From NCBI RefSeq assembly GCF_009939295.1, contig NZ_WVIC01000008.1, positions 1 through 64,000 on the forward strand: DNA of 64,000 nucleotides, written 5' to 3'. This document shows, piece by piece, positions 1 to 64,000 of this stretch (its first letter is position 1; every line of letters starts with the position of its first letter). This DNA is from Petrachloros mirabilis ULC683. GTDB taxonomy: Bacteria > Cyanobacteriota > Cyanobacteriia > Thermosynechococcales > Thermosynechococcaceae. Position numbers and translations under genes: made by a program. The notes below the pieces were generated by a model that saw only the letters and a program-made list of their open reading frames with translations, did no database searches and had not been told where the DNA came from.

Positions 1-79
1 TGAGAGGTATCTATGATGCTCTAATCTGCTCATACAAAACCCCTACAGGATTAGCCCATTCTGGGGGACTGTGAGATAG

Positions 80-1879
80 TCACAATTCTTCTGGAATGCC
101 TGGTCGGGGCAGTGCCCGAATATTGCGTTTATCGAGTTGCTTGAGCCACACCCAGCCAAGGACAGCGCATACTAACGAAATCCATCCTGTCAGGTTTTGC
201 AACAGCAAAAAGCCGCCGACCGTAAACATGGCTCCAAACAAGATCAAAATGGCAGCGAGCACCCGCTGGATGTCTAACCCTAGATTCTGGATGGGTAGTA
301 AACCGGTCTGCTGCTGAAGTTGTCGCCAACCCGGACCGCCCGGTCGGACTTTGGTGTAAAACCGCGTCAAGGTTTGGGGGGATTCGGCAGGCGTCAACAG
401 CATCACCACTACCCAGAGGACAGTAGTAATCAAGGCGGTCACCGCCAGACGATTGCCAAAGTCGGCAATGGTGAGCACGGGCACCACGCTAGTGGTCAAC
501 CCCACTACAAAGCCGCCCAGCATGGCGGCTAGCTCAGCAGCGGCGTTAATCCGCCACCAGTACCAGCGCAAAATCAGCACTAGTCCGGGGCCGGTGCCAA
601 TGGCAATCACCAGCCGGAAAACCTGGGCAACACTCTCAGCATAAAAGGCTGCGATCGCACCAAACACCGTCACCAAGATCGAGGCCACCCGTCCCGCCAA
701 CACCAGTTCTGCCTGGGTCGCCTGGGGTCGCATAAACCGAGCGTACAAATCATTGGTGAGGTAGGACGCCCCCCAGTTAATCAGCGTCGAGACCGTACTC
801 ATAAACGCCGCCAGCAGTGAGGCCACCACAATTCCCAACATCACTGGGGGCAGATAGTCCAGCATCAGCCGCGGATAGCCCAGTTCCCGGTCGGCCAGAT
901 CGGGATAAATCACAATCGCCACCAGCGCCACCACAATCCAAGGCCAGGTGCGTACCACATAGTGAAGGATATTAAAAAACCAGGCTGAGCGCTCCGCTTC
1001 AGTTTCATCCTTAGCCGCCGCCATTCTCTGAATAAATTCGCCGCCGCCGTCACTGCGCCGAAAAGCCCACCATTGGATAAAGATATAGGCCAAGAACGTA
1101 TTTAAGCTAATCCCTGCCAATTGACTCCACCCCAGCCAGCCACCCCCCTCTGGAGCCAAGATCACCGGCACCAAGGTCAGCACATCTTGCTCGGTAATAG
1201 CCTGCACCTGCTCGATCAGATTGGACATGCCGCCAATTTCTCGCACAGCAACAAAGGCCACCACAAAGGCTCCAAACAGAGCCAGAAAAAATTGAAAGAA
1301 ATCGGTGAGCACCACCCCCCACAACCCCGAAAAGCCCGCGTAGATTAGCACCAGAACACTGACACCTACCACGCTCCACAGCTTCAGATCTTCCCCAGGG
1401 GTGATGCCCACACTTTGCCATAGCTCTAGGGCATCTACTGCTTTGACCATGGCCAACATGGCGTAGCCAATGCCAATACAGTTAATGGGCACCGCAAACA
1501 AAAACGCTTTGGTGGCTCGGAGAATAGCCGCCATGCGCCCGCCATAGCGCAGCTCTGTCAGCTCAGCATCCGTGACAATCTCAGAGCGACGCCATAGCCG
1601 CGCAAAGATATAAATCATGATCACATGGGCAACCCCAAAGCTCCACCATTCCCAGTTGCCAGCAATGCCGCGCTCGCCCACGACACCTGCAATATAGAGC
1701 GGCGTATCAATGGAAAAGGTGGTAGCCGCCATACTCGTGCCCGCCAACCACCAGGGCAGCGAGCGCCCCGAAACGAAGAAATCTACTAAGCTCCCCGACG
1801 CTTTGCGAGATAAGTACAGTCCTAGCCCCAGGGTCAACACCAGGTAGGCCAAGACAATCAGCCAGTCAATGGTTTGCAT
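80..1879 (-). CDS. Sodium:solute symporter (SSS) family transporter
   Basis: This 599-residue integral membrane protein has about a dozen strongly hydrophobic segments and the opening fold typical of SSS transporters: a first helix near residues 5-25, then a VSGRSLPWW stretch and the TSMAATTFSIDTP segment near residues 48-60. SSS proteins couple Na+ flow to uptake of proline, sugars, urea or similar solutes; the substrate cannot be read from the sequence. I chose ATG 1879 because GGAGG lies 7 bases upstream; a GTG one codon earlier is possible. The gene lies on the minus strand downstream of mltA with about 80 bases between them, and no partner gene indicates a substrate. The family call is firm. 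Confidence 0.9.
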   Translation of the reverse strand: MQTIDWLIVLAYLVLTLGLGLYLSRKASGSLVDFFVSGRSLPWWLAGTSMAATTFSIDTPLYIAGVVGERGIAGNWEWWSFGVAHVIMIYIFARLWRRSEIVTDAELTELRYGGRMAAILRATKAFLFAVPINCIGIGYAMLAMVKAVDALELWQSVGITPGEDLKLWSVVGVSVLVLIYAGFSGLWGVVLTDFFQFFLALFGAFVVAFVAVREIGGMSNLIEQVQAITEQDVLTLVPVILAPEGGGWLGWSQLAGISLNTFLAYIFIQWWAFRRSDGGGEFIQRMAAAKDETEAERSAWFFNILHYVVRTWPWIVVALVAIVIYPDLADRELGYPRLMLDYLPPVMLGIVVASLLAAFMSTVSTLINWGASYLTNDLYARFMRPQATQAELVLAGRVASILVTVFGAIAAFYAESVAQVFRLVIAIGTGPGLVLILRWYWWRINAAAELAAMLGGFVVGLTTSVVPVLTIADFGNRLAVTALITTVLWVVVMLLTPAESPQTLTRFYTKVRPGGPGWRQLQQQTGLLPIQNLGLDIQRVLAAILILFGAMFTVGGFLLLQNLTGWISLVCAVLGWVWLKQLDKRNIRALPRPGIPEEL

Positions 1880-1957
1880 CACTCACCCTCCACACTATGC
1901 TTCAGGTTAATGGCACCAGAATCCGGATTGATTGTCCTTGACAAAACGTTAGGCAAG

Positions 1958-3133
1958 TCACTCTTTGAGCAGCAGGTAATACAGTCGTCCGGCAGAGTTG
2001 ATCAAACCGGCTCGCTCCTTAGCGCCTGTTCCTGTCCCCATAAATAAATCCACGCGACCTGGCCCTTTGATAGCGCTGCCAGTGTCTTGATCGAGGACAA
2101 AGCGGCTCACCCAAGGCAGTTCGATTTTGCCCGCAGGGTTATAGTCTGGTACCTGGGCATAGACAAGGGCAAGGCCACCGGGGGGCATCAAAGATTTATC
2201 CGTGGCGATGGAGCGCTCGGCGGTGACGGGCACTCCCAGGCTACCCGTAGCCGGAGCACCATGGGTTTCGCGGAAAAACACGAAGCTTTTATTGCGCGGC
2301 AGATACACCTCCATATCCTGGGGATGGTCTTGGAAGTGCTGAATGACCAGGGGCAGGCTCAGTTCTTCTAGGGTAAACAATCCGGCATTGACCAATTCCC
2401 GGCCAATACTTGTGTAGGGATGGTTGGTCTTGCCTGCGTAGCCAACGCTCATCACGCCACCGCCAATGAGGTTGAGTCGTGCTGATCCCTGCACCTGAAT
2501 TAAAAAGGCTTCTAGACGGTCGCGCAACCAGACTAGCTCTAGCCCTCGTAAGCGACCTTGGGCGGCTTGTAAACCATCTTTGCCTTCGAGTTCGGCGCGG
2601 GTGGGATGGGGTTGAGACCACTGAGCAAAGTTGGCGGGTGCCCGATACAGGGGATAGCGATACTCATGGGTTCGTACCCGACTGGCGGTATAGGTGGGCT
2701 CGTAATAGCCCGTAAACTCCACGGTGCCTTGACCATCGGTGCCAATGGCTTCGTAAAAGGTAAACTCTTGGCGAACAGCGGCGGCTAGGGATTGGGAGCT
2801 GTTATGTTTTTGCAGTAAGTCCCGGAACCGACGTAGGCTGCGCAGGACGCGATCGCGACTCACCCCCGGCACCGGATAGTGGCGATAGTCTACCTCGGCT
2901 TTGGGAGTGCCGAGGTAGCGCAAGCTGTACTCAATGGCAGAGATCAGTGCCGACTTATCCCCAATGCTGCCATCAAATCGCTCCCAGAGGCGATCGTCTA
3001 AGCCCGCCTGCTCAGGCAGTTGGGCAGTGGGGATCACTCGCAAGGGGGTACGGGTCATGGCTGTGGCAGAGAGTGCGATCGCACCACTGAGCAACACCGC
3101 CGTCGAAAACTTGAGCAACCAAAGTCGGGACAT
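1958..3133 (-). CDS. mltA: Membrane-bound lytic murein transglycosylase A
   Basis: A 391-residue exported protein. The N-terminus (MSRLW then a hydrophobic run to about residue 27) looks like a signal peptide. The middle carries the MltA domain (FTGYYEPTY near residue 140, YRAP, IQVQGSARL), and the C-terminus has the 3D double-psi barrel with its conserved aspartate in VDLFMGTG. MltA cleaves the MurNAc-GlcNAc bond of peptidoglycan to give 1,6-anhydromuropeptides, acting in the periplasm. ATG 3133 is preferred because GGGGAG sits 4 bases upstream; ATG 3145 or GTG 3148 would add four or five residues. No lipobox cysteine is visible, so it may be soluble rather than a lipoprotein. Confidence 0.92.
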   Translation of the reverse strand: MSRLWLLKFSTAVLLSGAIALSATAMTRTPLRVIPTAQLPEQAGLDDRLWERFDGSIGDKSALISAIEYSLRYLGTPKAEVDYRHYPVPGVSRDRVLRSLRRFRDLLQKHNSSQSLAAAVRQEFTFYEAIGTDGQGTVEFTGYYEPTYTASRVRTHEYRYPLYRAPANFAQWSQPHPTRAELEGKDGLQAAQGRLRGLELVWLRDRLEAFLIQVQGSARLNLIGGGVMSVGYAGKTNHPYTSIGRELVNAGLFTLEELSLPLVIQHFQDHPQDMEVYLPRNKSFVFFRETHGAPATGSLGVPVTAERSIATDKSLMPPGGLALVYAQVPDYNPAGKIELPWVSRFVLDQDTGSAIKGPGRVDLFMGTGTGAKERAGLINSAGRLYYLLLKE

Positions 3134-3185
3134 AGCACTCCCCATCACAACACCACAACTCGGTCAGACAGACTGCCACGACCGA

Positions 3186-3437
3186 TTAGTAACGATCGAC
3201 GCTAGACGAGAAGACAGGTTCCACCCGAATCGCCAAAATGCGCGAAGGGCGCACCACCATATACTCACCTTGGATATTTTTGATCGGCACGGTAATAAAC
3301 TCACCTTGATCGGCCTTGGGCACAAGCTCATTGCTATACCACTGCTGGAACTCTTGAATTGTCGTGAAGCGGACTTCTTCTCGATGTCCACCTTCGAGTA
3401 ACAAATGCACCGCAAATTCATTCGGTGTTCTGGCCAT
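3186..3437 (-). CDS. Conserved hypothetical protein, 83 aa
   Basis: Small soluble protein with alternating hydrophobic and charged residues suggesting a compact beta-rich fold (VHLLLEGG, ITVPIKN, YMVVRPSRIL). It ends 52 bases upstream of the mltA start in the same direction, so the two may be co-transcribed. It resembles short uncharacterised proteins commonly annotated in cyanobacteria, but I know no function for it. An overlapping longer minus-strand frame (3164-3607) is judged a shadow. Confidence rests on length, amino-acid composition and genomic position. Confidence 0.7.
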   Translation of the reverse strand: MARTPNEFAVHLLLEGGHREEVRFTTIQEFQQWYSNELVPKADQGEFITVPIKNIQGEYMVVRPSRILAIRVEPVFSSSVDRY

Positions 3438-3651
3438 TCCGCTTTTACCCCTAAACGCTCGAATTTATTATGGGCAAAACTGTCCCCAAAGTAACGCTGT
3501 CCTCTAGACCCATGCAGCCAGATTCCAGCAACAATTTCTACCAAAGCGCGAAAATCCGGAACATTGACCGGACAATACCCATCTCTATGGCAGAACATCA
3601 GCGGCAACGCTGGTGGTCATTGGTGTGAGTTGTTTACAGAACTTAGAAGCA

Positions 3652-4149
3652 ATGTCTCTTTTGAACACTGTGTGGCCTGCTGCAGGGCGTCCCTTGGCAA
3701 AAACCATGACCCTCACCTCTCTACTGGTTGTTTTGGGTAGCACTTTAGTCAATCTGTCGGCGGCGGCTCAATCTCGGGGCACGTTGACGGTAGAAGTGTC
3801 AGGACTCCGCGATCTCGTTGGTCAACTTTGCGTCAACATTTTTGCTGCGGGTCAATCCTTCCCCGAGGGTTCAGGGGTTCCCGGTCAAGGAAAATGTGTC
3901 CCGATTACGGCCAATTCCATCGCAGTGCAGTTTGAAAATCTTGCCTACGGCAACTATGCAGTTGCGGCCTACCATGACCGCAACCAAGATAACCAACTCA
4001 ACCAAGGTGCCTTCGGCATTCCCCTAGAAGGATTTGGCTTTTCCAGAAATCCTTCCATTGGGTTTGGCCCTCCTAGCTTTGAATCTGCCCAAATCTCCCA
4101 TGGCGCGGCTCAAACCAAAACTGTTTTACAACTCCGTTACTTGCAGTAG
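3652..4149 (+). CDS. Secreted DUF2141 domain protein
   Basis: A 165-residue protein from ATG 3652 (ATG 3706 is an alternative start). A hydrophobic signal-like segment (LTSLLVVLGSTLVNLSAAAQS) precedes the mature part. The rest matches the DUF2141 pattern: GTLTVEVSGLRD, CVNIF, a central VQFENLAYGNYAVAAYHD stretch with NQDNQLN, and FGFSRNP near the end. Such proteins are small periplasmic or outer-surface beta-sandwich proteins of unknown role. It stands alone between the divergent 83-aa gene and the downstream response regulator. Family assignment is from memory of the motif pattern. Confidence 0.8.
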   Translation: MSLLNTVWPAAGRPLAKTMTLTSLLVVLGSTLVNLSAAAQSRGTLTVEVSGLRDLVGQLCVNIFAAGQSFPEGSGVPGQGKCVPITANSIAVQFENLAYGNYAVAAYHDRNQDNQLNQGAFGIPLEGFGFSRNPSIGFGPPSFESAQISHGAAQTKTVLQLRYLQ

Positions 4150-4226
4150 CTAGAGCTACGGAATCTGGCTCATAAATTTGCTACGGTAGGACAACAGTTC
4201 GCACCCCTTCAAGGAATTTAACCGCC

Positions 4227-5027
4227 GTGGGAGTTGTCCACGTTCAAATTATTGAAGGAAACCCACACCTGAGATCGCTCTTGGGATGGCACTTGCAACA
4301 AGCTGGGTATACCGTTCATCTCAGTTCTGGACTGCGGCAGGGTCGAGATTTGTATCAGCGTCAACAGCCAGATCTGGTGATTTTAGATGCTGACTTACCA
4401 GACGGCCACAGTCTAGAACTCTGTCGCTGGCTCCAAAGACAGCGACATCCCATGATTTTGATGCTTTCGGCCCAAAATAGTGAAATTGATGTCGTCAAGG
4501 GACTCAAAGCGGGTGCAGATGACTACTTAGCCAAGCCCTTTGGAGTCCAAGAGTTTCTGGCTCGGGTCGAGTCCCTCAGTCGCCGGGGTCAACCCACCCT
4601 ACCTGCACAACTTCGCTACGGCGATTTGCGCATTGACTTGATCCAGCGACGCGTCCACCATCAAGATGAATTGATCGATCTCACCCCCCAAGAATTTAGC
4701 TTGCTATATGTTTTAGTCCAAGCAGATGGAGAAGCGCTCAGCCGTTTAGAGCTATTGCAGCGGGCTTGGCCAGAAAATATTGACAATCCCCGTACTGTCG
4801 ATACTCACATTTTGTCACTGCGCAAGAAAATCGAGCCTGAGCCCCAACAACCACAGCTCATTCAAACCATTCGCAACGTAGGGTACCGAATTAATTTCGA
4901 GTATCTGAGTCACTTGAGCGCTCAAGCCGCTTGGGTCGGCTCCGCTCCTAGCGCCACCGTTCCAGATCGGCGGGATCTGAATTCGCCCCGACCCAATAGT
5001 TCCCCCCCACAAGTGACCCACGCCTAA
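4227..5027 (+). CDS. OmpR/PhoB-type response regulator with an altered receiver (NblR-like?)
   Basis: A 266-residue two-domain regulator starting at GTG 4227, with AAGGAA about 10 bases upstream. The receiver spans roughly residues 4-118 and keeps the phospho-acceptor Asp54 (LVILDADLPDG), the switch Ser (MLSAQ) and the Lys of YLAKPF. The acidic pair is E10-G11, so the metal-binding second acid is missing. A winged-helix DNA-binding domain (about residues 128-225: LTPQEFSLLYVLV, RTVDTHILSLRKKIE, IRNVGYR) follows, then a 40-residue Pro/Ser-rich tail. NblR of cyanobacteria is known as an OmpR-type regulator that works without phosphorylation, so an NblR-like role is possible but unproven. No histidine kinase is adjacent. 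Confidence 0.85.
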   Translation: MGVVHVQIIEGNPHLRSLLGWHLQQAGYTVHLSSGLRQGRDLYQRQQPDLVILDADLPDGHSLELCRWLQRQRHPMILMLSAQNSEIDVVKGLKAGADDYLAKPFGVQEFLARVESLSRRGQPTLPAQLRYGDLRIDLIQRRVHHQDELIDLTPQEFSLLYVLVQADGEALSRLELLQRAWPENIDNPRTVDTHILSLRKKIEPEPQQPQLIQTIRNVGYRINFEYLSHLSAQAAWVGSAPSATVPDRRDLNSPRPNSSPPQVTHA

Positions 5028-5608
5028 CCCACCGAAACTGTCCACAGCACCCAGCCATCGACCCCAGCCAACATCAGCACAAAACCCAACAGAATGCTGT
5101 ACATCCAAATCTGTGCCAAGGGTTTTACCGCCCGTAGATCAAGCCCAGTGTGATCCTCAATCTGCCGAGTCATCGCCGCGAAGCCTGCCACGCGCATCGG
5201 CAATAGGTAAGCCGTTTCGGCCGTGGTTGTGAAATAGAAAACCCGTCCCCCTTGTCCCGTGCTGCGGGGTTTGAGGCTCTGGATCTCAGACCAGCGCAAG
5301 CGCCAGCCCGGTCGAAACCAGGTGGGCACCCAAAGGGGGTAGCACACCTCAATGCCATCTTCATCGACCCAGATTTGTTCACTCAAGGCAGCCTGTAAAA
5401 CCACCCCTCCAGCCACAAGAGCGACCCAAAGCCAGCCAGACGCCATTCCATTCACCTGAGCCAGAAACGGCAGGGGGACTAACAGCGTCAAGTACAGTCC
5501 CCATAGGGCAAGGCGAATCAAGGGTGAAGTCCGATAGACGTGGCGGTTGTGACCCATCAAAGTCTCCAAGGCATGTGGGTATGGTCGGCTATCCTCCATT
5601 CTACTCAT
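5024..5608 (-). CDS. Cyanobacterial membrane protein with PH-like middle domain, 194 aa
   Basis: Two hydrophobic helices (about residues 30-70) are followed by a soluble stretch resembling a bacterial PH-like module (IWVDEDGIEVCYPLWV, RLRWSEIQSL, VFYFTT) and a last transmembrane helix near the C-terminus. I place the start at ATG 5608 (ATG 5599 and 5557 are alternatives). The open frame continues further upstream, but only as the antisense of the following divergent gene. Function unknown. Its 3' end overlaps the convergent response-regulator gene by 4 bases, and it diverges from rdgB. Confidence 0.75.
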   Translation of the reverse strand: MSRMEDSRPYPHALETLMGHNRHVYRTSPLIRLALWGLYLTLLVPLPFLAQVNGMASGWLWVALVAGGVVLQAALSEQIWVDEDGIEVCYPLWVPTWFRPGWRLRWSEIQSLKPRSTGQGGRVFYFTTTAETAYLLPMRVAGFAAMTRQIEDHTGLDLRAVKPLAQIWMYSILLGFVLMLAGVDGWVLWTVSVG

Positions 5609-5667
5609 TGCGCTTGAGGCAGGCAGTGCCGTTGATGGATCACGGTACCATAGGGTATTGATCTCCC

Positions 5668-6255
5668 ATGATGCTACTGATTGTGACCCCATTGGTTGTT
5701 GCGACCCAAAACCCTGGCAAATTCTCTGAGTTGCAAGCCACTCTAGCCGGACTCTCCTGGGAACTTCTGTTAATGCCGGAAGGGTTAGAAATTGCCGAAA
5801 CTGGGGATACGTTTTTGGCCAATGCCTGCCTAAAAGCCTCAAAGGTCGCTGAGGCAACCGGTCACTGGGCAATTGCTGATGACTCAGGGTTAGTCGTTGA
5901 CGCCCTGGACGGTGCCCCAGGGATCTACTCAGCTCGCTATGGTCAAACCGACCTAGAGCGCATTCAGCGGCTCTTGAATGAGCTGGGGGATGAACCCCAG
6001 CGAGCGGCTCACTTTGTCTGTGTGATGGCATTGGCTGACTCCACGGGACGAATTGTGGCGCAGGCCGAAGGCGTTTGTTCCGGTGAAATTCTGAGGGCTC
6101 CTCGGGGCAAGGGGGGCTTTGGCTATGATCCCATTTTCTACTTACCCGAACGGGAGCAGACCTTTGCCGAATTGACCCCGGAGGAAAAACACCAGATCAG
6201 CCATCGTGGCAGAGCGGTTCAAGCCTTGTTGCCCAAATTGCGAGCTTTACCTTGA
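5668..6255 (+). CDS. rdgB: XTP/dITP pyrophosphatase (HAM1/RdgB family)
   Basis: Full-length (195 aa) house-cleaning nucleotidase that hydrolyses dITP, XTP and ITP to monophosphates, preventing incorporation of deaminated purines. The hallmarks are present: the TQNPGKFSELQ substrate-binding start (canonical TxNxxKxxE), the catalytic-site IADDSGLVVDALDGAPGIYS block, GFGYDPIFYLP, and the C-terminal SHRGRAVQAL. The first ATG (5668) or the second (5671) could be used. It is monocistronic in this window and is followed by a repeat element. Confidence 0.95.
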   Translation: MMLLIVTPLVVATQNPGKFSELQATLAGLSWELLLMPEGLEIAETGDTFLANACLKASKVAEATGHWAIADDSGLVVDALDGAPGIYSARYGQTDLERIQRLLNELGDEPQRAAHFVCVMALADSTGRIVAQAEGVCSGEILRAPRGKGGFGYDPIFYLPEREQTFAELTPEEKHQISHRGRAVQALLPKLRALP

Positions 6256-6310
6256 GGCTCTGGGTAAAAGGTGAAAATTTTTGCGCCATCGAGACGTGCA
6301 TGGCTGTGGA

Positions 6311-6508
6311 TACGGTGTACACACATCTCTGGATAAACCCATTTCGCTCTGCATTAGCCCCCCCGACCCCCCAATTCTGGGGGGAGATCAACAAAAACTG
6401 GGACTATTTCCCCCCAGAATTACGCCCTGCGGGCACGCTGCGCGAGGGGGGGCTAGGGGGGCGAGTGCAAAGATTTTGAATCTTGGCAAGACTTGTGTGT
6501 ACACGGTA
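6311..6508. mobile_element. Inverted-repeat element (family A), copy 1
   Basis: A non-coding palindromic element bounded by ACGGTGTACACACA on the left and TGTGTGTACACGGT on the right. Its interior is rich in CCCCCC/GGGGGG runs that can fold into long hairpins. Copy 2 (13719-13892) matches it along its length in the opposite orientation. Copy 1 differs by about 25 extra bases at 6421-6445 (see separate entry). No transposase is encoded, so this is a MITE-like sequence. Short frames called across it are artefacts. Confidence 0.75.
6421..6445. repeat. Small dispersed repeat nested in the family A element
   Basis: The sequence TACGCCCTGCGGGCACGCTG followed by CGCGA is absent from the other family A copy. 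It resembles the short dispersed repeats (ACGCCCTACGGGCACGC type) widespread in filamentous cyanobacterial genomes. It appears inserted in the hairpin of the older element. Confidence 0.55.
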
Positions 6509-6541
6509 GCACGGTTGTGGTGGGACGTAAGCCAATACTGC

Positions 6542-7102
6542 TCACGGGGTTAGAATGAGTCGCCATTCGCCCCCTGCTTGGGATGGCGTTGGGGTTTCCC
6601 CGACTACGTAAGGCCCCCAGTAGCGTCGTGAACCATCTAAGGAAAACGCAACCAGCACATCCCCAGGGATTAGCCGCAACTCACTCTCGGGTAGGGACAA
6701 CAACAGTCCTTGCTGGCGTCCTTCTGCGGGCTCAAAATCCCAATGTACAGGGTCTTGAAAGGGAGGGGCTGTCTGGGATGCACCGGAAGCACCCTGGCGG
6801 GGAAGGAGGACGACCCGCAAGGGGTAGGGTGTTTGATTGCTGACGCGCAAGCCATTCTCCACGGGTGGGGTGGGTTCGGGCAAGGGGGTAGGAACCCCAG
6901 GGTTTTCTTGGCCTGGGAGCGAGTCTGGTGGGTTGACGTTAATGATCGGAAGCTGCTCTTGATCAGAGGTTGAAGGCTCTAGCCACACCCGAAATTGAAG
7001 TTGGGACAGCAATAAGGCGGCCACGCCGCCGACCAATGCCGCCAGAATCATCGGGATGATGGCTGATTTAGAACCCATTAACGCTTTGGCCTGCCTTTCC
7101 AA
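6542..7102 (-). CDS. Hypothetical single-pass membrane-anchored protein, 186 aa
   Basis: One N-terminal transmembrane helix (about residues 14-36, IIPMILAALVGGVAALLL) is followed by a Pro-rich linker (residues 50-85) and a C-terminal domain of about 100 residues with beta-strand-like segments (LRVSNQTPYPLRVVLLP, VLVAFSLDGSRRYWGPYVV). The start is TTG 7102, supported by AAGGA about 8 bases upstream; ATG 7078 would remove eight residues. The anchor-linker-domain layout suggests the C-terminal domain sits outside the cytoplasmic membrane. I do not recognise the domain. Confidence 0.7.
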   Translation of the reverse strand: MERQAKALMGSKSAIIPMILAALVGGVAALLLSQLQFRVWLEPSTSDQEQLPIINVNPPDSLPGQENPGVPTPLPEPTPPVENGLRVSNQTPYPLRVVLLPRQGASGASQTAPPFQDPVHWDFEPAEGRQQGLLLSLPESELRLIPGDVLVAFSLDGSRRYWGPYVVGETPTPSQAGGEWRLILTP

Positions 7103-7323
7103 TGGTGATGTCCTTTTTTGGGCAATGGGGTGGGGTAGCCCTAGAAATTGGGCTGGGGCGATTCTAGACGCTCACGGGGTTTTACAACAAGATGAGAGCA
7201 GTTCGGTTAAGATGGGCGGCAATGCGATGTGCTGCTCTAGACTTCAACTGGTTTAGAGGTTAGCGATCCCATGATTTTCTGTTCGCTTTCATACCTAACC
7301 TGTGCCCCTAAGGCGTTGAGTCA

Positions 7324-8409
7324 TTGAGTAATACTGTGAACCTTCCAACTTTAGCGGCTGATGCGCCACTCTCTCCTAGTTCCATTCAAGACCGTAAAGC
7401 AGAGCATCTACGCATTTGCCTTGACGATAAGGTGCAATGTCAAGAGGTGACCACAGGACTGGAATACTACCAGTTTAGTCATTGTGCGCTGCCGGAGTTG
7501 GATTTTGAGGAGATTGATCTGTCTACTTCATTCTTGGGGCAGGTTTTAGGGGCTCCTTTGCTGATTTCTTCAATGACTGGTGGTACAAAAACTGCTCAGT
7601 TAATTAATCAGCGATTGGCTGCGATCGCACAGCACTACGGCATTGCCATGGGGGTTGGCTCCCAGCGGGTGGCCGTAGAAAATCCAGCCGTCACCGATAC
7701 CTTTGCCGTGCGCTCCATTGCCCCCAGTATCCCGCTGTTCGCCAATTTAGGTGCCGTACAGCTTAACTACAACTATGGTCTACCGGAATGCCAGCGCGCC
7801 ATTGACGATTTGGCTGCGAATGCCTTGATTCTGCATCTCAATCCTCTCCAAGAGTGCATTCAAAGTCGCGGAGATACCAACTTTCGACACCTGCTCCCCA
7901 AAATTGAGGCTCTATGTGCTGGCCTGCCAGTGCCGGTGATTGTGAAGGAAGTGGGCAATGGCATTTCTGCTGCCACTGCTCAAAAGTTAATTGATGTGGG
8001 GGTCGCTGCCATTGATGTCGCCGGAGCTGGGGGGACTTCCTGGGCCAAGGTCGAAAGCGAACGAGCAGAAGATCAGCGCCAGCGTCGCCTGGGGCAAACC
8101 TTTGCGGAATGGGGCATCCCCACTGCTGAGTGCATTGTTGATGTTCGATCACAGTTGCCAGACCTTGCCCTGATTGCCTCTGGGGGACTCCGCAATGGCC
8201 TAGACGCCGCTAAAGCGCTAGCCCTAGGTGCCGATCTCGTGGGAATGGCCTACCCCTTCTTAAAGGCAGCCCACGAGTCGGAAACAGCCCTCAGTGATCT
8301 TATGGCGATCCTTCTGGCCGAATTACAGATGGTTCTCTTTTGCACCGGTCACCGCAATCTCGCAGACTTTCGAGCCGCTCAGCCCCTCCTACGCCGACAA
8401 CCTCACTAA
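7324..8409 (+). CDS. fni: Type 2 isopentenyl-diphosphate isomerase (FMN-dependent)
   Basis: A 361-residue enzyme interconverting IPP and DMAPP, the universal isoprenoid units feeding carotenoid, chlorophyll and quinone side chains. Characteristic segments are [10 protein letters not shown] at the N-terminus, the FMN/substrate motifs ISSMTGGT and [17 protein letters not shown], the KEVGNGIS strand, [10 protein letters not shown], and the phosphate-binding [16 protein letters not shown]. The frame begins with TTG at 7324. Cyanobacteria use this type rather than Idi-1. Neighbours give no pathway clustering. Confidence 0.96.
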
Positions 8410-8432
8410 TTGAGGTTTGTGGCCACCCGTTT

Positions 8433-8807
8433 TTAAGGTTGGGACTCAATTGCAGCTCGAAAGGACTTGAACTGATCAAAGGTCTTGGCCTTTTGCACCA
8501 TGCGATCGCTAATCGAATTGCACACCGACTCACACAACTCAAACACGAGAGGATCCACAATTTCGTAGTAGGCACTCACGCCACTGGGTTGGCGAGCCAG
8601 CATCCCCGCCTGGGTTAAGACCTTCAAGTGCTTAGATAAGTTGGCCTGGCCAAGGCCAGTGGCCTTAGTTAGCTCCATCACATTCATAGGCCCTGGCCTT
8701 AAACAGCTCAAGATCTGTAAGCGACTCACCTCTGAGAGCACTTTAAAGTATTCGGCAACCGCAGCCATTACATCTGTAGGCACCTTGTGGGAACAAGCTT
8801 TAGGCAT
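8433..8807 (-). CDS. ArsR/SmtB-family transcriptional repressor
   Basis: A 124-residue winged-helix regulator: LSEVSRLQILSCL, MNVMELTKATGLGQANLSKHLKVL (recognition helix about residues 47-66) and the wing GMLARQPSGVSAYYEI. It has cysteines at position 5, in helix 2 (ILSCL) and near the C-terminus (ELCESVC). The SmtB metal-binding C-terminal histidines and the ArsR CxC pair are not evident. A cysteine in helix 2 plus one near the C-terminus recalls sulfide or redox sensors of the BigR/SqrR group, so thiol chemistry is a plausible input (inference). A short palindrome lies upstream at 8841-8850. It is divergent from the PhoH gene. Confidence 0.88.
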   Translation of the reverse strand: MPKACSHKVPTDVMAAVAEYFKVLSEVSRLQILSCLRPGPMNVMELTKATGLGQANLSKHLKVLTQAGMLARQPSGVSAYYEIVDPLVFELCESVCNSISDRMVQKAKTFDQFKSFRAAIESQP

Positions 8808-8840
8808 TCTCGTGAACTGGATTCAATGTACTTACTATTC

Positions 8841-8850
8841 TATAGCTATA
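8841..8850. promoter_or_regulatory. Palindrome upstream of the ArsR gene, candidate operator
   Basis: TATAGCTATA is a perfect 10-bp palindrome within an AT-rich stretch 34 bases upstream of the ArsR-family start codon. ArsR repressors usually bind such imperfect dyads over their own promoters. The assignment is by position only. Confidence 0.4.
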
Positions 8851-9008
8851 TAGTGTTGAAAAGCGATGCTGGCTCCGAAGCGCCTTTGAAGGGGGTTGGT
8901 GATTTTTCATCGTCCCAGGGTGCGATACTGTGAGCAAATGGGCAGTGTCACCCTCAATACACGTTGCCCCTTATTTGGGCATTCAGTCCACTCAATCAAT
9001 GTTTGTCT

Positions 9009-10334
9009 ATGAAAAAAGTATTTGTCCTCGATACGAATGTGCTCCTTCATGATCCCGGAGCCCTGCTGCAATTTGAGGACAATGATGTGATCTTGCCCAT
9101 CACCATTATTGAAGAGCTAGATCGCTTTAAGAAGCAGGCCGAAGAAACTGGCCGCAATGCTCGCCAGGTCTCTCGAAAGCTGGACGAACTGAGACAGAAA
9201 GGCTCCCTGATTGATGGCATTCCCCTTGCTCAAGGTGGGATGTTACGGGTGGCACTCTGCCATCGGGATACCCTCCAAACCCTACCCCCAGAGCTAGAGG
9301 GAGATCGAGGCGATAATGCCATTCTGGCTGTGGCATTGGAGCTGAAACGACAGTGTGACTGCCCCGTGGTTTTGGTGAGCAAGGACACCAATCTGCGCAT
9401 TAAAGCTGATGCGCTGGGATTGGTGGCTCAGGACTATGAAACCGATAAGGTGAACGTGGATGAGCTGTATACCGGCACGGCTGAGGTGCTAGTGGAAGCC
9501 GAGGCCATTGATCAGTTGTTCAAGCAGGGTGGAGTGCCGTTATCAGCAGAGTTTTTGCCGAACCAAGCCTTAACGCTCGTGGATATGGGGAATCTGAGCC
9601 ATACAGCGCTGGCCATTCTGGATGGAGCCAGTGGCAAGGCTGTCCCCCTCGGTAAACTACCCCACGGGGGGGTCTCGCGGATCTTGCCCCGCAATCGTGA
9701 GCAGAAGTTTGCCTTTGAATTGCTCCTGCGCGATTCCATTGCCCTGGTGACCTTAGTCGGCAAGGCTGGAACTGGGAAAACATTGGTTGCGATCGCAGCC
9801 GGACTTCAGAAGGTCGCTGAGGAGCATCTTTACACCCGACTGCTGATTGCCCGCCCCATCGTGCCCATGGGTCGCGACATTGGCTACCTGCCCGGAGACA
9901 TCACCGAAAAGATGAACCCCTGGATGCAACCCCTTTACGATAATTTTGATCTCATTTTCGGCACTCAAAATCCCATGGGTAAACCCAGTCATTGGCGACA
10001 TGGCCATGAAGAACTGATGGAACAGGGACTTCTGCAAATTGAGCCGCTGACCTATATTCGGGGTCGGACAATTCCCAAGCAATTTTTAATCGTCGATGAA
10101 GCCCAAAACCTCACACCCCACGAAGTGAAAACAATTTTGACTAGAGCCGGAGAAGGCACTAAAGTTGTGCTCACAGGCGACCCCGATCAAATTGATAATC
10201 CCTATGTGGATGCTGCCAGTAACGGCCTCACTTATGTCTTAGAGCGCTTTAAGCGAGAGCCTTTAGCTGGACATATTACGTTACATCAGGGGGAACGCTC
10301 CGGTCTAGCTGAACGCTCTGCTATTTTGCTATAA
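9009..10334 (+). CDS. PIN-PhoH fusion ATPase
   Basis: A 441-residue protein with an N-terminal PIN nuclease domain (VFVLDTNVLLHDP at residues 4-16; acidic GDRGDNAIL near residue 100) and a C-terminal PhoH ATPase domain. The Walker A GKAGTGKT is at about residues 251-258, the Walker B FLIVDEAQNLTPHE near 360, and the sensor segment VVLTGDPDQID follows. PIN-PhoH (PhoH2) proteins are regarded as RNA helicase/RNases. Start ATG 9009 is chosen because the PIN strand begins directly after it; the upstream extension to 8964 lacks support. The minus-strand ArsR gene lies 200 bases upstream. Confidence 0.93.
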   Translation: MKKVFVLDTNVLLHDPGALLQFEDNDVILPITIIEELDRFKKQAEETGRNARQVSRKLDELRQKGSLIDGIPLAQGGMLRVALCHRDTLQTLPPELEGDRGDNAILAVALELKRQCDCPVVLVSKDTNLRIKADALGLVAQDYETDKVNVDELYTGTAEVLVEAEAIDQLFKQGGVPLSAEFLPNQALTLVDMGNLSHTALAILDGASGKAVPLGKLPHGGVSRILPRNREQKFAFELLLRDSIALVTLVGKAGTGKTLVAIAAGLQKVAEEHLYTRLLIARPIVPMGRDIGYLPGDITEKMNPWMQPLYDNFDLIFGTQNPMGKPSHWRHGHEELMEQGLLQIEPLTYIRGRTIPKQFLIVDEAQNLTPHEVKTILTRAGEGTKVVLTGDPDQIDNPYVDAASNGLTYVLERFKREPLAGHITLHQGERSGLAERSAILL

Positions 10335-10356
10335 AATCTCCAAAAAAATCACTCTA

Positions 10357-10390
10357 AAGAGAGAGCTTGACCTTTGCAAAGCTCTCTCTT
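10357..10390 (+). terminator. Strong hairpin after the PhoH gene
   Basis: AAGAGAGAGCTT and AAGCTCTCTCTT form a perfect 12-bp stem with a 10-base loop, starting 22 bases after the PhoH stop codon. There is no clear T run, so it may terminate weakly or stabilise the mRNA end. Confidence 0.6.
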
Positions 10391-10451
10391 GATCAAGATT
10401 TATCCAATCGTTGCCAGCTTTATGCTTGGGACACCGAGTTAGGATTAATAG

Positions 10452-10610
10452 ATGGGAATTCAAACCATTATTGTGATCATTTTGGTTCTCTTTTTGCTGG
10501 GGTCGCTACCAGCTTTTCCTTACAGCCGTGGCTGGGGGTATGGCCCTTCGGGTTTCCTAGGAACGCTATTAGTTGTCCTGGTCATCCTGTTTTTGCTGGG
10601 CATTCTGTGA
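10452..10610 (+). CDS. DUF3309-like small membrane protein, 52 aa
   Basis: Reading from ATG 10452 gives 52 residues: a hydrophobic helix (IIVIILVLFLLGSLP), the conserved centre AFPYSRGWGYGPSG, and a second helix (LLVVLVILFLLGIL). This two-helix hairpin around PYSRGWGYGPSG is the DUF3309 pattern known from small bacterial proteins of unknown function. A longer overlapping frame on the same strand (10367-10627) is a shadow. It is located between the PhoH gene and the thioredoxin-like gene. Confidence 0.85.
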   Translation: MGIQTIIVIILVLFLLGSLPAFPYSRGWGYGPSGFLGTLLVVLVILFLLGIL

Positions 10611-10836
10611 CATCCTTCCAACGCTGATGCTACTCATACAGCGCGGGCTTCCCACCTCACGGATAGAATTCTTTCTACCCCAGCTTTTGGGAAGTTCCTG
10701 TTTCTTCGGGTGCCAGCTAGATAGTTCGATTGCTCTTGCTATCCCCGCCGCATCCCCTCCACAGGCAGTTTTTTACGGAGAGGGTCTCTTTGTGCCAGAC
10801 TGCACTTGATATGGTTTGCACCTTTGGAGGACTGTG

Positions 10837-11442
10837 ATGGTTTTAACCCCATCTACGATGCTGGCTTTGGGCACTTCGGCTCCTGACTTTCGACTGCCCG
10901 ATGTAGTCTCCGGACAGGAGATTTCTCTGGCCACCTTTGCGGATCAGGCCGCACTACTGGTGATGTTTATTTGCCGACACTGCCCCTTTGTTAAGCATGT
11001 GCAAAATGAACTGGCGCAGTTGGGGCATGACTATCAAACCCAACCCCTGGGGATTGTCGCCATCAGCGCCAACGATGCCGAGAAGTATCCTGACGATGCA
11101 CCAGAGTCTCTCAAGGCCATGGCCATAGATCTGGGCTTTACCTTCCCACTGTGCTACGACGAGACTCAGGAGGTTGCCAAAGCCTATACAGCAGCTTGTA
11201 CGCCTGACTTCTTTGTGTTTGGGCGCGATGGTCAAAGACCGGCCTACGGCCATCGCACCTTAGTCTACCGTGGCCAATTGGATGACAGTCGCCCGAGCAA
11301 TGGCCTACCGGTAACTGGACAAGATTTGCGGGCTGCCCTGGATGCCGTCTTAGCGGGTCGCCCCGTGCCCCAGGAGCAAAACCCCAGCATTGGCTGCAAC
11401 ATCAAATGGAAACCCGGTGCCGAGCCACCATACTTTGGCTAG
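10837..11442 (+). CDS. Thioredoxin-like (AhpC/TSA-type) redox protein
   Basis: A 201-residue protein of the thioredoxin fold. Early residues (LALGTSAPDFRLPDV, EISLATFA) match the redoxin/peroxiredoxin start. The redox site is CRHCPFVKHVQNEL, a CxxC. Further on are IVAISANDAEKYPDD and the cis-Pro loop CTPDFFVF. This subfamily is common in cyanobacteria and annotated as thioredoxin family protein; its substrate is unknown. ATG 10837 follows GGAGG by 6 bases, which decides the start over the TTG at 10816. Confidence 0.9.
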   Translation: MVLTPSTMLALGTSAPDFRLPDVVSGQEISLATFADQAALLVMFICRHCPFVKHVQNELAQLGHDYQTQPLGIVAISANDAEKYPDDAPESLKAMAIDLGFTFPLCYDETQEVAKAYTAACTPDFFVFGRDGQRPAYGHRTLVYRGQLDDSRPSNGLPVTGQDLRAALDAVLAGRPVPQEQNPSIGCNIKWKPGAEPPYFG

Positions 11443-11463
11443 CAGTTGCTTGAATTCAGGTAC

Positions 11464-11469
11464 TATAAT
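11464..11469 (+). promoter_or_regulatory. Candidate -10 element for the HEAT-repeat gene
   Basis: A perfect TATAAT lies 43 bases before ATG 11512. No good -35 hexamer at standard spacing is seen, so this is only a likely core promoter. Confidence 0.4.
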
Positions 11470-11511
11470 GAGGGCAGTGTTACAATTCTTTACTGATTCT
11501 CTTGGGGCAGC

Positions 11512-12189
11512 ATGAATATCGATCAAATTAGAGGTTATCTGGACAGCAAAGATCCCCAGAGCCGCATGAAGGCGATCACTGAGCTGCGCCACTACGAGCC
11601 AGACATGGTGGTACCCCTGCTGCAAACCTGCCTGGACGATCCAGAGGTGATTGTGCGCTCATTTGTGGCCATGGGACTCGGCTATAAGCGGACTCCAGAA
11701 GGCTTTGAAGCCTTAGTAAAACTCGTGCATCGGGATGCTGACTACAATGTGCGGGCTGAAGCTGCTAATGCTTTGGGGCGCTACGGTCGAGAGGCGATTC
11801 CCCATCTGCTGCGTGCCTTTTATGAAAATGATCATTGGCTGGTGCGCATGAGCATTTTTCCGGCTCTAGCAGATCTTGACTGTCCAGAGCAGCTCTTGGA
11901 TCTGTGCATTAGTTCCCTTGAGGGAGCTGATCAAGCCGTCAAAGAAGCTGCGATCGCTCAACTCTGCCTTTTTGCTGACACCCCTTACCAGACCAGAGCC
12001 TTGCAACACTTACTCCCCTTGGTGAGCGCTTCTGAATGGTCAACCCGGCGACAGGTAGCGCTAGCACTATGCCAGTTCCAAGAGCCGCAAGCTGAAGCCG
12101 CATTGACTCAACTCCGCAAGGATCCTGATCATCGAGTTGTAGCTGCAGTGATGGAGCGACTCTTATCTGCTCAGGTGGGCGGCGAATAG
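11512..12189 (+). CDS. HEAT-repeat (PBS-lyase-like repeat) protein
   Basis: A 225-residue all-helical repeat protein. Successive 30-residue units are visible: SRMKAITELRHYEPDMVVPLL, VIVRSFVAMGLGYK, YNVRAEAANALGRYG, WLVRMSIFPALADL, QAVKEAAIAQLCLF, WSTRRQVALALCQF, HRVVAAVMERLL. In cyanobacteria these repeats occur in bilin lyases (CpcE/F type), NblB and scaffold proteins. No phycobiliprotein gene is adjacent, so the partner cannot be assigned. Its stop codon lies inside the hairpin at 12188-12221. Confidence 0.88.
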   Translation: MNIDQIRGYLDSKDPQSRMKAITELRHYEPDMVVPLLQTCLDDPEVIVRSFVAMGLGYKRTPEGFEALVKLVHRDADYNVRAEAANALGRYGREAIPHLLRAFYENDHWLVRMSIFPALADLDCPEQLLDLCISSLEGADQAVKEAAIAQLCLFADTPYQTRALQHLLPLVSASEWSTRRQVALALCQFQEPQAEAALTQLRKDPDHRVVAAVMERLLSAQVGGE

Positions 12190-12221
12190 AACCCATAAGC
12201 GCTTCAGTGCTTATGGGTTCT
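12188..12221 (+). terminator. 13-bp hairpin joining the HEAT gene stop and the next gene start
   Basis: AGAACCCATAAGC and GCTTATGGGTTCT form a perfect 13-bp stem with an 8-base loop. The left arm overlaps the HEAT gene stop (TAG 12187-12189). The right arm contains ATG 12213, the likely start of the next gene, and GTG 12207 is in the loop. There is no T run. It could terminate, or hide the downstream start. Confidence 0.55.
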
Positions 12222-13163
12222 GTCCCTAAATTCCCGTTGTTGCCAACCCACTGGATTGACTATCCTTCCCCGGCCACCGCATTGATCCATCACCTGGGGC
12301 AAGCCATAGCTCAGCAGCAGATCCATCGCCCTGCGGCACCCTGGAGTGTTCCCATTTACATGACCGATTTAGGTGAATGGCGCTCATCTCTGGTTTTGGA
12401 GCGCTCGGGGCTTGGACAAGGATTAAGTTGGGGGCGGCAACTCCTGAGTGACCTCGGATCGTTTTCTTGCTCTCAAGTCAATTCAACCGCCCAAGGGGCA
12501 GGGGGTTGGACTTTTTGGCTCCAATCTCCTGGGTGGCTCCATGCCAGACTGCCGCCTTGGGCCTTGGCGCTTTGCCTTCAGGGGTTGATGCGAACCCCCC
12601 CACAACTGCGGCCAGCACCAGCGCAAAACCGCCCATGCCTTGAATCAAGCCATTCCAACCGCACTGAAATCGAAGCGGCTGTTTTAGATGGGCTGCAATA
12701 TGCCCATGCCCGATGTTGTCACCTGCTGCACCTAGGCGCTGAAACGGGTCTTATTGCCTTGGCGTTCCAGGACGGGTATCCGCTGCTGCTAGATCCGCTG
12801 GCTCAACTGCCCTGGTTGGATGCCAATCAACAGCTCTGGTGCTCCCATCCAGCCGAGGTCGCTTTGCTGCGATCGCTCCTCCAATTTCCAGCTAGTCTCC
12901 AGCGCCAGAACCGCTACTATCTGCCAATTTCATCCACCCAAATCGCACTGTGCAGCCCCCCTGCCCAGTATTTAGGCCAATACCTGGGCAATTTGGTAGA
13001 GCAATTTGCCCAGTTTCACCGCCTCTGCAATATTTTTGGGGAGGTCAAGCACCAACACCCTAATCAGGCGACCGCACGATTAGGACTCTTGCTGATTTTG
13101 CAACCGGTGCTGGCATTTGTGCTGCGATCGCTGTTGGCCGCTGAAGCGCCCACCGAGGCGTAG
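12213..13163 (+). CDS. Stand-alone DALR anticodon-binding-like protein
   Basis: A 316-residue protein without the aminoacyl-tRNA synthetase catalytic motifs. The last 70 residues (PAQYLGQYLGNLVEQF, AQFHRLCNIFGEV, then ATARLGLLLILQPVLAFVL) follow the helical pattern of the arginyl-tRNA synthetase DALR domain, in which a YLxxLAxxFxxFY helix is followed by an R-L-xL helix. The first 240 residues are poorly conserved in appearance and rich in Gln, Trp and Leu. Similar free-standing DALR proteins are annotated in cyanobacteria; their role is unknown. Start is ATG 12213 (GTG 12207 possible), both inside a hairpin. Confidence 0.65.
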   Translation: MGSVPKFPLLPTHWIDYPSPATALIHHLGQAIAQQQIHRPAAPWSVPIYMTDLGEWRSSLVLERSGLGQGLSWGRQLLSDLGSFSCSQVNSTAQGAGGWTFWLQSPGWLHARLPPWALALCLQGLMRTPPQLRPAPAQNRPCLESSHSNRTEIEAAVLDGLQYAHARCCHLLHLGAETGLIALAFQDGYPLLLDPLAQLPWLDANQQLWCSHPAEVALLRSLLQFPASLQRQNRYYLPISSTQIALCSPPAQYLGQYLGNLVEQFAQFHRLCNIFGEVKHQHPNQATARLGLLLILQPVLAFVLRSLLAAEAPTEA

Positions 13164-13278
13164 AATCATGAACTCCACCGCACTATTATGTGCCTGAAAT
13201 GTTGCAAATTGGTTATAAAACTGGCAATCGTCTCGCAGTTAGTGTATTGTGCTATTTGTGTGAGGAGCGAACCAGTAT

Positions 13279-13317
13279 AGAGCACCGAGACGAAACACGG
13301 CCAGTCGTCGGTGCTCT
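13279..13317 (-). ncRNA. Possible small RNA hairpin with Yfr1-like motif (speculative)
   Basis: AGAGCACCGA and TCGGTGCTCT form a perfect 10-bp stem. Read on the minus strand, this stem is followed by GCTCCTCACAC (13250-13260 region), one base different from the ACUCCUCACAC core of the cyanobacterial Yfr1 RNA. A weaker hairpin ending in TTTTAT comes next. One such 11-mer with a single mismatch is expected by chance in a window this size, so the call is weak; the hairpin itself is certain. Confidence 0.25.
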
Positions 13318-13327
13318 TTCTGATGTT

Positions 13328-13422
13328 TATATACTGATTCTCACCTGAACGAGGTGGGGGGGTGGAACCCCCACGCAGGGGATCCTGCACCCATATACTC
13401 CATTGATCTGTAAACCGCATAG
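13328..13422. repeat. Family C repeat, degenerate copy
   Basis: The segment matches the element at 36106-36213: TTCTCACCTGA at the left, GGGTGGAACCCCCACGCAGG in the middle, CTCCATTGATCTGTAAACCG at the right. The terminal repeats are decayed here (TATACTGATT versus AACCGCATAG). Confidence 0.7.
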
Positions 13423-13718
13423 TCTCCATGGCATGGCGCTGCAACGATGGTTTTCCCATGCTTCTGTATCCGTGTGTAAATTTTATCTTCAAAACGATTA
13501 AGCTTTCCTGAATGTTGTGCAGACTAAAGGTTAGGTTAAGGTATTGATTCTAGGCATCACCTGCGCTTGCGGTAGCCCTAGTTGGGGAAGGTAATCCAAG
13601 GTCTAGGGCTGGTTAGCTCACAAAACTCATTGCCCTCATTCCCTAGCCTCTTCTCCCCTCGCGGAAGAAGGGCAACAAGATTGCATATAGCTCCGGCTCC
13701 CCTCTTCCGCTCTGGGCA

Positions 13719-13892
13719 ACCGTGTACACACAAGTCTTGAAAAGATTCAAAATCTTTGCGCTCGCCCCCCTAGCCCCCCAAGTTTGGGGGGAATATAGTC
13801 CCAATTTTTGTTGATCTCCCCCCAAACTTGGGGGGTCGGGGGGGGCTAATGCAGGGTGAAATGGGTTTACCTAGAGATGTGTGTACACCGTA
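13719..13892. mobile_element. Inverted-repeat element (family A), copy 2
   Basis: Same element as 6311-6508 in opposite orientation: ACCGTGTACACACA at the left, TGTGTGTACACCGT at the right, with the shared interior (AAGATTTTGAATCTTT-like, CCCCCC/GGGGGG hairpins, GTTGATCTCCCC). It lacks the 25-base nested repeat of copy 1. It lies about 220 bases upstream of the LOV-GGDEF-EAL start and could affect its transcription. Confidence 0.75.
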
Positions 13893-14110
13893 GCCCACTC
13901 TGGAAGAGGGGTTGGGGTGCGGGTCTTGATTGGTTGGTCAATCAGGGTCTAGAGTCGCCCTTAGCCTTGTCACCACCTGATGAGAGGTTCATAGTCTTGA
14001 GTCGTCATCGCAACGTACAGAAAAGACTTGTTCAAAGACTAAAAAGAGATTTGCCTTGGCCCCAGTGTGCGGTCTCCTGTCGGCACGTTCAGGTTCCTGT
14101 TCAAGGTGCT

Positions 14111-17100
14111 ATGACTGTGCGGCGACAGATGGAGACAGACTTGCAGGTCACACTCTCGACCCTGCTTGCGGTGACCCCTCTACCTACGGCGGTCATTGCT
14201 TGTCAAGGTCATAAAATCTTGCTGCAAAATCCGGGAGTCGCGCGATTTTTGGGCTGCCCTGAAGAGGCTCCCCCTCAAGTGCTGGACAGCGAATGGTTCA
14301 GCGATCCGCATCAAGCCTTGACCTTCTTTGCTCAACTGCAAACAAACCAGCGGGCTGAAAATCAGCGAATCCAGTTTTGCCAGCTCAACGGCAATGCTGT
14401 AGAGGCACTGGTGTCGGCTCAGAAATTCATCTACCAAGCCGTTCCAGCAGTGTTGATGGTCTGGACAGATATACCCCAGCAGCGCCAAACCCCACAACTG
14501 CAAGCCCTATTGGAAACTGCGGTTCATCATTCAGGGGATGCAATTGAAATTACCGATGCAGACGTTAATATTCAGTATGTCAATCCTGCCTTTGAGGCAA
14601 TCACTGGGTACTCAGCATCCGAGGCTGTAGGTCAGACCCCTGCTTCCCTGTTACGGAATCATGAGCAAGATGAGAATTTCCATCTCCAACTTTGGAAAAC
14701 ATTATCCTCTGGCCAAGTATGGCAGGGACACCTAACCAGTCGGCATAAAGACGGAACCCCTCTTCACCAAGAGGTTACGTTTGCACCCATCTTGAATGAA
14801 GCGGGTGTGATCTCAAATTTTGTAGCTGTACGGCGAGACATCACTCAAAGCCAGCAAATTGCATCGGACGGGTTTAAATTTGTGGCTTTGGTCGAAAACA
14901 GTAACGACTTTATCGCCATGTCTAAGCCTACGGGCGAGATTTTATATGTCAACCCAGCCGGGTGTCAGATGGTTGGCCTTGAAAATCAATCAGAAGCCCT
15001 GCGCAAAACTATCATCGACTACCTACCCGAGACAGAGGTTGCCGCTTTTTGCCAAAACGTTTTGCCCAAGCTGCAACAAGAAGGTCGCTCAGAGGGAGAA
15101 GGAAAACTCCGCAATTTTCAGACTGGATTGTGTATTGATGTGCATCGCAGTTGTTTTATCGTCCGCCACCCTGAGACGCACGAGATTCTGTGTCTGGCAA
15201 CGATCCAACGGGATATCACTGCCCAAAAGCAAGCTGAGCGGGCGCTTCGAGACAGCGAAGCGCGCTATCGAGTTCGCGCCAATCAACAAGCTGCTGTTGC
15301 CACCTTAGGACAAAAAGCGTTAGCCGGCATAGATTTGCCCACGCTCATGCAGGCTGCAACGCAACAGGTTTCTGAGGTTTTGGGGGTAAAGTTGTGTGGC
15401 ATCTTTGAACTCATGCCCAATGGATATGCCTTGCAACTCACTGCAGGGGTTGGCTGGCGTCATGGCTTGGTGGGAGTGGCATGTGTCGGATCGCAGCCCC
15501 AGTCCCAAATAGGCTATGCCCTGGCTACACAACAGCCGGTTATCATTGAAGACTTCCGCGTAGACAAGCGCTTTGGTGGTCCACCTCTGCTGCATAATCA
15601 CTGCATTGTGAGTGGCATTAGTGTGGTTATTCCGGGCCAAGCAAACTCCTACGGCGTCTTAGGTGCCTATTGCCAGCACCAACAGCAGTTTAATCAAGAC
15701 GATATTCACTTCCTCCAGGCCATGGCCAATGTGCTAGCCGCCGCCATCAACCGTCATCAATCTGAGGCTCAACTACGGCTGATGGAGCGGGTCATTGCCG
15801 CTAGCAGTCATGGCATTTTGATCACGGATGCCAATCAGCCCGATAATCCGATTACCTATGTGAATCCTGCTTTTGAGGCGATGACGGGCTACACCCAGCA
15901 GGAGATTGTTGGTCACAACTGTAGATTCTTGCAAGGTCAAGATACCCAACAACCTGCCCTGGATGTGGTCAGACAAGCATTGCAACGCCAGGAAGACTGC
16001 CGAGTGGTTCTCCGGAACTATCGCAAAGATGGCTCCCTCTTTTGGAATGAATTGCACATTGCCCCTGTATTTGATGCCGAAGGATACCTAACCCACTTTG
16101 TGGGGATTCAAAATGACATCAGCCAGCGCAAACAAGCTGAAGAAGCTCTTCGCAAGAGTGAGGAGCAATTTCGAGTGCTGTTTGAGCAGGCTCCAATTGG
16201 GATGGCACTAAGCACGCCAGATGGCCATTTTCTAGAAGTGAATCCAGCCCTATGTAGTGCCTTTGGCTATTCTGCCGCAGAATTGATGCAGCGAACCTTT
16301 GCTGATCTTGCGGATCCGGACGCCCCAAACCCAGATGGGATGTTGATGACTCAGTTATTGACGAACGAGTTATCCCATTTTCAAGTTGAAAAGCGTTATC
16401 TTTCTAAGACTGGCCAAGGAGTAGACACGTTACTTCAGGTCACTTTGGTGCGCGATGAGAGGGGGTTGCCTCTTCATGTCCTGAGTCAGGTCGTTGACAT
16501 TAGCGATCGCAAGCGCTTGGAAGAGCAGTTGACCCATGACGCTTTCCACGATTCCCTGACAGGACTCCCCAATCGTTTGATGTTTTTAGATCGGCTCCAA
16601 CAGGCCATTGCCCGAGTTCAACAGCATCCTCAGCGTCAATTTGCCATTTTATTTTTAGATATTGATCGCTTCAAAGTGATTAACGATAGCCTGGGACATG
16701 TGACAGGTGATCAGCTTTTAGTTGAAGTGGCTGGCCGACTGCAAGCCTGCCTTCGGCCTCAAGATCTAGTGGCTCGCCTGGGTGGGGATGAATTTACAAT
16801 TCTCCTTGAACGGGTGCAAGATCTCAAAGACGCCACCACCGTTGCCGACCGCATTCAGCAAGCCTTGCGAGCCCCGTTTTACCTGGATCATCATGAGATT
16901 TTTACCACCGCTAGTATTGGCATTGCCCTCAATACTGATGTAATGGCTCAACCGGCGGAGCTGCTGAGAAATGCCGACACCGCTCTCTACCAGGCCAAAG
17001 AAAATGGCCGAGCCTGCTATGCATTCTTCAGCACAGAGATGCACAACAAAGCGGTGGAGCAGTTGCTCATTGAGACAAATCTGCGCTGGGCTGTGGAACG

Positions 17101-17821
17101 GAATGAACTCCAGGTTCATTATCAACCCATTTATTCTCTTCAAAGTGGAAAAATTAAGGGGTTTGAAGCTTTAGTGCGCTGGCAGCATCCTCAATGGGGG
17201 CTCATTTCGCCTGCTGAGTTTATCCCTGTCGCTGAGGAAACGGGACTGATTGCACCCATCGGGGAGTGGGTGCTGTGGGAATCCTGCCGACAGCTTCGTC
17301 AGTGGCAGCAAGCGCATCCAGAACTAACTTTAAGCATGAACGTCAACCTGTCCAGTAAGCAATTGGCTCAGCCCCATCTGGCGCGCTATGTTGAGCGAGT
17401 TTTGCTACAAACAGGACTAGGTGCTGAGTCTTTGAAGTTAGAAATTACTGAAAGTGGCATTATGGCCAATACTGAATTGGCTGCCGTTCGCTTACAGGAG
17501 CTCAAGGCTCTGGGGGTAGCCCTTTGTGTGGATGATTTTGGGACTGGTTACTCTTCTCTGAGTCGGTTGCATCAGTTTCCCCTGGATACCATTAAGATTG
17601 ACCGCTCTTTTGTCTGCACCTTGGATGACAAACCTGAAAATCATGCTATTGTGCGGGCTATCTTGACGCTGGCCCATAGCCTGGATATGACTGTGGTGGC
17701 AGAGGGGATTGAAACGGCAGCTCAGTTAACTCAGCTTAAAGCCCTAGGCTGCGAATATGGGCAAGGCTACTTCTTTGCAAAACCGCTAAAGGCGAAAGCT
17801 ATTCAACTGCTATTAACGTGA
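14111..17821 (+). CDS. PAS-PAS-PAS-GAF-LOV-PAS-GGDEF-EAL cyclic-di-GMP enzyme
   Basis: A 1236-residue soluble signalling protein. Domains in order are: PAS (~15-115), PAS/PAC (~134-247), PAS (~252-377), GAF (~387-550), LOV (~556-676), PAS (~684-802), GGDEF (~810-983), EAL (~989-1235). The LOV core GHNCRFLQG with photoactive Cys604, and the NYRKDG...FWN strand, are intact, predicting blue-light sensing through FMN. GGDEF is intact at 891-895 with an RPQD inhibitory I-site five residues before it. The EAL half keeps EALVRW (E1019), LEITESG, DDFGTGYSSL and VVAEGIET, so both cyclase and phosphodiesterase activity are possible. ATG 14111 is preferred (AAGGTG 8 bases upstream); the frame is open back to 13856 only through a repeat. 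The last Thr codon and the TGA come from an inserted element. Confidence 0.93.
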   Translation: MTVRRQMETDLQVTLSTLLAVTPLPTAVIACQGHKILLQNPGVARFLGCPEEAPPQVLDSEWFSDPHQALTFFAQLQTNQRAENQRIQFCQLNGNAVEALVSAQKFIYQAVPAVLMVWTDIPQQRQTPQLQALLETAVHHSGDAIEITDADVNIQYVNPAFEAITGYSASEAVGQTPASLLRNHEQDENFHLQLWKTLSSGQVWQGHLTSRHKDGTPLHQEVTFAPILNEAGVISNFVAVRRDITQSQQIASDGFKFVALVENSNDFIAMSKPTGEILYVNPAGCQMVGLENQSEALRKTIIDYLPETEVAAFCQNVLPKLQQEGRSEGEGKLRNFQTGLCIDVHRSCFIVRHPETHEILCLATIQRDITAQKQAERALRDSEARYRVRANQQAAVATLGQKALAGIDLPTLMQAATQQVSEVLGVKLCGIFELMPNGYALQLTAGVGWRHGLVGVACVGSQPQSQIGYALATQQPVIIEDFRVDKRFGGPPLLHNHCIVSGISVVIPGQANSYGVLGAYCQHQQQFNQDDIHFLQAMANVLAAAINRHQSEAQLRLMERVIAASSHGILITDANQPDNPITYVNPAFEAMTGYTQQEIVGHNCRFLQGQDTQQPALDVVRQALQRQEDCRVVLRNYRKDGSLFWNELHIAPVFDAEGYLTHFVGIQNDISQRKQAEEALRKSEEQFRVLFEQAPIGMALSTPDGHFLEVNPALCSAFGYSAAELMQRTFADLADPDAPNPDGMLMTQLLTNELSHFQVEKRYLSKTGQGVDTLLQVTLVRDERGLPLHVLSQVVDISDRKRLEEQLTHDAFHDSLTGLPNRLMFLDRLQQAIARVQQHPQRQFAILFLDIDRFKVINDSLGHVTGDQLLVEVAGRLQACLRPQDLVARLGGDEFTILLERVQDLKDATTVADRIQQALRAPFYLDHHEIFTTASIGIALNTDVMAQPAELLRNADTALYQAKENGRACYAFFSTEMHNKAVEQLLIETNLRWAVERNELQVHYQPIYSLQSGKIKGFEALVRWQHPQWGLISPAEFIPVAEETGLIAPIGEWVLWESCRQLRQWQQAHPELTLSMNVNLSSKQLAQPHLARYVERVLLQTGLGAESLKLEITESGIMANTELAAVRLQELKALGVALCVDDFGTGYSSLSRLHQFPLDTIKIDRSFVCTLDDKPENHAIVRAILTLAHSLDMTVVAEGIETAAQLTQLKALGCEYGQGYFFAKPLKAKAIQLLLT

Positions 17822-17976
17822 GTTCGAGGACTTATCCGCCCTCACCCCCTAGCCCCCTCTCCCAACATTGGGAGAGGGGGAACAGAGCACAAATTCAAGG
17901 TTTTAGCCCCTCTCCCAACATTGGGAGAGGGGTTGGGGTGAGGGCAGACGAGAGCTGTCGAACTCACGTGCTATTA
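17809..17976. mobile_element. 154-bp MITE (family B), copy 1, with 7-bp target duplication
   Basis: The element (17816-17969) starts ACGTGAGTTCGA and ends TCGAACTCACGT, a perfect 12-bp terminal inverted repeat, and is flanked by the direct repeat GCTATTA (17809-17815, 17970-17976). Two internal hairpins are built from CTCTCCCAACATTGGGAGAG. Copy 2 at 23025-23178 is identical base for base. No protein is encoded, so it depends on a transposase elsewhere. Its left end supplies the stop codon of the LOV-GGDEF-EAL gene. Confidence 0.9.
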
Positions 17977-18083
17977 GGGGTTCCGTCAGGAAAATTTTGA
18001 GGAGCCGCAGACCCTCAAAATTTAACCCCCATCAACTTCTGGGTACTCGTCAATCCTTCAAGACAAAGTTGACAGACTATTAA
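17971..18083. repeat. Relic related to the 33305-33394 element (family D)
   Basis: It shares TTCCGTCAGGAA at the left and TGACAGACTATTA at the right with the 33305-33394 element (TTCCGTCAGGAA and TGACAGACCACTA). The family B copy has inserted at its left end. The interior differs. Confidence 0.45.
17992..18023. terminator. Hairpin between the convergent GGDEF-EAL and NarL genes
   Basis: AAATTTTGAGG pairs with CCTCAAAATTT in an 11-bp stem with a 10-base loop. It lies between two genes that face each other, so it could terminate both; the AT-rich arms provide short U tracts on both strands. Confidence 0.55.
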
Positions 18084-18108
18084 GTCGAAGGTCTCAAGTC
18101 TACAAGGC

Positions 18109-18780
18109 TCAACGCACTAGGCCAGCGCGGAGTGCCCGCACAGCCGCTTGGGTGCGGTCGTCGGCGCAGAGTTTGTTCAAAATATTGCGGACATGGGTCT
18201 TGACTGTTCCCACAGTGATATAGAGCTGTTCGCCAATGTCGGCATTGCTGCATCCTTCTACAATCAATGCCAAGACTTCTAGCTCTCGTTCGGTAAGCGC
18301 ATAGCTTTCTGGGGCTGGAAGCGGGACAACTTCGGTTTGGGGGAAAGAGAATGAGCCGGATCGGGTTTGTTTTAAGACGATGCCTGCGATCGCAGGATCA
18401 ATCCAGGAATAGCCACTGGCCGTCATCTGAATGGCCTCGCGCAAACTAGCTGAAGAAATATCCTTCATGCAATAGGAGTCAGCCCCCGCGCCAAAGGCAG
18501 CCAAGACCACTTCCTCGCGATCCCGCAGGGTTAAGATCAGCACCTTGGTCTCTATTGCCCGCGCTTTAATCAGGCGGGTGACTTCAATGCCATCCATATC
18601 TGGCAAGCCAATATCGACCACAGCAACATCGGGTTGCAGGTTCGTGACCAGTTGTAGCCCCACTTGGGCGTTATCAGCCTCACCAACCACTGTAATGGGG
18701 GTTCGCTGTTGCACACTCAGGCGCATGGTCACTCGGGTGAGATCGTGATCTTCAATCAAGACAATCCGGCAGGTTTTCAT
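18109..18780 (-). CDS. NarL/FixJ-type response regulator
   Basis: A 223-residue regulator. The receiver (about 1-120) has the acidic pair in VLIEDHD, phospho-acceptor Asp in VAVVDIGLPDMDG, Thr in LILTLRD and Lys in YCMKDI, so it looks fully functional. The LuxR-type DNA-binding domain (about 158-223) reads LTERELEVLALIVEGCSN, then TVGTVKTHVRNILNKL. No cognate histidine kinase is adjacent; orphan NarL regulators are common in cyanobacteria. It converges on the LOV-GGDEF-EAL gene and is followed upstream by trpD on the same strand, 70 bases away. Confidence 0.93.
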   Translation of the reverse strand: MKTCRIVLIEDHDLTRVTMRLSVQQRTPITVVGEADNAQVGLQLVTNLQPDVAVVDIGLPDMDGIEVTRLIKARAIETKVLILTLRDREEVVLAAFGAGADSYCMKDISSASLREAIQMTASGYSWIDPAIAGIVLKQTRSGSFSFPQTEVVPLPAPESYALTERELEVLALIVEGCSNADIGEQLYITVGTVKTHVRNILNKLCADDRTQAAVRALRAGLVR

Positions 18781-18850
18781 CGTGTATGGATGCGATCGCG
18801 CACCACCTTAAGTAAACCGTATCGCTGCACTGTGCTCAGAAGCTGGCGTC

Positions 18851-19906
18851 CTAGCTCAGAAACCGAGCCAACTGCTCCAGCTTGTGCCAGGCCGCTCCAC
18901 TGCCAAGGATCTCGTGAGCCAGGGTAATGCCAGCAGCATAGGTGTCCACGGCTGCCCCTGTCCACAGGGCTAGCGCCGCATTCAAAGCCACCACCTGGGT
19001 TTGAGCCGAGGTGCCCTGTCCCTGCAAAACAGCCTTGAGAATGGCCATATTTTCGCTGACGCCACCGCCTCGAATCTCAGTCAGCGTGGCAGTGGCCAGA
19101 CCCAGTTGACTCGGATCAAGAACCTGAGTGCGTACCTGACGATCAGCAAGTACCGCCAAGTCTGTACAGTCCCCAAGACCCGCCTCATCAAGCCCTTCGC
19201 GGCCATGGAGAACGATGGCTCGCTGCACGCCCAAATCTTGCAGTGCCCCTGCCAGAGTCGGCAGCAATTGAGGGTCATAGACCCCAACCACCTGTCCCGT
19301 AGGGCGAAGGGGATTGACCAATGGCCCTAAGAGGTTAAAGATAGTTCGGACTTTCAGCGCCTTGCGCAGGGGAACCACCGCTTTCATCGCAGGATGCCAG
19401 CCAGGGGCAAACAAAAAGGTGATGCCGACCTCAGAGAGTGCCCCTTGAATTTGAGCTGGCGGTGCAGCCAGATTGATTCCCAGGGCTTCTAAGACATCCG
19501 CAGAGCCCACTAAGCTAGAGGCAGAGCGATTTCCATGCTTGGCGACGGGCAGCCCCGCTGCGGCCACCACAAAGGCCACGGCAGTAGAAATATTAAACGT
19601 GGATGCTCCATCTCCCCCAGTGCCACAGGTGTCTACTAAAACCGGATAATGCGGGGCAGCGGGGTAGGGGTTGACCGCCTGAGCCAGCAGCACGCTGGCC
19701 ATGCCAGATAGCTCTGGGGCTGTCACCCCCTTGGCTTGGAGCGCGGCCAGAATCGCGCCAGATAAAACGGGAGGAATCACTTCCTGGAGCCAGCCTTGCA
19801 TCAGGGTGACGGCTTGGTCTTTAGACAGAGATTGACGATCCAAGACCTGCTGGAGCAAAGCAGGCCACTGTTGGGGGTCTAATTCTCTAGGGAAATCGGT
19901 TGGCAT
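18851..19906 (-). CDS. trpD: Anthranilate phosphoribosyltransferase
   Basis: A 351-residue enzyme that transfers phosphoribose from PRPP to anthranilate in tryptophan synthesis. Diagnostic motifs are [17 protein letters not shown] (PRPP binding), KHGNRSASS, the [13 protein letters not shown] anthranilate-site loop, and [13 protein letters not shown] 19906 is chosen over GTG 19912. No other trp genes are nearby, which fits the dispersed trp genes of cyanobacteria. The NarL regulator lies just downstream on the same strand. Confidence 0.96.
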
Positions 19907-19928
19907 AATCACAAAAGAGCGGCAAATT

Positions 19929-20408
19929 TTAAGGGTTCGATGGTGCCGTGGATTTTACCGCATCAGGGGAAGTTTTAGGCTGTTCAGGCGGAAAAAAGCG
20001 CTCTGTGATCGCCGCTGTCACCACATGAGTCAATAGACCCAAAGGCCCCGCAAATAGGCAGAGTACCAGGGAGTGAACCGTCCAAATCCCAGTTCGTTGC
20101 CCCTCCCAATAAATCCAGCGCCCTACAAATAAATCCATAACTAAAAAATGCACCCAGCCCGTAGCCGCAGCCGATTCATCCCCAAAAAAGCGGGCAATAT
20201 CAGCTAGTTTGGGATTGGCAAGAGCTTGGGCTGACTCAGGCGTAATCGCACTGATCAAGAAGCCCACGTAGAGCAGTGCCAAAGCTACAAAGGGCAAATA
20301 AGAGCTGAGAATACGACGGGTCCACTGCCAGTTGGGCAACAAAATCATCAGTGACCAAAAGGGCAACACAAATATATTGGCCAGGGTAAACCACAGCTCA
20401 GCAGTCAT
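19929..20408 (-). CDS. ABA4-like (DUF4281) membrane protein
   Basis: A 159-residue protein with about four transmembrane segments: [54 protein letters not shown] and [15 protein letters not shown]. This matches the plant ABA4/DUF4281 family, where ABA4 is needed for neoxanthin synthesis. The cyanobacterial members have no settled function; a carotenoid-related membrane role is possible. It lies 22 bases upstream of trpD on the same strand and may share its transcript. Confidence 0.85.
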
Positions 20409-20546
20409 AGCGACAATCTAGAAAGGGCACTCTTATTGTCAGGTCTGCGTCTCGGAACTGCAAATCAGGACATCCACTCGATTCGATATGATGATTTAAG
20501 ATGAACCTGATTGCCCCTGTTGTCAAAGTCTTTTGCGAGGAAACCC

Positions 20547-21521
20547 ATGAGCCGCCGTCGTTCTAAGCCCTGGCTGCACCGTTGGTCTCGTCCCATCGTT
20601 GGTGCGATTGCCCTTCTAGGAGCCCTTAACACGGGGTATATCACAGCTACCAAACTGATGGGCGAAGCAGCAGCCTGTCCCACTAGCGGCTGTGAAACGG
20701 TACTCAATAGCCCCTATGCTTTTGTGTTGGGCCAGCCCTTGGCCTTGTTTGGCTTCTTGGCCTATGTCGCCATGGCCATTTTTGCCCTAGGCCCCCTATG
20801 GGTGAATCCCGATGCCCAGAAAGATCTGCGGCTTAAATTAGAAAACAGCACTTGGCTGCTCCTGTTTTTGGGGTCAACGGCGATGATGCTGTTCAGTTTT
20901 TATTTGATGTACATCATGGTGACAGAGTTTGTGGTTCCCTATGGGCCACAAGCGGTCTGCTTTTTCTGTATTGCCTCGGCTATCTTGGCCACGGCTATGT
21001 TTGGGGTCACCCTTTTGGGGCGCACTTGGGACGATGTGGGGCAGCTTCTCTTCTCCGGGCTGATTGTGGCTGTGATCACCGTGATTGGCACGCTGGGGGT
21101 CTATGCCAACGTTGGGCAAGCGGTTGACGATGGCTACAACATTGTGTCTGGAGAAGGGCGAGTTTTCTTTAGCATCACAGAAACCTCTGGAAATGCTGAA
21201 ATTGAGTTGGCTAGGCATCTAGAAGCAGTGGATGCCAAAATGTATGGTGCCTTTTGGTGTCCCCACTGCTATGAGCAGAAAAAGCTGTTTGGGGTTGAGG
21301 CACTGGCAGACTTTCCCTATATTGAATGTGCGCCAGAAGGCCAGAGTCCCCAGGTTGAGGTCTGTCAAGCTGCCGCCAGCCAGCTCGAAGCGGCTGGGGG
21401 GCAATTTGGATACCCTGCATGGGAAATCAATGGCAAAATTATTACGGGTCGTCGGAGTTTAGAAGAATTAGCTGACTTGAGCGACTATCAAGGGCCAAGA
21501 GACTTCAAGAATACGCTTTAG
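20547..21521 (+). CDS. Vitamin K epoxide reductase-thioredoxin fusion protein
   Basis: A 324-residue membrane protein. The N-terminal VKOR part (about 15-190) has four or five helices, the loop cysteines in CPTSGCETV and the quinone-site CxxC in CFFCIASA. The C-terminal part (about 225-320) is a thioredoxin domain with WCPHCYEQKKLF. In cyanobacteria and plants this fusion oxidises thiols in the periplasm or lumen and passes electrons to quinone, replacing DsbA/DsbB. Cysteines needed for relay are all present. ATG 20547 follows GAGG by 6 bases; menE starts six bases after its stop, suggesting one transcript. Confidence 0.95.
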   Translation: MSRRRSKPWLHRWSRPIVGAIALLGALNTGYITATKLMGEAAACPTSGCETVLNSPYAFVLGQPLALFGFLAYVAMAIFALGPLWVNPDAQKDLRLKLENSTWLLLFLGSTAMMLFSFYLMYIMVTEFVVPYGPQAVCFFCIASAILATAMFGVTLLGRTWDDVGQLLFSGLIVAVITVIGTLGVYANVGQAVDDGYNIVSGEGRVFFSITETSGNAEIELARHLEAVDAKMYGAFWCPHCYEQKKLFGVEALADFPYIECAPEGQSPQVEVCQAAASQLEAAGGQFGYPAWEINGKIITGRRSLEELADLSDYQGPRDFKNTL

Positions 21522-21527
21522 ATCTCT

Positions 21528-22919
21528 ATGGATGCTGCGCTACTGCACCATCGCCGCCAGTCTAGATGGAAGCCTCAGCGTCAACCTTTTGGGAGTCAAT
21601 GCCCTGAAACGGATGATTTTTGGTTCAGGGTAGAGCGTCTGCAAGTCGATCTGAGTCAATCGGCTGCTCTTTACCCGACGGTTTTGATTGCCGAATCAGA
21701 TCCGATCCAGTTTCTGGCGGCTTTTGTGGCGGCTGTCTGTCAGGGGTGCCCAGTCGTTTTAGGGAATCCTGGTTGGCGGGCTGCCGAGTGGCAGGCCGTG
21801 TTGGCGCAGGTTCATCCCGATTACTGTGTGGGAACTGTTCCTGAGGTTGCGCCGAGGCTCCAGAAGGACGTTGCCCGCCCGCAACCGGGTTGGATCTTAA
21901 TCCCCACGGGGGGGTCTTCGGGGCAGATTCGCTTTGTGATTCATACCTGGGACAGGTTGATGGTTGCAACCCAGGGTTTTCATGAGTATTTTTTGGGCTC
22001 GCTCAAGGCGGGTTGGCAACCCATTCACTGCTGCTGTGTGCTGCCGCTCTATCATGTGAGCGGCTTGATGCAGTTTGTGCGGTCTTTTGTTTCGGGTGGG
22101 CAGTTGGCGATCGCACCTTTCACCGAGATTATGACTCATCACATACCAGTGATTGAGCCGCAAATCTCTTTTTTGTCTTTGGTGCCAACCCAATTACATC
22201 GCCTGCTCTCAGAAGTAACCTTGCAGAACTGGCTATGCCAGTTCCAGACCGTTTTTTTAGGGGGCGGCCCTGCCTGGGGTGCCCTGCTGCAAACTGCTCG
22301 GCAACAGGGGATTCGCCTAGCGCCCACCTACGGCATGACCGAAACTGCGGCTCAAGTTGCCACCCTCAAACCCGAAGATTTCCTGGCTGGGCACAATCAC
22401 TGTGGCACGCCCTTGCCCCATGTCCAGCTTTACATTCAAGATGACCAGGGCCAGCCCTTAGAAACCGACCAAGTGGGGAGGATTGCCATTGGCAGTGCTG
22501 CCCTGTGCCAAGGCTACTATCCCGCCTTCGCGCCACCCCCCTCCATTTGGGTGACAGATGACCGAGGCTTCCTGTCGGCGACAGGGGCGTTGCAAGTGGT
22601 CGGGCGCAGCAGCCGCAAAATTATTTCCGGTGGTGAAAATATCTATCCAGAAGAAATCGAAGCAGCCCTCTATGCCACAGGCTGGGTGCAGGATGTCTAC
22701 GTGATGGGACTGCCCGATCCAGACTGGGGAGAAGTGGTCACCGCATTTTATGTGCCCCTTGACCCCACGCTGACCTCAACCCAACTGGCTACTGCCCTTC
22801 AGGATCATCTGAGTCGCTATAAGCATCCCAAGCGCTGGATTCCGCTCACCATGATCCCTCGCAATGCCCAAGGCAAACTGAGTCGTCTTGATAGACTGCT
22901 GGCGCTCACCAATTTATAG
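21528..22919 (+). CDS. menE: o-Succinylbenzoate-CoA ligase
   Basis: A 463-residue ANL-superfamily adenylating enzyme. The phosphate loop is IPTGGSSGQIRF, the A5 motif YGMTETAAQVA, and the A8 hinge VVGRSSRKIISGGENIYPEEIE; the C-terminal lysine in NAQGKLSR completes the active site. In cyanobacteria MenE activates o-succinylbenzoate in phylloquinone synthesis for photosystem I. It starts six bases after the VKOR gene, whose product also deals with quinones, so an operon is likely. The family is secure; MenE rather than another acyl-CoA ligase is inferred from length and overall pattern. Confidence 0.88.
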   Translation: MDAALLHHRRQSRWKPQRQPFGSQCPETDDFWFRVERLQVDLSQSAALYPTVLIAESDPIQFLAAFVAAVCQGCPVVLGNPGWRAAEWQAVLAQVHPDYCVGTVPEVAPRLQKDVARPQPGWILIPTGGSSGQIRFVIHTWDRLMVATQGFHEYFLGSLKAGWQPIHCCCVLPLYHVSGLMQFVRSFVSGGQLAIAPFTEIMTHHIPVIEPQISFLSLVPTQLHRLLSEVTLQNWLCQFQTVFLGGGPAWGALLQTARQQGIRLAPTYGMTETAAQVATLKPEDFLAGHNHCGTPLPHVQLYIQDDQGQPLETDQVGRIAIGSAALCQGYYPAFAPPPSIWVTDDRGFLSATGALQVVGRSSRKIISGGENIYPEEIEAALYATGWVQDVYVMGLPDPDWGEVVTAFYVPLDPTLTSTQLATALQDHLSRYKHPKRWIPLTMIPRNAQGKLSRLDRLLALTNL

Positions 22920-23017
22920 TTAACTGGCTTCATTTTTGGGTTAGGGCTGTACATCCAGATTGTCTCTAAGATGCACAATTTGAGAGATCGCGCAGCCATA
23001 CATCCTGAGTAGCGGCT

Positions 23018-23185
23018 TATATTTACGTGAGTTCGAGGACTTATCCGCCCTCACCCCCTAGCCCCCTCTCCCAACATTGGGAGAGGGGGAACAGAGCACA
23101 AATTCAAGGTTTTAGCCCCTCTCCCAACATTGGGAGAGGGGTTGGGGTGAGGGCAGACGAGAGCTGTCGAACTCACGTTATATTT
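23018..23185. mobile_element. 154-bp MITE (family B), copy 2, with 7-bp target duplication
   Basis: The element (23025-23178) is identical at all 154 positions to copy 1. Direct repeats TATATTT flank it (23018-23024 and 23179-23185). The perfect identity plus a separate target duplication shows recent transposition of both copies. It lies just upstream of the Mrr remnant. Confidence 0.9.
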
Positions 23186-23189
23186 GACA

Positions 23190-23429
23190 AAGTAGCGCTT
23201 TAGAGATTTTCGGGGAGCTATGCAAGGGTGCACTGACAAGGGGTTATTGATCACAACTGGCACCTTTACCAGAGATGCAATTAAGGAGGCAGCCAGGGAT
23301 GGCGCACCCCCGATTGACTTGATTGATGGTGAGCAACTAGTCCAACGCTTGAAAGAACTGGGGCTTGGTGTCAAGATCACAATGATTGAGTCAGTAGAAA
23401 TTGACACAGCTTGGCTTGCAAAAATTTAA
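23190..23429 (+). pseudogene. C-terminal remnant of an Mrr-type restriction endonuclease
   Basis: About 75 codons of an Mrr-like protein survive: RFRDFRGAMQG, TDKGLLITTGTFTRDA, PPIDLIDGEQLVQRLKELG. In the family, this segment is the end of the nuclease domain, with the ITT-F strand and the LIDG motif. The catalytic D-QxK part and everything upstream are missing. An in-frame TAG stops the frame upstream and the family B element lies a few bases further. A 69-residue frame from ATG 23220 could still be translated, but would lack activity. Confidence 0.7.
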
Positions 23430-23444
23430 TTCAATGAGGGCTAA

Positions 23445-23690
23445 ATGGTTACAACTCTCAATAAACCATCTTCTCTAATACATGAGATCCGAATCGAGAA
23501 AGTTGGCAACTGGGATTTATTCAAATTCAGTGAGTCTCTTCAACTACGAATGGAGAGCCTTCTAGAAAAGAAAAAAGCTGACCAACTCACTCCTGATGAA
23601 CTTGCTGAATTAGATGCGATTGGAGAGCTAGATCGTATTTTTACTCATATCAACGCGATGCTTGCTGCTCAACATGCCAATCAGCGATGA
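23445..23690 (+). CDS. Conserved hypothetical partner of the HNH gene, 81 aa
   Basis: An 81-residue, charged, helical protein (IEKVGNWDLFKFSES, LRMESLLEKKKADQLTPDEL, ELDAIGELDRIFTHINAML). It overlaps the following HNH gene by 17 bases, so the two were translationally coupled. The pairing of a small helical protein with a small HNH nuclease recurs in cyanobacteria to my recollection; an antitoxin or regulatory role is only a guess. The frame itself is intact. Confidence 0.7.
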   Translation: MVTTLNKPSSLIHEIRIEKVGNWDLFKFSESLQLRMESLLEKKKADQLTPDELAELDAIGELDRIFTHINAMLAAQHANQR

Positions 23691-24128
23691 AGTCAGACAA
23701 GCTATTCGGGAGCGTGCTAACTATATCTGCGAGTATTGTCACTCTCCAGAGCGGTTGAGTGCTAATCGGTTTACCGTCGATCATGTTGTCCCAAAATCTT
23801 TGGGTGGTTCTGACGCGCTCGACAATCTTGCGCTTGCTTGTCGTCTCGTTGCAACGAGAGACGCTACAATTTTGTGGCTGGTATTGATCCAGAGACTCAG
23901 GAAATTGTTCCCATTTTTAATCCCCGCAAACAAAAATGGGCAGAGAATTTTGTTTGGCAAGATAAGGGCATTGTTATAGAAGGAACTACATCCATTGGTC
24001 GCGCAACTTGCCTGCGTTTTGACTTGAACGATACCCGTTATCCAGAGGAAGATTCTATTCGAGCAACCAGACGATTTTGGATACAAACCGGATTACACCC
24101 TCAAGCAGGTGATCCGTGCCAAGCTTGA
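23674..24128 (+). pseudogene. HNH endonuclease broken by a 2-base frameshift
   Basis: The first part reads MPISDEVRQAIRERA, CEYCHSP, FTVDHVVPKSLGGSD and DNLALACR, a standard HNH start with CxxC and DHVVP. At about 23845 the frame shifts, and the family sequence continues in another frame as CNERRYNFVAGIDPE, FNPRKQKWAENF and RRFWIQTGLHP. Removing two bases (CT) at 23845-23846 restores RRCNERR with the second zinc CxxC pair. The disrupted product would lose the CxxC partner and the catalytic Asn/His region, so the gene is probably dead. Confidence 0.85.
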
Positions 24129-24288
24129 AGTAGATCGACAGCGGGGGAGTCATATAGTCCTGCGGAACAGTGAGCCACCGCATCGTCGGCTAACAGTTCC
24201 AGATCATGGTGCAGCTGCAAAGGGGACTCTCCATGGCATTGTTCGGCAAGCTGACCTCAGCGTAGAAGAGTTGAAAGCTCTGCTGTAA
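24109..24288 (+). pseudogene. Truncated HicA-type toxin
   Basis: Fifty-nine codons from GTG 24109 read VIRAKLEVDRQRGSHIVL, RRLTVPDHGAAAKGTLHG, IVRQADLSVEELKALL. The GSHIVL motif with the HicA catalytic His and the PDHG-x-KGTL segment are typical. The usual N-terminal strand and the KAGF segment are missing; the frame is fused to the tail of the HNH remnant. No HicB antitoxin follows. It may be inert, or a leaderless fragment. Confidence 0.75.
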
Positions 24289-24362
24289 GTTACTTAGTCT
24301 TGTATTGTAACCATAATGGGTCATGAAGGTCGTGGCCTTTCCCCAAACGAGGAGCGGTGGGC

Positions 24363-25511
24363 ATGACATTAGGCAGATGGATAGGGCTGGCGGTCTTTTT
24401 TGTCTCGCTGTATGTGCTGTGGCAAATTCGTCAGGTAATTTTACTCACCTTTTTGGCAGTCGTACTGGCCTCCGCGCTCAACGGCCTGGTGCGGAAGCTG
24501 ATGGGGTTTAACCTCCAGCGCGGTGCGGCGGTGGGGGTATCTATATTGGGCTTGCTCGGCCTGGGGGTGCTGTTTGTGCTGTTGATTGTCCCCCCTTTTG
24601 TCACTCAAGCCCAGGAGTTGGCGCTGCTGGTGCCTAAGGGGTTAGATCGCTTGGAGGTGTCAATTCGTTGGCTGCAAGCGGAGCTGCCAGGGGACATTCT
24701 CATTGATGTAGATTTGCTCAATGATATTCGGCGTCAGGTGCCTACAGTGGCGGGGGAGCTGTTCAGGAACTTTTTTGCTATCTTCTCTAATTCCCTATTG
24801 GTGCTCTTGAATGGTCTGCTGGTGGTTGTCTTGACCCTGATGTTTATGTTAAATCCAGGGCAATATCGTCAGATTTTTATTCGCCTGTTTCCGTCCTTTT
24901 ACCGCCGCCGGGTAGACTTCATTTTGCGGCAGTGCGAGGTTGCTCTAGACAACTGGATTGCTGCCATTTTATTCAATATGGCTGTTATTGCGATTTTCAG
25001 TGGTTTGGGGTTGTGGATTTTGGGGGTGAAGCTCGTACTCGCCAATGCTCTGATTGCAGGGCTTTTAGAGGCTATTCCCAATATTGGCCCTACTTTGAGT
25101 GTGATTCCCCCCCTTGCGATCGCACTCCTTGATTCGCCCTGGAAAGCTCTAGCAGTCTTAATTCTCTACGTGATTATTCAGCAATTAGAGCAGTACTTAC
25201 TGGTGCCAATTGTGATGGCAAAGCAAGTGTCGCTCTTGCCAGCTATTACCCTGCTCTCCCAAGTGATTTTTGCCATCTTCTTTGGCTTCACAGGGCTACT
25301 GTTAGCCTTACCCCTGGTCATTGTCGGACAGATTTGGATCAAAGAAGTTCTGGTAAAAGATATTTTGGATCGCTGGCACGGGGCGCTCACGCTAGCTCCT
25401 GCCGCCGACCCCCCTCCTGCCGATCCTCCTGTCGCTACCCCCCCTACCCCCGTCACGCCCCCCCTGCCTTTGGCAGCGGAGCTGCCACCCCTAGATGACC
25501 AACCATGCTAA
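24363..25511 (+). CDS. AI-2E (PerM/UPF0118) family transporter
   Basis: A 382-residue membrane protein: helices near residues 5-30 and 35-75, a soluble amphipathic segment (about 80-150), then a cluster of helices to about residue 330 with the family pattern LLEAIPNIGPTLSVIPP and QQLEQYLLVPIVM. Members export small molecules or Na+; the actual substrate is unknown. The last 50 residues are Pro-rich and cytoplasmic. ATG 24363 is favoured because AGGAG ends 8 bases upstream; GTG 24357 is too close to it. Confidence 0.9.
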   Translation: MTLGRWIGLAVFFVSLYVLWQIRQVILLTFLAVVLASALNGLVRKLMGFNLQRGAAVGVSILGLLGLGVLFVLLIVPPFVTQAQELALLVPKGLDRLEVSIRWLQAELPGDILIDVDLLNDIRRQVPTVAGELFRNFFAIFSNSLLVLLNGLLVVVLTLMFMLNPGQYRQIFIRLFPSFYRRRVDFILRQCEVALDNWIAAILFNMAVIAIFSGLGLWILGVKLVLANALIAGLLEAIPNIGPTLSVIPPLAIALLDSPWKALAVLILYVIIQQLEQYLLVPIVMAKQVSLLPAITLLSQVIFAIFFGFTGLLLALPLVIVGQIWIKEVLVKDILDRWHGALTLAPAADPPPADPPVATPPTPVTPPLPLAAELPPLDDQPC

Positions 25512-25519
25512 AGTACGTT

Positions 25520-25539
25520 TAAGTATTACGTAATACTTA
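25520..25539. promoter_or_regulatory. 20-bp perfect palindrome, toxin-antitoxin operator
   Basis: TAAGTATTACGTAATACTTA is a perfect palindrome 43 bases upstream of the MazE-like start codon. AbrB-fold antitoxins of MazEF loci bind such dyads over their own promoter, and a -10-like TAATACT lies inside it. Strong candidate for autoregulation. Confidence 0.75.
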
Positions 25540-25582
25540 GGCATGGAATTTTGTTTTTATGCCAGAAAAGCAGGAGAAAAGT

Positions 25583-25831
25583 ATGTCAGGGACTGTCATA
25601 GCAGAATCCAGCGTAACCCAAAAATATCAGGCGACCATTCCGCTCCTAGTACGAGAACAGCTTGGAATTCGCGCTGGTGACAAAATCGTCTTTGAACGTC
25701 AAACTGACGAAATAATTATTATTCGGAAGAAGAGTCCTTCAGCGGTTGATTGGGATTATTTGCAAGCCATAGAAGGAACTTTGAGCGAATGGAATAGCCC
25801 TGAAGATGAAGCTGCCTATGGTGATTTATAA
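25583..25831 (+). CDS. AbrB/MazE-family antitoxin
   Basis: An 82-residue protein with an N-terminal SpoVT/AbrB DNA-binding fold (SVTQKYQATIPLLVREQL, GIRAGDKIVFERQ, EIIIIRK) and a C-terminal tail (WDYLQAIEGTLSEWNSPEDEAAYGDL) suited to cover the toxin. AGGAG 6 bases upstream supports ATG 25583; an earlier ATG (25559) adds eight residues. It overlaps the toxin start by 14 bases, giving translational coupling. Confidence 0.9.
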   Translation: MSGTVIAESSVTQKYQATIPLLVREQLGIRAGDKIVFERQTDEIIIIRKKSPSAVDWDYLQAIEGTLSEWNSPEDEAAYGDL

Positions 25832-26153
25832 GCAGTTTGATGTGGTGGTTGTTCCGTTTCCATTCACGAATAAGACAGCGACCAAAAGGCGACCTGCCCT
25901 AGTGTTGTCTTCAGAACTTTTCAATGTAGGTATTTATCATAGTGTGATGGCTATGATTACCACTGCATCGCATTCTCCTTGGCCACTGGATGTCACCATT
26001 ACCGATCTAAAAGATGCAGGCTTAAAAGTCTCATCCACTGTCCGGATGAAGCTCTTTACCATTGACCATGTTTTGATTCTCAAGCAAATTGGCTATCTGA
26101 GTGTTCATGATCAAGGATCTGTAAGGTCGGCCTTACGGTTACTACTGAGTTGA
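25818..26153 (+). CDS. MazF/PemK-type toxin (mRNA interferase)
   Basis: A 111-residue endoribonuclease of the MazF family: FDVVVVPFPFTNKT, the KRRPALVLSS motif with the catalytic Arg, ITTASHSPWPLDV, and SSTVRMKLFTIDHVLI with the conserved Ser/Thr and Lys. MazF cleaves single-stranded mRNA at short motifs and is held inactive by the antitoxin encoded just before it. The gene is complete. Unlike the decayed neighbours at 23-24.3 kb, this pair seems functional. Confidence 0.9.
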   Translation: MVIYKQFDVVVVPFPFTNKTATKRRPALVLSSELFNVGIYHSVMAMITTASHSPWPLDVTITDLKDAGLKVSSTVRMKLFTIDHVLILKQIGYLSVHDQGSVRSALRLLLS

Positions 26154-26272
26154 GAGCATTGGGCAGAGAGTCCTGAGTCGGAAAGAGCCGACTTGTTTAC
26201 ACTAGAGATGCCTTGTTACCCGCTAAGGTCGAACCCACGTCTGGGAAGCTGTCTTTAAGGTCTTCCCATGCT

Positions 26273-26360
26273 CTACACTCGCCCCCCAACCCCCCATTCT
26301 GAGGGGCTTTGATCACGCTTAAGTCCCCCAGAATGGGGGATTTAGGGGGCGGGTGCAAGG
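26273..26360. repeat. Family E core repeat, copy 1
   Basis: TACACTCGCCCCCCAACCCC opens the element, AAGTCCCCCAGAATGGGGGA and TTTAGGGGGCGGGTGCAAGG close it. It forms a long GC-rich hairpin. It is close to the core of the 29019-29158 element, but the outer TACTGTTCGG repeats are absent here. Confidence 0.65.
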
Positions 26361-26393
26361 TCTAAGCAACTTCTCAAACAAGCTCTGAGCACG

Positions 26394-26423
26394 AAAAAAG
26401 GAAATGCGCGATCGCACATTTCC
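26394..26423 (-). terminator. Intrinsic terminator of the PEP-CTERM gene, with a HIP1 site at its apex
   Basis: Read on the minus strand, GGAAATGTGCGATCGCGCA then TTTCC folds into a stem whose tip is the HIP1 octamer GCGATCGC, followed by six Ts. It lies about 70 bases downstream of the minus-strand gene stop. It would also form, without the T run, after mazF. Confidence 0.75.
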
Positions 26424-26490
26424 TGATCAGTTAAAAGAGAGCAAATCTACAATGCAAACAAGGCTGAAGCTGGCCAGGGAACAACGGGAA

Positions 26491-27264
26491 CTACTCCACC
26501 TGGGTCAGTTCTTTTTCTGACGGTGCTTCTGATGCTGCCATATTGGCTTTGGCCTTCTTGCGCTTCAGGGCACCTCCCCCTAACGCCCCAAAGGCGAGCA
26601 GACCCAACATAGAAGCAGGCTCTGGAACGGGATCATGAGGGGTGCCATGAGGGGTGCCAAAACCTGTACCACTTGCGTCTTTTGCTTTTTTGCCTTTGAT
26701 CAACCCATCAATGCTTTGGTATCTGACCCCAAAGTTATCCAGGGTTAAGGTGGAGAGTGACTGACTAAAGGTAAGACTCGTGCTAAAGTTTCCGGTTTGG
26801 CCAAAATTAACCCCACCGCCCCCGCCCCCTTGGCAGGTTGGCCCTGAGGTAAAGCAAATATCAACACTGCCAAAGCCGTTGGGAAAGGCTCCTCCAACGA
26901 CGGCCTTGCCTAAGGTTCCAGAGGCATTGGCGCTCACAATATGTGAGTTGGCATTAAACCCAAGCCCTGTTACGCGGCTTTTGGTAATGGGGTTACTAGA
27001 GGTGTTGGTCAGTGCCACATCAAAAGTGGCGGTCTTGTTGTTAAAACTCGTTAGGGTGAAGACAGCCTGAGAGGTTAACCCTGAGACCGTTTTCTTGTCA
27101 ACGTTACCATCAAAGTCAACGGTGAATGCACTGCCGACAGAGTTTTTATCGAAGGAGATCCCCCCAGAAGGGGTCAATGAAAAAGCATTGGCTGGGGCAT
27201 GGACAAGGCCAGCAAGTAAGCTTGCGGCTGCCAAAGAGAAGAAAGCTGATGTAATCTTAGCCAT
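26491..27264 (-). CDS. PEP-CTERM anchored exported protein
   Basis: A 257-residue secreted protein: signal peptide (MAKITSAFFSLAAASLLAG to about residue 27), a beta-rich body with GISFDKNSVGSAFTVDFDG, and the PEP-CTERM tripartite tail VPEPASMLGLLAFGALGGGA followed by KRKK. The opening FTVDFDG pattern resembles the cistern subgroup. After KRKK there is an unusual acidic extension of about 20 residues. PEP-CTERM proteins are processed by exosortase and directed to the envelope or exopolysaccharide; no exosortase lies in this window. A Gly run and Cys pair sit mid-protein (CFTSGPTCQGGGGGG). Confidence 0.88.
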   Translation of the reverse strand: MAKITSAFFSLAAASLLAGLVHAPANAFSLTPSGGISFDKNSVGSAFTVDFDGNVDKKTVSGLTSQAVFTLTSFNNKTATFDVALTNTSSNPITKSRVTGLGFNANSHIVSANASGTLGKAVVGGAFPNGFGSVDICFTSGPTCQGGGGGGVNFGQTGNFSTSLTFSQSLSTLTLDNFGVRYQSIDGLIKGKKAKDASGTGFGTPHGTPHDPVPEPASMLGLLAFGALGGGALKRKKAKANMAASEAPSEKELTQVE

Positions 27265-27441
27265 GAATCTTGCTACACCTAGGACGCTGATTTTATGAAA
27301 ATCCCCCCGCCCTAATCAATGTTCTTGACGATGAAGCGTGATCGTCGTATGAATCCAAAGCCTGGATTTAGAACATCACCAGCTTAACTTCAGGGTTGGC
27401 AAACTCGCAACTTTTTTTGCAAGGGTAAAAAATATATCTGC

Positions 27442-28980
27442 ATGACGGTAAACACCATGAGCTTTAATGACCAGTTTGAGTTACTTCTGCGGGCGCGCTA
27501 TCCCATTCTGTACGTGCCCACCTTGGAAGAAGAACGCATCGAGGCTGCGATCGCAGCGGTCGCCCAAACCCTCGGCAACCGCCCCATCTATACCTGGGAC
27601 TTTGTAGATGGCTACCAAGGGAACCCCAACGACACCGGATTTGCCCAGCGCAACCCCCTCCAAGCCCTAGAGCTAGTCGAGAAGCTCTCGGCAACCACCC
27701 CCGCCATCGTGATTCTGAGAGACTTTCATCGCTTCCTCGAAGACATCGCCGTTTCCCGTAAGCTGCGAAACCTGGCTCGTCTTTTGAAATCCCAGCCTAA
27801 AAACTTGATTGTGCTGGCCCCTGAACTTGCCATTCCCAACGACCTCCGGGAAATTCTCAATGTTCTCGACTTTCCCTTACCCAAATCCGAAGAAATTCGC
27901 GTCGAGGTGGAGCAACTGCTGGGTGCCACAGGTCATCGCCTCTCAGCCAAGTTGCTAGATAACTTAGTGCAGTCTTGCCAGGGACTCTCCCTGGAGCGAA
28001 TTCGGCGGGTGCTGTCCCGGGCGATTGCCACCCATGGGCAATTTCAAGCCGAAGACATTGACTTAATTTTGGAAGAAAAGCGACAGACCATTCGCCAGAC
28101 TCAAATTTTAGACTTTTACCCCGCCCAAGAAGACATGGCAGACATCGGGGGACTCGACAACCTCAAAGACTGGCTATTGCGACGAGGGGGAGCCTTTTCT
28201 GAACGAGCCCGCCAGTATGGATTGCCCCATCCTCGGGGGCTACTCCTAGTGGGAATTCAAGGCACCGGTAAATCACTCATCGCTAAAGCCATCGCCCACC
28301 ACTGGCACCTACCCCTTTTGCGCCTTGACGTGGGCAGACTCTTTGCTGGACTAGTTGGGGAATCCGAGTCCCGCACCCGCCAGATGATCCAACTGTCAGA
28401 GGCGCTGGCACCTTGCGTGCTGTGGATTGACGAAATTGACAAAGCCTTTGCCGGGGCAGATGGACGCAGCGACGCAGGCACAACCAGTCGCGTCTTTGGC
28501 ACCTTTATTACCTGGCTGGCCGAAAAGACCTCCCCGGTCTTTGTAGTGGCCACCGCCAATAACATCCAAGCCCTGCCTCCAGAGCTTTTGCGCAAAGGAC
28601 GCTTCGATGAAATTTTTTTCGTGGGTCTCCCCAGCAAAGAAGAACGTCAAGAGATTTTTGCCGTGCACCTGGTGCGCTTGCGTCCTCACAACCTCAAAGC
28701 CTATGACCTTGAGCGACTCGCCTACGAAACCCCAGACTTTTCGGGTGCCGAAATCGAGCAAAGCATCATTGAAGCCATGCACCTGGGATTTAGCCAGAAT
28801 CGTGACTTCACCAGCGACGACATTCTAGAAGCAGCCAGTCAAATTATTCCCCTAGCGCGCACTGCCCAAGAACAAGTGCAAGTGCTGCAAACCTGGGCGG
28901 CGTCTGGAAAAGCGCGTCTAGCATCTAAGCATAGTACACTGAGTGTGCGGATTCAGCAGCAACTCCAGCAGCCCGATTAA
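27442..28980 (+). CDS. ycf46: Ycf46-like AAA+ ATPase
   Basis: A 512-residue AAA+ protein. The N-terminal domain (about 1-235) is typical of Ycf46 ([28 protein letters not shown]). The AAA module has Walker [10 protein letters not shown] near residue 272, Walker [13 protein letters not shown] near 330, the arginine-finger block [19 protein letters not shown] and a C-terminal lid ([16 protein letters not shown]). Ycf46 is encoded in red-algal plastids and all cyanobacteria; the Synechocystis homologue Slr0374 has been linked to inorganic carbon response. It stands alone. Confidence 0.95.
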
Positions 28981-29007
28981 GGCAGTGGTCGGTTGAGTCT
29001 GCTGAAT

Positions 29008-29169
29008 GGGATGCCCCCCAATACTGTTCGGTTAAGTCTCAGCATCCTTGCACTCGCCCCCCAGCCCCCCAAATTGGGGGGCTCTGAACTCAAAGTCCCC
29101 CAGAATGGGGGATTTAGGGGGCGAATGCAATGTCTATTCCTCTTATCCGAACAGTATTGGGATGCCCCC
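29008..29169. mobile_element. MITE with TACTGTTCGG termini and 11-bp target duplication (contains family E core)
   Basis: The element (about 29019-29158) has AATACTGTTCGG at the left and CCGAACAGTATT at the right. Direct repeats GGGATGCCCCC flank it (29008-29018 and 29159-29169). The interior is the GC-run hairpin also found at 26273-26360. Duplications of 9-12 bp are typical of IS4-type transposases, which suggests the parent element class. No transposase is encoded. Confidence 0.8.
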
Positions 29170-29232
29170 TCAAGCTCTGTCCTAGCCGAATCAGTTTTCC
29201 GCAGGGGGCATCCACTGATTTAGGATCATTAT

Positions 29233-29619
29233 ATGAAGTTCATCCAGTCTGTTATAGGTGTGTTTTTAGGCACAATCGTCTTGGTAGCAGGTGTTTCTGG
29301 CATCGCCTACCTGATGCTGAGAGATCTGATCACCCCCCCCGAGCGCCCCGTTTTTGCCAACGAACCTGACCCCCAACAGGAAGCGGAGATTATCCCTGCC
29401 CCTCCAGCAGTTCCCTATGATGCGGTAGTCATTTATGAAAATGGGCTCTTGCTCCGCGACCGCCCTGCTCAGGATGCAACAACGCTAGTGGCCTTAGAGT
29501 TTCGTGAAGCTGTTGAAATTCTTGAGTTTAGCGACGATCAAAAGTGGCAGCGGGTGCGCGCTAAACTCGACAATCAAGAGGGCTGGGTTTCAGCCGGCAA
29601 TACTCAGCGAGCTGAGTAG
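29233..29619 (+). CDS. Membrane-anchored SH3-like domain protein
   Basis: A 128-residue protein with one N-terminal transmembrane helix (VIGVFLGTIVLVAGVSGIAYLML), an acidic Pro-rich linker and a C-terminal bacterial SH3 domain (GLLLRDRPAQDATTLVAL, EILEFSDDQKWQRVRAKL, EGWVSAGN). Such domains bind peptidoglycan or act as adaptors on the outer face of the membrane. AGGAT lies just upstream of ATG 29233. It is followed by purK after 67 bases. Confidence 0.85.
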   Translation: MKFIQSVIGVFLGTIVLVAGVSGIAYLMLRDLITPPERPVFANEPDPQQEAEIIPAPPAVPYDAVVIYENGLLLRDRPAQDATTLVALEFREAVEILEFSDDQKWQRVRAKLDNQEGWVSAGNTQRAE

Positions 29620-29686
29620 AGAAAGGGTGCCCCAAATAGGATGCCCAGATAATGATGGCCTCAGCAGGGAGAGTGAAGCCGGAGTC

Positions 29687-30865
29687 ATGACGGTAATGGA
29701 GCGAGTGGGGGTGATCGGGGGAGGGCAACTGGCTGGACTGATGATTCCGGCAGCTCAAAAGTTAGGCATTCATCTCATGATCCAGACGCCCAACGCCACT
29801 GATGCCGCAGTTGCCAATTTAGACAGCGCGGCTCCGGTTTCCGTGGTTTTGGCACCTTTGAATGATGTCTCGGCCACCGCCAAGCTGGCCCAGCACTGCC
29901 AGGTGATTACCTTTGAAAATGAATTTGTTGATCTTGATGCTTTGAGTGGCTTGGTAGAGCAGGGGGTTTGTTTTCGACCGGCTCTTTCGACGCTGGCACC
30001 GCTGCTCGATAAATATGAGCAGCGCCAGTATTTGCAGTCTCTAGGCTTGCCGGTTCCTACCTTTGCACCTTTTACTGTGGAAACAAGGCTAGAGGAAGTG
30101 GGCTTGGCGTTGCCCGTAGTCGTAAAAGCCCGTCGCCATGGGTATGACGGTCAAGGAACCTTTATCATTCGCCATGCCGAAGCCCTCAGCCAGTTTTGGC
30201 ATCAGGTACAGCTACCGGAGCCCGAGCGCTCCAGCGCATTTCTGGTGGAAGCGTTTGTGCCCTTTGAGCGAGAGTTGGCGGTCATGGCTGCCCGGAGTGT
30301 CACTGGCGAAGTGGTCACCTACCCAATCGTTGAAACTTACCAACCGGAGCAGGTGTGTCGCTGGGTAATTGCCCCAGCCGAGCTGTCTGGATCATTGCAG
30401 CGACAGATTGACTGCATGGTGACTACTCTTCTGACTCAGTTGCAGGCCGTGGGTATTTTTGGAATTGAGTTATTTCTCGCGGCCACTGGACAGATATGGG
30501 TGAATGAAATTGCTCCGCGTACCCATAACTCAGGACACCTGACCCTAGATGCCTGCGTAACTTCACAGTTTGAGCAGCATTTGCGGGCCATTTGTGGGCT
30601 GCCACTGGGGGCAACTCACCTGATGCCTGCGGGAGCAGTGATGGTTAACCTGCTTGGATTTGAAACCGCTGTGGGTGATTACTCTGATCAGCGACACCAG
30701 TTGACCCAAGTTTCCCAGGCTGTAGTCCACTGGTATGGCAAACCTGAGGCACGCCCAGGCCGCAAGCTAGGGCATGTCACAGTGCTGCTCAACAACGATG
30801 ACCGCAGTTTGGCTGTGAACATGGCTGAGCAACTGGAAGCAATTTGGTACGAGCAGAGAAGTTAG
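29687..30865 (+). CDS. purK: 5-(carboxyamino)imidazole ribonucleotide synthase
   Basis: A 392-residue ATP-grasp enzyme that carboxylates AIR to N5-CAIR in purine synthesis. Visible motifs are VGVIGGGQLAGLM (nucleotide-binding start), TFENEFVD, VVKARRHGYDGQG (ATP-grasp lysine and glycine loop), VEAFVPFERELAVM, and the metal-binding NEIAPRTHNSGH. The start is ATG 29687 or ATG 29696; GGAG is at 29681. The stop codon overlaps the stop of the convergent nucleotidyltransferase gene by four bases. Confidence 0.95.
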   Translation: MTVMERVGVIGGGQLAGLMIPAAQKLGIHLMIQTPNATDAAVANLDSAAPVSVVLAPLNDVSATAKLAQHCQVITFENEFVDLDALSGLVEQGVCFRPALSTLAPLLDKYEQRQYLQSLGLPVPTFAPFTVETRLEEVGLALPVVVKARRHGYDGQGTFIIRHAEALSQFWHQVQLPEPERSSAFLVEAFVPFERELAVMAARSVTGEVVTYPIVETYQPEQVCRWVIAPAELSGSLQRQIDCMVTTLLTQLQAVGIFGIELFLAATGQIWVNEIAPRTHNSGHLTLDACVTSQFEQHLRAICGLPLGATHLMPAGAVMVNLLGFETAVGDYSDQRHQLTQVSQAVVHWYGKPEARPGRKLGHVTVLLNNDDRSLAVNMAEQLEAIWYEQRS

Positions 30866-32028
30866 ATGGCTTGCAGGAGCTCCTGGGGGATTAAGTGGCC
30901 ATTTGCAGTGGGATCGCTACTGCTTAGGTCTTGGCGAGCATCGGTGATCAGCCAATCTAGGGCGGCGGCTCGCACGTCAATGGTAGCTCCGGTTTTATCA
31001 ACGCAATAGCGTCCGAAGACTAGCTTGTCTACGAGCCGCACCTCTGAGCCCAGGCGAGAATATTCAAAAATAACGCTGTTTTCTACAGCTGCTCCACCGC
31101 AGATGTGGCAATTAGGGCCAATCATCGTTGGGCCAATAATTTTAGCGCCATCGTCGATCTGGGTCATGCCGCCAATGTATACGGGGCCTTGAATGTCTAC
31201 TTTGTCCCAGTTGACGGCGACATTTAACCCGACAAACACCCCTGGCTTCACTTCTCGACCTGGAATGGCGACGTTCTGAACTTCTCCGAGCAAAACGCTG
31301 CGAATGGCTTGCCAGTAGTCGGGCACTTTGCCAATGTCAATCCATTGGAAATCCATGGCAATGCCATAGAAGGGAGCGCCCATTTCCACAAGTCTCGGGA
31401 AAAGCTGACTCCCAATGTCGAATTCTTGTCCAGATGGAATATAGTCTAGAACTTCTGGTTCAAAAATATAGATGCCTGTGTTGATGTTGTTGCTGAGGGC
31501 TGCGTCGATGGCAGGCTTTTCTTGAAAGGCTTGAATTCGCCCTGATTCATCGGTGACCACGACGCCGTAACTCGATACCTCGCTAGGATCAACGGTCTTC
31601 ATCACTACGGTTGCGATCGCACCCTTTTGACGATGCCATTCAATTGCAGCCGTTAAATCCAGGTCAATTAAAGCATCCCCGCACAACACCACAAACGTAT
31701 CATCAAAAAAGGGCGAAAAGTCCTGAATTCGACGCATACCACCGGCAGATCCCAATGCTTTTCCTTGGAGTTCACCATTAACAATTTTACCTTCAAAAGA
31801 ATAGGCAATTTCGACTCCAAATCGTTGACCGTCCCGAAAGTAATTTTCGATTTCGGCTGCCAGATGACTGACATTCACCATGATTTGATTCAAGCCATGC
31901 TGCCGTAGCAGCTCAACCAAAAACTCCATAACAGGCTTTTGCAAAATTGGAATCATGGGCTTGGGAATGTTGTAGGTAATCGGACGCACCCGAGTTCCTT
32001 TCCCAGCAGCTAGAATCATCGCTTTCAT
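30862..32028 (-). CDS. Sugar-nucleotide pyrophosphorylase (mannose-1-phosphate guanylyltransferase-like)
   Basis: A 388-residue NDP-sugar synthase. The nucleotidyltransferase half (about 1-235) opens MKAMILAAGKGTRVRPITYN and has the metal/substrate segment CGDALIDLD and a mid-domain QEKP. The C-terminal half (about 255-350) is a left-handed beta-helix with imperfect hexapeptides (GVFVGLNVAV, GPVYIGGMTQIDDG, IIGPTMIGPNCHICGG). It likely makes GDP-mannose or a related NDP-sugar for envelope polysaccharide; the exact sugar is not determined. ATG 32028 begins the family's conserved start; an in-frame extension to 32079 is less likely. Confidence 0.88.
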   Translation of the reverse strand: MKAMILAAGKGTRVRPITYNIPKPMIPILQKPVMEFLVELLRQHGLNQIMVNVSHLAAEIENYFRDGQRFGVEIAYSFEGKIVNGELQGKALGSAGGMRRIQDFSPFFDDTFVVLCGDALIDLDLTAAIEWHRQKGAIATVVMKTVDPSEVSSYGVVVTDESGRIQAFQEKPAIDAALSNNINTGIYIFEPEVLDYIPSGQEFDIGSQLFPRLVEMGAPFYGIAMDFQWIDIGKVPDYWQAIRSVLLGEVQNVAIPGREVKPGVFVGLNVAVNWDKVDIQGPVYIGGMTQIDDGAKIIGPTMIGPNCHICGGAAVENSVIFEYSRLGSEVRLVDKLVFGRYCVDKTGATIDVRAAALDWLITDARQDLSSSDPTANGHLIPQELLQAI

Positions 32029-32078
32029 AAGCCAAAAATAATACTTCGTATGAGGATCATGAGATTGTTGATTTTCCA

Positions 32079-32110
32079 AAAAGCCTAGACAGAGACGAAT
32101 CTAGGCTTTT
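32079..32110 (-). terminator. Intrinsic terminator downstream of the acidic HTH gene
   Basis: AAAAGCCTAGA pairs with TCTAGGCTTTT over 11 bp with a 10-base loop; on the minus strand the stem runs into five Ts. It separates the HTH gene from the following pyrophosphorylase gene. Confidence 0.75.
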
Positions 32111-32261
32111 GTCAAGCCGAATTAGAGTTTTCCAGTGAGGAAGAGATTATAAATTTTTAATACAATATTGTCAATGGTTGATGACACTTCTTAAATCATA
32201 GTTGAGGGAACTGGTTGCTTCAACAATAGGTTACCCAGAGGCACAGTAGAAGTGACAGAAA

Positions 32262-33188
32262 TCACAGGGCGTAGACTCGACCCCGAATCAGCAGTCGGGT
32301 AATCCCTTTAGCGGTAAGTTGGGCACCAGCCTTTTGTAACAAATTGCCATTGGGGACTTTGACAATTCGCTGGGTTCGATTGGAGAAGCGGCGGGCAATG
32401 CGATGGTTGTCAAAGATAGGTAAGGTTACCGACTCAACTTCTGATTCCGGAATTTGGCCAAGATTACTAAAGTCTTGCAGGGGGCGGGTAATTAACTCAG
32501 AAGCCCGATCCACAACCAAGTAGCATTGTTTCGGGAGTACTGCCGTGATTAAAGGCAAGACTTCGAGCAGGGTATCCGCTGCAACATCATTAATTTCATC
32601 GTCATCTAGATCGTCGTCCTCAAACTCGTCCAGATCGTCTAGATCGTCTAGATCGTCGTCAGACTCAAAATCATCTAGATCAGCTTCTAAGAGATCATCA
32701 TCGGGAAACTCTGCTTCGAGCTCCAGCTCGATGTCACCCACCCCCTGGCTTGAGAGTTCTGCCTGAGAAACTAACTCTGGTGAGATCAGATGGGTATCTG
32801 CCTGATCCTCAGAAGATGGGGGTGGGGCAGGCTGAGGCTCTGGTGCAACCTGTGAATCACGGGGTGTGGATTTCTGCTCAGATTTGAGAATGGGCTTCGG
32901 AGGAGAGGAGGCAGGAGGTTCTAAACCCTGAGGCTTAGCCCCAACTACCGCAACAATAGCGGGCGCTGGGGACATGACACTACTAGGCTCAGGGTAACGC
33001 TCTTCCTGCTGCTTGAGAGCCAGCAAGTGATCGTAGTCAGCGGGGGTGAGTTGTGTTTTCAGAATGCGTCTAATGGTGCTGCCGCTGACATCATACTGCT
33101 GCGCCAGACTGTTAATGGTTTCTGGTGTCTCTTGAAACAGACGGACAAGGGTCTGTTTATCTGCATCGGAGAGTTTGCTACGGGTCAT
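32262..33188 (-). CDS. HTH protein with long acidic linker
   Basis: A 308-residue protein. Residues 1-60 form a helix-turn-helix resembling transposase-type or resolvase HTHs (TRSKLSDADKQTLVRLF, INSLAQQYDVSGSTIRRIL). A Pro-rich stretch (70-145) precedes an acidic run (about 165-205, dominated by Asp and Glu). The C-terminal 100 residues are folded-looking (LPLITAVLPKQCYLVVD, QRIVKVPNGNLLQKAG, GITRLLIRGRVYAL). The gene seems conserved in cyanobacteria as an uncharacterised HTH protein. The acidic run is encoded by repeated GATCGTCTA-type units at about 32600-32690. ATG 33188 is chosen over the upstream 33230 codon. Confidence 0.8.
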   Translation of the reverse strand: MTRSKLSDADKQTLVRLFQETPETINSLAQQYDVSGSTIRRILKTQLTPADYDHLLALKQQEERYPEPSSVMSPAPAIVAVVGAKPQGLEPPASSPPKPILKSEQKSTPRDSQVAPEPQPAPPPSSEDQADTHLISPELVSQAELSSQGVGDIELELEAEFPDDDLLEADLDDFESDDDLDDLDDLDEFEDDDLDDDEINDVAADTLLEVLPLITAVLPKQCYLVVDRASELITRPLQDFSNLGQIPESEVESVTLPIFDNHRIARRFSNRTQRIVKVPNGNLLQKAGAQLTAKGITRLLIRGRVYAL

Positions 33189-33304
33189 GCTGTATCCAGC
33201 CAAAGAAACCTGATTGTTACGCTGTCCCAACCTCTGCCCAGTCGAGCAGAGGAAACCACTTCACCATGGTAGCTTGCTTCCTTACGCTGTAAACAGAATC
33301 CGCA

Positions 33305-33394
33305 CCTAGTGTTCCGTCAGGAATGTGAATTCGACAGCTCTCGCCTGCCCTCACCCCAACCCCTCGCCCAAATCAATGCTGACAGACCACTAGG
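33305..33394. mobile_element. Short inverted-repeat element (family D) containing a family B-like remnant
   Basis: Ends CCTAGTGTTCCGTCAG and CTGACAGACCACTAGG are imperfect inverted repeats. The interior TTCGACAGCTCTCGCCTGCC, followed by CTCACCCCAACCCCTC, matches the right half of the 154-bp element in reverse orientation with a few differences. The right end overlaps the stop codon of the RNase II-like gene (33390-33392). Confidence 0.6.
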
Positions 33395-35435
33395 GCTCTA
33401 GGGTAGCAGTTGCAGGGGACAGGCTATGTTCGGTGAGGTGAATGGTATCGAGTCGCGGGTTGACAGCGGCAACCTTAACCCCAATCCGATCCCCTAAGCG
33501 TAAACTTAGGGGCAGTCGCATCACCAATTCTAGTCCCAGATCTTCAAGCAGGATCAGGGCTAGATTATCGTTATCCCGGAGCCATCGCAGCACCAAGGCG
33601 GTCCAGACTTGATCGCCTTGGCGGCGCAGAAACTCGAGGCTCCAGTAGCGATTGGTTTGACGCTCGACTAGGGTGGCTTCATGGGCAATGGTGGTGATAC
33701 TGGCTAGCAGGGTATTCAAATCGGCTTCACCAAAGGGGAGAGGGTCGCCGCGCAGGTGGGCTTTAATTTGGAAATGGGCGACAAGATCAGCATAGCGGCG
33801 AATGGGGGAGGTGACTTGACAGTAGCCGTCTAAGCCTAGGCTAGCATGGCGATTGGGGGTGGTACTGACTTCGCTTTTGGGCATACAGCGGCGAATGGCA
33901 CAGTCTCGAACTAAGCCTGGCAACAATTGCAGCAGTTCTTCTTCTGGGGGGAGTTCGGGTTGGGGCTGGTGGCGAAACGGTAAGGGCAGTTTATGGGTGG
34001 CACCATAGCGGGCTGCTACTTCCCCGGCTAGGATCATCATTTCCGCAACTAGGGCTCTAGCCCGAGAAGGATTTAAGACTTGAATGGAGACTGAATCGCC
34101 ATCTACTTTGATCAGGGATTCGGGCATGTTGATGGAGATGGCTCCGTGGGACTGACGCCACTGCGATCGCACCCCGGCCCATTGCGCCAATTGCATCAGC
34201 TCAGGTTCATCCTGAAGATCGAGTCCCAGCATCTCATCGACATCTTCGTAGGAGAGCCGATAGGTGGGCTTGATAGTACTGGGCGCAATCTCAAATCCCT
34301 CTACTTCCCCTGTTTCATCGAGATCAATCCCAAAACTTAACGCACAGCGCTGTTGTCCTTGATTGAGGCTCATCGGCCCGGTAGAGAGCTCCCGTGGAAA
34401 CATCGGGATCATGCCCGTGGGCAGGTAAACCGTGGTGCCCCGTCCCTGCGCTTCTAAATCCAATGGATCGCCAGGGGTCATCCAGCGAGTGGGGTCAGCA
34501 ATATGAATCCAGAGCCGCTGACGACCTTCTGCTAGAGTTTCCAGACTCAAGCCATCATCAATTTCCGCAGTACTTTCATCGTCAATGGTATAAACCTTGA
34601 GATGGGTTAAGTCACGACGATCAGCATCAAGGTCGGGGGGCAAATCGGCTAAACGTTCTTCAACCACAGATAAGATCGCATCTGAAAACTGGGTAGGTAG
34701 CTTGCTGCGCCGTAAGGGCAGATTTTCATGGGGATGCCACCATCCTAAGGCAACGAGGAGATCAAAAGTGTCATCGACACTGATCGATCGTCCCAATGCT
34801 GATAAAATTTCGATTGCTTGAGACTTGGTATTGGACTCATCGCCCAATAAAACATATCGCTCCAGTGCCGTGAGGTAGGGCATATCGCTCCCCTGCCAGC
34901 TCACAGCATCTCCTGAGAGAAGGGTATTCAGCCTTGCAAAAAAAGCTTGCTGTGTTTGCAGGCGTTCCGCCTCACGCTCCTGTTGGTGCTTAAGGTCGGC
35001 AACCTGCAACTCCGAGCGCGGCTCAAAGCGGTCTCCCTTTTGCTTGAAGTACAGCTTGTCATCTGATAGTAGACGGTAGGCTGCATAGCACTGAGAGGCC
35101 GTCTGATCTGAAAACAGCAGTTGTGCCATGGCAGCAGGATCCACGGCCTCACCCTCTTCCACCAGAAGCTCCCAGGCCACCTCTAGACTGGCTGGATCGA
35201 GGTAAGACTCGACTTCTGCTAAGAACAGTGGCAACTCCGAGAGGGTAAACGTAGGCTCAACAACGGTATAGGTGATTTGGCGCGGATGTAGGGTATGGGC
35301 TTGACCTTGAGAGTCCAACACAATCCAGTGTTTTTTCCCCTCAGGGCGCTCAACGACTCCAACTCGCCGCTGACGATTGCGATCGCCGGAGCCATCCCCC
35401 TGCAACCGAAACTCAACCAATGTACCTTTATTCAC
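33390..35435 (-). CDS. RNase II/R-family exoribonuclease
   Basis: A 681-residue 3'-5' exoribonuclease. An N-terminal cold-shock-like/KOW region (KGTLVEFRLQ, RRVGVVERPEGKKHWIVLD) precedes the RNB domain (about 275-580) with the catalytic acidic cluster YTIDDESTAEIDDGLSLE, HIADPTRWMTPGDPLD and TTVYLPTGMIPMFP. A short S1-like tail (LGDRIGVKVAAVNPR) ends it. The start is GTG 35435, matching the usual family N-terminus. It lies downstream of rpsR and rpmG in the same direction, the standard cyanobacterial cluster. Its TAG stop lies inside a repeat terminus, so the last residues (ATLEP) may not be ancestral. Confidence 0.93.
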   Translation of the reverse strand: MNKGTLVEFRLQGDGSGDRNRQRRVGVVERPEGKKHWIVLDSQGQAHTLHPRQITYTVVEPTFTLSELPLFLAEVESYLDPASLEVAWELLVEEGEAVDPAAMAQLLFSDQTASQCYAAYRLLSDDKLYFKQKGDRFEPRSELQVADLKHQQEREAERLQTQQAFFARLNTLLSGDAVSWQGSDMPYLTALERYVLLGDESNTKSQAIEILSALGRSISVDDTFDLLVALGWWHPHENLPLRRSKLPTQFSDAILSVVEERLADLPPDLDADRRDLTHLKVYTIDDESTAEIDDGLSLETLAEGRQRLWIHIADPTRWMTPGDPLDLEAQGRGTTVYLPTGMIPMFPRELSTGPMSLNQGQQRCALSFGIDLDETGEVEGFEIAPSTIKPTYRLSYEDVDEMLGLDLQDEPELMQLAQWAGVRSQWRQSHGAISINMPESLIKVDGDSVSIQVLNPSRARALVAEMMILAGEVAARYGATHKLPLPFRHQPQPELPPEEELLQLLPGLVRDCAIRRCMPKSEVSTTPNRHASLGLDGYCQVTSPIRRYADLVAHFQIKAHLRGDPLPFGEADLNTLLASITTIAHEATLVERQTNRYWSLEFLRRQGDQVWTALVLRWLRDNDNLALILLEDLGLELVMRLPLSLRLGDRIGVKVAAVNPRLDTIHLTEHSLSPATATLEP

Positions 35436-35521
35436 CAGACTCGATCAATGTCAACGTCACCGTCAGCCTATCCCTAAAAGTCATGAGAGGCCAGATCCAG
35501 CTTTTGAGAGGGCTGTGAACG

Positions 35522-35737
35522 CTAGCCTTCTCGATTGATAAACGGCAACAGAGCTAAGATTCGAGCCCGCTTAATAGACTGGGTTAGATCACGTTGCTGC
35601 TTGGCGGTCAGCCCCGTAATCCTTCGAGGCAGTATTTTGCCGCGCTCAGTAATAAAGCGACGCAGTAAATCAATATCTTTATAGTCAATGGGGTCTCCAG
35701 GTTTAATTGGAGAGACCCGGCGTCGAAGATATGCCAT
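35522..35737 (-). CDS. rpsR: 30S ribosomal protein S18
   Basis: A 71-residue S18 with the expected core ([61 protein letters not shown]). S18 binds S6 and 16S rRNA in the platform of the small subunit. Full length; 63 bases after rpmG and 86 bases before the RNase II gene, likely one transcript. Confidence 0.97.
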
Positions 35738-35800
35738 ATCCGTCCGTAATTTTTATGATGGGGTTAGTGATGAATGAGAAGTCTGCTTGAGCTGCAAGCC

Positions 35801-35989
35801 CTACTTGATTTCTTTGTGAACCGTATGGGTATTGCAGTGCGTGCAAAACTTTTTCAGCTCTAGGCGAGCTGTGGTGTTACGACGATTTTTGGTCGTCGTG
35901 TATCGGGAGACGCCCGGAGAGCGCTTGTTGAGGTTAGAGCGACACTCGGTACACTCTAGGGTAATGATGATTCGAACACCCTTAGCCAT
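35801..35989 (-). CDS. rpmG: 50S ribosomal protein L33
   Basis: A 62-residue L33 of the zinc-binding (C+) type: CTECRS and CTHCNTH provide the two CxxC pairs. The start [16 protein letters not shown] and the [14 protein letters not shown] segment are typical of cyanobacterial and plastid L33. First gene of the rpmG-rpsR-RNase II cluster. Confidence 0.97.
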
Positions 35990-36105
35990 GGGTCTTTACA
36001 CACTCAAAGGTTGCAAGGTTAATTAAACACAAATATTCATTATCGCATATGGGCTGCAGATACGGGGCGATCAGGATGTTTTTTGTTTTTTGTTTTTTGT
36101 CGGAT

Positions 36106-36213
36106 TATAGCGGTTCTCACCTGAGTGAGATACGGGGTGTGGGGGTGGAACCCCCACGCAGGGGGCAGTTCCCCCTGCACCCCACGTACTCCATTGATCT
36201 GTAAACCGCTATA
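36106..36213. mobile_element. Inverted-repeat element (family C), intact copy
   Basis: TATAGCGGTT at the left and AACCGCTATA at the right are perfect 10-bp inverted repeats, including a possible TA duplication as made by IS630/Tc1-type transposases. The interior has GGGGGTGGAACCCCCAC and GGGGGCAGTTCCCCC hairpins. It matches the degenerate copy at 13328-13422. Three TTTTTTG units (36078-36100) precede it. Confidence 0.7.
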
Positions 36214-36224
36214 ACAAAATGATT

Positions 36225-36905
36225 TTACATGTAGGCTGAGATATCTTCCTCGCAGTCGTCTGCTAGATAGGAGAGTGCTCGAAAGCGCAGCCCCACCAAC
36301 TGCTCATACAGCGGATTGAGTTTACATAGGGGGGGAATATGCACAATTTTTTTGCCAAAGAGCACCACGTTGCGCTCGAAGGGACATTGTGCTGGAATTA
36401 ATTGACACAGAAATCGAGCCACCTGGGGATCTTTAATATCCATGCCGTCGAGCCAATTGCGCACAGGATGTAGCAGATCTGAATCCTGTTCTGAATCCTG
36501 CTGAGTCGCGTTTGCTTCCTTCATCGGCTGATGATCGCCATCTAGGGTCAACCGTAGGGACTCCAACGCGGGGACTTCGACTTGCAGTGCTTTGGCAAAT
36601 TTCTCAAGGAGCTGATCTTCGGTACTGGAGTAGAGGCCATCGGCGAGGGCGACCATCACCGCAGTGCGTAAAAAGTTTTCTCCAGTTTGGGCATCCGTGC
36701 CCAGCCCCGCTGCCAGCCCATCGGCAGAAATGGGGTCAAAGCCTGCTTGGGAGCCTTGGGGCACGACGCCCTGCTGCACCAGTTCATCAATGAGATGTTG
36801 TTCTTCGGGGTCAAAATGCCCGTCTGCCCAGGCCACCGTCATGAGGCCACGCAGCCAAGCTGAGACTTGTTCAGAGCTATAGGGTGCAGAGTTAACCATG
36901 GTCAT
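36225..36905 (-). CDS. TerB-like plus Mo-nitrogenase C-terminal-domain protein
   Basis: A 226-residue protein. The N-terminal half (about 8-120) is helical with TerB-like segments (LRGLMTVAWADGHFDPEEQ, VMVALADGLYSSTEDQLLEKF). The C-terminal 85 residues (HPVRNWLDGMDIKDPQVARF, LIPAQCPFERNV, KIVHIPPLCKLNPLYEQLV) correspond to the domain named after Mo-dependent nitrogenases but found in many non-nif cyanobacterial proteins. No nif genes are nearby. Role unknown. ATG 36905 and 36899 are equally possible starts. Confidence 0.82.
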   Translation of the reverse strand: MTMVNSAPYSSEQVSAWLRGLMTVAWADGHFDPEEQHLIDELVQQGVVPQGSQAGFDPISADGLAAGLGTDAQTGENFLRTAVMVALADGLYSSTEDQLLEKFAKALQVEVPALESLRLTLDGDHQPMKEANATQQDSEQDSDLLHPVRNWLDGMDIKDPQVARFLCQLIPAQCPFERNVVLFGKKIVHIPPLCKLNPLYEQLVGLRFRALSYLADDCEEDISAYM

Positions 36906-36998
36906 GATACCGTTGTTGACTGGAAGGCAAGGTTTTCGAGAGGGCTTCTTTAGGGTAGCGAGTCCTGGTGATGTTGAGCAGGTTGGGGATCACCAGAT

Positions 36999-38075
36999 CT
37001 ACTCTTCGATTTGCCACAGGTCTCGACTTAAGGTTTCATCCAGCATTTTGTGGGGTCGCACCACCAGCAAAAGCTGCCCGAGGAGGGGTTGTTCAGGGGG
37101 AGTGTCGAACCACTGCAAGGCCAGCTCTCCTGAGCGCTCTACGATGAAATAATGGTGGGCTTGCCACTGTCGCTGCGCCCGGTCAATGAGAACTAGGACT
37201 TGCTCGGGGGAGCCAGGAATTTCTACAGAGAGCTGGTCACTGCGAGCCAAGAGTCCTACGGGATCTTCGGCATTGCGGATGACTTGCCATCCAGGAACGG
37301 GAACCCAAGCTCCAGCTCCCCCGGTAAATTGCACCAGGCGGAAAGGCTCAATCTCTTCTAGGAGGGGAACTGCTTTTAGATCGGCAGGGGTCAGGGGCAG
37401 TTGGCCAACCACTGGAATCAGACGCACCAGTTCTTCGCCGCTGCTGGGACGATAGAGGGGTAGGCTGGGCTGCGGGCGAGTTTTGACCACCGCAAAATCG
37501 GTCAGCAAGGTTTCGAGGGCTTGGCGAGCCGAGGCACTGCTAGCAAATTGGAGTCCTCGGGCAATTAGGCGCGATCGCGCCTGTAGATCTTCCTGCTGGC
37601 GCGCCAGTCGCCAACATTGATAGGCCACCGCATCCCCAGCCTGGTCTGAAAATGCTGCGGGGGGAGAGGCGACCCGGGAAAATTCTTTGACGGCTTTGGC
37701 AATCTCTCGGGCTTGATCGGCATCGAATTGGCGTTCGGCTGCCAGGGTAGCGGCCTGCACCCGTCCGGCCTGGTTTAAGATCCGAAACTCATATAAAACA
37801 TCACTGTGGCGTTGGCTAAAGTACTCGCGCACAGACGTTGCAGCCGACTCTAACCCAGCATACACTTGAGCCGCCACCGTGACTTGATTTTGCTGGATGG
37901 GCTCAAATCCAGTTTCTTCAAAAATTTGCTGCGGACTGTACCCTGCTTTTTGCAGGGCTTGTAAGGCATGTCCCCAATCTACCCAAGTCTGCTCTTTGCG
38001 GCGCAGCATGAGCAGCAGTGCATCAGCATCAATGGCAGCCTGAGATCCAGGTTGAAAGGGAGGCAACGGAGTCAT
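36999..38075 (-). CDS. raf1: Rubisco accumulation factor 1
   Basis: A 358-residue Rubisco assembly chaperone. The helical N-terminal domain (about 10-195: LLMLRRKEQTWVDWGHALQ, GYSPQQIFEETGFEP, DVLYEFRILNQAGR) and the beta-sheet C-terminal dimerisation domain (about 215-345: LVRLIPVVGQLP, GAWVPVPGWQVI, LLLVVRPHKMLD) follow the known Raf1 architecture. Raf1 holds folded RbcL dimers during octamer assembly before RbcS binds. Rubisco genes are outside the window. ATG 38075 matches the family start. Confidence 0.95.
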   Translation of the reverse strand: MTPLPPFQPGSQAAIDADALLLMLRRKEQTWVDWGHALQALQKAGYSPQQIFEETGFEPIQQNQVTVAAQVYAGLESAATSVREYFSQRHSDVLYEFRILNQAGRVQAATLAAERQFDADQAREIAKAVKEFSRVASPPAAFSDQAGDAVAYQCWRLARQQEDLQARSRLIARGLQFASSASARQALETLLTDFAVVKTRPQPSLPLYRPSSGEELVRLIPVVGQLPLTPADLKAVPLLEEIEPFRLVQFTGGAGAWVPVPGWQVIRNAEDPVGLLARSDQLSVEIPGSPEQVLVLIDRAQRQWQAHHYFIVERSGELALQWFDTPPEQPLLGQLLLVVRPHKMLDETLSRDLWQIEE

Positions 38076-38129
38076 ATACGAGATCTCTCCAGACTTGAGC
38101 AATTTTGATGTAGGCAATTTTGACCCCGA

Positions 38130-38999
38130 TCACGATGCGGCGTCTAAAAACTGAGAAACGCACTCCAGGTAAGCAGAGGCATCTTCAAGCATGGGAAAAT
38201 GAGCTGTTTGGGGCAATACTTGAAACTGTACTAGGGGATTATAAGCCGCAGCCTGCTCGCCCATCTGGGCTGGAATAATGCGATCGCGCTCCCCTGCCAC
38301 CAATAGCGTCGGCACCGTTAACTGAGCAAATTCAGTGGGCATGACTCGCGCCGCCTTCTCACTCACAGCGGTAATCATCGTGCCCAGAGCCGCCTCAAAA
38401 TCTGCCAGCAAAAAGTCTTCCAAAAAGTGTTGGCGCTCGGGAGGCGGAATCGGGCGACAGAGAAAGCGAGCCATAAACAGCCGATCAACCCCTGGCACCA
38501 AGGCTAACCAACGGGGCCTAAACTTGACCACGTAGCCCCCAAACTGATGAAACTGCTGAAAGGCTTGTGGATTATAGTCAAAAACCCCACTACAGGTCAA
38601 AATGGCCCGAGCTACGCGATGGGGATAACGATTGAGAAAAAAAGTTGCAATTGAGGCACCCATCGAATGGGCGTTTAAGTAAACCTGGGGCAAACCTAGC
38701 TCATCCAACAACGCCGCCAAGTCATCGGCATAGGTCTCCAGTTCATAGGGCTCGCTTAAAGACGCTCCAACGGGCACCCCCGGATAGGCGCTGTACACTT
38801 GACTGGAGCGGCCAAAGCCGCGCAAATCATAGAGCAAGCAATCAAACCGATCGCTGAGTGATGCCGCCGTAGATTGCCAGTAGCGACTCGAACCTCCCCA
38901 GCCATGTAAAAAGACCATGACAGGCTTAGGATGCGTGGTTTGGGGTAGAGTGACCCATTCGTAGTAGTGAGGAATCCCGCGAACAGGGAGAAAAGCCAT
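38130..38999 (-). CDS. Alpha/beta hydrolase
   Basis: A 289-residue alpha/beta-hydrolase. VMVFLHGWGGSSRYW provides the oxyanion HG motif, YDLRGFGRSS follows, NAHSMGASIATFF is the nucleophile elbow with Ser in HSMGA, and ERDRIIPA plus QTAHFPML contain the candidate Asp and His. Substrate unknown; esterase, lactonase or lipase activity all fit. It lies between clpX and raf1 on the same strand. Confidence 0.9.
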   Translation of the reverse strand: MAFLPVRGIPHYYEWVTLPQTTHPKPVMVFLHGWGGSSRYWQSTAASLSDRFDCLLYDLRGFGRSSQVYSAYPGVPVGASLSEPYELETYADDLAALLDELGLPQVYLNAHSMGASIATFFLNRYPHRVARAILTCSGVFDYNPQAFQQFHQFGGYVVKFRPRWLALVPGVDRLFMARFLCRPIPPPERQHFLEDFLLADFEAALGTMITAVSEKAARVMPTEFAQLTVPTLLVAGERDRIIPAQMGEQAAAYNPLVQFQVLPQTAHFPMLEDASAYLECVSQFLDAAS

Positions 39000-39081
39000 G
39001 AATGTAGCAATACCGGAGGAACAATCCTGGTGCTTAAAGGAACAAAAGGGCTTGAGGAAGTTGAGTGCCCGAACATAGTCC

Positions 39082-40425
39082 CTAAGCTGACTCTGGGGTG
39101 GTCATCGGCGAGGGCAGCAAGAGCAATTCAGCCGTTGAGCGTTTCTCAACCATTTCCCGGGTGATTACACAGCGCAAAAAATCTTTTCGAGAGGGTAGCT
39201 CATACATCACATCCAGCATAATTTCTTCCACAATGGCGCGGAGGGCACGAGCACCAGTTTTGCGGCGATAGGCTTCTCGGGCAATGGCTCCAATGGCATC
39301 CGGATCAAACTCAAGCTGCACATTATCCATCTGCAACAACTTTTGATATTGTCTCAAGAGCGCATTTTTGGGCTCCGTCAAAATGCGGGCGAGGGCATCT
39401 TCATCTAGGGGATTAATCACCGACATCACCGGAATTCGGCCAATGAACTCCGGAATCATACCAAACTTGACCAGATCTTCAGGCTCTAGATCTTTGAGGG
39501 TGGCGGCAGCCCGCTTCTCGCGGGCTTGGGGTTCCCCAGACCGAACAAACCCCATGGCCTTGGTTCCAGTCCGCTGCTCAACGGTTTTCTCTAGCCCCAC
39601 AAAGGCTCCACCGCAGATAAACAAAATGTTGGTGGTGTCGATTTGGATGCAGTCTTGATAGGGATGCTTTCGCCCCCCTTGGGGAGGCACATTGGCCACG
39701 GTCCCTTCCAACATTTTCAAGAGCGCCTGCTGTACCCCTTCCCCTGAGACATCTCGGGTAATCGAGGGATTTTCGCTCTTGCGGGCAACCTTGTCAATTT
39801 CATCAATGTAAATAATGCCGCGTTGGGCTTCTTCTACATCTAGATCAGCCACCTGAAGCAGTCGGAGCAAGATGTTTTCCACATCTTCGCCAACATAGCC
39901 AGCTTCGGTCAAGGTGGTGGCATCGGCCACCGCAAAGGGCACATCCAACATACGAGCCAGAGTTTGGGCTAGTAGGGTCTTGCCACAGCCCGTTGGACCA
40001 ATCAGCAAAATGTTGGACTTTTGCAACTCCACGGCGTCATCTAAGCTTTCCTGTGTGGCACCGCCCTGAATTAAACTCAGCCGCTTGTAGTGGTTATAGA
40101 CGGCAACGGACAGCACCTTCTTGGCCTCGTCTTGGCCAATTACATGTTCATCTAAATATTTTTTGATTTCCCGAGGTTTGGGCAGTTGGTTCAACGATAA
40201 ATTGGCCGTTCGAGTTCGTCGTTTTTCGGGGTTGGGCTCCCGGCGTGACGGAGGAGCGGGGGCGGCTCCCCCACCGGCATCAAACAACTCCTCATCGAGG
40301 ATTTCATTACAGAGATCGACGCATTCGTCACAAATATAAACCCCCGGTCCCGCGATCAGTTTCCGAACTTGCTCCTGGGACTTGCCACAAAAGGAACATT
40401 TGAGATGGGAGTCATATTTAGACAT
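39082..40425 (-). CDS. clpX: ATP-dependent Clp protease ATP-binding subunit ClpX
   Basis: A 447-residue unfoldase: zinc-binding domain with CSFCGKS and CDECVDLC (residues 10-42), Walker A GPTGCGKT near 145, Walker [13 protein letters not shown] near 210, and the C-terminal subdomain ([20 protein letters not shown]). ClpX recognises substrates and feeds them to ClpP. The gene follows clpP by nine bases and is co-transcribed with it. A Pro/Ala-rich insert (residues 50-68) is usual for cyanobacteria. Confidence 0.97.
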
Positions 40426-40434
40426 AGCTGCCTC

Positions 40435-41151
40435 TTATTTGACGTCACGGTTGGCTTCAGATGCACTGGGAAGGTTTCGCCGGGTTACGACTTGGTCAAT
40501 AAGACCGTAAGCCTTGGCGTCTTCAGCGGACATAAAAAAGTCGCGCTCAGTGTCGGCTTCAAGTCGCTCAATGGGCTGACCGGTATGCTGAGCCAACAAT
40601 CGATTCAGTTGAGATTTGTGGTACAAAATCTCTTTGGCCTGAATTTCAATATCCACAGCTTGCCCCTGCGCTCCACCGAGGGGTTGGTGAATCATGATCC
40701 GAGAGTGGGGAAGCGCCATGCGTTTGCCCTTAGCACCAGCCGAAAGCAAAAAGGCTCCCATGCTGGCCGCTAAGCCAAAGCAAATGGTGCATACATCCGG
40801 TCGAATATGCTGAATGGTGTCATAGATCGCCATGCCAGCAGTAACAGACCCCCCAGGAGAGTTGATGTATAGGTAAATGTCTTGCTCAGGATCTTCTGCT
40901 TCTAAAAACAGCAACTGAGCCACAATAGAGTCGGCAACGGTGTCATCAATGCCTCGGTTTGAGGAGCCGCTGCCACCTAAAAAGACGATGCGCTCTCGCA
41001 AGAGCCGAGAGTATATGTCAAAGGCGCGCTCCCCTCGACCGGACTGCTCGACCACCATCGGCACGATGTTCTGAGGAGAGGCAGTTGGCACATCTCCGAT
41101 ACTGTGGTGAGCAAAATTTGATAGGGAAAAGGATGATTGAGAGAAGAGCAT
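40435..41151 (-). CDS. clpP: ATP-dependent Clp protease proteolytic subunit (ClpP2-type)
   Basis: A 238-residue serine protease with the triad visible: Ser in [11 protein letters not shown], His in [11 protein letters not shown], Asp in [11 protein letters not shown]. The pairing directly upstream of clpX identifies the ClpP2-type subunit of cyanobacteria. The N-terminus (about 30 residues) is longer than in E. coli and is likely processed. Trigger factor is upstream on the same strand, giving the conserved tig-clpP-clpX order. Confidence 0.96.
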
Positions 41152-41334
41152 ACAACCAGACTTAAGAATCTTAGGGCAACAACCACGTACGATTCAGGCT
41201 TAAAGGCTGATCGCAGTGCGAATAAAGCGAGGGCGCTTCTTGACTTATTATGCCTCAACTCGCCCGGAAACAGGCGCGACCCTTAACAATCATCATAGGA
41301 TGCCCATAATGGATTGCGAACCTGCCTAAGAATT

Positions 41335-42792
41335 CTAGCTTTCGGAAGCTTTTTCGGCTTCTTGGGGGGGCTGAGAAGGGGCAGATTGGGTGGCAAGCTC
41401 TGGACGCTTTGCATCCTCGGATTCGGTGGCAGGTGTGACGTCAGCCTTAGGTGGCACTAACGTGACTTGAGAATGCTCTTTCAGCCAACTCAAGACCTGC
41501 TCTTGCAGCATTTCTTCAGAGAGGGCGGCGCGCAACCGCTCTGGATCCAAATTTTTACCGTCTTTTTGTTGGAGGAGCTCTTGAACCTTAGCCTCTAGGG
41601 CTTTTTTGTCGATGGACAGGGAGGCTTGCTTGGCGACTTCCGCTAGGGCTAGGGTGCGACGGACTCGGGCTTCGGCTTCAGGGCGGGTGCGATCGCGCAT
41701 ACCATCAATAATTTCCGCCGTCATCAACTTCTTGGCATCAATCCCCTGAGACTGAAGTTGATAAGCCGTTTGATTGATTAAAAAGTTGACTTCATCCCGA
41801 ATTAAGGTTTCTGGCAACTCCACCTCCAATCCTTGTAGCAACGCCTCGATCAACGCCGCCTCGATATTGGCATCGGTTTGACTCTGAGCTTCTTTTTGAT
41901 AGCGCTCTTCTAGAAACTGTCGCAAAGCTTCAAGGGTTTCAAATTCACTAATTTCTTGAGCAAACTCATCATCAAGGGCAGGAAGTTCCTTCGCTTTGAT
42001 CTCGTTGAGCGTAACCGTAAACACCGCCGCTTGACCGGCCAACTCCTTCTGGAAATAATCTGTCGGAAAGGTCACTGGAATCTCGCGGGTGTCTCCCACG
42101 GCCATACCCACCACCCCTTCTACAAAACCAGGGATAAACTGATTTTCCACTAGCTCTAGCTGAAAGTCAGTGGAAGAGCCTCCCTCAATTTCTTTCTCAA
42201 CCGGTTCACTCTCATCTTCCCCAGCTAAAGTGTATCGCCCGGCAAAGTCAACAATCACCACATCTTCTGGGCTGGCGGCTCGTCCCTCAACTGGCACGAG
42301 AGTGGCACGAGCATTCTGCTGTTCCCTCAGCACCGATTCCACTTTTTGAGAATCGAACAAAACCTCTTCAGCCTCTACCTCAAAGCCTTGGAGCTTTTCG
42401 AGTGTTACCTCTGGCAAAATATCTGCACTGGCCACAAACGTCAACTCAGCCCCAGGCTCAAACGCTCCCACCAAATCTTCAAAGACAGAGCGAAGCTGCA
42501 AATTCCCCAGAACTGGGATTTCTTCTTGCTGGATAGCCTCCTCAAGGACTTTTTGAACCAAGTCTTCAAGCACCACAGCCTTTAAGTAAGCTACCCCAAA
42601 CCGCTGCAAGACAACCTGCCGAGGCACCTTTCCCTTACGAAAGCCTGGGATTTGAGCAGAGTGCATGTGCTTAGTGATCACTTGCTCATAGGCATGGCGA
42701 GAGCGATCCGCAGAAATAGCAATTTCTAAAGAAACTTGACTTCCGGCCAGTTTCTCCTGGGTGACCTTAATGGGCGTGCGTGTCTCAGACAA
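41335..42792 (-). CDS. tig: Trigger factor
   Basis: A 485-residue ribosome-associated chaperone and peptidyl-prolyl isomerase. The N-terminal ribosome-binding domain has the signature IPGFRKGKVPRQV (GFRxGKxP). The PPIase domain spans about 165-250 (DVVIVDFAGRY, ENQFIPGFVEGVVGM), and the helical C-terminal domain to about 445. The last 40 residues are acidic and Pro-rich. The start is TTG 42792, supported by GAGAGG about 8 bases upstream; the upstream in-frame codon (42816) has no such support. Confidence 0.95.
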   Translation of the reverse strand: MSETRTPIKVTQEKLAGSQVSLEIAISADRSRHAYEQVITKHMHSAQIPGFRKGKVPRQVVLQRFGVAYLKAVVLEDLVQKVLEEAIQQEEIPVLGNLQLRSVFEDLVGAFEPGAELTFVASADILPEVTLEKLQGFEVEAEEVLFDSQKVESVLREQQNARATLVPVEGRAASPEDVVIVDFAGRYTLAGEDESEPVEKEIEGGSSTDFQLELVENQFIPGFVEGVVGMAVGDTREIPVTFPTDYFQKELAGQAAVFTVTLNEIKAKELPALDDEFAQEISEFETLEALRQFLEERYQKEAQSQTDANIEAALIEALLQGLEVELPETLIRDEVNFLINQTAYQLQSQGIDAKKLMTAEIIDGMRDRTRPEAEARVRRTLALAEVAKQASLSIDKKALEAKVQELLQQKDGKNLDPERLRAALSEEMLQEQVLSWLKEHSQVTLVPPKADVTPATESEDAKRPELATQSAPSQPPQEAEKASES

Positions 42793-43615
42793 TGTTTTTC
42801 CTCTCAAGTGGAACATCTATTCGGCGGCTCAAAGCCAAGCTCCAAGGGCGAAGCTGTGACTGGATGCCGAACGACGTGGCAAGCAATTTTAGTCCAACTT
42901 ATAATTATAAAGCACTCACAGGGGCGAATCTCACGTAAATGTGGCACTTCACCCACGGATGCCTGGGAAGATTGAAGAAACTTTACAGTAATTGCTAGAC
43001 TAAAACCAAACCTAGATTCAGGCAGTTCGTCAAGCCACCTTATCGGGCTACCCTGCGTCAACATGATTCCGATGCTGTTTTAGGCTATAGTCTGGGGTAA
43101 CTTAGTTACACACCCTTGAAAAACCCAGCTCGTGGGTTTGAGAAACTTAACTCCGAACTCAGTTCATTGACCAACGCCAATAGACCAGCGAACCATCGAC
43201 GCTTAAAATCGACGCTTACAGATGTCCCCCGTGACTCAAACATAGAGACTCCAACCTGTAAACCTACAGTGATGTTAGCCAAAAGATTTAGCCAAAGTAG
43301 CCCAAGCGTTATTTTTGCAAAGCTACCCAAAAATTTTGTTGAACTCAAGTTCGCCCGCTTAGATTTCCCGATGCCAACGCCTTAAATCCGCAGGCTGAGA
43401 CGGTGATCATTCCTCGTTAATCCCCCTGTCTACGCTCTGGAGATCCTGCCAACCATCCTATGACTTAATTTTTCGTCTGCATTACCGCCAGATACTCATT
43501 GTCTAGACAGCATCCTCAAGATGCAGCATGAGTGTTGTGGAGCTGTGGGGTTATTCAGCACCCGTTAGGGGTTTTGTTGGCTTCATTTTTGTACTGTCTA
43601 TGGAGAAGATTTAGT
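42793..43615. other. Divergent intergenic region between tig and asd, 820 bases
   Basis: No convincing gene. It should hold the promoters of tig (minus) and asd (plus). A terminator-like hairpin (43119-43139) lies inside. Two short frames (43106-43348 minus, 43116-43385 plus) overlap each other and show no family pattern. ACGCTTAAAATCG/ACGCTTACAG near 43200 is a short local duplication. Confidence 0.6.
43119..43139 (-). terminator. Terminator-like hairpin in the tig-asd gap
   Basis: On the minus strand AAACCCA-CGAGC-TGGGTTT is followed by further Ts (five in total). It lies some 330 bases upstream of tig, so it could end an unannotated minus-strand transcript. Confidence 0.5.
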
Positions 43616-44665
43616 TTGGAGCAGTTATACCGAGTCGCCATTTTAGGTGCAACAGGAGCAGTTGGCACTGAGCTCTTGCAGCTTTTAGAAGCTCGAAACT
43701 TTCCCGTGCAAGCTCTAAAGCTCCTGGCCTCAGAGCGCTCTGCTGGACAGCACCTTTCATTTAAGGGAGAGGCCATCCAGGTTGAGGCGGTCAGCGAGTC
43801 GGCGTTTCAGAATATTGATTTAGTGTTGGCATCAGCCGGAGGCCATACGGCCAAGCTTTGGGCACCAAAGGCGGTGGCTGCAGGTGCTGTGGTCATTGAC
43901 AATTCCAGCGCTTTTCGGATGGATCCTTCAGTGCCACTGGTGGTGCCAGAGGTGAACCCAGATGCAGTCATGACCCATCAGGGGATTATTGCAAACCCCA
44001 ACTGCACGACGATTCTCATGAGTGTCGCCATTTGGCCTTTACATCAAGTGCAGCCGATTCGCCGCATTGTAGCAGCAACGTACCAATCAGCCAGTGGGGC
44101 AGGGGCGAAAGCCATGGCGGAGGTTCAAGCCCAAGCCCAAGCCATTTTAAATGGAGAGGTTCCGCCTACTGAAGCGTTTCCTTACCCCCTAGCTTTCAAT
44201 CTCTTTGCTCACAACTCCCCTTTGAATGCCCAGGGGTACTGTCAGGAAGAAATGAAAATGGTACTGGAGACCCGCAAGATTTTTGGGGCACCGGAGTTGC
44301 GAGTTACGGCAACCTGTATTCGCGTGCCGGTTTTGCGGGCGCACTCTGAAGCTCTCAATCTTGAGTTTGACCAGCCCTTTGATGTTGCTCAAGCAAGGAT
44401 GCTGCTGGCTGAGGCATCTGGCGTCAAACTGGTTGAAGACTGGCAGGCAAATTACTTTCCCATGCCTATGGAAGCCAGTGGCCAGGATGAGGTGTTGGTA
44501 GGGCGCATTCGCCAGGATCTCTCTCATCCCTGTGGTTTAGAGCTATGGCTAAGCGGCGATCAAATTCGGAAGGGGGCGGCGTTGAATGCGGTTCAAATTG
44601 CCGAGCTGCTCATTGCACGTCGCCAGCTTGGGGCAGCACCCGCCTCCCTGAGTGGCCTGTGTTAA
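43616..44665 (+). CDS. asd: Aspartate-semialdehyde dehydrogenase
   Basis: A 349-residue NADP-dependent enzyme forming aspartate semialdehyde for lysine, threonine, methionine and diaminopimelate. Motifs: ILGATGAVGTELL (cofactor loop), NSSAFRMDPSVPLVVPEVN, catalytic Cys in ANPNCTTI, and the His in VLRAHSEAL. I place the start at TTG 43616, just before the Rossmann strand, with GGAGAA 8 bases upstream; the frame is open further up to 43532 without support. dapA follows on the same strand. Confidence 0.94.
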   Translation: MEQLYRVAILGATGAVGTELLQLLEARNFPVQALKLLASERSAGQHLSFKGEAIQVEAVSESAFQNIDLVLASAGGHTAKLWAPKAVAAGAVVIDNSSAFRMDPSVPLVVPEVNPDAVMTHQGIIANPNCTTILMSVAIWPLHQVQPIRRIVAATYQSASGAGAKAMAEVQAQAQAILNGEVPPTEAFPYPLAFNLFAHNSPLNAQGYCQEEMKMVLETRKIFGAPELRVTATCIRVPVLRAHSEALNLEFDQPFDVAQARMLLAEASGVKLVEDWQANYFPMPMEASGQDEVLVGRIRQDLSHPCGLELWLSGDQIRKGAALNAVQIAELLIARRQLGAAPASLSGLC

Positions 44666-44775
44666 TTGAATAAAAATTCTCTCTTGGGGAAAATATCTGT
44701 TGCAGAATAACCTTGCCGAAGCGAATTGAAGCTGTATGGATGGATCACATCGATCAAATGAGGAGTGAATAGAGT

Positions 44776-45669
44776 GTGACAAGATTTGGACAAGTGTTAA
44801 CCGCAATGGTGACGCCTTTTGATGCCGATGGCGCAGTAAACTATGCTGTGGCAGCACAGCTCGCCCAACACCTGGCATCCTCGGGGACTGACACCCTTGT
44901 GGTGTGTGGCACGACGGGGGAATCACCGACTCTGACCTGGGATGAAGAATATCAGCTCTTTCAGGTCATTAAAGAGGCGGTGACGGGTCAGGCTAAGGTG
45001 ATCGCAGGGACGGGGTCAAACTCCACCCAAGAGGCCATTGAGGCGACTCAAAAAGCGGCTGCTTTGGGGCTAGATGGATCCCTGCAAGTGGTGCCCTACT
45101 ACAATAAGCCACCCCAGGAAGGGCTGTATGAGCATTTTCGGGCGATTGCCGAGGCGGTTCCGGAACTGCCCTTGATGCTATACAACATTCCTGGACGTAC
45201 CAGCCAAAACCTCTTACCTGAGACGGTGGCGCGTCTGGCTGAAACGCCCAACATCGTGGCGATCAAAGAAGCCAGTGGCAGCCTAGATCAAGTGAGTCAG
45301 GTCCGACAAATGACCCCCGCCGACTTTGACATATACTCAGGTGATGATTCTCTGACCTTACCGCTATTGGCGATTGGAGCCCAAGGTGTCGTAAGTGTGG
45401 CGAGTCACCTGGTCGGGAATCAACTTCAGCAGATGATTCAGTTGTTCAAAAGTGGACAGCCTAAGGCCGCCTGTGAGCTTCATCTCAAACTTCTTCCCCT
45501 ATTCAAAATTTTGTTTGTGACCACCAATCCCATTCCAGTCAAAACTGCCTTAGGGCTTCAAGGGTGGGATGTTGGCTCAGTTCGACTGCCCCTTGTCAGC
45601 ACGGACTCCGAGTTAGCGCACAAACTCACACTCGTTTTAGAGGTGCTGGGCTTAAAAGATTCACGCTGA
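44776..45669 (+). CDS. dapA: 4-hydroxy-tetrahydrodipicolinate synthase
   Basis: A 297-residue TIM-barrel aldolase condensing pyruvate with aspartate semialdehyde, the product of the gene just upstream. The Schiff-base Lys is in IVAIKEASG, the Tyr in [12 protein letters not shown], and GTTGESPTL is the substrate loop. The start is GTG 44776, with AGGAG about 10 bases upstream. asd-dapA-rnj is a conserved cyanobacterial order. Confidence 0.96.
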
Positions 45670-45879
45670 TGGATGTTCATCTGGAGTCTGCCTTGCTCTA
45701 GCCTGTTTTCAGAACAGGGGTCACAAAAGGTCAAGGGTGAGCCAAGGCTCCGCAGCATTTTTCACAGAGAACAGGGCATCCTGGATGCCGTTATCGATTG
45801 TTCGGTCTTAACGACCCTTCTGCTCAAGTTCTCAGTTATTCAACTTTTTTGATACCCTTTATTTTCGTTAAGGATTCTC

Positions 45880-47649
45880 ATGACCAAATCAACGACGACC
45901 TCAGCGCTCAAAATTATTCCTTTGGGTGGACTGCATGAAATTGGCAAAAACACCTGTGTCTTTGAGTATGACGATGAAATTATGCTCTTAGATGCGGGGC
46001 TAGCCTTCCCCAGTGATGGGATGCATGGGGTCAATATTGTCTTACCAGACATGACTTATCTCCGAGAGAATCGGCACAAAATCAAGGGCATGATTGTTAC
46101 CCATGGTCACGAAGACCATATTGGGGGGATCGCGTTTCATTTAAAGCAGTTTGACATTCCTCTGATCTATGGCCCTCGGTTGGCTATGGCGCTGCTTCAA
46201 GGGAAGCTCGAAGAGGCTGGTGTGGCCAACAAGACCAAACTGCACACCGTCCAGCCTCGTGAGGTGGTGCGCTTGGGAGAGCACTTCTTTGTCGAGTTTA
46301 TCCGCAATACCCACTCCATGGCCGACAGCTTTACGGTGGCTCTACATACTCCCCTGGGTGTGGTCATTCACACTGGAGACTTCAAAATTGATCACACTCC
46401 TGTGGATGGTGAATTTTTTGACTTTCAGCGCCTCGCTGAACATGGTGAAAAGGGGGTGCTGTGCTTGATTAGTGATTCCACCAACTCAGAGGTTCCGGGC
46501 TCTACCCCTTCAGAGCGCTCTGTTTTCCCCAACCTGGATCGAGTGTTTGCCCAAGCTCCTGGGCGGCTTATGGTCACGACCTTTGCCTCGTCGGTGCATC
46601 GGATCAATATGATTCTGGAATTGGCGCAAAAGCATGAACGTACCGTATCGGTGGTGGGTCGCTCCATGCTGAATGTGATTGCCCATGCCCGCAATTTAGG
46701 GTATATCAAATGTCCAGACAGTCTCTTTGAGCCTCTTCACTCGATTCGGCATTTGCCGGATCATAAAGTGCTGATTTTAACCACTGGCTCCCAAGGGGAG
46801 CCGATGGCTGCTCTATCTCGAATTGCCCGTAAAGAACACCGCCAAATTCAGATTCGTCGTGGTGATACGGTGGTGTTTTCGGCCAATCCTATTCCTGGCA
46901 ACACGATTAGCGTGGTGAATACCATTGACCAACTGATGATGCAAGGCGCACAGGTGGTCTATGGCCGCGATAAGGGAATTCATGTTTCGGGTCATGGCTG
47001 CCAGGAAGATCAGAAGTTGATGATTGCTTTGACCCGACCGAAGTTTTTCTTGCCTGTTCACGGGGAACATCGGATGTTGATCAAGCATTCTCAAACTGCC
47101 CAGAGTATGGGAATTCCGACTGAGAATATGGTGATTATTCAAAATGGGGACATTGTAGAGCTGACCCCTGATGCGATTCAGATTGCCGGAAAAGTGCCGG
47201 CTGGCATTGAACTGATGGATCGCAGTGGCATTCTCAAGGCTCAGGTCTTAGAGGAACGGCAGCGTCTTGCGGAAGATGGCTTGGTCACGGTTGCTGCGAG
47301 CTTAGGCACAGAAGGGCAACTGATGGCTCCTCCAGAAGTTCATTTGCGCGGTGTGGTGACCGCCATTGAAACCAGCAAGTGGCAAAAATGGGTGCAAGAA
47401 ACGCTAGAGATGGGCATCCGCAATCGGTGGGATCGGGTGGTTGAGGAGCAAGGAGATACCCTGGAGGTGGATTGGGATAGCTTAAAGGCTCACTTAGAAC
47501 GCGAGCTTGCAGGCTTGTTGCGACGAGAATTGCAAACTAAAGCGTCGTTGTTGTTCTTGCTTCAGCATCCCCCTGCCACCGCAGTTTCTCTCAGTCAAAC
47601 GGCAGGACGTCGCAGTCGCACGCGCAGTGCTGCCCGCGTTGCATCATAG
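45880..47649 (+). CDS. rnj: Ribonuclease J
   Basis: A 589-residue metallo-beta-lactamase/beta-CASP ribonuclease for mRNA decay and rRNA maturation. It has LGGLHEIGKNTCVFEY, zinc motif THGHEDHIGG, HTGDFKIDHTP, the beta-CASP block STNSEVPG, TTGSQGEPMAALSRIA, and the C-terminal motif HVSGHGCQEDQKLM then VHGEHRML. The C-terminal 40 residues end in a basic Arg/Ser stretch. Full length for the family. Confidence 0.96.
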   Translation: MTKSTTTSALKIIPLGGLHEIGKNTCVFEYDDEIMLLDAGLAFPSDGMHGVNIVLPDMTYLRENRHKIKGMIVTHGHEDHIGGIAFHLKQFDIPLIYGPRLAMALLQGKLEEAGVANKTKLHTVQPREVVRLGEHFFVEFIRNTHSMADSFTVALHTPLGVVIHTGDFKIDHTPVDGEFFDFQRLAEHGEKGVLCLISDSTNSEVPGSTPSERSVFPNLDRVFAQAPGRLMVTTFASSVHRINMILELAQKHERTVSVVGRSMLNVIAHARNLGYIKCPDSLFEPLHSIRHLPDHKVLILTTGSQGEPMAALSRIARKEHRQIQIRRGDTVVFSANPIPGNTISVVNTIDQLMMQGAQVVYGRDKGIHVSGHGCQEDQKLMIALTRPKFFLPVHGEHRMLIKHSQTAQSMGIPTENMVIIQNGDIVELTPDAIQIAGKVPAGIELMDRSGILKAQVLEERQRLAEDGLVTVAASLGTEGQLMAPPEVHLRGVVTAIETSKWQKWVQETLEMGIRNRWDRVVEEQGDTLEVDWDSLKAHLERELAGLLRRELQTKASLLFLLQHPPATAVSLSQTAGRRSRTRSAARVAS

Positions 47650-47660
47650 TGCCAAGGCTA

Positions 47661-47696
47661 GTGACTGCCTCCTGACAATTATGAGGAGGCGGTCAC
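47661..47696. terminator. Hairpin between convergent rnj and sqdX
   Basis: GTGACTGCCTCCT pairs with AGGAGGCGGTCAC (13 bp, one G-T pair on one strand) around a 10-base loop. It lies 12 bases after the rnj stop and 14 before the sqdX stop, so it can serve both genes. No T run. Confidence 0.6.
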
Positions 47697-47710
47697 ACCA
47701 GGAATCGTGG

Positions 47711-48856
47711 TTAAGCGATCCTAGATTTAACCCGAGATTGTCCTTGAGACGACAGCACGGTTTGGTAATACTGCTGGAGTTGTTGCGTGGCTGCTGACCA
47801 ACTCCAGCGCTCGGCTTCTTGGCGGGCATTGTGGCGCAGGGTCTCTCGGGTTTGAGCGTTGTTGAGCAGATGTTGGGTGGCTTTGAGGGCACCGTTGGGG
47901 TCGGCAGGGTCAAACAGATAGCCATTGACCCCATTTTGGACAATATCGGGAATGCCACCGGAGCGAGCGGCTACAACAGGACAGCCTGCGGCCATGGCTT
48001 CGAGCAATACGAGTCCTAGGGTTTCTGTCCGAGATGGGAAAATAAAGGCGTCGGCAGAGGCAAAGGCAGACCCTAGGGTGGTGCCGCTCATATATCCGGC
48101 AAAATAGGTGGGTGTTCTGGCAAAGTGCCGCTCTAGTTCCTGGCGGTATGGGCCATCTCCGACTAAGGCTAGGCGAGCGTTGGGAATTGCTTCTAGGATG
48201 GGTTTGATCCGATCAATTTCTTTTTCGGGGGACAGACGTCCGACGTAGAGCAGGAGGGGAGCTTCTGGATGTCCTTGGCTGAGGTGCGATCGCATCTCCT
48301 TTGAGGCCAACTGGGGCTGAAAGGTCTCAATATCGACGCCTCTCTGCCACAGCGCCAGCCGTTCAATCCCATGGGCAGCCAATTCATCCACCATGGCAGT
48401 GGAGGTACATAAGTTGAGTTGGGCTTGATTGTGCCCTGCCTTCAGTAGCTCCCACAGGACTCCTTCCAGCATCCCTAAACCGTAGTATTTCAAGTAATGG
48501 GGTAGGTGGGTATGGTAAGAGGCCACCAAGGGCAAGCGATACAACTTGCTGTAATACAAACCCGCCAGTCCCAGCACCGCTGGGTTGACCACATGAACCA
48601 GATCGGGACGAAACCGCGATAGCGTAGCACCAACCGCAGGGCGAGGCAATGCCAACTTTAGCTCTGGGTAGAGGGGGAGGGGAAACCCTGATACCCCATA
48701 GACCTGTGCCCCTTTGTACTCCCTCAGTCCCCCTTCAGGTGCCACCACAAGCACTTGATGCCCCTGGCTGTGCAGATGGGTGAGCGTGTGACACAGGCGA
48801 GTCACAATTCCATCGACCTTGGGCAGAAAGGTTTCTGTGAATAAGGCGATACGCAT
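47711..48856 (-). CDS. sqdX: UDP-sulfoquinovose:diacylglycerol sulfoquinovosyltransferase
   Basis: A 381-residue GT-B glycosyltransferase (family 4): N-terminal FTETFLPKVDGIVTRL, HVVNPAVLGLAGL, and the C-terminal nucleotide-sugar site LLYVGRLSPEKEID, FIFPSRTETLGLVLLEAMA. It transfers sulfoquinovose to diacylglycerol to form SQDG, a thylakoid lipid. The SqdX call is supported by its position directly downstream of sqdB on the same strand, about 90 bases apart. Confidence 0.94.
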   Translation of the reverse strand: MRIALFTETFLPKVDGIVTRLCHTLTHLHSQGHQVLVVAPEGGLREYKGAQVYGVSGFPLPLYPELKLALPRPAVGATLSRFRPDLVHVVNPAVLGLAGLYYSKLYRLPLVASYHTHLPHYLKYYGLGMLEGVLWELLKAGHNQAQLNLCTSTAMVDELAAHGIERLALWQRGVDIETFQPQLASKEMRSHLSQGHPEAPLLLYVGRLSPEKEIDRIKPILEAIPNARLALVGDGPYRQELERHFARTPTYFAGYMSGTTLGSAFASADAFIFPSRTETLGLVLLEAMAAGCPVVAARSGGIPDIVQNGVNGYLFDPADPNGALKATQHLLNNAQTRETLRHNARQEAERWSWSAATQQLQQYYQTVLSSQGQSRVKSRIA

Positions 48857-48945
48857 AGAGACGCTTGCGGGGGCAATAGGGAACAGAGAACGGGATGCGC
48901 TGAACTGGAACTCGCCTTAGCTTGCCTTGGGTATCTAAACCGAGA

Positions 48946-50211
<1,266 letters not shown>

Positions 50212-50802
50212 TTAAACTAGAACCTCATCGGCAAAGCTATTCCAGCGCAGAAATTCAAAGGGTCCTGCCACTGAACCCCAAATCCGCTCATCACTCTCTG
50301 GGTGACGCCCTCGATCTAAGCTCAGCAATTTATCGTCATTCACCTCAAACTCATTGTCCAGATAAGTGTCCTGGCCTTTCCACACTACCTTGCATCCTTT
50401 TCCGGGTTCCACCCGACCTTTGAAGCTGTGCCCTGTCCATTCCACCAACATGTCGCAACCGGGCATTTCGACAATATGATCGGCTGTGAACTGCTTGAGG
50501 TGGTCAAGATTACGCGCCGCACCGCAGAATTTTTCTTCATCGGCCACCCCATGGTTTTTGAGGCGAATATAGCCATCTTCTGCCAGGAACTCCAGCACCC
50601 GCAGTCGATAGGGCTGACTCAGGGCACAGTCATAGGCTTGCTCCAAGAACAAGCTAACACCGGGCAAAACATCTTGGGGAAGGGGTCGCATACAGACCCG
50701 AATATGGGCAAAAAATGGGGGATTTTCAAAGGCCTGCTCTTGATTGCTGAAATCAGCCGCCATCCAGCGGACAAGGGTGGCCAGATCATTAGAATGGGTC
50801 AT
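50212..50802 (-). CDS. cpcT: Phycobiliprotein chromophore lyase CpcT/CpeT
   Basis: A 196-residue lipocalin-like bilin lyase. The family pattern is seen in LATLVRWMAADFSNQEQA, the QPYRLRVLEFL strand, GCDMLVEWTGHSFKGRVEPG and DERIWGSVAGPFEF. CpcT attaches phycocyanobilin to Cys-153 of the phycocyanin beta subunit, so the organism has phycobilisomes. It is transcribed divergently from the AAA/TOPRIM-like pair. Confidence 0.94.
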   Translation of the reverse strand: MTHSNDLATLVRWMAADFSNQEQAFENPPFFAHIRVCMRPLPQDVLPGVSLFLEQAYDCALSQPYRLRVLEFLAEDGYIRLKNHGVADEEKFCGAARNLDHLKQFTADHIVEMPGCDMLVEWTGHSFKGRVEPGKGCKVVWKGQDTYLDNEFEVNDDKLLSLDRGRHPESDERIWGSVAGPFEFLRWNSFADEVLV

Positions 50803-50844
50803 AATGACAGGACGAAAGGCGAATCGGGTAAAATCTGTTTGTTC

Positions 50845-50878
50845 CTTATTGTAAGACTTGATCTTATTGTAAGACTTG
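50845..50878 (+). promoter_or_regulatory. Tandem 16-bp repeat upstream of the AAA ATPase gene
   Basis: CTTATTGTAAGACTTG occurs twice, 18 bases apart (50845-50860, 50863-50878), about 30 bases before ATG 50905. Direct repeats at this location can be a regulator's binding sites. Position is the only evidence for function. Confidence 0.5.
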
Positions 50879-50904
50879 CTGACTCCCTATCCACAGATGC
50901 CTCA

Positions 50905-52053
50905 ATGCTTATTTCTCGACTGATCTTGAAGAACTGGCGAAATTTCCAGGCTATTGATGTCACTTTAGGAGATCGCATGTTCTTGATTGGCCCTAACGCT
51001 TGTGGCAAGTCCAATTTTTTGGATGTTTTTCGATTCCTACGTGACATTGCCAAGCAGGGGGGAGGTCTTCAGCAGGCTGTCAGCGAACGCGGTGGAGTCT
51101 CTAAAATTCGCTGTCTTTACGCCCGTCGATATCCAGAGATTGAAATTGAAGTGCATCTTGCAGAACGCTCAGGTGAATCGCCTACTTGGCGCTACGCACT
51201 GGGCGTCAAGCAAAAAAGAGGTGCATCCAACCCTTTAAGATTAACTTATGAAAAAGTCTGGCAAGGAGATCAAATTCTTTTAAGTCGCCCTACAACGGAG
51301 GATCATAATGATGAGCTGAGACTTGCTCAAACCCACTTGGAGCAAGTTAACGCCAATACACACTTTAGAGGGATTGCACAATTTTTCGAGTCTATATTCT
51401 ATCTACACCTAGTTCCACAGTTGTTACGCTATCCAGATGCGTTTAGTGGATCTGGCCTGCCAGATGATCCCTTTGGGCGCAGTTTTCTGGAGCGCTTGAT
51501 GAGAACACCAGAACGAACGCGTCGAGCTCGCCTGCGTAAGATTGAAGCGGCTCTACGAGCCGCTGTTCCTCAACTCAGGAATTTGACTGATACAAAAGAT
51601 AGCATGGGAATTCCTCATTTGGAGGCTGTCTACGAACACTGGCGTCCTAATGCGGGTAAACAACAAGAAGATCAGTTTTCAGATGGAACTTTACGCCTCA
51701 TCGGCCTACTTTGGTCACTTTTAGAAACAGATTCGCTACTCTTGCTGGAAGAACCTGAGTTATCCCTTAACCCTGAAATCGTTCGTCAAATTCCAGCCGT
51801 GATCCATAGGGTACAGGGTAACCGCAGACGTCAGGTATTGATGAGCACTCATAGCCCAGAATTACTCAATGATTATGGAATTGGAGGAGAAGAAGTTTTA
51901 ATTCTTCAGCCCAGTGAGGAAGGTACGCACGTTAAAGTCGCCGCAGACAAGCAAGAAATTTTATCTTTATTGCAAGCAGGCTTAAGCATTGCTGAAGCAG
52001 CGATGCCATACGCTAAACCCGTAGGCATTGAAAATTTACGTTCCTTTCGATGA
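50905..52053 (+). CDS. AAA (OLD/ABC-like) ATPase of a two-gene module
   Basis: A 382-residue ATPase of the SMC/OLD-like class. Walker A is GPNACGKSN (K35), the signature-like SDGTLRLIGLL at about 259-269, Walker B LLLLEEPELSLNP with E282/E283, and the switch His in MSTHSPELL (H316). The middle (about 75-240) is a variable insert. The protein resembles predicted ATPases of COG4637 type that occur with nuclease or TOPRIM-like partners. It is directly coupled (ATGA overlap, 4 bases) to the next gene. I chose ATG 50905; the frame is open upstream only as antisense of cpcT. A phage-defence role is inferred from architecture. Confidence 0.85.
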   Translation: MLISRLILKNWRNFQAIDVTLGDRMFLIGPNACGKSNFLDVFRFLRDIAKQGGGLQQAVSERGGVSKIRCLYARRYPEIEIEVHLAERSGESPTWRYALGVKQKRGASNPLRLTYEKVWQGDQILLSRPTTEDHNDELRLAQTHLEQVNANTHFRGIAQFFESIFYLHLVPQLLRYPDAFSGSGLPDDPFGRSFLERLMRTPERTRRARLRKIEAALRAAVPQLRNLTDTKDSMGIPHLEAVYEHWRPNAGKQQEDQFSDGTLRLIGLLWSLLETDSLLLLEEPELSLNPEIVRQIPAVIHRVQGNRRRQVLMSTHSPELLNDYGIGGEEVLILQPSEEGTHVKVAADKQEILSLLQAGLSIAEAAMPYAKPVGIENLRSFR

Positions 52054-52673
52054 AGAACTCTGAAATCATTTCCGTAAATATTGCCGTAGAAGATGATCTC
52101 AGCGAAGCGGTTTTACGAAAACTACTTTGGGAGACTGATCGTCCTTTCGAGGTCTGTGGCTGCTTAGGGAAAACAGGTTTTGGTTATCTCAAAAGTAAAA
52201 TCAAAAATTTTAATCGAGCGGCTCAACATTTTCCCTTCATTGTGCTTACTGATCTTGACCATCAAGCTTGTCCTCTGGCTTTGATGGCAGAATGGCTGCC
52301 GGATCCGCACCACCCAAACTTAATCTTTCGAGTGGCTGTTCGAGAAGTGGAGGCATGGCTTTTGGCAGATCGCAAAAATTTTTCTCAATTCCTAAACATT
52401 AGTGCTGATAAAATTCCCTTGAATGTAGACGAAATTTTAGACCCTAAGCAGCATCTAATTAACCTTGTCCGCCACTGCCGTAGGCAAAGCCTGAAGAAAG
52501 CCATCATTCCTCTAGCGGGCAGCACCGCTACAGTTGGGCGTGACTACAACAATACTCTTATAGGGTTTGTCAATCATGGCTGGCAGGCGCAGACTGCTCA
52601 ACAAAATTCTCCTAGCTTACGCAGAGCAATGGACGCACTGCAACGCTACAAACCTTATCAAAATCAAACATGA
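52050..52673 (+). CDS. TOPRIM-like/DUF4276-like effector candidate, 207 aa
   Basis: The start overlaps the ATPase stop (ATGA). Acidic residues follow the TOPRIM order: Glu14 in NIAVEDDLSE, then Asp68 and Asp70 in FIVLTDLDHQACP. A conserved-looking EVEAWLLADR (Glu101) recalls DUF4276-type proteins. A Gly-rich GKTGFGYLKSKI sits between the first two. Together with the ATPase this resembles two-gene ATPase-TOPRIM modules (the OLD, PARIS and Gabija logic), though I cannot match it to one named system. The last 50 residues are polar. Nuclease activity is a hypothesis. Confidence 0.65.
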   Translation: MKNSEIISVNIAVEDDLSEAVLRKLLWETDRPFEVCGCLGKTGFGYLKSKIKNFNRAAQHFPFIVLTDLDHQACPLALMAEWLPDPHHPNLIFRVAVREVEAWLLADRKNFSQFLNISADKIPLNVDEILDPKQHLINLVRHCRRQSLKKAIIPLAGSTATVGRDYNNTLIGFVNHGWQAQTAQQNSPSLRRAMDALQRYKPYQNQT

Positions 52674-52791
52674 AAGCCTCTACGTTTCAGCTTTAACCAC
52701 TATTCTTCCCGACACTGACCCTCCGGCTACTGTGCGGGGTTCCCAGCAGAAAGCTTCATCCAAGGAAAATCAGAGCTATGCTTTTCGGGAA

Positions 52792-53406
52792 TTAAGCATC
52801 TGGGTTGGAGGACACCCCTGAAATGGCTAGGGGGGTTGTTCCTTCTGGGGCATACCCTTGGGGTCTAGGGGAATGGATGGCTAATTTGACCCAATGACGA
52901 TAGTCGGTGATTAGCTGATGGACAAGGCGTTGCTTGACGCTTAGCAGGACACTTTTAAGCAAGCCATTTCCGGTGGCTTCAATAACGGGGCGAGGGGTCA
53001 TCCAAAACATGGGGGGCAACTCAACGCTGACTTTGAGGTCGGCCCGTCCCTCAAGCTGGGTTTTTTGTCCCCGATGAGCTGGATATAATTGCCCCTGGAG
53101 TTGGAGCTGAAACCGCTGATTGATATAGTCTACACCCCGAATTTCACAGCCAACCGACTCGATATGTACGATGCCGTCTGGGGTTGCCCAAACCTTCATG
53201 TCTACGGTGGGTTGGAGCTTCAGCATTAAAAAGTGGAGCGATCGCATCTTTAATCGAAAGCATTGATTGCTGAGTTGCTCTACCCGACTGGGATCTGTGA
53301 GGGCATGGATCAGACGGCGGGGTTGCCGCAAGTAATGCTGAATCGGAACGACTTCCTCAGGCACTTGTATTACAACTGATTGCGAGGCTGTAAAATTCGT
53401 CTGCAT
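52792..53406 (-). CDS. DUF1997 protein
   Basis: A 204-residue soluble protein. VPIQHYLRQPRRLIHALTDP, FRLKMRSLHFLMLKLQPTVDMKVW and the C-terminal LLKSVLLSVKQRLVHQLITDYRHWV match the DUF1997 pattern seen throughout cyanobacteria and plants. A fold related to lipid-binding proteins of the START/SRPBCC kind is likely from the strand/helix layout, but the function is unknown. It lies between the AAA/TOPRIM-like pair and pheA. Confidence 0.85.
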   Translation of the reverse strand: MQTNFTASQSVVIQVPEEVVPIQHYLRQPRRLIHALTDPSRVEQLSNQCFRLKMRSLHFLMLKLQPTVDMKVWATPDGIVHIESVGCEIRGVDYINQRFQLQLQGQLYPAHRGQKTQLEGRADLKVSVELPPMFWMTPRPVIEATGNGLLKSVLLSVKQRLVHQLITDYRHWVKLAIHSPRPQGYAPEGTTPLAISGVSSNPDA

Positions 53407-53534
53407 ACTTGGGCATTCTATAGAGTTATGGGTTTAATTTTACAGTTTATTGCGATTTCTCAGCTTCCCTCCTTCGAGCTATGGTTAAAACTAAAGAGGA
53501 TGGCTGTCTGAGATCGGCGCTGTATTGGTTCCCT

Positions 53535-54449
53535 ATGCCCCTATCACTTTCCATTGCTCATCTTGGCCCAGCGGGCACCTATGCTGAGCAAGCTGCGTTC
53601 ACCTATCGCCACTGGTTCACCCAGCATTGCCCTGAGACTCAGCTCACGCTGGTTCCCTGCCCCAGCATCGCGCTGACGCTGCGCTCAACTGCGACGGGGG
53701 AGAGCGATCTTACGGTGGTGCCTGTGGAGAACTCCCTTGAAGGCAGTGTTTCTATGACTCTAGATACGCTCTGGCAGCTAGAAAACCTCCAGATTCGTCA
53801 GGCGTTGGTATTACCGATTGTGCATGTGTTGGTTTCCGAAGCCTCCCGTTTGCAAGATCTACAAACGGTTTATTCTCACCCTCAAGCCCTGGGGCAGTGC
53901 CAACGATGGCTAGAACAATTTGTTCCCCAAGCTACTCTGGTGCCCGCCAACGCTACGACTGAAGCCCTAAAGTTAGTGCCCGGAACTCCGACTGTGGCTG
54001 CGATCGCATCTCAACGAGCGGCCACCCTCTACAACCTGCCCATTCTGGCAGCAGCGATTCAAGATCATCCTGATAACTGCACCCGCTTTTGGGTGGTGAG
54101 TCAAGCCGGGTTTGACGGCATTCCCGAGTCGAGTCAGCCACACCCGGTGTATACTTCTCTGGCATTTAGCCTACCTGCGAATGCACCCGGTGCCCTTGTC
54201 AAGCCCCTCCAAATTTTTGCGGAGCGACATATCAATCTCAGCCGCATTGAATCTCGCCCCAGCAAACGCTCTTTGGGAGACTACGTTTTCTTTGTAGATG
54301 CCGAAGCCCAACGAGACAATATCGAACTCCAATCGGCTCTGGCTCAGCTAACTGACTACACTGAAGTATTGAAGGTGCTTGGCAGCTACCCGCTCCTTGA
54401 TCATCTGTTCCCCCTCTCTTCAGACCGAAGTTTTTTGCTGGAGTCATAA
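53535..54449 (+). CDS. pheA: Prephenate dehydratase
   Basis: A 304-residue enzyme converting prephenate to phenylpyruvate for phenylalanine. The catalytic part (about 1-190) has AHLGPAGTYAEQAAF, VPVENSLEGSV and the TRFWV motif (NCTRFWVVSQ). A C-terminal ACT domain (about 205-290) contains the phenylalanine-binding ESRPSKRSLGDYVFFVD, so feedback inhibition is expected. No chorismate mutase domain is present, as usual in cyanobacteria. ATG 53535 fits the family start; the open frame from 53481 adds an unlikely leader. Confidence 0.95.
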   Translation: MPLSLSIAHLGPAGTYAEQAAFTYRHWFTQHCPETQLTLVPCPSIALTLRSTATGESDLTVVPVENSLEGSVSMTLDTLWQLENLQIRQALVLPIVHVLVSEASRLQDLQTVYSHPQALGQCQRWLEQFVPQATLVPANATTEALKLVPGTPTVAAIASQRAATLYNLPILAAAIQDHPDNCTRFWVVSQAGFDGIPESSQPHPVYTSLAFSLPANAPGALVKPLQIFAERHINLSRIESRPSKRSLGDYVFFVDAEAQRDNIELQSALAQLTDYTEVLKVLGSYPLLDHLFPLSSDRSFLLES

Positions 54450-54453
54450 CTGT

Positions 54454-57198
54454 ATGGATGCGTTACCCGTTGACACGACTGAACTGATTGCCGGAGTTGT
54501 CGGCACGCTCCTACTGTTGGGGCTTGGCATTGGCCTTGGCCTCACCCGCAAGCGCCAAGCTCAACTTCAAGCCAAACAAGATCAGCAACGCCAAGCCGCA
54601 GCAACAGCCCAGGCGGAGCAGCTTGCCAAACTCACCCAAGAGAACCAAAAGCTCACAGAAGCACTGGCTTTGGCAAAACCGGTAGTGACTGCCCTAGAAC
54701 AAGAAGTTCAGACCCTAAACCAAGCCAATGCCAAGTTGACCGAAGACCTCAAAACCCAGACCCTAGCCACCCAACAAAGGGAAGCCGAACTCAAGCAACT
54801 CCGGCTCCAAACCAAGTCTGTGCAGGCCGAACTCACTGATCAGAAAAACCAAAACCAGATCCTAGGGGATGAAACTGCTCAACTTCGGCATACTCGCCAA
54901 ACCCTAGTCACAGATCTAGAAGCCTTAAGTGCTCAAAATCAAGCCCTCAGCGATCAGGTGAAGCGGCTCTCTTCTGAAAGTCAATCTCTCAATGACAGGC
55001 TTGACACCCTCACCGCTGAACAGCAACCCCTCTTAGACCGAGCGACTTTCTTGGAGACCCAAATCCAAACCCTCAGCGACACCATTGATGCTCTCACCCA
55101 TGAAAACCAAACCCTGGTTAGCCAGGTTACTCACCTAGACTCTAAAACTCAAACCCTCAGCCAAGAGCTGGAAACGCTTGCCCACACCAGGCAATCCCTC
55201 ACTCAGGAAGTTGATCGCTTAAAGACTGAAAAAAAAGCGCTAACCACTGAATTAGGGCATCTTCAGACTCAATATCAGGTGCTCAACGAAGAAGCGGCAG
55301 GGGTGTCTACCCAGACCCAAGAACTGACCGCACAAATTGCTAATTTGGAGCTCCAGAATCAGAGGCTTGAAGCTGAACTCACCCAACAAACCACCCTCAA
55401 CCAACAACTCACTACTCAGGTCACAGACTTTGAATCTCAGTGCCAAGCGTTAGCCGCCGAAGCCCAACAGCGTCGCCAACAACAGCAAACCCTAGAAGCC
55501 GATCTAGCCCAAGCCATCGCCGCCCGGGTCGATTGGGAGGCAGACCTAGAGCGCCTCACCAGCACTCAGACCGAGTTAGAAGCTGCTTTGACCGAAGCGC
55601 AGTCCCTGATCGCGGTAGGGGATGCAAGCCAGCAGCAGGCTGCTGAGCAGATAGATGCCCTGCGGCAGCAGGTAAAAATCCTGGAAATTGAAAAGGTTGA
55701 GCTGGGGGAAGCCCGCCAACAAGCCGAAGTGCAGGCTCATCAGCTTCAGTCTGAGGTTGAGCAACTGACTGCACAACAACAACGGCTGGAAAATAAGATC
55801 AAGCAACAGCAGCGTCAGCTCGAAGTATCGCAATCTGAACGCCAAACTCAGCCTGAACTCCAACAGGCACTGCAAGCTGCGATCGCAGCCCAATCAGATC
55901 TAGAAACAGACCTGCAAGCGGCTCAGGAACATATTAGCGATCTTCAAGATCAGCTCGTAGCCCAATCAGATTTAGAAACACACCTGCAAGCAGCCCAGGA
56001 GCGTATTAGCGATCTTCAAGACCAGCTCGAACAGTTAACCCAAGCGCAAACCACCCACACCGAGGACTGGGAGAACGCCCAACAGCAGTTACGCGATCGC
56101 AACCAGCAGATCCAGGCACTCACCCAGTCCTTAGCCGCCACCCAACCAATCGCTGAGGCGCTTCGAGAGCAAGTCACTGAGCTAGAGGCTCAAGTCCAGC
56201 AAGCTGTCACCCAGGCCAAAACCTTGCAGAAGCAGGTGGCTGGACTCACCCAGGAGAAGAAGCAGCTCCAGCAACAGGTGCAGCAACAAGAGCGCGATCG
56301 CACCTGCTGGCAAGCCACCCAAGCAGAACTTGAACAGCAGCAAACCCAACTAGCACAAGACCTTCAAGCTCAGCTTCAGGCTAACGATCAGATCCAGCAA
56401 GATCTCCAAGCCGCCCAAGCCCAAATTCCCGATCTCACCGCCCAAATCCAAACCCTAACCCAGGAACAAGCGCAGCGCGATAGCCAAAGGCTGGTCGAAG
56501 ACCATCGCACCCTCCAAACCACCCAGACCCAACTAGCTAAGCTTCAAGCTGAACTAGACACGCTCACCGCACAACAAGCCACCCTAGAGCACTTGCAACA
56601 GGCCAACGCTGATTTAGAACGACAATTGCAAGCACAGGTCAATTCTCAGTCCTCTGAGTCAAGCAACGCCACCATCGCGGCATTAGAGCAGCAACTGCAA
56701 ACTCAAACCCAAGAAAAACAAGCCCTTCAAGACGCCATGAAGTTGGCTAAAAACATGGTTGTCACCCTAGAGCAACAGATTGCTACCCTGATCCAAGAAA
56801 ATCAGCGCTTGCAGGCTCAAGCCACTGCCACTTCTAGCATTGAAGCCCCAGCAGCCCCTGCCTCACCGGAGGAGTCAGCCCTCACCCCCCCTACCCTAGC
56901 CGCGGAACCCGAAGTGACAGAACCAGAGGCTTCGCCGTTGGTTGCAGAGGTTCCCAGTCAAATTTTTGAGGGCAAAAGTGTTGTGATTACCGGAAAACTG
57001 GAACTCATCTCTGCCGATCGCGCTAAAGCACTCATCGAAGCGGCAGGGGGGCAAATCAATGCCCACGCCAGCTCCAAAACCAGCTACATAATTGTGGGCA
57101 AAAACCCTGGTAACAAGCTCAAGAAAGCTGAAAAACACGGAGTTCCCCAACTCACTGAGACCCAATTGTTAGAGATGCTGGGGTTAACACCCGACTAG
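54454..57198 (+). CDS. Membrane-anchored coiled-coil protein with C-terminal BRCT domain
   Basis: A 914-residue protein. One transmembrane helix lies near the N-terminus (residues 10-28, ELIAGVVGTLLLLGLGIGLG) followed by TRKR. Residues 35-790 form an almost continuous Gln/Glu/Leu/Thr-rich coiled coil with tandem near-repeats (SDLETDLQAAQEHISDLQDQ then SDLETHLQAAQERISDLQDQ). A Pro/Ala/Glu linker follows, then a BRCT domain at 838-913 like that of NAD-dependent DNA ligase (IFEGKSVVITGKLE, AAGGQINAHASSKTSYIIVG, GNKLKKAEKHGVPQLTE). BRCT domains bind DNA ends or phosphopeptides, so this could tether DNA or a partner to the membrane (inference). ATG 54454 follows pheA by four bases. Confidence 0.85.
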   Translation: MDALPVDTTELIAGVVGTLLLLGLGIGLGLTRKRQAQLQAKQDQQRQAAATAQAEQLAKLTQENQKLTEALALAKPVVTALEQEVQTLNQANAKLTEDLKTQTLATQQREAELKQLRLQTKSVQAELTDQKNQNQILGDETAQLRHTRQTLVTDLEALSAQNQALSDQVKRLSSESQSLNDRLDTLTAEQQPLLDRATFLETQIQTLSDTIDALTHENQTLVSQVTHLDSKTQTLSQELETLAHTRQSLTQEVDRLKTEKKALTTELGHLQTQYQVLNEEAAGVSTQTQELTAQIANLELQNQRLEAELTQQTTLNQQLTTQVTDFESQCQALAAEAQQRRQQQQTLEADLAQAIAARVDWEADLERLTSTQTELEAALTEAQSLIAVGDASQQQAAEQIDALRQQVKILEIEKVELGEARQQAEVQAHQLQSEVEQLTAQQQRLENKIKQQQRQLEVSQSERQTQPELQQALQAAIAAQSDLETDLQAAQEHISDLQDQLVAQSDLETHLQAAQERISDLQDQLEQLTQAQTTHTEDWENAQQQLRDRNQQIQALTQSLAATQPIAEALREQVTELEAQVQQAVTQAKTLQKQVAGLTQEKKQLQQQVQQQERDRTCWQATQAELEQQQTQLAQDLQAQLQANDQIQQDLQAAQAQIPDLTAQIQTLTQEQAQRDSQRLVEDHRTLQTTQTQLAKLQAELDTLTAQQATLEHLQQANADLERQLQAQVNSQSSESSNATIAALEQQLQTQTQEKQALQDAMKLAKNMVVTLEQQIATLIQENQRLQAQATATSSIEAPAAPASPEESALTPPTLAAEPEVTEPEASPLVAEVPSQIFEGKSVVITGKLELISADRAKALIEAAGGQINAHASSKTSYIIVGKNPGNKLKKAEKHGVPQLTETQLLEMLGLTPD

Positions 57199-57214
57199 AG
57201 ATCCCGCTTACTCA

Positions 57215-57916
57215 ATGGGCATAACCGTGGAGTTTCAATCTGGCGCTGTAGAGTATCCCGGCCTTGCGGCTCTGGTTCAAGCCATCTATGACTCGTTGCT
57301 GGTTGATCTGAAATTGGCCAGCCTTAGACCCCATGATCCTGTGGTGGTCTATGATACGCCCTATCCCTGGCAGCTTCTCGGCTCTGGCAATTATGCCGCT
57401 GTGTTTGCCCACCCTGATTATCCTCAACAGGTGGTCAAAGTTTATGCCCCGGGTCGCCCGGGTTGGCAGCAGGAAGTCGAAGTCTATCGTCGCCTGGGTG
57501 ACCACCCTGCTTTTTCAGCGTGTTTCTATGCTGCGCCCCACTTTCTCGTTTTGAAACGGCTGTGCGGTGTTACCCTCTACGACTGTTTACTTCAAGGCTT
57601 GTCCATTCCCGAGCCAGTTATTCTTGATATTGATAACGCCCTTGCATTTGCTCGTCAGCGGGGACTGTTTCCCCACGATGTGCATGGCCGCAATGTGATG
57701 ATGTGGCAGGGGCAAGGGCTGGTTGTGGATATCTCAGATTTTCTGAATCCTGAACCCTGTCATGCCTGGGATGATGTCAAGCGAGGGTATTATTGGCTGT
57801 ACCGCCCCCTTTTGCTGGGGCACTCGATGCGGATCCCCGCACTGGTGCTAGATCAAGTTCGGGCTTTATACCGCTGCTATCGAGCCTGTAAAAAGCTTCT
57901 CCCAGGGAATTTCTAA
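57215..57916 (+). CDS. Small kinase-like (protein kinase/APH fold) protein
   Basis: A 233-residue protein with kinase-like motifs in reduced form: LLGSGNYAAVFAHPDYP (glycine loop), QVVKVYAP (candidate Lys), HFLVLKRLCGVTL (hinge), FPHDVHGRNVMM (catalytic loop DxHGxN) and VVDISDF (DFG-like metal site). The spacing fits compact bacterial kinases such as RIO, Bud32 or APH types. Substrate unknown. It begins 17 bases after the BRCT gene, so the two may be co-expressed. Confidence 0.75.
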   Translation: MGITVEFQSGAVEYPGLAALVQAIYDSLLVDLKLASLRPHDPVVVYDTPYPWQLLGSGNYAAVFAHPDYPQQVVKVYAPGRPGWQQEVEVYRRLGDHPAFSACFYAAPHFLVLKRLCGVTLYDCLLQGLSIPEPVILDIDNALAFARQRGLFPHDVHGRNVMMWQGQGLVVDISDFLNPEPCHAWDDVKRGYYWLYRPLLLGHSMRIPALVLDQVRALYRCYRACKKLLPGNF

Positions 57917-58008
57917 GATTTTGTATCCCTGGGTGCGCCTGAGGCGTGGCAAGTTCAGGCGGGTTTGGTGGTGGAGTGGGGGAAACTGGCCGCGATCGCT
58001 AAGCGGGC

Positions 58009-58401
58009 TCACCGGCTTTTGGGTCGAAGTTTCAGCTCAAAGGAGATTCCTTCTAGATCGTCATTGGGGTAGACGTTTAGGTACATCTGGAGGATGCGAT
58101 CGCAAACTTGGCGATAGCGAAAAGCCGCTTCCAGTTGTGCCCAGGATGGGGTTTTATGAAAGTGAATGCCCAGGGATTTCGCAGCTTTGCGACAACCGTT
58201 GAATGAGCCGTATTGGTCTAAAAGCTGGGTTTTGCTGAGTGCCCCTACCCCCGGCAACGCGGCAGCCAACGCCGCAGGGGTTGATTCTAAGGCATCGACA
58301 GCAACCTGTGCCACGGTGTAAATTGCCGCAGCATTTTCAAGCTCCTGGGTGTGATTGTCTTGCAGTTGTGACAGCAAATCAGCAATGCGTTGCTTCCCCA
58401 T
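58009..58401 (-). CDS. Hypothetical helical protein, 130 aa
   Basis: A soluble, helix-rich protein (RIADLLSQLQDNHTQELENA, ALAAALPGVGALSKTQLLDQ, FRYRQVCDRILQMYLNVYP). No family is recognised. It starts five bases after the stop of the upstream 199-aa gene on the same strand, so both are one operon. Confidence 0.65.
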   Translation of the reverse strand: MGKQRIADLLSQLQDNHTQELENAAAIYTVAQVAVDALESTPAALAAALPGVGALSKTQLLDQYGSFNGCRKAAKSLGIHFHKTPSWAQLEAAFRYRQVCDRILQMYLNVYPNDDLEGISFELKLRPKSR

Positions 58402-58406
58402 GATGC

Positions 58407-59006
58407 TTAGCGATCCAACAACGACCGATTCACTGACGCTGAATCGGTGTACATTTGTGGGTTATGCCGCCGATCGAGATCCTCACTTGCACCGGGTAGC
58501 GTGTGAGTTTGTGAAGCTGACAACTCCGTGGGGGCTAACGGATGCTCGCTGCGCCACCAAAGCACCACGGCTTTGACAGCTTTGAGAAACCGAAAGAAGC
58601 GATTGGGCAGCGAGACAAAGTGCCACTGACTCTGGTCAGCCGTTTCAATCTCAGCAACCCCATCAAAAGCCAGGGACAACTCGTCTAAATGGGTTGCCAT
58701 CTTGGCGATTTCAACTGTCAGATCTTGGATAATGGCTTGATTTGCCGCCGAAATTTGCTGTTTCTCCGTTGCCAGTTGAGAAATGATCCCCTGTAGACGC
58801 TGAATATCTGTCTTGAGTAACCCCGCTTTGGCCTTGTGCTCCTCATTGCGGCGGATGAGCTGGCCTCGACTGCGATTAGTAAAAACAAGACAGTCGCGCA
58901 TCTCAGTATAGAGGGCATCGGCGTCGGCCTGCTCCAGCCCTGCTATTGTTTGGGGAAATTCTGTGGCTTTTCGGAATCGGGCTGAGGGCAGATGTGCAGC
59001 AGGCAT
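58407..59006 (-). CDS. Hypothetical coiled-coil protein, 199 aa
   Basis: From ATG 59006. Residues 25-110 form a probable coiled coil (NEEHKAKAGLLKTDIQRLQ, IISQLATEKQQISAANQAII, DLTVEIAKMATHLDELSLAF). A hydrophobic, basic segment near residues 130-155 (RFFRFLKAVKAVVLWW) could be amphipathic or membrane-touching. The C-terminus is low in structure. No family known. It pairs with the 130-aa gene below it. Confidence 0.65.
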   Translation of the reverse strand: MPAAHLPSARFRKATEFPQTIAGLEQADADALYTEMRDCLVFTNRSRGQLIRRNEEHKAKAGLLKTDIQRLQGIISQLATEKQQISAANQAIIQDLTVEIAKMATHLDELSLAFDGVAEIETADQSQWHFVSLPNRFFRFLKAVKAVVLWWRSEHPLAPTELSASQTHTLPGASEDLDRRHNPQMYTDSASVNRSLLDR

Positions 59007-59119
59007 AGGTAAGCAGAAAAGGGCAGCATTATGTCTATCTTCGCACAGCAGATGGATGTGTGGACTAGGGAACCCAAGCAACAGGCTAGGATTAGAACAA
59101 CATCTGTGGGGAAGACGTG

Positions 59120-59719
59120 ATGACCCAGGCTAGGCTGCAATTAGCCTCCTTTGAGGAGTATCTTGCCTATAGCAATGAAGCCCTGCTAGAGGGGCGCTTT
59201 GAACTAGTGCGTGGGGAGTTGGTTGAATTGCCACCTGAGCCTGAACCCAATAATTGGCTGGCCAATCACCTGCAATTTCTGCTCGTTTCGGCCAATATTG
59301 CCCCCCTACGCTTGATCAAAATCCAGGCATTGGAACTACAAGTGCCAGTCTTGCAACCCCACGATGCAGCCAACCGCTATCCCGACTTAGTGGTGCTCCG
59401 CCCTGAACATCTGGAGCTGACCCAGCAGCGGTTAACTGTTACCCGTGACATGCCGCCCCCTCGCTTGGTGGTTGAAGTCGTCAGCCCTGGCAAAACCAAT
59501 CGCCAATGCGACTATGTTTCCAAACGAGCTCAGTACGCAGCCCTTAGCGTACCGGAATACTGGCTCATTGAACCAGTTGTACAGACCGTAAGGGTGCTGT
59601 CCCTAGCGGGTAAAACCTACCAAGAGGTTGGCGTATTTGCAGGGCAAGAAGTGATTGCCTCGGTTGAATTTCCAAATCTGACGCTGAGAGCAGGTCAGAT
59701 TTTTGAACCCAGTCTGTAG
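59120..59719 (+). CDS. Uma2 family endonuclease
   Basis: A 199-residue PD-(D/E)xK-fold protein of the Uma2 (DUF820) type: FEEYLAYSNEALLEGRFELV, RGELVEL, YPDLVVLRP (acidic D), PRLVVEVVSPGKTNR (ExV-SP), KRAQYAALSVPEYWLIEP. Uma2 genes are greatly expanded in cyanobacteria; DNA cleavage has been proposed but seldom shown. ATG 59120 is preferred over GTG 59117. It converges on a second Uma2 gene. Confidence 0.88.
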   Translation: MTQARLQLASFEEYLAYSNEALLEGRFELVRGELVELPPEPEPNNWLANHLQFLLVSANIAPLRLIKIQALELQVPVLQPHDAANRYPDLVVLRPEHLELTQQRLTVTRDMPPPRLVVEVVSPGKTNRQCDYVSKRAQYAALSVPEYWLIEPVVQTVRVLSLAGKTYQEVGVFAGQEVIASVEFPNLTLRAGQIFEPSL

Positions 59720-59783
59720 ATTGGGAACACCTTTGCCGATAGGGATTCATTACAAACGGTCGGAATATTTCTGACGAGGGGCA

Positions 59784-60350
59784 CTAGGTGCTTCTAAACG
59801 CTCTCACTGCCTGAGATTTAGACTCAATTTTTGCACATTGAGCGAGCTGGTTAAAATTGATACCCTTCACAAACTGGCTCTCATCAATTTTTTGATAGTC
59901 GGTCGAGGTTAACTGATATAGACTAATTTCGCCATTCTCCCAAAACCAGACTTCCTGAACTCCTAGCGCCTGATACCGTTTGAGCTTGCTAGGACTGCCA
60001 CTGGTAATGACCACCTCGATCGCCAAATCTGAAATAGACTTTCTGGTACCAAAGCAATAGGACTCATCGGCTTGGGCAGACGCGACCGTTTCCTTTTCCT
60101 GAGAGAAAGAGCCGGTGGCCACAAACTCCAATCCCTGTCTTAGCATAAAATCTTCTAGCAAATACCCAATATTGCCCTTCACAATTTCGTGCTCTAGTGA
60201 AGTAGACAAAATCTCTAGCTCCCCTTCGTAATAGAACAGGCGAACCCCAGGTGAGTCAGCGAAACCGCTTTGAATCGCCTTAAAGCTCTCCCAACTCACA
60301 CCAGTTTGGATGAAACGCTGTTCAATGGGTTTGTCTAGAAGTTGGGTCAT
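59784..60350 (-). CDS. Uma2 family endonuclease, second copy
   Basis: A 188-residue member: RLFYYEGELEILSTS, SISDLAIEVVITSGSPSKLK (D-IEV-SG), RYQALGVQEVWFWENGEISLY. It is clearly distinct from the first Uma2 protein 65 bases away, so they are not a recent duplication. Function unknown beyond the nuclease fold. Confidence 0.88.
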   Translation of the reverse strand: MTQLLDKPIEQRFIQTGVSWESFKAIQSGFADSPGVRLFYYEGELEILSTSLEHEIVKGNIGYLLEDFMLRQGLEFVATGSFSQEKETVASAQADESYCFGTRKSISDLAIEVVITSGSPSKLKRYQALGVQEVWFWENGEISLYQLTSTDYQKIDESQFVKGINFNQLAQCAKIESKSQAVRAFRST

Positions 60351-60417
60351 TGCGATCGCACCTCCCTGCTATCGTCTGCCTATACTCCACAATACATTCG
60401 ATGCCATATCTCAATGT

Positions 60418-61278
60418 TCAGTGATTGCCTCGATAAATGCGTTCGGCCTGCTGGGGCGAGAGCCAGGGGGCGACAATGCCGACCTGTGAGGATGTGGAAG
60501 ATGACTTGCGCACGGGCCTGGAGGTCGATGCCGCTGTGGGAATTGCCTGCTGCGAAACGGCTGTCTGAGATAGACCTGCATGTTGGGGAAGTTCACAGGC
60601 AATGGCAGGCGTTCCTAACGAGGGTTCCGATTCCGACCAGCCTTCGCTGTCAGAGAGCTGGCTTTGGGGGGGCACATAGGAGTGGGTGACTGGATCGTAG
60701 GCCCACACCTCCCCGGTCTCGATGTAGTAGATCCAGGCGTAGATATGCAGTGTCCGCTTATACAGCCGCGAGTGGATGATGGGATAGGTCTTGAGGTTTT
60801 CAATTTGGGTAAGAACATTTTCGGCTACTAGAATCTCAAGCAGTTCTTCGCCTTGGGCATCGGGGTAGTTTTCAGCCACCAGTCGTCGCGTAGCTTCAGT
60901 ATGTTTGAGCCAATCGAAAACCAGGGGCATACCTTCTTGTAGTTGATTCAGTTTCATTAAGCCTTTCATGGCTCCGCAGTGGGAATGCCCACAGACAATG
61001 ATGTGCTCAATGCCTAGGGCGGCTATGGCGTACTCGACGGCGGCTCCTTCGCCCCCATTGGTCGCCCGGTAAGGTGGAATCATGTTACCCGCGTTGCGGA
61101 TGACGAATAGTTCCCCAATTTCGGTGTGGGTGAGCAGGTTGGGATCAATACGCGAGTCTGAACAGGTAATGAATAGCACCCGAGGCTTTTGGCCATGGGC
61201 TAGCTGATCCAACAGTTCGCGGTGGGTGGGCACATAGGTGTCATGAAACTCCCGTAGCCCTTGAATCAATTTTTTCAT
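60418..61278 (-). CDS. ccaA: Carboxysomal-type beta-carbonic anhydrase
   Basis: A 286-residue beta-class carbonic anhydrase. Zinc ligands are Cys39, His98 and Cys101 (ITCSDSRID and VCGHSHCGAMKG), with the Asp41-Arg43 dyad. It has YYIETGEVWAYDP at the end of the core, then an extension of about 85 residues (Ser/Thr/Gln-rich) closing with PWLSPQQAERIYRGNH. Such C-terminal extensions in cyanobacterial CcaA/IcfA bind CcmM and target the enzyme to the carboxysome, where it makes CO2 for Rubisco. No ccm genes lie in the window. Confidence 0.92.
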   Translation of the reverse strand: MKKLIQGLREFHDTYVPTHRELLDQLAHGQKPRVLFITCSDSRIDPNLLTHTEIGELFVIRNAGNMIPPYRATNGGEGAAVEYAIAALGIEHIIVCGHSHCGAMKGLMKLNQLQEGMPLVFDWLKHTEATRRLVAENYPDAQGEELLEILVAENVLTQIENLKTYPIIHSRLYKRTLHIYAWIYYIETGEVWAYDPVTHSYVPPQSQLSDSEGWSESEPSLGTPAIACELPQHAGLSQTAVSQQAIPTAASTSRPVRKSSSTSSQVGIVAPWLSPQQAERIYRGNH

Positions 61279-61460
61279 GGGGTTCTATCCAGGTGGCTCG
61301 CTCTGCCATTTTCGCTCGAAATGGGAGAAATCGATCTGCACTCCTCAATTTTGTGGCGGCGGTGAGAGGGGTTTCGGCGGGGTAAAGCGACGGTCGGGGC
61401 GCTTGCCAAAGGCTGAGCCAACCTGCTTGAATGCTAGTAATTCTTGGCGTTGAGGCAATT

Positions 61461-62537
61461 ATGAAGGCTCAGGTCTTTCGCGGTGTGAATCAGCTTCAGT
61501 ATGAAGAGGTGCCCCTTCCTGAAATTGGCGCGGATGAGGTACTGGTTCAGGTCAAGGTGGTGGGTCTGTGCCAATCTGATATTAAAAAAATCTGCTATCC
61601 CCTCTATGAGCCGCCCCGTATTTTTGGCCACGAGACGGCTGGGGTGATTACTGCCGTGGGCGAGGCAGTACGAGGCTGGCGGGTGGGGCAGCGGGTGGTG
61701 GTGCTACATCACATTCCCTGTATGCACTGCGACTACTGCCTGAATGAAAATTTTTCCATGTGTGAGGTGTATAAAAATATCACTACCACGGCTGGATTTA
61801 CCCCCAGTGGGGGCGGTTTTGCTGAGTATGTGAAGGTGCCAGGGCATATTGTCACCCATGGGGGACTGATGGAAATTCCTGAGGGAATTACTTTTGAGCA
61901 GGCTAGTTTTGTGGAGCCAACCAACTGTTGTCTGAAGGCGGTGCGCAAGGCCAATATTCAGCCGGGGCAGACGGTTCTGGTGACTGGAGCTGGGCCAATT
62001 GGGCTGATGTTTATCATGCTGGTGAACTATGTGGGGGGACGGGCGATCGCAACAGATCTCCTCCCTAGCCGCATTGATAAAGCCCAAGAGGTGGGGGCAA
62101 TGGCAGCCTTTGATGCTCGGGATGCCGATTTAGCCAAGAAGATTCAGGCACTCACTGGGGGGATGGGGGTGGATGTCAGCTTACTGGCGGTACCCAGTGA
62201 CAAGGCATTCTTCCAAGCTCTTGAGTGCACCCGCAAGGGGGGCAAGATCCTGTTCTTTGCTGAGTTTCCCGATGAAGTAGAGATCCCCATCAATCCCAAT
62301 GTGCTCTATCGGCGCGAAATTGACCTCATGGGGAGCTACAGTTCCTCCTATCGGCTCCAAAAACTGTCGGCAGATATTGTCTTCAATGGCCGCATTGATG
62401 TGGATGCCCTAGTCAGCGATCGCTATCCCCTTCGGGATCTGGCTCAGGCGGTGGAGCGAGCGGTGTCTCCGGGTTCCGAGACTTATAAAATCTTGATCTA
62501 TCCAGAGCTAGAGGGGGCTTCTGCTTCACCGGCATGA
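61461..62537 (+). CDS. Zinc-dependent medium-chain alcohol dehydrogenase
   Basis: A 358-residue MDR enzyme of the sorbitol/threonine dehydrogenase kind. Catalytic zinc ligands are Cys in [11 protein letters not shown] and the GHETAG His-Glu. The structural zinc site is [15 protein letters not shown]. The Rossmann loop is [13 protein letters not shown]. Substrate is unknown; a polyol, sugar or threonine are candidates. ATG 61461 starts the typical MKAQVF. The 3' end overlaps lipA by 40 bases in convergent orientation. Confidence 0.88.
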
Positions 62538-63388
62538 TAGGAACTGCGAACCAAAGGGCCAGAGCGCACCTGCTGGAATCCCATCTCTCGGGCAAGTTGG
62601 CCGAGATGCTCAAATTCAGCAGGGGTCCAGTAGCGCTGCACGGGTAGGTGTTCCAGAGAGGGGCGTAGGTATTGCCCTAGGGTGATGCGATCGCACCCCA
62701 CCGCCCTCAGATCACCCAGCGCTTCGAGGACTTCAGCTGCGGTTTCGCCCAGCCCCAGCATCAACCCCGATTTAGTGGCCAGATGGGGAGCCAGTACCTT
62801 GACCGTTTGCAAGACACCCAAAGAGCGCTCATATTTCGCCCCCCGGCGCACCGGATTCTGTAAGCGGCGCACAGTTTCCAGGTTGTGGTTAAAGCAAACC
62901 GGATTGGCCGCCACCACCTGGGCAATGAGTTGGCGATCGCCCCGAAAGTCTGGGGTTAGCACCTCCACTTGAGTTTGCGGATTCCGCCGCTGTACCGCCG
63001 CAATCGTGGCGGCAAACCATCCAGCCCCCTGATCAGGTAAATCATCCCGCGCCACCGAGGTCAGTACTACATATTTGAGTCCCAACAACTGCACGGACGC
63101 CGCTACCTTTTCAGGTTCCTCAGGATCTAGGGGCTGGGGCGCATGACCTTTGTCCACCTGGCAAAAGGCACAGGCTCGGGTGCAGACTGGTCCCATCAGC
63201 AAGAAGGTGGCTGTCCCCTGGGCATAGCACTCCCCCCGATTGGGGCAGCGGCCTTCTTCGCAGATGGTGTGAATACGATGCTGTTTAATAATGCGCTGGA
63301 CGGTTGAGAGTTCGCTGGCCTTACCGACAGGACGGCGCAACCAGTCAGGTAGGCGTTCAGCAGGTCGAGATTTAAGGGGCACCGTCAT
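62498..63388 (-). CDS. lipA: Lipoyl synthase
   Basis: A 296-residue radical SAM enzyme that inserts two sulfurs into octanoyl-E2. The auxiliary cluster ligands are in [12 protein letters not shown] and the radical SAM motif is [31 protein letters not shown] and the C-terminal [12 protein letters not shown] (RSSYxA) are conserved. Its 3' end overlaps the convergent alcohol dehydrogenase gene. Confidence 0.96.
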
Positions 63389-63414
63389 CGCAGATTCTGG
63401 CTCAAAGCAGCTCT

Positions 63415-64000
63415 TTATTGTAGGCTGATGCGCGGTTGAATGTCTGGGGCAGGTAAGCGGGGTCGTAGGGGGCTAGGCAACTCAGAGAGCGCCCCCCATC
63501 GCCCCAGAAAGATCTGTAAGAGTTGCTCCTGACGAGCCCGATAGACATCTACATCCCCTTGATCATTGAGAATTGCCATCCAGACCAGGCCATGGGTCTG
63601 GGTGGGCAACACCCCCGCCAAGGCGCTGACGGTACTCAAGGTGCCTGACTTTAAGGCGGCATATCGGGGCAAGGGTCGATCACTGAGGATCCCCTGATCT
63701 TCCCCCACGACTGCCAATACATCTGCCAAGCTGAGATCATGTTGCTGCAACATCTGGGAGAGCGCCAGCATCAGGGCACAGGCAGCTCGGGGAGACATGC
63801 GATTCTGCTCAGATAGCCCTGAGCCGTTCACCAACTGAATTTCGGCGGCTGGCACCCCGGCGCGGGCGGCAGCAATCTGAGCCACCGCCCGGGCACCCCC
63901 GACGGTTTCGGCTAAGCTATCTGCCATCCAGTTGTTGCTGTAGCGATTCATGCGTTTGAGTAATTCTACTAGGGGCAGTGAATCGTAACGAGCCAGGGGT
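63415..64000 (-). CDS. D-alanyl-D-alanine carboxypeptidase (PBP4/DacB family), partial
   Basis: The C-terminal about 195 residues of an S13 peptidase; the frame stays open to the right edge, where [20 protein letters not shown] precedes the [11 protein letters not shown] segment, so the N-terminus lies outside. The SxN-like motif is in the SNN of MNRYSNN, NGSGLS follows, and the KTG-like motif is LKSGTLS. The enzyme trims peptidoglycan stem peptides in the periplasm. It is 26 bases upstream of lipA on the same strand. Confidence 0.88.

Follow-up and report, generated by a model that had tools for sequence, protein, structure and literature searches.

Gene and feature organization

The window (the whole 64,000-nucleotide stretch of Petrachloros mirabilis ULC683 contig NZ_WVIC01000008.1 that was analysed) encodes, on its forward strand, a 914-aa protein (P0001) with an N-terminal transmembrane helix, a heptad-periodic coil of about 750 residues, a Pro/Glu linker and a C-terminal BRCT domain. 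The open reading frame (ORF) follows a prephenate dehydratase gene (PDT and ACT domains), whose stop it trails by 4 bases, and a GGAG lies 10 bases 5' of the ATG of the ORF. A promoter and terminator scan of the locus gave no signals above those of shuffled sequences. ORF analysis, hydrophobicity, periodicity, Pfam matches and fold prediction confirm the membrane-anchored coiled coil of about 750 residues with a terminal BRCT that a first-pass annotation had described. The features are:

54454..57198, +, gene for the 914-aa membrane-anchored coiled-coil BRCT protein (ORF and domain matches; the single such locus in the genome)
54484..54543, +, predicted transmembrane anchor, residues 11-30, N-out/C-in (hydrophobicity and charge pattern)
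54544..54555, +, basic stop-transfer TRKR, residues 31-34 (sequence; K/R excess after the helix across the family)
54559..56820, +, coiled-coil rod, about residues 36-789 (3.5-residue periodicity of 36-770; helical in a low-confidence full-length model)
54619..54738, +, membrane-proximal copy of the motif L.EALxLAKxVVxxLEQ (alignment; profile A3, partly built from this copy, E 3.4e-15)
56683..56811, +, second motif copy at the far rod end (profile A3, partly built from this copy, E 1.7e-16)
56821..56952, +, Pro/Glu/Ala-rich linker, residues 790-833 (composition; pLDDT <50 at residues 786-835)
56953..57177, +, BRCT domain, residues 834-908 (Pfam PF00533, AlphaFold2 model, structure matches)
57215..57916, +, small kinase-like ORF, 233 aa, a neighbour and not a conserved partner (16 bases after the BRCT-gene stop)

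AlphaFold modelled the full-length protein poorly (pLDDT 54.7, pTM 0.22; pLDDT of about 30 at the anchor), and this model can be read only as a mostly helical stretch followed by an unstructured stretch and BRCT elements, being too poor for the anchor and rod.

The downstream kinase-like ORF, which the first-pass annotation had pointed out, has a single Pfam match (YrbL-PhoP_reg, E 0.012) that falls under the cut-off. It occurs in 13 of 39 genomes, the present one included (12 of the 38 others, with 56-79% identity in long matches), and is also present in genomes without the rod gene. In the four relatives that carry both genes (G003, G006, G013 and G021) they lie on different contigs, and the kinase-like gene is not among the genes common to the 35 neighbourhoods fetched. 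We reject it as an operon partner because it sits on another contig in relatives and is present without the rod gene, and it lends no support to a link with a phosphoprotein. Nor did the 35 neighbourhoods reveal any cluster shared across the family's loci, except for the BRCT protein itself. A gene that reads as RecF-like by sequence adjoins the rod gene in cluster c2 (5 of 35 neighbourhoods).

Membrane anchor and topology

The most hydrophobic 19-residue segment of P0001 is residues 11-29 (mean Kyte-Doolittle 2.25), and the 10-residue tail N-terminal of the helix has no K/R and three D/E. Under the positive-inside rule, basic residues flank a transmembrane helix on its cytoplasmic side. Fewer K/R are found in the tail than in the 20 residues after the helix in all 46 distinct full ORFs of the family, a set that includes about 11 near-alike Microcystis copies, and the tail is devoid of K/R in 45 of the 46, its shortness being partly by construction since start codons were sought within 22 residues of the helix. 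A looser start rule (44 rows) chose an upstream stretch in four (L033, L035, L063 and L068). With more K/R behind the helix than before it, the rod most likely faces the cytoplasm, as the first-pass annotation had predicted from the TRKR stop-transfer, and the look of an uncleaved N-out anchor extends throughout the family (46/46). A cleaved signal peptide, which that annotation had named as the outcome that would count against it, is unlikely on the same charge pattern.

Rod, terminal motif and linker

The hydrophobic power of residues 36-770 at a period of 3.5 residues is 59.2, where shuffles average 9.3 (sd 2.2) and none of 2000 scored as high. As one continuous helix the rod would measure about 110 nm. 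Family members differ widely in size: the 46 distinct full ORFs range from 447 to 1210 aa, and L128 has about 350 aa. Across 14 Microcystis-side proteins, mean column conservation exceeds 55% at the BRCT end and nowhere else.

Many rods on the window's side carry an L.EALxLAKxVVxxLEQ-like block directly N-terminal of the linker, some of them with a membrane-near copy too, and the motif of about 30 residues also stands at both rod ends in L106, L038 and L107. A 12-row profile (A3) matched 4 of 155 cyanobacterial genomes at E 1e-4, with two matches per genome spaced 631 to 692 residues apart; three of these genomes (G000, G003 and G492) had supplied profile rows, and G455 is the sole independent one. 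All A3 matches in the 155 genomes lie inside ORFs of the anchor-rod-BRCT family. Five of the eight complete frames from family code f13 (L111, L112, L115, L116 and L117) have both a near copy (E ~1e-7 or better) and a far copy, the latter weak in four of the five, and in the other three (L110, L113 and L114) no copy passed at E 0.01. The near copy is missing or unrecognisable in several Acaryochloris members, and a pattern search of the Microcystis-side rods found the motif absent. The rod of G616 (L118/L122) repeats the motif at frame residues 1, 138, 222 and 338, hinting at a way in which rods lengthen.

BRCT domain and its nearest relatives

Pfam PF00533 matched P0001 with 44.2 bits (cut-off 21.3) and all six members of set A2 at E 0.001. 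AlphaFold2 modelling from 25 family rows returned the BRCT order of elements (pLDDT 78.6, pTM 0.62). The best Foldseek match in the PDB was the RFC1 BRCT (2ebu; E 2.9e-7, TM 0.75, 1.5 A over 76 columns), and a LigA-containing model (9a6z, E 2.3e-6) was also among the best solved structures. Among the best 50 rows listed by VIA-align 2, RFC1 and LigA rows had Z values of 10.0-11.9 and the others ran from 9.7 down to 7.9. By sequence, too, LigA and RFC1 are the closest solved relatives. Structure prediction thus speaks against a C-terminal domain with some fold other than BRCT, the other outcome that the first-pass annotation had named as counting against it.

According to portions of PMC10386641, the BRCT proteins of most bacterial species seem to number one or two, DNA ligase and a polymerase III subunit. 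Most genomes searched here have one BRCT match, which fits the earlier remark that bacterial BRCT domains belong mostly to LigA. The present genome has two; the other lies on a different contig, in a 719-aa frame that ends in a BRCT bearing the AGSKL signature of the LigA type, and P0001 is 44% identical to it over the BRCT. A plasmid search with P0001 returned 23 records, of which the best 20 cover 8-10% of the query, at the BRCT, and the gene was ligA wherever one was named.

P0001 and LigA share a domain family, and their BRCT clades adjoin. P0001 differs in having no ligase domains in the Pfam scan and in carrying its BRCT on a membrane rod; the NCBIfam model dnlj scores 47.6 bits where 444 are needed, with its best stretch at residues 703-905. 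Similarly, RFC1 provides the best structural match to the BRCT, but its context is the eukaryotic clamp loader, whose AAA+ part is absent in P0001.

Pocket residues and the basic second helix

We take T846, G847 and K888 to be the phosphate-pocket residues, equivalent to the Ser/Thr-Gly and Lys of phosphopeptide-binding BRCT domains. G847 and K888 are kept in 38 of 38 family rows and 30 of 30 LigA rows. T846 is kept in every LigA row (30/30) and every window-side row (22/22), but is replaced by L, A or V in all 16 Microcystis-side rows. Because of this loss a universal phospho-reader role for the family is unlikely. The phosphorylated partner suggested in the first-pass annotation is therefore a weaker proposal for the family as a whole and is possible on the window's side, where the T, G and K are all kept.

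The second helix of P0001 is Lys-rich (K888, K890, K891 and K894) and, in the family, more basic than in LigA, reading mostly PG.KLKKA.K as against AGSKL..A. K894 is present in 38/38 family rows versus 1/30 LigA rows; nine of the 38 were found by a DNA pattern that requires it, and the remaining 29, found without that requirement, have it too. K or R occupies position 890 in 33/38 family rows versus 7/30 LigA rows, and the mean net charge of residues 887-894 rises from 1.43 in LigA to about 3.0 in the family. Over the whole domain the means differ little (family 2.05, LigA 0.97; p 0.018), with net charges of 0 to +3 on the window's side, and since the rows are related, p-values of these residue and charge comparisons overstate independence. 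Three further members, read after the 38, vary more: positions 891 and 894 are Gln and Glu in L131 and both Arg in L128, whereas in L130 the lysines are retained and one residue is added. A surface that is basic next to the pocket is widespread in the family and supplies the main sequence argument, an inferential one, for a DNA ligand.

Distribution across cyanobacteria

The phylogenetic spread of the architecture, a check that the first-pass annotation had proposed, was followed with a 25-row profile in 388 genomes of the class (E 1e-20, frames then read). The anchor-rod-BRCT layout recurs in six cyanobacterial family codes and in at least 36 of the 388 genomes (f1, 11; f22, 11 of 11; f13, 10; f21, 2; f16, 1; f36, 1), a lower bound. 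The whole gene was seen in 32 of these 36; it runs off the contig end in G010 and G616, is in pieces in G013 and is broken in G180. Within f1, the window's own family code, the gene is present in 10 of 23 genomes, the G013 copy being the one in pieces. A search of 386 genomes of the phylum found a second BRCT match in all 17 genomes of f22, and 15 of the 17 frames read are complete anchor-rod-BRCT genes; in G267 the anchor lies outside the stretch retrieved, and the copy in the Epithemia turgida endosymbiont (L053) is broken. The same search found no f23 genome with two BRCT matches. In several f1 genera, and in most of the other families searched, there is at most one BRCT match, and the gene is missing from most of the genomes searched.

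A pattern scan of named genomes returned 37 stretches, 34 of them with a family BRCT and several cut by the locus edge; the other three (L067, L081 and L085) are chance matches. Because the pattern demands N, K, D or E where f13 members have S, the scan undercounts. The genera represented are Microcystis, Crocosphaera, Cyanothece, Snowella, Hydrococcus, Aphanothece, Chroococcus and Acaryochloris, together with Lyngbya confervoides BDU141951, Elainella saxicola, Epithemia endosymbionts and several MAGs. In the E. turgida endosymbiont (L053 5934-7312, the same record region as L074) the break falls near the BRCT, and the copies in the endosymbionts of Epithemia clementina (L076) and uoEpiScrs1 (L089) are intact. 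In MAG RU_4_10 (L040 6030-7956) the rod gene is split among three frames, perhaps through an assembly error. One record titled Candidatus Gracilibacteria (L091 7669-7998) encodes a BRCT that is nearly that of Hydrococcus L072, for which reason we regard it as probably a misbinned Hydrococcus-like contig.

Four genomes with two BRCT matches outside f1 and f22 do not belong to the family: both frames of G191 have the ligase motif, the second frame of G087 is LigA-like by eye, that of G143 is a fragment and G219 has a 399-aa frame without a coil. This last frame (L103) ends in a BRCT and, by sequence, would represent a different non-ligase BRCT protein.

Evolution and selection

A tree of the BRCT domains separates 38 family rows from 30 LigA-labelled rows by one branch (support 99/89; 98% of bootstrap trees), as does a smaller tree with 27 family rows against 30 LigA-labelled rows (support 99/93), and the Microcystis-side rows form one group (99/96). 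These trees use 78-79 columns with LigA as the sole outside group, so that they do not fix the root, or hence a derivation from LigA. A row was labelled LigA on the strength of its frame and BRCT; the ligase motif NPRNxA occurs in the same frame in 25 of the 30, and two of the other five are short frames. Since the family BRCTs form one clade and those of the Microcystis side one group, the simplest reading is that the BRCT part arose once and was then kept or transferred patchily; gain and loss of the gene would each account for such a spread. The trees do not support the idea that each genome recently duplicated its own LigA BRCT, the family BRCTs being one clade beside that of LigA.

The BRCT protein is mostly under purifying selection. 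Among 11 pairs compared, ten gave a dN/dS value for the BRCT, which was 0.02-0.23 in eight; the values of 0.45 and 1.37 come from two of the three Microcystis pairs and rest on very few changes. For the rod, dN/dS was 0.09-0.38 in the nine pairs with a value, and for the first 70 residues it was 0.11-0.61 in nine of ten pairs and 1.55 in one. All of these values are rough for pairs with dS >1.

Comparison with known systems

No description of the anchor-rod-BRCT family, experimental work included, was found among the titles, abstract openings and paper passages searched in an open-access library, PMC3978658 among them, and mention elsewhere is possible. An analogue in layout is RocS of Streptococcus pneumoniae, which, according to passages of PMC11500499, has a DNA-binding end, a coiled coil and a membrane end and links the chromosome to the membrane. 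The order of parts is opposite: RocS attaches through a C-terminal amphipathic helix, P0001 through an N-terminal transmembrane helix. RocS also has a different DNA-binding domain and DUF536, and the Pfam scan of P0001 gave neither DUF536 nor an N-terminal DNA-binding match. By analogy, the anchor-rod-BRCT protein may work like RocS though unrelated to it.

Likeness to SMC/Rad50 proteins is confined to the coil; P0001 has no ATPase head match, and TIGR02168 scores 81 bits versus 567, with its best stretch at residues 39-291. Syc2039, Slr7083, HmpF and Fm7001 are long cyanobacterial coiled coils, some of them placed at the cell periphery by passages of PMC7002697, and the term BRCT is absent from the main text of that paper.

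Proposed function

Our favoured reading, held tentatively, is that the protein tethers DNA to the membrane. The N-terminal helix would fix it in the plasma or thylakoid membrane with the rod facing the cytoplasm, and the heptad region would dimerise or oligomerise into a rod, about 110 nm long in P0001 if continuous and shorter or longer in relatives. At the far end the BRCT, on its flexible linker, would hold DNA through the phosphate pocket and the Lys-rich second helix, either without sequence specificity or at ends or nicks, like the BRCTs of RFC1 and LigA. The outcome would be a flexible link of chromosome copies to the membrane, with a putative role in placing chromosomes.

We favour DNA as the ligand because the closest folds, the RFC1 and LigA BRCTs, bind DNA and because basic residues lie beside the pocket; DNA binding by the protein itself is inferred from these features of its sequence. 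Passages of PMC9293009 report that the isolated RFC1 BRCT binds DNA with a Kd of ~10 nM, preferring a 5' phosphate, and that in intact RFC the domain grips DNA mainly with a face other than the 5'-phosphate groove. Deinococcus radiodurans LigA lacking its BRCT has lower affinity for dsDNA, according to parts of PMC10504179. A tether also suits the retention of the architecture although total length varies widely, the conservation centred on the BRCT end in Microcystis-side proteins, the single clade of family BRCTs and the low BRCT dN/dS of most pairs. Against it, neighbouring genes are not conserved and give no pointer to segregation, the pocket Thr is gone from the Microcystis side, and the gain of lysines is less uniform in L131 and L128. 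Also against it are the whole-domain charge, little higher than in LigA, the preference of BRCT domains for protein ligands, the use of another face by the RFC1 BRCT in intact RFC, and the higher BRCT dN/dS of two Microcystis pairs. Since most genomes searched lack the gene, the protein is an accessory and no general segregation factor. The fuller proposal, that these proteins are a cyanobacterial family of chromosome-to-membrane tethers in which a ligase-type BRCT tip grips DNA at the end of a variable rod (which one branch marks with the conserved motif at one end or both) with a transmembrane anchor and so holds or spaces many chromosome copies, is doubtful.

The chief rival, itself rather unlikely, is a docking tether whose BRCT brings a protein partner to the membrane over a distance set by the rod, the partner being phosphorylated on the window's side and not necessarily elsewhere. 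BRCT domains are mainly protein-interaction modules, as sections of PMC10386641 and PMC9293009 describe them, and the pocket is complete in all 22 window-side rows. The replacement of the Thr in all 16 Microcystis-side rows, the lack of any conserved kinase or partner gene adjoining and the DNA-binding nature of the nearest relatives argue the other way.

A coiled-coil cytoskeletal scaffold, crescentin-like or HmpF-like, whose BRCT only self-associates or caps filaments, is unlikely. P0001 matches the crescentin rod (PF19220, 32.3 bits versus 100), intermediate filament (PF00038, 25 versus 40) and HmpF (23 bits) models weakly, and some relatives score better with coil models from eukaryotes (the CENP-F zipper in five of six members, best E 9.4e-18); however, the P0001 scores are below the cut-offs, long coils generally give such matches, and on the Microcystis side the conserved part is the BRCT and not the rod. 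Filament formation by cyanobacterial coiled-coil-rich proteins is reported in parts of PMC7002697, and rods with the motif at either end could touch end to end through it. An anchor for repair sites, with a BRCT that detects nicks, gaps or 5' ends, as that of LigA may, and brings damaged or replicating DNA to the membrane instead of positioning chromosomes, is very unlikely, for the clade adjoining that of LigA, the RFC1-like fold and the RecF-like neighbour in cluster c2 are set against loci elsewhere that share no gene cluster and a Microcystis side without the pocket Thr.

If DNA is bound, the protein would represent a non-ligase use of BRCT in bacteria and would physically join the nucleoid to the membrane in cyanobacteria. 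Sections of the review PMC7766704 describe these organisms as polyploid and as lacking a classical ParABS system and, apparently, nucleoid occlusion; the reference list of that review names a ParA-like protein affecting chromosome distribution. Were the DNA tether correct, it would offer a way of holding or spacing many chromosome copies in such lineages. Even with a protein ligand, a BRCT-tipped membrane rod in Microcystis and Crocosphaera would give a new handle on a family not found described.

Upstream in the window, two overlapping forward-strand genes at 50572-52050 and 52050-52673 match the PADLOC candidate anti-phage system HEC-01 (HEC-01A, 522 bits; HEC-01B, 236 bits), and the pair lies upstream of a DUF1997 gene.
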